17,448 bases of DNA from Rhizobiaceae bacterium. Lineage in GTDB: Bacteria > Pseudomonadota > Alphaproteobacteria > Rhizobiales > Rhizobiaceae. The position numbers were made by a program, and so were the translations under genes. This document shows positions 1 through 17,448 of the stretch, one piece after another; position 1 is the first letter of the stretch; the number at the start of each line of letters is the position of its first letter. The notes below the pieces were generated by a model. That model made no database searches, had not been told where the DNA came from, and was given only the letters and a program-made list of their open reading frames with translations. The DNA lies in the NCBI GenBank assembly GCA_014380965.1, contig JACMIV010000045.1, positions 1 through 17,448 of the forward strand. Direction: 5' to 3'.

Positions 1-3
1 CGC

Positions 4-351
4 ATGTATCAATTTTCCTACGCAGAGGTTCGGCAGGAGAGCGGCGCCTCGTCGCGCGAGCGCGAGCGCCAGGCGCTCGATCACACGCTCGACGCGCTGA
101 TCCGCGCCGAGCGCTGCGGGCCGCGGTCGCAGCAGGCGATCGAGGCGGTCTACGTGACGCGCAGTCTCTGGGCAATTCTTGTCGAGGATCTCGCCAACCC
201 GGAGAACGCTTTGCCCGAAGACCTGCGGGCCGGCCTCATCTCCATCGGCCTCTGGGTCATGCGCGAGGCCGAGGCCATCCGCGTCGGTAAGGTCCATTCC
301 TTCCAGGGCATCATCGACGTCACCACCATGATCCGCGACGGCCTGGAGTAA
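4..351 (+). CDS. flaF: FlaF, flagellar biosynthesis regulator
   Basis: A 115-residue protein of the FlaF family, which in alphaproteobacteria acts with FlbT on flagellin synthesis and secretion (in Caulobacter FlaF promotes flagellin production while FlbT represses flagellin mRNA translation). The family pattern is visible: a basic, polar N-terminus, then the segment around SLWAILVEDLANPENALP (residues 54-71) and LRAGLISIGLWVMREAEAI (74-92), typical of FlaF. Length is normal. It starts three bases into the window, so its ribosome-binding site is outside. The stop is 5 bp before flbT, so the two are co-transcribed and probably translationally coupled. Family assignment rests on recognised sequence and on synteny with flbT-flgD-fliQ. 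Confidence 0.93.
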   Translation: MYQFSYAEVRQESGASSRERERQALDHTLDALIRAERCGPRSQQAIEAVYVTRSLWAILVEDLANPENALPEDLRAGLISIGLWVMREAEAIRVGKVHSFQGIIDVTTMIRDGLE

Positions 352-356
352 AGGCG

Positions 357-812
357 ATGTCCACGTTGAAAGTGACGCTTCGGGCAGGCGAGAAGATTTT
401 CGTGAACGGCGCCGTCATGCGTGTCGATCGCAAGACTTCGATCGAACTGTTGAACGACGTGACCTTTCTTCTGGAAAGCCACGTCATGCAGGCGGCGGAT
501 GCCACGACGCCGCTGCGCCAGCTCTACTTCCTTGTCCAGATGATGCTGATCGACCCCGCTGAGGCCGACACCGCTCGCGAGGCCTTCAACCGCACCTATC
601 CGCTGCTGATGGCCGCCTTCTCCAACATGACGATCCGCGACGGACTGATGGACATCGCCGATCTCGTCGAGCGCGAGCGCAGCTTCGACGCCCTTAAATG
701 CCTGCGCGGCCTTATCCCGATAGAGGACGCCATCATCCGGGGCGTCCGACTGCCCTCCACATCCACCTACAGCGAGGCCCGGGTGCCCGCCGCCATGGGA
801 GCAAGATCATGA
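357..812 (+). CDS. flbT: FlbT, flagellin mRNA translation repressor
   Basis: A 151-residue cytoplasmic protein of the FlbT family, which binds the 5' leader of flagellin mRNA in Caulobacter and related bacteria and couples flagellin translation to hook completion. The diagnostic N-terminus is clear: LRAGEKIFVNGAVMRVDRKT (residues 8-27), followed by LLNDVTFLLESHVMQ and TPLRQLYFLVQMMLIDP, all hallmarks of the family. Length is typical. The gene begins 5 bp after flaF and its TGA overlaps the ATG of flgD as ATGA at 809-812, implying translational coupling. The last ~20 residues are poorly conserved in character, as expected for the family tail. Confidence 0.95.
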   Translation: MSTLKVTLRAGEKIFVNGAVMRVDRKTSIELLNDVTFLLESHVMQAADATTPLRQLYFLVQMMLIDPAEADTAREAFNRTYPLLMAAFSNMTIRDGLMDIADLVERERSFDALKCLRGLIPIEDAIIRGVRLPSTSTYSEARVPAAMGARS

Positions 813-1213
813 GCAGCATCAGCGGAGTCTCCAGCGCGGGCGCCATTGCCCAGCCCGAAAGCAAGAAGGACGCCGACCAGGCGACCCTCGACTACGACTC
901 GTTCCTCCAGCTTCTGGTCGCCCAGATGCAGAACCAGGATCCGCTGAACCCGACCGACGCGACCGAGCAGCTCGCCCAGCTCGCCTCGTTCTCGAATGTC
1001 GAGCAGTCGATCAAGGTGAACCAGAAGCTCGAATCGATGTTGACCCTCAACGGTCTCTCCCAGGCGGACGCGGTTCTCGGCCGCACGGTCACCTCGGGCG
1101 ACGGAACGGTGACGGGCGTCGTGAAGTCCGTGAACATCACCGACGAGGGCGCCATCGCGACGCTTGTCTCCGGCAAGACGATCTCGCTCGGCGCCGGGAT
1201 TAAGGTGGAGTAG
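809..1213 (+). CDS. flgD: FlgD, hook-capping/hook assembly scaffold (short form)
   Basis: A 134-residue flagellar hook-assembly protein. FlgD caps the growing hook and is replaced by FlgK when the hook is complete. The family core is visible at residues 29-67: DYDSFLQLLVAQMQNQDPLN, then TDATEQLAQLASFSNVEQ. The reading frame is open further upstream, but the ATG at 809 is preferred because it is preceded by GGGAG at a good distance, gives the usual Ser-rich N-terminus, and overlaps the flbT stop as ATGA. Compared with enteric FlgD (about 230 aa) the protein lacks most of the C-terminal Ig/Tudor-like region, which is common in rhizobial FlgD. After the core comes a short beta-rich tail ending in an acidic residue. 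Confidence 0.93.
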   Translation: MSSISGVSSAGAIAQPESKKDADQATLDYDSFLQLLVAQMQNQDPLNPTDATEQLAQLASFSNVEQSIKVNQKLESMLTLNGLSQADAVLGRTVTSGDGTVTGVVKSVNITDEGAIATLVSGKTISLGAGIKVE

Positions 1214-1218
1214 GGGCC

Positions 1219-1485
1219 ATGAACGAAGCGGACGCCATCGACATCGTCCAGTCGGCGATCTGGACCGTGGTCATCGCCGCAGGACCCGCCGTCGGCGGCG
1301 CAATGCTCGTCGGCATCGTCATCGCACTCTTCCAGGCGCTGACGCAGATCCAGGAGGTGACGCTCACCTTCGTGCCGAAGATCATCGCCATCTTCGTCAT
1401 CATTGCCTTCACGGCATCCTTCACCGGGGCGCAGGTCTACGCCTTCACCCAGGAGAGTTTTGCCCGGATCGAGCACGGCTATTGA
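1219..1485 (+). CDS. fliQ: FliQ, flagellar type III export gate protein
   Basis: An 88-residue inner-membrane protein with two hydrophobic hairpin segments (about residues 14-40 and 50-72) separated by the family's signature loop FQALTQIQEVTLTFVPKIIA (residues 37-56). FliQ assembles with FliP and FliR into the helical core of the flagellar export gate. Length matches the family exactly. The start is 5 bp after the flgD stop with GGAGTAGGGG just upstream. In rhizobial clusters fliQ is normally followed directly by flhA; here a 5-kb segment with a pilus operon separates them. A 20-bp perfect hairpin begins 45 bp after the stop. Confidence 0.96.
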   Translation: MNEADAIDIVQSAIWTVVIAAGPAVGGAMLVGIVIALFQALTQIQEVTLTFVPKIIAIFVIIAFTASFTGAQVYAFTQESFARIEHGY

Positions 1486-1530
1486 GAGACGACGGTTCGC
1501 GATAATGGCCGGCTGAAAGAGCTTTATGTT

Positions 1531-1584
1531 TGAGCGCCGCACCATCGGCCACCGCTTGTGCGGAGGCCGATGGTGCGGCGCTCA
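1531..1584. terminator. Perfect 20-bp stem hairpin after fliQ
   Basis: The left arm 1531-1550 and right arm 1565-1584 are exact reverse complements over 20 bases (arm starts TGAGCGCCGC). The 14-nt centre contains a further CCGC/GCGG stem around a TTGT loop, separated from the main stem by an A/A mismatch, so almost the whole 54 nt folds. There is no long T-run on either side (only TCGCTTTCT on the + side), so it is not a textbook intrinsic terminator. It may still end or protect the flaF-flbT-flgD-fliQ transcript, or be a palindromic repeat element. Symmetry means it would work on either strand. Confidence 0.6.
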
Positions 1585-1585
1585 T

Positions 1586-2112
1586 CGCTTTCTGGTGAAC
1601 CCTTCGTTAATTCTTGCACCAAGGTCGGATGGGCCCGGGGAACGCCGATCTTAACGGTTCAACCTTAAAGCGCCGAGCAGCGGGATCAGGCGATAAACAA
1701 CCGGCCACGGAACTGAAAATCTCCCTGCGTCAGCGGCTTGACGCTGAATTTCATGAAACTTTATTCCTGCCCGCGAGAGTTGCTTTTCGGCGCCTTGAAA
1801 CATGAGTGCGTCGTTCTCAGGTCGATCACACCCCTTCGACATCGTCTGTGGGCCGTCAACGGCTTGTTGTCGCACCTCAGATCAACAAGCAGATCGATAG
1901 ATAATCTTCATCCTTATTAACAGAAACGACCGCTCTCATCGCTCGGAAGGCAGACGTTTAACACTTCGTAAACCAACACGATTAAGTCAACCTAGAATAT
2001 TTTGCCGTCTTGTAGTGGAAGGCCAGCATTTGTTTTCTGGCCTTTAAGAAACAGCCCGCGGCAGCGCTTCATTCGCAGCCAGCCAGCCGGCCAGACGACG
2101 AGGTAGGAAACG
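1586..2112. other. Gene-poor gap with probable leader of the pilus operon
   Basis: About 530 bp without a convincing gene; the short open frames here lack ribosome-binding sites and recognisable sequence. The stretch 1860-2040 is visibly more AT-rich than the flanking genes and is the likely promoter region of the pilus operon. Candidate elements, all weak: TAGAAT at 1993-1998 as a -10-like hexamer without a good -35, and TTAA-N7-TAAA at 1958-1972, one base off the CtrA recognition pattern TTAA-N7-TTAA. A leader hairpin is annotated separately. Confidence 0.4.
2019..2044 (+). promoter_or_regulatory. Leader hairpin upstream of pilin gene
   Basis: AAGGCCAG at 2019-2026 pairs perfectly with CTGGCCTT at 2037-2044 around a T-rich 10-nt loop. 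It lies 68 bp upstream of the pilin start, within the expected 5' untranslated region. It could stabilise the abundant pilin mRNA or attenuate transcription; the sequence does not decide between these. Confidence 0.35.
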
Positions 2113-2595
2113 ATGACACGATCAGGAAGACGATATGCCGCTTTGACCGCGGCGATGCTTTTCTCCGGAACGACCGCTTTTGCCGCCGATACCGACGACA
2201 TGGACGTAACGCTGACGGTGGCAGCGGACTGCGAAGTGACCGCGACGGCAATGGATTTCGGCAACCTGACCGCCGGTGGCCTCTCAGGTGCGACCGCAAC
2301 GTCGACGATCAGCGTAAACTGCGCGACGGGCATCTCCTACCAGGTCAGCCTCGATGCCGGCGATGGCGCCAGCGCGACCACGACCGCCCGCAAGATGACG
2401 CACACGACCGTCTCCAGCAACACGGTGGACTACGGCATCTTCACGGACTCGGGACACACCGCGAACTTCGCGACCGCAACGGCTGCCACCGGCACCGGAT
2501 CCGCCGTCGACACCACCGCCTACGGTCAGATCAGCAGCACCACGGCCGCCGCCGGCGATTACACCGACACCATCACCGTCTCGCTCGTCTACTAA
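2113..2595 (+). CDS. Spore coat U (SCPU) domain pilin, major shaft subunit
   Basis: A 160-residue secreted protein with a Sec signal peptide (MTRSGRRYAALTAAMLFSGT..., cleavage after AFA, about residue 24). The mature chain is one SCPU domain: CEVTATAMDFGNLTAG (40-55), a partner Cys at 70 and a C-terminal GDYTDTITVSLVY strand. These features are typical of subunits of archaic chaperone-usher pili such as CsuA/B. Before Cys40 lies an alternating hydrophobic stretch DMDVTLTVAA (29-38) that fits the N-terminal donor strand used to join neighbouring subunits. The mature protein is very rich in Thr, Ala and Ser, as in major pilins. It is the first gene of the operon and the only single-domain pilin in it, so it is probably the shaft subunit. 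AGGTAGGAAACG precedes the ATG. Confidence 0.88.
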   Translation: MTRSGRRYAALTAAMLFSGTTAFAADTDDMDVTLTVAADCEVTATAMDFGNLTAGGLSGATATSTISVNCATGISYQVSLDAGDGASATTTARKMTHTTVSSNTVDYGIFTDSGHTANFATATAATGTGSAVDTTAYGQISSTTAAAGDYTDTITVSLVY

Positions 2596-2622
2596 GGGCG
2601 CAGCGGAACAGAAAGAAACTCC

Positions 2623-3060
2623 ATGCGTGCGTCACGCTTGTCCGCGCTCCTCGTCGTCATCGGCCTTCTCGGCTCGACAGCGGCGGAAGCATCATCCTTC
2701 CGGGTCGCGCCCGTCGGGCTCAAGATCAATCCCGGCGCGGCCACCTCGTCCATCCGGCTCTGGGGGAGTAGAACCGACCCCGTCAGCATCCAGGTGCGCA
2801 TATTCCGGTCGAAGTTCGTCGACGGCGAGGAATGGCTGGAGCCGACGAGCGACGTCGTCGCAAGTCCGCCGGTGACGAAGCTCGCGCCGGGCGGCGAAAA
2901 TCTCGTGCGGATCGTCCGCGTCTCGAAGAGTCCTGTCACCGAAAAGGAGTCGTACCGTCTCCTGGTGGACGAGCTCCCGAATCCCTCGAAGATCCGGGCA
3001 GGCAGAGTCAATGTCTTGGTCAGGCATTCCATTCCGGTGGTCTTCCTCGGAAGCAACTAG
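2623..3060 (+). CDS. Periplasmic fimbrial chaperone, single (N-terminal) domain only
   Basis: A 145-residue protein with a signal peptide (cleavage after AEA, about residue 23) and a PapD-like N-terminal Ig domain. Visible family features are FRVAPVGLKINPG at the mature N-terminus (Arg27 in the place of the subunit-binding Arg), the ESYRLLVDELP strand (109-119), and the closing G1-like strand NVLVRHSIPVVF (130-141) with a basic residue where chaperones hold the subunit carboxylate. Archaic-system chaperones are usually about 230-250 residues with two Ig domains; this one stops with TAG right after the first. The final 50 bp overlap the usher gene, so the end is not an obvious recent frameshift: the following sequence is the usher signal peptide. 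It is likely to fold and deliver the SCPU subunits. Whether one domain suffices is open. Confidence 0.82.
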   Translation: MRASRLSALLVVIGLLGSTAAEASSFRVAPVGLKINPGAATSSIRLWGSRTDPVSIQVRIFRSKFVDGEEWLEPTSDVVASPPVTKLAPGGENLVRIVRVSKSPVTEKESYRLLVDELPNPSKIRAGRVNVLVRHSIPVVFLGSN

Positions 3061-5509
3061 GTCCCTCGCTTCGGCCTTCGCCTCTTTCCTCATCGCCTGC
3101 GCCGCTCTCGTCGGACCGGCAAGAGGGGAGGCGGTGGAGCCGGAGGGGGCGATCGAGACTTCAGCGGGCGTGAGCGACGTCGTCTCGTACGGCGCGCGCG
3201 ATCTCTATCTGCGCGTCCTCATCAACGACGAGCCGACAGGCTTCGTCGAGGCGTTCCATCAGGATGCCGACGGCGTGCTCACGGCCGATCCCGAACTCTT
3301 GCGTGGCGTCGGAATCCTGCCGGCCGATGCGGCAAGGGACCCTGCCGGCCGTATCGTTCTCGACCGGCTTCCGAACGTCACCTACGTCTTCGACGATCCG
3401 ACGCAGACGATCGCCTTCACCGCGACCGACGCCACCCGGATCGCCCGACGCATCGATACGCAAGGAGGGCGACGCCCCGAGGACGCCGCAGCCGAAACCG
3501 CGGTCGCTGCGCAGTCCGGTTATGGCGCCCTCGTCAACTACAGCTTGTTCGCGTCCACTCCTTCAGGCGAGATGAGTCGCGTCTTCGATTTCGGCGGCGC
3601 GTCCGGTTCCTTCGAGGGGCGGATGTTCTCGCCCTACGGCGTACTTTCGCAAACCTTCGTTGCGAGCACTACGTCCGACGGTCCGTATACCTCGCGGCGA
3701 CTCGACACGAACTGGGCCTATTCCGACCCCGGCTCGCTGCGGAGCTATCAAGTCGGCGACCTCGTCACGGGCGGACTTGCCTGGACGCGTCCGACGCGTC
3801 TTGGCGGCGTCCAAGTGCGCCGAAACTTCACGTTGCGGTCGGACCTCGTGACCATGCCCCTGCCCGAGATATCGGGAAGCGCGGCGGTTCCCTCGACCGT
3901 CGACGTCTATCTGAACGGTGCGCGGCGTTTTTCCAAACAGGTCGGATCCGGGCCGTTCGAGCTGACCAACCTGCCCGCCGTCACCGGGGCAGGGGTGGCG
4001 CGCGTCGTAGTGCGGGACGCTCAGGGGCAGGAAACGGTGTCGGAGACGAGCTTTTTCGCGTCCAGCAAGCTGCTGTCGCCTGGCTTGCTCGACTATTCCG
4101 CCGAACTCGGCTTCGGCCGAAAGTCTTTCGGTCTGAACGACGACGGTTATGACGAGCGGCTGATGGGCTCGGCCTCCCTGCGCTACGGCATCACCGATTG
4201 GTTGACGGCCGAAGCCCATGCCGAAGGCGGCGAGGCTGTCGCCAATGGCGGAGCCGGCGTTCTCATGCCGCTCGGCTCTGTCGGGGTGCTATCGTTCGCA
4301 GCCGCGGGAAGCCGGTCGGAGGCGGGAACGGGTTTTCAACTCAACGCATCGGCCGAGCTCAAGCTCGGCAAGGCCAGCCTCTACGGCCGAAGCCAGCGCA
4401 GCTTCGGCGACTATCAGGACATCGCCGCGATCATCGATGCCAGCCAGGAAGACGACAGTCTCGATCTCTTCCTGCCGCATCGCACCGGGCCTCCGAAGGC
4501 GCTCGATCAGGTCTCCTTGTCCCTGCCTTTGGGGTTCGACCCCGCCACGGTCAATCTGAGTTTCACCCATCTCGAAAGCGCCGACGACGTCTCCAAGAGC
4601 GTCGTCGGCCTTTCCGTCAGCCGTCCCGTCTTCGGGCGCAACACGCTTTACGCATCCGCCTTCAAAGGGATCGGCACCGACCAGCTCGGGTTTCGAGTGG
4701 GATTGACCGTGCCGATCGGTCAGGACATGTCTTCCTCAGTCGGCGCATCGGGCAGCGTCGACAGGACCATCGTCACCGCCAGCGTTTCCAAGCGCGGCAA
4801 GAACGACTTCGGCGACTACACCTGGCGCGTTCGCGACAGCGAAGGCGACATCGCCAACCGGGCGGCGTCGGCGGACTACCGCACGCGGTTCGCGGAGTTC
4901 GGAGTCGATGTCGGTCAAAGCGGGGAACAGTTCCGGGCATCCGGAGGAGTGGACGGTGCGGTTGTGGTCGCGGGCGGAGACGTCTTCTTCAGCCAGCCCA
5001 TCACCGACGCCTTCGCCGTCGTCGATGTCGGGGCGCCCGATATCGCCGTCGAATACGAGAACCGGCCGGCTGGTCGCACGAACGGACGCGGTCGCCTCCT
5101 GCTGCCGCAGCTTCGGGCCTTCGAGAAGAACCGGATCACGATCGATCCGACGGATCTCCCGCTCGACGTCGCCCTGAACAGCACAAGCGCGACCGTCGTT
5201 CCCGCCGACAGGGTGGGCGTCGTCGTCGCCTTCGAGGGTGCGACCGCCCCGGCTGCCGCTCTCGTCACCTTCCGGACTGCGTCTGGAGAGTATCTTCCGC
5301 TCGGCGCCGAGGGGCGCAAGGCGGATGGCTCGGCCGCCTTCGTGATCGGCTACGACGGGCAGGCGTATATCGAGGGTCTGGCGGATCGCAACGCCATCAC
5401 GATCGAGCTTCCTCTCGGCGGAACATGCAACGCCGAGTTCGGCTATGCAGGTCAGGGAGGGAGTCAGGTGGCCATCCCCGATGTCGTCTGCGGCCAGCCG
5501 GCGGGATAG
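3011..5509 (+). CDS. Outer-membrane fimbrial usher (archaic chaperone-usher type)
   Basis: An 832-residue FimD/PapC-family usher, the outer-membrane channel that catalyses subunit polymerisation. Domains in order: a signal peptide within residues 18-39 (preceded by an unusual long polar stretch caused by the overlap with the chaperone gene); an N-terminal chaperone-binding domain (DLYLRVLINDEPTGFVEAF, 64-82, and following); the start of the beta-barrel around GYGALVNYSLF; the plug region near residues 285-350 (STVDVYLNGARRFSKQVGSG); the rest of the barrel; and a C-terminal domain with AFEKNRITIDPTDLPLDVAL and a Cys pair near the end (TCNAEFGYAG...VVCGQ). The ATG at 3011 is the only reasonable start in frame; the 50-bp overlap suggests coupled translation. 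Length is normal for archaic ushers. Confidence 0.93.
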   Translation: MSWSGIPFRWSSSEATRSLASAFASFLIACAALVGPARGEAVEPEGAIETSAGVSDVVSYGARDLYLRVLINDEPTGFVEAFHQDADGVLTADPELLRGVGILPADAARDPAGRIVLDRLPNVTYVFDDPTQTIAFTATDATRIARRIDTQGGRRPEDAAAETAVAAQSGYGALVNYSLFASTPSGEMSRVFDFGGASGSFEGRMFSPYGVLSQTFVASTTSDGPYTSRRLDTNWAYSDPGSLRSYQVGDLVTGGLAWTRPTRLGGVQVRRNFTLRSDLVTMPLPEISGSAAVPSTVDVYLNGARRFSKQVGSGPFELTNLPAVTGAGVARVVVRDAQGQETVSETSFFASSKLLSPGLLDYSAELGFGRKSFGLNDDGYDERLMGSASLRYGITDWLTAEAHAEGGEAVANGGAGVLMPLGSVGVLSFAAAGSRSEAGTGFQLNASAELKLGKASLYGRSQRSFGDYQDIAAIIDASQEDDSLDLFLPHRTGPPKALDQVSLSLPLGFDPATVNLSFTHLESADDVSKSVVGLSVSRPVFGRNTLYASAFKGIGTDQLGFRVGLTVPIGQDMSSSVGASGSVDRTIVTASVSKRGKNDFGDYTWRVRDSEGDIANRAASADYRTRFAEFGVDVGQSGEQFRASGGVDGAVVVAGGDVFFSQPITDAFAVVDVGAPDIAVEYENRPAGRTNGRGRLLLPQLRAFEKNRITIDPTDLPLDVALNSTSATVVPADRVGVVVAFEGATAPAAALVTFRTASGEYLPLGAEGRKADGSAAFVIGYDGQAYIEGLADRNAITIELPLGGTCNAEFGYAGQGGSQVAIPDVVCGQPAG

Positions 5510-5518
5510 GATATTGCG

Positions 5519-6469
5519 ATGAGGCTGCTGGTGCTGCTGATGATCGCGTGGATCTCCTTGCCGACCGCCGGGCATGCCGCGTCCTGCAGCGTCACGATCG
5601 ACGATCTCGACTTCGGCACCGTCGACAGCCTCGGCAGCCTTGCGAGCGATACGGTCGGCCAGGCGATGATCGACTGCAGTTCCATCACACCCGGCACCAG
5701 CGTCGTGACGGTGTGCCTTCACATCGGCCACGGAACGGCGGGATCGGGAAATGGTGTCCGATATCTCGCCGCCGGAAGCCTGAACCTGGCGTTTCAACTC
5801 TACAGCGACAGCGGCCGAAGCGTCGTCCTCGGCAGCCTCGACCAACCAACGATCGGGCGGCCGCGAAAGGTCACGATCGCCGTTTCCGGTGATGCCGCCT
5901 CGGCGACCGTCCAGGTCTACGGGCGTGTGCTCGGGGCACAATCGACGGCCACGTCCGGTCGCTACGCCAGCGTCTTCTCGGGCGCCGATGCGTCCGTCAC
6001 GAACGCCGAAGGGGACGTGCAGGATTGCGAATCGGCGACGGACGCGGCGTCCTCGTCCTCCTTCACCGTGTCGGCCACGGTCCCCGACAATTGCCTCATC
6101 TCAGTCAGCGACATCGAGTTCGGGCAGCATGCCGGGGTACGTCAGAACATCGACCGAAACGGCAATATCGACGTGACCTGCACGCCCGGAACCGAATATG
6201 TCGTCACCCTCAACGGCGGCCTTAGCAACAGCAACGATCCGGAACGCCGGATCCTGCGCTCTGGAGCGGATGAAGCCCTCTACGGGCTCTACAGGGATGC
6301 AGCGCGGACGCTGCCCTGGGGCAACTCGCTCGACACGCGCCTTCCCGGCACCGGCGAGGGGAGCCTCCAGTCCGTTACGGTCTACGGAAGAGTCCCGGCG
6401 CAGACCCTACGTCCGGGCACCTACAGCGACACCGTCAATGTCACCATCACCTACGACGCCCTGGATTAA
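5519..6469 (+). CDS. Two-domain SCPU protein, probable pilus tip subunit
   Basis: A 316-residue secreted protein with a signal peptide (cleavage after HAA or AGHA, about residue 20-21) and two tandem SCPU domains. Domain 1 spans about 23-170 with Cys23, Cys53, Cys66 and Cys170 ([15 protein letters not shown]). Domain 2 spans about 190-314 with Cys192 and Cys221 ([15 protein letters not shown] ... [17 protein letters not shown]). Domain 1 begins with its Cys almost directly at the mature N-terminus, so it has no donor strand to offer another subunit, as expected for a tip. The linker [14 protein letters not shown] resembles the shaft pilin's donor segment. By analogy with CsuE, the tip adhesin encoded last in csu operons, this is probably the tip. 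It lies 9 bp after the usher and is the last gene of the operon. Confidence 0.85.
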
Positions 6470-6560
6470 GCTACGCCGACGCAGACACGGGGAAGCAAGG
6501 GTTACCAGAACCTTTCCAGCCCGGCTCCAGCCAGAGGCTGCAGAAAGGCGGAAGGAGGAT

Positions 6561-6590
6561 CGGGCGCTCTTCTAGCGCCCGTTCTGCCTC
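6561..6590 (+). terminator. Putative terminator after the pilus operon
   Basis: CGGGCGCT (6561-6568) pairs with AGCGCCCG (6574-6581) around the 5-nt loop CTTCT. It is followed by TTCTGCCTCTTG, pyrimidine-rich but not an uninterrupted T-run. It lies 92 bp after the tip gene and 68 bp before flhA, a sensible place to end the pilus transcript. Efficiency is uncertain. Confidence 0.5.
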
Positions 6591-6648
6591 TTGCCGCGGA
6601 CGCCGGACGCGTTTCGCGGCGGGCATGATGCCCTTCGAGGAACCGCCG

Positions 6649-8748
6649 ATGTCGCTCGTCGAACCGCTCCGGATCAGCTCTGCCACGGCCCTCAAGCCGA
6701 AAAGCCGACGCGACGTCGGCTTCGCCTTCGGCATCATCTTCATCATGGCGGTGCTGTTCGTACCGATCCCCGCCTTCCTTATCGACTTCGGACTGGTGAT
6801 CTCGATCGCGCTGTCGATCCTCATCCTGATGGTCGCCCTCTGGATCGAAAAGCCGCTCGACTTCTCGTCCTTCCCGACCCTTCTCCTCATCGTCACCATG
6901 CTGCGCCTGTCGCTGAACATCGCGACGACGCGCGTGATCCTGTCCCACGGCGACGAAGGTCACAACGCGGCCGGCTACGTCATCGGCGGCTTCTCGCAAT
7001 TCGTCATGGGCGGCGACTTCGTCATCGGCATCGTCGTCTTCGTCATCCTCATCACCGTGAACTTCCTCGTCATCACCAAGGGCGCGACGCGTATCGCCGA
7101 GGTCGGCGCGCGCTTCACCCTCGACGCCATCCCAGGCAAGCAGATGGCGATCGACGCCGATCTCTCCGCCGGCCTCATCGACGAGCGGCAGGCCCAGCTC
7201 CGCCGCCGCGAACTGGAGGAGGAAAGCTCCTTCTTCGGCTCGATGGACGGCGCCTCGAAATTCGTGCGTGGCGACGCGATCGCCGGCCTCATCATCACCG
7301 CCGTCAACATCTTCGGTGGCATCATCATCGGCATCACCCGCCACGGCATGGATGCCGGAGAGGCCGCCGACATCTACACCAAGCTTTCGGTCGGCGACGG
7401 TCTCGTCACCCAGATCCCCGCCCTCATAGTCTCGCTTGCCGCCGGCCTCCTCGTCTCCAAGGGCGGCACCCGCGGCGCCGTCGAAATGGGGATCATGACG
7501 CAGCTCGGACACTATCCGCGCGCCATGATGGTCTCCTCGGTGATGATGGGGACGCTCGCTCTTCTGCCGGGGCTGCCGTTCCTGCCCTTCGCTGTCGCCA
7601 GCCTCGGCCTCAGCCTCGTCGCCTACACGGTCCCGCGCAAGCGCGCCGCCGCGGAAGCGGCCATCGAGGTCGAGAAGAAGCAGATCGAGCAGCAGGAGGT
7701 CGAGGCCGAACGGCAGTCGGTGAAGGAGAGCCTTCGGATCGTCGAGGTCGAACTCGTCCTCGGCAAGCAGATGGCCGCACATCTCGCCTTCTCGCGCGAC
7801 GAGCTCGCCAACCGCGTCCAGAAGATGCGCCGCCGATTCGCCTCGCGCTACGGTTTCGTGGTGCCCGAGATCAAACTCTCCGACGATCTCTCGGTCGAGC
7901 CGAAATCCTACGAGATCAAGGTCCACGGCACGACGGTCGCGACGCAGCCGCTGAGGCTCGGCGACCTCCTCATCGTGCTCGGCGATTCGCCGGTGCCGGA
8001 CATTCCGCACGATCTGACGCGCGAGCCGGCCTTCGGGCTGAAAGCCGCCTGGATATCGGACACGTTCGGCTCCGCGGCCCGAAGGGCCGGGTTCGAGCCC
8101 GTCGACACGCTCTCGATCGTGCTGACGCATCTTTCCGAGGTCATCCGCAACAACCTCGCCCATCTCCTCTCCTACAAGGACACGCGCGCGCTGCTCGACC
8201 GGCTCGAGCCCGAATACAAGCGGCTGATCGACGAGATCGTGCCGGCGCACATGTCCTTCTCCGGGCTCCAGGCGGTACTGAAGCTGCTGCTCGCCGAGCG
8301 CGTGTCGATCCGCAACATCACGCTCATCCTCGAGGCCATCGCCGAGATCGCGCCGCACGTGCGCCGGTCGGAGAAGATCGTCGAGCATGTGCGAACCCGC
8401 ATGGCGCAGCAGATCTGCGGCGATCTCTTGCACAAGGGGCAGCTCGGCGTCCTGAGGCTCGGCAACCGCTGGGACCTCGCCTTCCATCAGGCGCTGAAGC
8501 GCGACGCCAAGGGCGACGTGATCGAGTTCGACATCGATCCGAGGCTCGTCGAGCAGTTCGCGACGGAGGCGACGAAGATGATCCGCGAGAAGACCGACCA
8601 GGGCGAGAACTTCGTCCTCGTCGCTTCGCCGGACGCGCGTCCCTACGTCCGGATGATGATCGAGCGCATCTTCGTGAACCTGCCGGTGCTCTCGCATCTC
8701 GAGATCGCCCGCGGCGTCGATATCAAGTCGCTCGGCTCGATCGCATGA
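6649..8748 (+). CDS. flhA: FlhA, flagellar type III export gate component
   Basis: A 699-residue inner-membrane protein of the FHIPEP family. FlhA forms the nonameric export gate and its cytosolic domain docks chaperone-substrate complexes. The N-terminal half carries multiple membrane segments (from [20 protein letters not shown] onwards, through about residue 325). The diagnostic FHIPEP signature [20 protein letters not shown] lies near residues 148-167 and [20 protein letters not shown] precedes it. The C-terminal half is the cytoplasmic domain. An in-frame ATG at 6625 would add eight residues; 6649 is preferred because AGGAA lies six bases upstream and 6625 has a poor site. The stop overlaps the fliR start as ATGA. 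Normally adjacent to fliQ, it is here separated from it by the pilus operon. Confidence 0.96.
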
Positions 8749-9500
8749 GCGAGGAGGCGACCGCCACCGTCATCGGCGTGTTCATGATCTTCTGCCGGAT
8801 CGGCGGCTGCCTGATGCTCCTGCCCGGCTATTCCAGTCTGCGCATTCCCGCGCAGATACGCCTGTTCATCGCCTTCGGCCTGTCGCTTGCCGTCTCGCCG
8901 GGGCTGTTGCCGGGCATCACGCCGCTGCTCCTCGGCGCAAAGGACGACGTGAAGCTTCTGATGATCCTGACCGAGCTCCTGAACGGCATGACGATCGGCC
9001 TCCTCGGGCGCGTCTTCATGATCGCGCTCCAGTTTGCCGGAAATTTCGTCGCCAACGCGATCGGCATGGGGTCGGCACTCGGCGTGCCGATCGAGGAGAG
9101 CGAGCCCGATCCGGCTGTCGTCACGCTCATCACCATGACCGCGACGGTGATGATCTTCTCGCTGAACCTCCACGCGGAGATCCTCAAGGCGCTCATCGCA
9201 TCCTACACCGCGATGCCGGTCGCGCTCGGCTTCACCGCGCGTATGGCGCTCGTCGCGATGACCGACAAACTCGACGAGACTTTCCTCCTCTGCCTCAGGA
9301 TCGCCAGCCCCTTCGTCGTCTACGCCGTCATCGTCAACTTCGCGATCGGCCTTGCCAACAAGATGACGCCCCAGATCCCGATCTACTTCATCTCCATGCC
9401 GTTTACGATCGCCGGGGGCCTCATCCTTCTCGGCTACTCGGTCGGAGACTTCCTCTCGATCTTCCTCGCCAATTTTCAGCAGTGGGTGCTTGAGGGATGA
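8745..9500 (+). CDS. fliR: FliR, flagellar type III export gate protein
   Basis: A 251-residue polytopic inner-membrane protein of the FliR family, part of the FliPQR export-gate core. About six hydrophobic segments are visible, with the family-typical [19 protein letters not shown] (residues 72-90) and [20 protein letters not shown], and a C-terminal [18 protein letters not shown] segment. The frame is open far upstream inside flhA, but the ATG at 8745 overlaps the flhA TGA and gives the correct FliR length. The final ATGA at 9497-9500 overlaps the next gene's start, so flhA, fliR and the FliJ-like gene form a coupled series. Confidence 0.95.
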
Positions 9501-9904
9501 GCGGGGAAAAGGCGCGAGCCGAGCGTCTTCAGCGCCTCGTCGAAGTGCAGGGACGCAAGCGTCAGATGGAGGAGTGGCGGCTCGCAGAGCTGAAGCGCGA
9601 GGAAACGGCGCTCGCCGCCTCGAGCGTGGAGATCCTTCAGAGCCTCGGCGACCAGTCCCTGCTCCACGGCCTCTTCCTCGAAGCAAAGGCCGCGACGCTG
9701 AAGCGCAACGAGGTGCGGATCGCCACGAACCGGTCCGCGCAGGAAGTCGCCTCCGTCAAGCTCCGCGACTCTCAGAGCATCGAGAAGCGGATCGGCCGGG
9801 CCAGCGACGATGCCAGGGTCCTCGCCGATCGTGTCGCCGAGCAACAGGCCCTCGATCTTGCGCTCGACGATTACCTCACCTCTACCGCCGCAAGTTTCGA
9901 ATAA
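9497..9904 (+). CDS. FliJ-like coiled-coil flagellar export protein
   Basis: A 135-residue, highly charged protein predicted to be almost entirely helical coiled coil: RLQRLVEVQGRKRQMEEWRL, then repeated E/K/R/Q/L/A patterns to the end, no membrane segment and no signal peptide. Its size, composition and position (translationally coupled to fliR) fit FliJ, the stalk-like partner of the FliI ATPase and FlhA. The N-terminal pattern of the Arg/Leu-rich helix followed by E-rich heptads also fits. FliJ proteins diverge strongly in sequence, so the assignment is by shape and context, not by conserved residues. It could instead be another rhizobial flagellar coiled-coil protein. Confidence 0.6.
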   Translation: MSGEKARAERLQRLVEVQGRKRQMEEWRLAELKREETALAASSVEILQSLGDQSLLHGLFLEAKAATLKRNEVRIATNRSAQEVASVKLRDSQSIEKRIGRASDDARVLADRVAEQQALDLALDDYLTSTAASFE

Positions 9905-9993
9905 GTCGCCGCCGCTAGAACGGAGCTGAAAATTCGACACCGCCGCTTCCGGTTCGCTGGAAGGGGGCCGGCTGAGGCGAAGGGAAGAGCAGC

Positions 9994-10476
9994 ATGACGG
10001 TCGTATCGCCGACGCAGGGCGCAAGCGTAGCGGTGCCGGAAGCCGTCGAGGTGAACCGCGCCCGCCCGAGTGCGGCGGCGACGGCAGTCTCCGGAAAGGC
10101 TTTCGAGGATAAACTCGACGCGGCGAAAGGCGTTTCGGAGCGGCCCGTTTCCGCCGTGTATCGCGGCTCCAAGAGCGGGCAACTGACCCCCGTCCAACAA
10201 TTCGAGAGCTTCGTGCTGCGCAGCTTCGTCGAGACCATGCTCCCCGACGAGAACACAAGTTTCTTCGGCACCGGAACCGCCGGCAACATCTGGAAGTCGA
10301 TGCTGGCCGAGCGCATCGGCGAGGAGATGGCCAGGGACGGGGGCATCGGCATCGCCGATCTCCTGTCGAAGCGCGAGGCCAACGCGAAGGCCATGAGCGC
10401 CGCCAAGGCCGAACTCGACACCGCGCGCACGCTCGACATCGGTGCCGACACGCTGCAGCGCGCCGGCGCGCTCTGA
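9994..10476 (+). CDS. Rod-binding protein (FlgJ N-terminal domain / CheL type)
   Basis: A 160-residue protein whose residues about 64-130 match the rod-binding domain: LTPVQQFESFVLRSFVETML, then FFGTGTAGNIWKSMLAERIG and EEMARDGGIGIADLL. In enteric FlgJ this domain caps the growing rod and is fused to a muramidase; here, as in other alphaproteobacteria (where it is called CheL or FlgJ), the muramidase is absent. The first ~60 residues are low-complexity and Ala/Val-rich, the last ~30 helical and Ala-rich. It starts after an 89-bp gap following the FliJ-like gene, with GAAGGGAAGAGC upstream of the ATG. Confidence 0.88.
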   Translation: MTVVSPTQGASVAVPEAVEVNRARPSAAATAVSGKAFEDKLDAAKGVSERPVSAVYRGSKSGQLTPVQQFESFVLRSFVETMLPDENTSFFGTGTAGNIWKSMLAERIGEEMARDGGIGIADLLSKREANAKAMSAAKAELDTARTLDIGADTLQRAGAL

Positions 10477-10545
10477 ACACGCGGGGCCTGGAGCCTTTCA
10501 CCTCAACGCAGGCCGGCGCTCGTCCGGACAGGATAGGAAGACATC

Positions 10546-10899
10546 GTGGAAGCCGTTCTCATTCAGGCCATCAACCGTCTCGAAGCTGTTCTCGCCGGCG
10601 AGACCAATGCGCTTCGCGAAGGGCGCACGATCAAGCTGCAGGAGACGACGAACCGCAAGAACCAGAGCCTGCTAGAACTGTCGCGCATTTCCCGCGGGCT
10701 CGATCCCGCCGTGGTCTCGCCGGTGCTGAAGGCGCGCATTGGCACGCTCCACGAGCGGCTCGACGACAACCGGCGCGTCCTGCAGCTCCACATGGAAGCC
10801 ACGAGCGAGATCACCGGCCTCATCGCCCGCGCCATCGCGCATGCGGAATCCGACGGCACCTACGGCTCGGCCGTCACCGGCGTGAAGCTCGCCCGATGA
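10546..10899 (+). CDS. FlgN-like flagellar export chaperone
   Basis: A 117-residue helical protein beginning with GTG; ATAGGAAG upstream is a reasonable ribosome-binding site. There is an N-terminal helix EAVLIQAINRLEAVLAGETN, then EGRTIKLQETTNRKNQSLLE and a basic helical C-terminal half. This matches the FlgN pattern: a paired-helix export chaperone with the conserved K-x-x-L/N-x-x-K-x-x-L stretch. FlgN delivers the hook-filament junction proteins FlgK and FlgL to the export gate. The location after the rod-binding gene is where rhizobial genomes carry a FlgN-like gene. It overlaps the next gene by ATGA (10896-10899). Confidence 0.68.
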   Translation: MEAVLIQAINRLEAVLAGETNALREGRTIKLQETTNRKNQSLLELSRISRGLDPAVVSPVLKARIGTLHERLDDNRRVLQLHMEATSEITGLIARAIAHAESDGTYGSAVTGVKLAR

Positions 10900-11387
10900 T
10901 CAAGCTCATCGCCATCGGGATCTGGGTCTGCGTTGCCTCGCTCGGCTCGAGCTACGTGGTGGCGTCGCTTCAGGGCGGCGCGGCGAAGGAAGAGAAGCCG
11001 GCGGACTACTTCGTCGGTCTCGACTACAGAAGCACGAACGGCATCACCGTGCCGATCGTGGCAAAGGACAAGATTCGCGGCTATGTCCTCGCCAGCTTCG
11101 TCTACACGATCGACGGCGAGACGGCGAGCGCGCTGAAGGTGCCGCCGGACCCGTTCATCCTCGACGAGGCGTTCCGCGCCGTCTACACGACCTCCGGTTT
11201 CGATTTCGAGAAACCCGAACAGTTCGACCTCGTGGCTCTCACCTCCTCGATCAAGGAAGCGGTGAACGCCCGCTACAAGGAAGAGATCGTCCGCGAGGTC
11301 CTCATCGAGCAGTTCGATTTCCTGCCCAAGGACGGACTGGGCGGGGAGGGCGTCAAGGCCGCGGCGCAGGAACGGGCGGCGAAATGA
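10896..11387 (+). CDS. Membrane-anchored flagellar-cluster protein, remote FliL-like
   Basis: A 163-residue protein with one N-terminal membrane anchor (LIAIGIWVCVASLGSSYVVA, residues 4-23) and a periplasmic domain of about 130 residues. No close family is recognised with certainty. The fold order resembles FliL: a strand (RGYVLASFVYTID), a helix that begins FILDEAFRAVYTT, a helix SSIKEAVNARYKEEIV and a final strand REVLIEQFDFLPKDG, like the closing segment of FliL. FliL surrounds the stator and stabilises the motor. It is translationally coupled to the FlgN-like gene. The assignment to FliL is inference from topology; what is seen is a single-pass protein conserved in character and sitting in a flagellar operon. 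Confidence 0.55.
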   Translation: MIKLIAIGIWVCVASLGSSYVVASLQGGAAKEEKPADYFVGLDYRSTNGITVPIVAKDKIRGYVLASFVYTIDGETASALKVPPDPFILDEAFRAVYTTSGFDFEKPEQFDLVALTSSIKEAVNARYKEEIVREVLIEQFDFLPKDGLGGEGVKAAAQERAAK

Positions 11388-11526
11388 CCCCGACAGACCG
11401 CGAAAGCAAGACGCGCCGCATTTAGCTTCGCGTAATATCGATGCGTTAATCATGGACGACAGACCGCCGGACGGAGAGCCGGTTCCCGCGCCCTCCCGCT
11501 CCGTCCCGTCACGACAGGCCACGGCG
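11388..11526. other. Spacer before the DUF1217 gene
   Basis: 139 bp separating the FliL-like gene from the preferred DUF1217 start. It contains an AT-rich stretch (TTTAGCTTCGCGTAATATCG, 11421-11440) that may hold a separate promoter; no clear -35/-10 pair is seen. An upstream in-frame ATG at 11452 would use part of this region as a Pro-rich N-terminal extension. Confidence 0.3.
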
Positions 11527-13719
11527 ATGCTCTCTACCCTACTCAACTACCGCACCTACACGACGAACATGACGAAGACGCTGGACCGCATCCAGCAGTC
11601 GACCTCCGTCGCCGGCGACACGAAGTATTATAAAGAGACGATCGGGACGATCAAAACGGTCGACGCGTTTCTCGATGACCGACGGCTCTACACCTACGCC
11701 CTCAAGGCCTACGGGCTGGAGGACCAGGCGTCCTCGCAGGGCTTCATCCGAAAGGTGATCGAGAGCGACCTCACCGATACCGCATCCTTCGCCAATCGTC
11801 TCAACGACCAGCGGTTCAGGCAGTTCGCGCAGGCCTTCAACTTCGATGCCGCGACCGTCGAGACGCCGACGGAGCCGCAGAGCGCGCGCCAGAAGCAGGC
11901 ATTGACCGAGGCATATTCGGAATACCGCGTTCGCCAGGGATCGACGCTCGCCGCCAAGACGACCTATTTCCAGTCAGAGATCAAAAGCATCACGACCGTC
12001 GACGCCTTCCTTGGCAACACCGTCCTTTTCGACGTGGCGATGAGCTCGATCGGCATGGACCCGGCTTTGACCTCGAAGACCTACATCCGCGACATTTTCC
12101 TCGGGAAGGTCTCGGACGACACCTCCAGCGTCAGCGACGACAAATTCTTCGCGCTTGCCGACACGTTCAACTTCCTGGCCGACGGAACCCTCGCGCAAGG
12201 AACTTTGGCGCTCGACGCCGCGGCCGTCGGCGATCTCGTCCACCGCTACAACGTGCGCAAGGACAACCTCTCCAGTCCGCAGTCGGCCACGCACGAGTCG
12301 CAGTACTACGCCGAGAGGATCGCCGTCACCGACGACGCCTTCGACCTCGTGATGGATCCGCGCCTCTTCGACTACATCCGCAAGGCTTATGTCCTGCCGG
12401 ACGACGTCACTCCGGCCTTGCTCTACAACGTCATCACGGCCGCTCCGGCAGATGTCGACGACGTCATCACCGCAGCCGAGCTTCCCCAAAACGGCAAGTA
12501 CCCCGACTACGAGGTGAGGCTGGCCGAACTGCGCACCGCCTTCGACTTCGCGAAGGACGGATCGGCCAAGCCCGGCGAGGGGCAGACTGCGACCGCGCGC
12601 GAGGCGCTGATCGACCGCTTCTACGAAAACTACACGTTCGACACCGACGCAAAGGCTGCGGTCGCCACGTCGCGTTTCGAGGATGCCCTCTACGACCGGA
12701 TCAAATCCGTCTCGACGCTTCTCGCCCGATATCAGGACTTCGACAGGGACGCCATCGAGTACGTGCTCCTGGCCTTCGACATCGACCCCGCGACGGCGAG
12801 CCTCACCAAGGTCCGGCGCGTCCTCCAGAGCGACGTGTCCGATCCTAACAGCTACGTCAACAAGCTCGGCGATCCCCGCTACGAGAAGCTCGCAGCCGCC
12901 TTCAATTTCGACGAGAACGGCAAGATTCGTGCAGAGCGGGTCGTCCAGTCGGCTTCGAACCAGACCCAGACCGGAACGCGCTACCGCGAAAGCTTCGGCA
13001 AGGATCTTTCGACGGTGAAGAAGGAACTCATCACGACCGAGACCCGCGCCTATCTCGAAGCCGTCGCCGAGATCACGACACTCGACGCGTTCGTCGAGAG
13101 CCCGAAGGTCACGCAGTACGCCTTGACCGCATATGGGCTTGCCGACGAAGACTTGTCGCAGGACGATCTGCGCAAGCTCCTCACCAGCGATCTCGCCGAT
13201 CGCGAGAGCTATGCGAACTCCTTCGCCGACGACCGCTACACCGATTTCGTCGCCGCGTTCAACTTCCAGCCCAACGGCACCGTGAAGCTGGCAGATGCAG
13301 GGGTTCAGAGTGGATACGACCTCCTTACCACGGAGAGTCTCTTCCTCCTCACGACGCTGGAGCAGCAGGCCGGCGAAACGAGCGAGGGGGCTCGCCTCGC
13401 CCTCTATTTCCTGCGCAAGGCGCCGGAGACCAAGACCACGAGCGGGATCCTCGCCGACAGGGCGCTTCTCGAAGTGGTTCGCACGACGCTGGGTCTGCCG
13501 GCGTCGCTGTCGCAGCTCGATCTCGACAAGCAGATATCGATCATCGAGAAGCGCCTCGACATCGCGGACTTCAAGGATCCAAAGAAGCTCGACAAGTTCA
13601 TCGCACGCTTCGCCGGCCTCTACGACATCGCCAATGCAGACCCTGCGACGACATCGCCGGTCCTCGGTATCTTCGGCAACTCCGGCTCATCGAGCGGCGG
13701 ACTGCTTGCCCTTCTGTAG
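11527..13719 (+). CDS. DUF1217 repeat protein of the flagellar cluster
   Basis: A 730-residue protein made of about six related modules of 75-100 residues, the pattern of DUF1217 proteins found in rhizobial flagellar loci. Approximate modules: 33-107, 146-217, 259-342, 383-462, 505-581 and 604-702. Most contain an opening xYYxxxIxxIxTVDAFL, a central YALKAYGL-like helix, SDLxDxxSYAN, and a closing AAFNF motif (QAFNFD 102-107, DTFNFL 212-217, TAFDFA 337-342, AAFNFD 457-462, AAFNFQ 576-581). The last module (ALYFLRKAPET ... IARFAGLYDIANAD) is the most conserved in character. There is no signal peptide or membrane span. An upstream ATG at 11452 would add 25 Pro-rich residues; the start at 11527 matches the family's usual MxxTxxxYxxYxxxM start. 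Function is not established; the context suggests flagellum assembly or secretion by the flagellar system. Confidence 0.82.
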   Translation: MLSTLLNYRTYTTNMTKTLDRIQQSTSVAGDTKYYKETIGTIKTVDAFLDDRRLYTYALKAYGLEDQASSQGFIRKVIESDLTDTASFANRLNDQRFRQFAQAFNFDAATVETPTEPQSARQKQALTEAYSEYRVRQGSTLAAKTTYFQSEIKSITTVDAFLGNTVLFDVAMSSIGMDPALTSKTYIRDIFLGKVSDDTSSVSDDKFFALADTFNFLADGTLAQGTLALDAAAVGDLVHRYNVRKDNLSSPQSATHESQYYAERIAVTDDAFDLVMDPRLFDYIRKAYVLPDDVTPALLYNVITAAPADVDDVITAAELPQNGKYPDYEVRLAELRTAFDFAKDGSAKPGEGQTATAREALIDRFYENYTFDTDAKAAVATSRFEDALYDRIKSVSTLLARYQDFDRDAIEYVLLAFDIDPATASLTKVRRVLQSDVSDPNSYVNKLGDPRYEKLAAAFNFDENGKIRAERVVQSASNQTQTGTRYRESFGKDLSTVKKELITTETRAYLEAVAEITTLDAFVESPKVTQYALTAYGLADEDLSQDDLRKLLTSDLADRESYANSFADDRYTDFVAAFNFQPNGTVKLADAGVQSGYDLLTTESLFLLTTLEQQAGETSEGARLALYFLRKAPETKTTSGILADRALLEVVRTTLGLPASLSQLDLDKQISIIEKRLDIADFKDPKKLDKFIARFAGLYDIANADPATTSPVLGIFGNSGSSSGGLLALL

Positions 13720-13743
13720 CGGTTCTCCGGTGCCCCGCCGGCG

Positions 13744-14067
13744 TCAGCGAATCGCGTAGTAGCGCCCCGCAATGCGTTCTGCCTCGATCGTATCGACATC
13801 CTGCGGCTGGCCGTCGAAGGCGAGCCCTGCCTGCCCGTTCCGGTTCCAGACCGTTCGGACAAGGTGCAGAACCCTTTCCGTCTCATCGTAGAGGTTGAGC
13901 GCTGTCGGCATTTCGTCGATCGCATCGAGCAGTCGGATCCTTGCGCCGGAACCGCTGCGGTCGACGATGGCGCAATCGCCGACGAAGCGCCTGTCCGCCG
14001 ACAGGAGCTTTGCCGGCCGGAGACGGGTTCGATGGCGTCCAGCACGCCGATTTTCGGTCTCGATCAT
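13744..14067 (-). CDS. Single-domain PilZ protein (c-di-GMP receptor candidate)
   Basis: A 107-residue minus-strand protein that is essentially one PilZ domain. Both c-di-GMP-binding motifs are visible: an Arg-rich RxxxR stretch at the N-terminus (ENRRAGRHRTR) and DRSGSG, which fits DxSxxG, in AIVDRSGSGARIRL. PilZ proteins act as c-di-GMP effectors, commonly slowing flagella or promoting attachment. The frame is open further upstream, but the ATG at 14067 has GAGGAG upstream at a good distance and starts directly before the PilZ domain. It converges with the DUF1217 gene, only 24 bp apart. Confidence 0.82.
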   Translation of the reverse strand: MIETENRRAGRHRTRLRPAKLLSADRRFVGDCAIVDRSGSGARIRLLDAIDEMPTALNLYDETERVLHLVRTVWNRNGQAGLAFDGQPQDVDTIEAERIAGRYYAIR

Positions 14068-14308
14068 CGCACCGTCTCCTCGCATCGTGTCGACGCAGTC
14101 CGCCGACGCCGAACATGGACCGCAAGGCGATCGCTTGCACGGATCGAAACGCGGTTTCTTCATCCATCGTTAACGCTCGCGCTCGCGTCTTCATCGTTTG
14201 AAAACCGTGTTTGAAAACTTGCCGCTGACCATGGGACCGCCTCGCAGGAACCGTTAAGCGCCTCGCGACACGCTGAGTCACGTTCCTTTCGAGACGGGAT
14301 CCAGCGTG
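14068..14308. promoter_or_regulatory. Divergent promoter region with tandem GTTTGAAAAC repeats
   Basis: A 241-bp spacer between the divergent PilZ gene (-) and the unknown membrane protein (+). It contains two identical 10-bp units GTTTGAAAAC at 14196-14205 and 14209-14218, separated by CGT. Each unit has complementary arms GTTT and AAAC, so they form two tandem near-palindromes 13 bp apart, a configuration typical of a protein-binding site. No convincing -35/-10 pair is seen for either gene. Confidence 0.45.
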
Positions 14309-14818
14309 ATGACGAACGATCTTCCCTTCCAGCACAAAACACCGGCGTCGGCGCCCGGAAGTCCTACGATCGCGGCTCCCATCCCGCAGAGCCTGTCGCA
14401 GGCTATCCGCCTTCCAACGCTCGATCGTATGTTTCTCCTCAGCTTGTGCATGGCGTCCGTCGGCTTTTTCGTCGTTTCCTACATGATCTCCCTCGACGAT
14501 CCGGAATACTTCAGCCGCCAGGCGATCGCCGCGCTGCCGGTCTCCGCGGTCGATCCGATCAACACGGGCGCCATCGTCGACGTGCCGACTGCCATGCCGG
14601 CACCGCAGATCGTGCGCGTCAAGCCGCCGTTTCCGGCTGATTTTCAGATCGTGATGGTGTTCGACAGCGAAGCGATCCTCGCAACGTCCGAAGAGCTCTG
14701 GCGCGTAAAGGTCGGCTCCGTCGTTCCCGGTCTCGGCGAGATCCTGACGATTGAGGAACGCGGAACAGGCGGCATGGTAAAGGCGAAACAGGCAACCCTC
14801 GAGACAGCCGCGCGGTGA
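14309..14818 (+). CDS. Unknown single-pass membrane protein
   Basis: A 169-residue protein. A Pro/Ser-rich cytoplasmic N-terminus (about 1-38) leads to one membrane segment (FLLSLCMASVGFFVVSYMIS, about 42-61) and a C-terminal domain of about 100 residues, probably periplasmic. The end of the domain, VKVGSVVPGLGEILTIEERG (residues ~129-148), resembles the short beta-motif (VGD-x-x-x-G-x-G-x-V) of GspC/PilP homology-region domains, which connect inner- and outer-membrane parts of secretion or pilus machines. This is only a local resemblance. A GTG at 14306 precedes the ATG; 14309 is preferred. It has no close gene neighbour. Function not recognised. Confidence 0.7.
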   Translation: MTNDLPFQHKTPASAPGSPTIAAPIPQSLSQAIRLPTLDRMFLLSLCMASVGFFVVSYMISLDDPEYFSRQAIAALPVSAVDPINTGAIVDVPTAMPAPQIVRVKPPFPADFQIVMVFDSEAILATSEELWRVKVGSVVPGLGEILTIEERGTGGMVKAKQATLETAAR

Positions 14819-14862
14819 CCATAAAGGCTGCAAGAACTCGTAAGTCAGACATAGCAAAGAAG

Positions 14863-14880
14863 GCCTTCGGGCATTATTTT
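14863..14880 (+). terminator. Weak terminator candidate (UUCG tetraloop)
   Basis: GCC-TTCG-GGC at 14863-14872 forms a short stem with the very stable C(UUCG)G tetraloop and is followed by ATTATTTT. The stem is only three base pairs, so it is marginal. Its position 45 bp after the preceding gene's stop fits. Confidence 0.25.
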
Positions 14881-15184
14881 GACGTCTGTATAAATTTGTT
14901 TTACGCGCTGCATCCGGAACCTGTTGCAGATCGATGTTGTGCGGCTGCTTGACGCAGGCTCTGCGACCGGAGCATCGAAGACATCAAATTGCCTTTGAAA
15001 CAGAAGTCGGCTCGCAACGATTGTGGGAGAGCAAACATCCGATCATCGGCACAAATTCTTGAGTCTCTTCCTCCATCGGTCAGATCGTGTCTCAGCAGGT
15101 CAGTAAAACGTCGAAATTCGTGCTGATCATCTGAAAATTTCCTGAGGACATTGACTTTTTTCAACCATTCCATGCGACCAAGTT

Positions 15185-15199
15185 TCAATTAAAAATTGA
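15185..15199. promoter_or_regulatory. Inverted repeat TCAATT-AAA-AATTGA, operator candidate
   Basis: Perfect 6-bp arms (TCAATT 15185-15190, AATTGA 15194-15199) with a 3-bp AAA centre. It lies 32 bp upstream of the -35-like element of the promoter candidate, a sensible place for a transcription-factor site. The binding protein is unknown, and short AT-rich palindromes can arise by chance. Confidence 0.3.
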
Positions 15200-15230
15200 G
15201 CGGTGTCGATGTTTTCCATAAGGAAGCCGC

Positions 15231-15259
15231 GTGACTCTGCTCTCTCAGGCGATCTATAG
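15231..15259 (+). promoter_or_regulatory. Sigma-70-type promoter candidate for the LuxR pair
   Basis: GTGACT at 15231-15236, a 17-bp spacer, then CTATAG at 15254-15259. This is close to the alphaproteobacterial housekeeping pattern TTGAC-N17-CTATAT. Transcription would begin near 15266, giving a leader of about 75 nt before the ATG at 15341. Confidence 0.4.
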
Positions 15260-15340
15260 TCATAAGGGGCATGCAAAGAGGGTTGCGGTTGGGGCAGGCA
15301 GAGGGCTTGCTGTGGCGCGCCGCGTCCCAAGGAGGGGGCG

Positions 15341-16036
15341 ATGGCCCGACTGATGCTGAACGAGGCTCTGCCGCCCGAGCAGTCGACCTTCGATCCGGAG
15401 GCCGCGATCCAGAGGATTTGCGACAGCTACGGGTTCAATTTCTACGCCGTCTGCAGCCTCGGTGCGGCCGACATCGTCGACTCCCGGTCGGTCATTTTGT
15501 CCAATTTCGTGGCCGAGGGCATCGAGTTCCTCGACGAGAGCAGATGGTGGGACAAGTTCGAGTCCTTTTCGGACTCGCTCCGCTCCGGACGAACGGTCCA
15601 CTGGGTCCTCAATCCGCCGAACCTCAAGTCCTCGCCGGAGCGCCTTCAGCGCTTCGCCGACCTCATCGCGGATTATCCCGTCTCAGAGTGCCTGACTGTG
15701 CCTCTCCACTGTGGCACTCGTCTCGGCGCGGCCTATCTGATGGGGGAAGCACTGAGCTTTTCGTGTCACGAGCTCGATGTCCTCCAACTCTCGATGCTGG
15801 GTCTCTTCGAACGCCTATGCGAACTCCATCCTGCCCGCGACATGCGCGTGACGCCGCGCGAAATCGAATGCCTTGCCTGGACCTCCCGCGGCAATACGAG
15901 CCAGCAGGTGGCCGGCATCCTGTCGATCTCGGAACACACGGTGGTGCGCCATCTCGTCAGCGCCACGAAGAAGCTGTCGGCCGCCAATCGCAGTCAGGCC
16001 GTTGCCAAGGCCATCCGGCTCGGTTTCATGGAGTGA
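15341..16036 (+). CDS. LuxR-family regulator, VisN/VjbR-like (first of a pair)
   Basis: A 231-residue transcription factor. The N-terminal domain (about 15-160) has the layout of a LuxR autoinducer-binding domain (NFYAVCSLG; RWWDKFESF; LTVPLHCGTRLGAAYLMG). The C-terminal LuxR helix-turn-helix occupies about 168-229 (TPREIECLAW ... ISEHTVVRHLVSATKKL). Of the residues that usually hold acyl-homoserine lactone, a Trp is present near 69-70, but the Tyr position reads Phe and the Asp-Pro pair is missing. It is therefore probably not a normal AHL receptor. A strong ribosome-binding site, AAGGAGG, lies 5 bp before the ATG. It sits beside flagellar genes and in tandem with a second LuxR gene, as visN-visR do in Sinorhizobium; Brucella VjbR, which controls flagellar genes, is another relative to consider. 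Confidence 0.8.
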   Translation: MARLMLNEALPPEQSTFDPEAAIQRICDSYGFNFYAVCSLGAADIVDSRSVILSNFVAEGIEFLDESRWWDKFESFSDSLRSGRTVHWVLNPPNLKSSPERLQRFADLIADYPVSECLTVPLHCGTRLGAAYLMGEALSFSCHELDVLQLSMLGLFERLCELHPARDMRVTPREIECLAWTSRGNTSQQVAGILSISEHTVVRHLVSATKKLSAANRSQAVAKAIRLGFME

Positions 16037-16157
16037 GGGCAGGCCATGACGCTGCGACGATGACGACGGAACTTCGCCGTGCCAAACCGCGCCTGACGGC
16101 AGCCGCCCGTTGCGCCCGCTCCCTCGCACAGCCACACAAACGCTAAGGAGGGGCGCG

Positions 16158-16880
16158 ATGACGTACCATTTTCAGAACGCCATCGACACCGGCGGCATCG
16201 AAACGATCGGAAGCGTCGACGAGGCCAAGATCCGGCTCGATGCCGTGCGTCAGGCTTTCGCCTACGAAGACTTCTCCGTGCTCGACATCCTGTATATCGA
16301 CGGCAAACCGAGCGCGCGCGTGCTTCTCGACAGCGCGACACCCGAGCGGCCGCTGCATCTCAAGACGTTCGACCGCGACGAGAGGCGCGTCCTCTTTTCG
16401 CTCATCGCGCAATCCTCGGCCCCGGTGCGATGGCGCTCGCGGCGCTCGCCTCCGGTTGCCCCGATCGTCGCCTCGCCGCACCTCTTTCGGGAGCAGCAGG
16501 AGACCTATGAGAGCCCTGGAGGGCTCTACGTGCCCGTCCATAGCGGGCTCAACCGGGCGGGCGTCGTCATCTTCTTCGGCGACGGCAAGCCCGATCTCTG
16601 TCTCGGAGAAATTGGTTCGCTCCGGCTGTTCTGCGTATGCTGGTTCGCGCGGCTGTCGCAACTCGGGCTCGGCCACTCCACCCCCGTGACGCTGACGCGG
16701 CGCGAACTCGAATGTCTGCAGCTCGCCGCCACCGGACTGACGGCGGAGGGCATCGCCGAAGCCCTCGACCTCTCCCGTCACACCGTGACGCACCATCTCG
16801 TGTCCGCGACCTCCAAGCTCGGCGCCAGCAACCGTACGCACGCCATCGCCGAAGCCGTCCGCAGGGGGCTCCTGCGTTAG
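16158..16880 (+). CDS. LuxR-family regulator, VisR-like candidate (second of the pair)
   Basis: A 240-residue protein with a C-terminal LuxR helix-turn-helix at about 178-239 (LTRRELECLQLA ... LSRHTVTHHLVSATSKL). The N-terminal ~170 residues are not a recognisable AHL-binding domain, though GGLYVPVHSGLNRAGVVIFFG (121-141) resembles the last strands of such sensor folds. The DNA-binding half matches that of the preceding regulator at 30 of 61 aligned positions by my count, so the two are paralogues with diverged sensors. A longer frame starts at a TTG (16110), but the ATG at 16158 follows AAGGAGG by six bases. The pair probably forms one operon (121-bp spacer) and may work as a heterodimer, as VisN/VisR do; that is inference. 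Confidence 0.78.
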   Translation: MTYHFQNAIDTGGIETIGSVDEAKIRLDAVRQAFAYEDFSVLDILYIDGKPSARVLLDSATPERPLHLKTFDRDERRVLFSLIAQSSAPVRWRSRRSPPVAPIVASPHLFREQQETYESPGGLYVPVHSGLNRAGVVIFFGDGKPDLCLGEIGSLRLFCVCWFARLSQLGLGHSTPVTLTRRELECLQLAATGLTAEGIAEALDLSRHTVTHHLVSATSKLGASNRTHAIAEAVRRGLLR

Positions 16881-16921
16881 AGCATGCCGTCACGGGGGCA
16901 GCTCATGGAGCCGCTGGAGCG

Positions 16922-17233
16922 CTACTTCTTCTCCAGAAGAACCTGCCCGCCCTTCTGCAGCTTGCCCTTGATCGTGTTGGCGATCGCGGCCAGGAACATC
17001 GGCAGCTCGATCTCCACATGGACGCTGGTGTCGAGCACGTCGAGACGCCCGACGACGGATTGGCCGAGCATCCTCGCCCGGAAATCCAGCCGGTCGCCCG
17101 TCCAGACGTCCTCGAACTTCACCATTCCGCCGATCGCCTGATCGCGCAGCTTGCCGAAGCTTTCGGCGATGCGCCGGCGCGCCGCCTCGCGGGTCAGCTT
17201 GTGCGGGATGTCGATCTTGATCGTCTCGGCCAT
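16922..17233 (-). CDS. Polyhydroxyalkanoic acid system family protein
   Basis: A 103-residue minus-strand protein of the family annotated as polyhydroxyalkanoic acid system (PHA_gran_rgn). Seen directly: the start AETIKIDIPHKLTREAARRR, then IAESFGKLRDQAIGG and a beta-rich middle, ending in LAAIANTIKGKLQKGGQVLL. The family is small, cytosolic and often associated with polyhydroxyalkanoate storage granules, though its precise role is unclear. The frame is open 23 codons further upstream; the ATG at 17233 is chosen because GGAGAA precedes it and the conserved region starts immediately. It converges with the second LuxR gene, 41 bp apart. It seems unrelated to the flagellar genes and marks the edge of that cluster. 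Confidence 0.8.
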   Translation of the reverse strand: MAETIKIDIPHKLTREAARRRIAESFGKLRDQAIGGMVKFEDVWTGDRLDFRARMLGQSVVGRLDVLDTSVHVEIELPMFLAAIANTIKGKLQKGGQVLLEKK

Positions 17234-17310
17234 CGGGTTCTCCAGCGTCGATAGACCCCGCATATGGAGGCGCCCCCGCGTCATCGCAACGCGAGGCCGC
17301 AAGGGTCGGT

Positions 17311-17343
17311 CAAACGAAAACAGCCGGGGTGGTGCCCCGGCTG
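17311..17343 (-). terminator. Rho-independent terminator on the minus strand
   Basis: CAGCCGGGG (17321-17329) and CCCCGGCTG (17335-17343) form a perfect 9-bp GC-rich stem with a 5-nt loop. Read on the minus strand the stem is followed directly by TTTTCGTTTG, a proper T-rich tail. It therefore terminates a minus-strand transcript coming from the right, just before the PHA-family gene. Confidence 0.8.
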
Positions 17344-17374
17344 CCGTGTCTTCATCGATGGACGCTGCGGTGCC

Positions 17375-17448
17375 TTACGGCACTTGATGCGCGATCTGGC
17401 GACCGCGCGCGGCGAGGATGGCCGTCCGCGCTGCGGCCGGCGGGCGCC
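17375..17448 (-). CDS. 3' end of an unidentified minus-strand gene (partial)
   Basis: One minus-strand frame is open from the window edge to a TAA at 17375-17377, giving the last ~23 residues, ending TAILAARGRQIAHQVP. The stop lies 31 bp before a clear minus-strand terminator, which argues that this frame is the real C-terminus. The other two frames are less plausible: one stops inside the leader to the terminator and one runs through it. Too little is visible to identify the protein. Confidence 0.45.
   Translation of the reverse strand, partial: RPPAAARTAILAARGRQIAHQVP

Follow-up and report, generated by a model that had tools for sequence, protein, structure and literature searches.

The pilus operon between the flagellar genes fliQ and flhA of this Rhizobiaceae bacterium is best explained, with a probability of about three in four, as a single insertion of a variant of the archaic chaperone-usher pili, whose predicted assembly would use a chaperone consisting of its first domain (D1) alone. 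This reading is drawn from sequence comparison. The window, which is the whole stretch of DNA analysed (17,448 nucleotides), is an entire contig (G000:C69) of a source genome that is 66% complete. Its genes run in the order flaF, flbT, flgD, fliQ, pilin, chaperone, usher, two-SCPU subunit, flhA, and fliR, and all four pilus genes are open frames on the forward strand (Table 1).

Table 1. Coordinates of the pilus operon, its flanks, and nearby features in the window
Feature	Position	Strand	Evidence or remark
fliQ, left flank	1219..1485	+	PF01313, E 8.4e-25
Hairpin 3' of fliQ	1531..1584	+	z -9.2; not equalled in any of 200 shuffles
Leader of the pilus operon	1590..2112	+	about 53% G+C (surroundings 60-68%); expected promoter region
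Major pilin, single SCPU domain	2113..2595	+	PF05229, E 3.8e-23; last-strand Tyr is the C-terminus
Single-domain chaperone, 145 aa, D1 without D2	2623..3060	+	PapD_N, E 3e-13
Codon of Arg112, equivalent of CsuC Arg89, the D1 half of the carboxylate anchor	2956..2958	+	CsuC alignment; Arg in 87 of 87
Retained donor strand G1 (residues 129-137)	3007..3033	+	
Codon of residue 140, Val in the window	3040..3042	+	Phe in all 76 two-domain chaperones of the main set
Usher; displayed ATG 50 bp within the chaperone gene	3011..5509	+	PF00577, E 1.1e-32; PF13953 (PapC_C), E 8.4e-08
Tip-type subunit, two SCPU domains	5519..6469	+	PF05229, E 3.6e-50, two stretches
17-bp conserved element 5' of flhA, right insertion boundary	6514..6530	+	6 of 6 Aureimonas genomes
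Weak inverted repeat before flhA	6561..6581	+	z -1.8; 10 of 200 shuffles as good
flhA, right flank	6625..8748	+	PF00771, E 7.2e-235
Two adjacent LuxR-type regulators, weakly VisN/VisR-like	15341-16880		GerE domains

The operon carries the SCPU-type subunits and the outer-membrane usher of an archaic chaperone-usher pilus. PF05229 matches the pilin once and the tip subunit twice, and PF00577 and PF13953 identify the usher, whose FimD match covers its C-terminal part. The C-terminus of the tip subunit lies 4 residues beyond its last-strand Tyr. The chaperone has a D1 of the CsuC type with the donor strand and the Arg89 equivalent, but the second domain (D2) of a tandem-Ig chaperone, with its part of the carboxylate anchor, was found neither in the gene, nor in the operon, nor at the other one-domain loci. 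Thus, the operon is a variant and not an ordinary archaic chaperone-usher member. The original prediction of a complete archaic operon at this site therefore stands in part: Pfam supports the SCPU pilin, chaperone, usher, and two-SCPU subunit between fliQ and flhA on one strand, and the archaic assignment holds for the subunits, the usher, and D1. However, the operon is not complete in the usual sense, as its chaperone is half the usual size, lacks the C-terminal domain, and leaves no room for one before the usher. The first possible ATG of the usher falls inside the 3' end of the chaperone gene (3011-3060), and the resulting MSWSG start is common to the window, G002, and G005, probably as a consequence of the conserved donor strand encoded in the other frame.

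The chaperone frame ends immediately past the donor strand and matches PapD_N alone. In a predicted structure, which covers the chaperone alone as a single chain, D1 retains the CsuC fold and the donor strand. The main set for comparison contains 87 systems with both a chaperone and an usher: the window, 79 loci, and 8 systems from the genome search, minus L140, which was left out of the 88 because its contig carries no chaperone. In 11 of these systems the chaperone continues for 0-3 residues after D1 and in 76 for 87-103, with none between, and two added one-domain systems have 1 residue each, for a total of 13. The conserved start of the usher lies 94-179 bp past the chaperone stop at the 11 one-domain loci measured, which leaves no room for a D2 of about 270 bp. 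No D2 match was found in any frame of the 13 one-domain loci. A genome search for D2 covered 16 genomes, among them the window's own, which is 66% complete. Ten one-domain and three chaperone-less genomes gave no convincing match, the single partial hit (E 0.007, in G024) being at chance level, and the three two-domain genomes used as positive controls all matched at E 1.1e-33 or better. On these results, a separately encoded D2 was rejected for the loci and genomes searched.

The one-domain systems are a single clade, and on the usher phylogeny D2 was lost once. In a tree of 88 usher rows, the 11 one-domain rows form one side of a branch with an SH-aLRT of 96, and in a chosen subset of 38 rows, 25 of them two-domain, the 13 one-domain rows share one branch (99/96). 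One-domain holders occur in Aureimonas, Jiella, Flavimaribacter, Rhizobium, Agrobacterium, Brucella endophytica (G079, P0040), and the GTDB genus of A. populi, in which 4 of 21 genomes are of this type. A protein search with five one-domain chaperone queries returned 1996 matches. Among the 120 listed, which include the window and two rows from one genome and come from a query that favours the one-domain form, 92 end 1-4 residues past the motif and 28 carry a second domain. An assembly error or frameshift behind the short chaperone was rejected because unrelated assemblies share the short form, at 13 independent loci in one clade and in these 92 homologues.

Searches at wider taxonomic scope place the one-domain form among predominantly longer chaperones. 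In the family search, 32 of 297 genomes have the chaperone, 7 of them one-domain; among genomes with a match, the window is the sole one-domain case in the class search (385 genomes), and the window and a Jiella genome (G025) are the only ones in the order search (397 genomes). The remaining family, class, and order loci have 92-102 residues past D1, except L219. Among the best matches of a plasmid search with the chaperone (147 records), H6, H7, and H8 are all two-domain. L219 lies outside the clade and has 15 residues beyond D1 with a D2-like start and the Phe kept; it is possibly broken or cut.

Several features of the chaperone and its partners differ between the two classes. Residue 140, directly after the donor strand, is never Phe in the 11 one-domain systems of the main set (Arg in five, Val in two, and Thr, Ile, His, and Ser in one each). 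Across the 92 one-domain homologues it is Tyr in 28, Arg in 25, Val in 12, His in 11, Ser and Thr in 5 each, Phe in 4, and Ile and Leu in 1 each; it is Arg in P0046 and His in P0065. L206, a two-domain chaperone outside the main set, has Ser here. A common replacement anchor at residue 140 is not supported, given this variety and the Val of the window. Proline occupies position 38 in 74 of 76 two-domain chaperones, whereas 10 of 11 one-domain ones have Gly. Within the two-domain class, the equivalent of CsuC Tyr196 is Tyr in 74 of 76 and that of Arg174 is Arg or Lys in all 76. Usher columns also differ between the classes, several of them strongly; these columns are spread out and do not suggest an obvious compensating domain.

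The C-termini of the subunits differ as well. In two-domain systems, 72 of 75 pilins and 65 of 67 tips stop precisely at the last-strand residue, and the remainder run 1-2 residues on; these counts leave out 1 pilin and 9 tips of the 76 systems that the search missed. The corresponding one-domain counts are 8 of 13 pilins and 3 of 13 tips. In the 11 main-set one-domain systems, 6 pilins and 1 tip are unextended. The extension measures 4-11 residues in the other five pilins, 1 residue in six tips, and 4-6 residues in four tips; neither of the two added systems has a subunit extension. Fisher tests on the 11 systems, which ignore relatedness and therefore carry no weight here, give p values of 6e-10 for tips and 6e-4 for pilins. 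The three systems without extension in either subunit form the first branch of the one-domain clade, which suggests that D2 was lost first and the C-termini were freed later. Because all of these coupled changes fall on one loss of D2, they represent a correlation on a single branch and not independent replicates.

The location of the operon is derived. Of six Aureimonas genomes, the window's own, A. glaciei (G002), and Aureimonas sp. SA4125 (G005) carry the operon at the fliQ-flhA junction, while in the other three (G001, G003, and G004) fliQ adjoins flhA and no such chaperone was found anywhere in the genome. A tree of concatenated flagellar proteins from 10 loci unites the three filled sites in one clade (100/99), and one insertion therefore suffices. 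Across the genomes compared, the pilus operon at this place is a clade-specific insertion. These comparisons bear out the earlier proposals that fliQ and flhA are usually adjacent and that the operon was inserted into the motility locus: fliQ immediately precedes flhA in relatives that lack the insert, and the filled sites fall in one clade, so the order with the operon is not ancestral.

The fliQ-flhA junction also holds unrelated genes in other genomes. Among 30 flhA loci compared, 23 have fliQ no more than 1.5 kb away, with gaps of 31 to 907 bp. The other seven comprise the three filled sites, different stretches in G013 (2.2 kb), G022 (8.7 kb), and G026 (1.9 kb), and G027, where fliQ was not found within the 16 kb examined. 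The G013 stretch includes an ECF sigma factor and a YCII protein and that of G022 includes EPSP-synthase-family, histidinol dehydrogenase, and Maf genes, while the one frame scanned in G026 had no Pfam match. In A. populi (G301), the pilus operon lies elsewhere in the genome and the junction (L187, 2443-4259) contains a 1.8-kb insert with DUF1428, glyoxalase-like, and HxlR regulator genes. Thus, the junction looks permissive, and a flagellar link is not supported.

The boundaries of the insertion are marked by features that are also present at empty sites. An empty site consists of fliQ, a G+C-rich hairpin, the element TTCCAGCCCGGCTCAAG, and flhA; where the site is filled, the operon separates the fliQ-side hairpin from this 17-bp element. 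Strong counterparts of the fliQ-side hairpin, a putative terminator-like structure, occupy this place at another filled site (L044, z -4.4) and at an empty one (L046, z -4.8). Hairpins had been proposed on both sides of the operon; the left one is strong, but the right one, before flhA, is weak. The 17-bp element occurs once per genome, 5' of flhA, with at most 1 mismatch in all six Aureimonas genomes, and was not found in A. populi. A reversed-pattern control also gave one match in 3 of 6 genomes, so the position of the element is informative and its count is not. Within the window it has 1 match at up to 3 mismatches versus 0.32 expected, and it is not a repeated motif. Between positions 1200 and 6800, a sigma-70 consensus scan returned 0 promoter matches, and a terminator scan returned 3 sites, of which one belongs to the fliQ-side hairpin, where chance alone predicts 3.4; neither count is informative.

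In CsuC, the C-terminal carboxylate of the subunit is anchored by Arg89 in D1 and by Tyr196 and Arg174 in D2, which supplies two of the three residues (PMC4654587). Under the proposed mechanism, a four-gene archaic-type operon would have inserted at the fliQ-flhA junction in a single event, before the three Aureimonas species diverged, with a chaperone from a conserved lineage that had lost D2. By donating its G1 strand, D1 alone would cap each subunit, which it would then hand over to the usher. Of the two-domain clamp on the carboxylate, only the lone Arg of D1 would be left, and with the clamp gone the subunit C-termini would be free to lengthen. Arg112 is still invariant, which suggests that some carboxylate anchoring may remain. 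The stronger proposition, that the one-domain lineage assembles pili with neither an inter-domain cleft nor a two-domain carboxylate clamp, carries even odds on the comparative evidence. The flagellar site would be a gap between transcription units that tolerates insertion, with no regulatory partnership implied.

A truncated chaperone could also be the relic of a decaying operon, as the domain it has lost is otherwise strongly conserved. This explanation is highly improbable: the truncation is common to the 13 systems on one branch and to most of the listed homologues, and all four genes are open. Furthermore, dN/dS values of 0.26-0.41 among four Aureimonas-type loci indicate that the one-domain chaperone is under purifying selection, and between the window and G002 it is better conserved than the other three proteins (65% identity, compared with 57% for the usher, 51% for the tip, and 40% for the pilin). 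It is unlikely, though less so, that D1 works with a substitute for D2, provided by self-dimerization, an unrelated partner, or an usher domain. The share of the anchor that D2 contributes in CsuC and the usher columns that differ strongly between the classes would fit a substitute; however, the four-gene operon has no extra gene, and the ten one-domain genomes have no D2 homologue beyond the partial match in G024, with the window's own genome being incomplete.

The third alternative concerns location rather than the chaperone. The original prediction held that the operon had been recruited into flagellar control and could couple swimming with attachment through a nearby PilZ gene and a LuxR pair. 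Its presence on the same strand and at the same site in three species is consistent with this, yet recruitment is quite unlikely. The operon sits between a hairpin and the flhA element that flank empty sites too, A. populi has its operon elsewhere and a different insert at the junction, and among 32 other chaperone-bearing genomes, 24 of which have flhA, only G002 and G005 have both genes adjacent (2 of 24, with contig breaks possible). The putative PilZ gene matches below threshold (13.3 bits, cut-off 22.5; E 0.11). Genuine GerE domains are present in the LuxR pair, but against the VisN/VisR models the pair scores 38-62 bits, short of the NCBIfam curated cut-offs of 250 and 300 bits. The sequence argues against co-transcription or a shared regulator with the flagellar genes, and the swimming-adhesion link is left unsupported. 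Rfam and tRNA scans of the window gave no matches.

The one-domain system can be compared with characterized and predicted relatives. The Csu pilus has CsuC as chaperone, CsuA/B as pilin, and CsuE as tip, together with adaptor subunits CsuA and CsuB named in PMC9452303; the operon of the window has four genes, and its chaperone without D2 has no Tyr196/Arg174 anchor. Two-domain rhizobial SCPU operons, such as those of Rhizobium skierniewicense, Nitratireductor, and Sinorhizobium meliloti, mostly share the pilin-chaperone-usher-tip order of the window (58 of 76 loci) and have ushers about 44-52% identical to its own. Unlike the window, their chaperones have a D2 of about 90-100 residues with conserved anchors, and their subunit C-termini are almost always unextended. 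The classical PapD, FimC, and Caf1M chaperones likewise have two domains. One-domain proteins are already named in databases as 'fimbrial biogenesis chaperone' and in one case 'Pili assembly chaperone N-...', so the sequences are known. However, the one-domain pattern appears not to have been described in the searchable literature: no paper on a one-domain chaperone-usher chaperone, or on Aureimonas with 'chaperone-usher', was found in the open-licence literature, where other wording could escape the search.

A one-domain chaperone contradicts the expected two-domain plan, and its conserved lineage is a natural deletion experiment that makes the role of D2 testable. If the D1-only pathway is correct, D2 and the proposed two-domain reorientation would be dispensable for subunit holding, release, and secretion, and subunit C-termini would become free to evolve. 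The one-domain chaperone is also a small, simple target for structural work. The location carries less weight than the chaperone; it suggests that the fliQ-flhA junction accepts foreign or moved genes, for which a flagellar role need not be assumed.

Two other genes of the window lie downstream. A 755-aa protein with four DUF1217 stretches is encoded in the flagellar cluster (11452-13719), and its counterparts at other Aureimonas loci are 44-53% identical. A gene for a polyhydroxyalkanoate granule-type protein (PF09650) is located on the reverse strand at the contig end (16922-17302).
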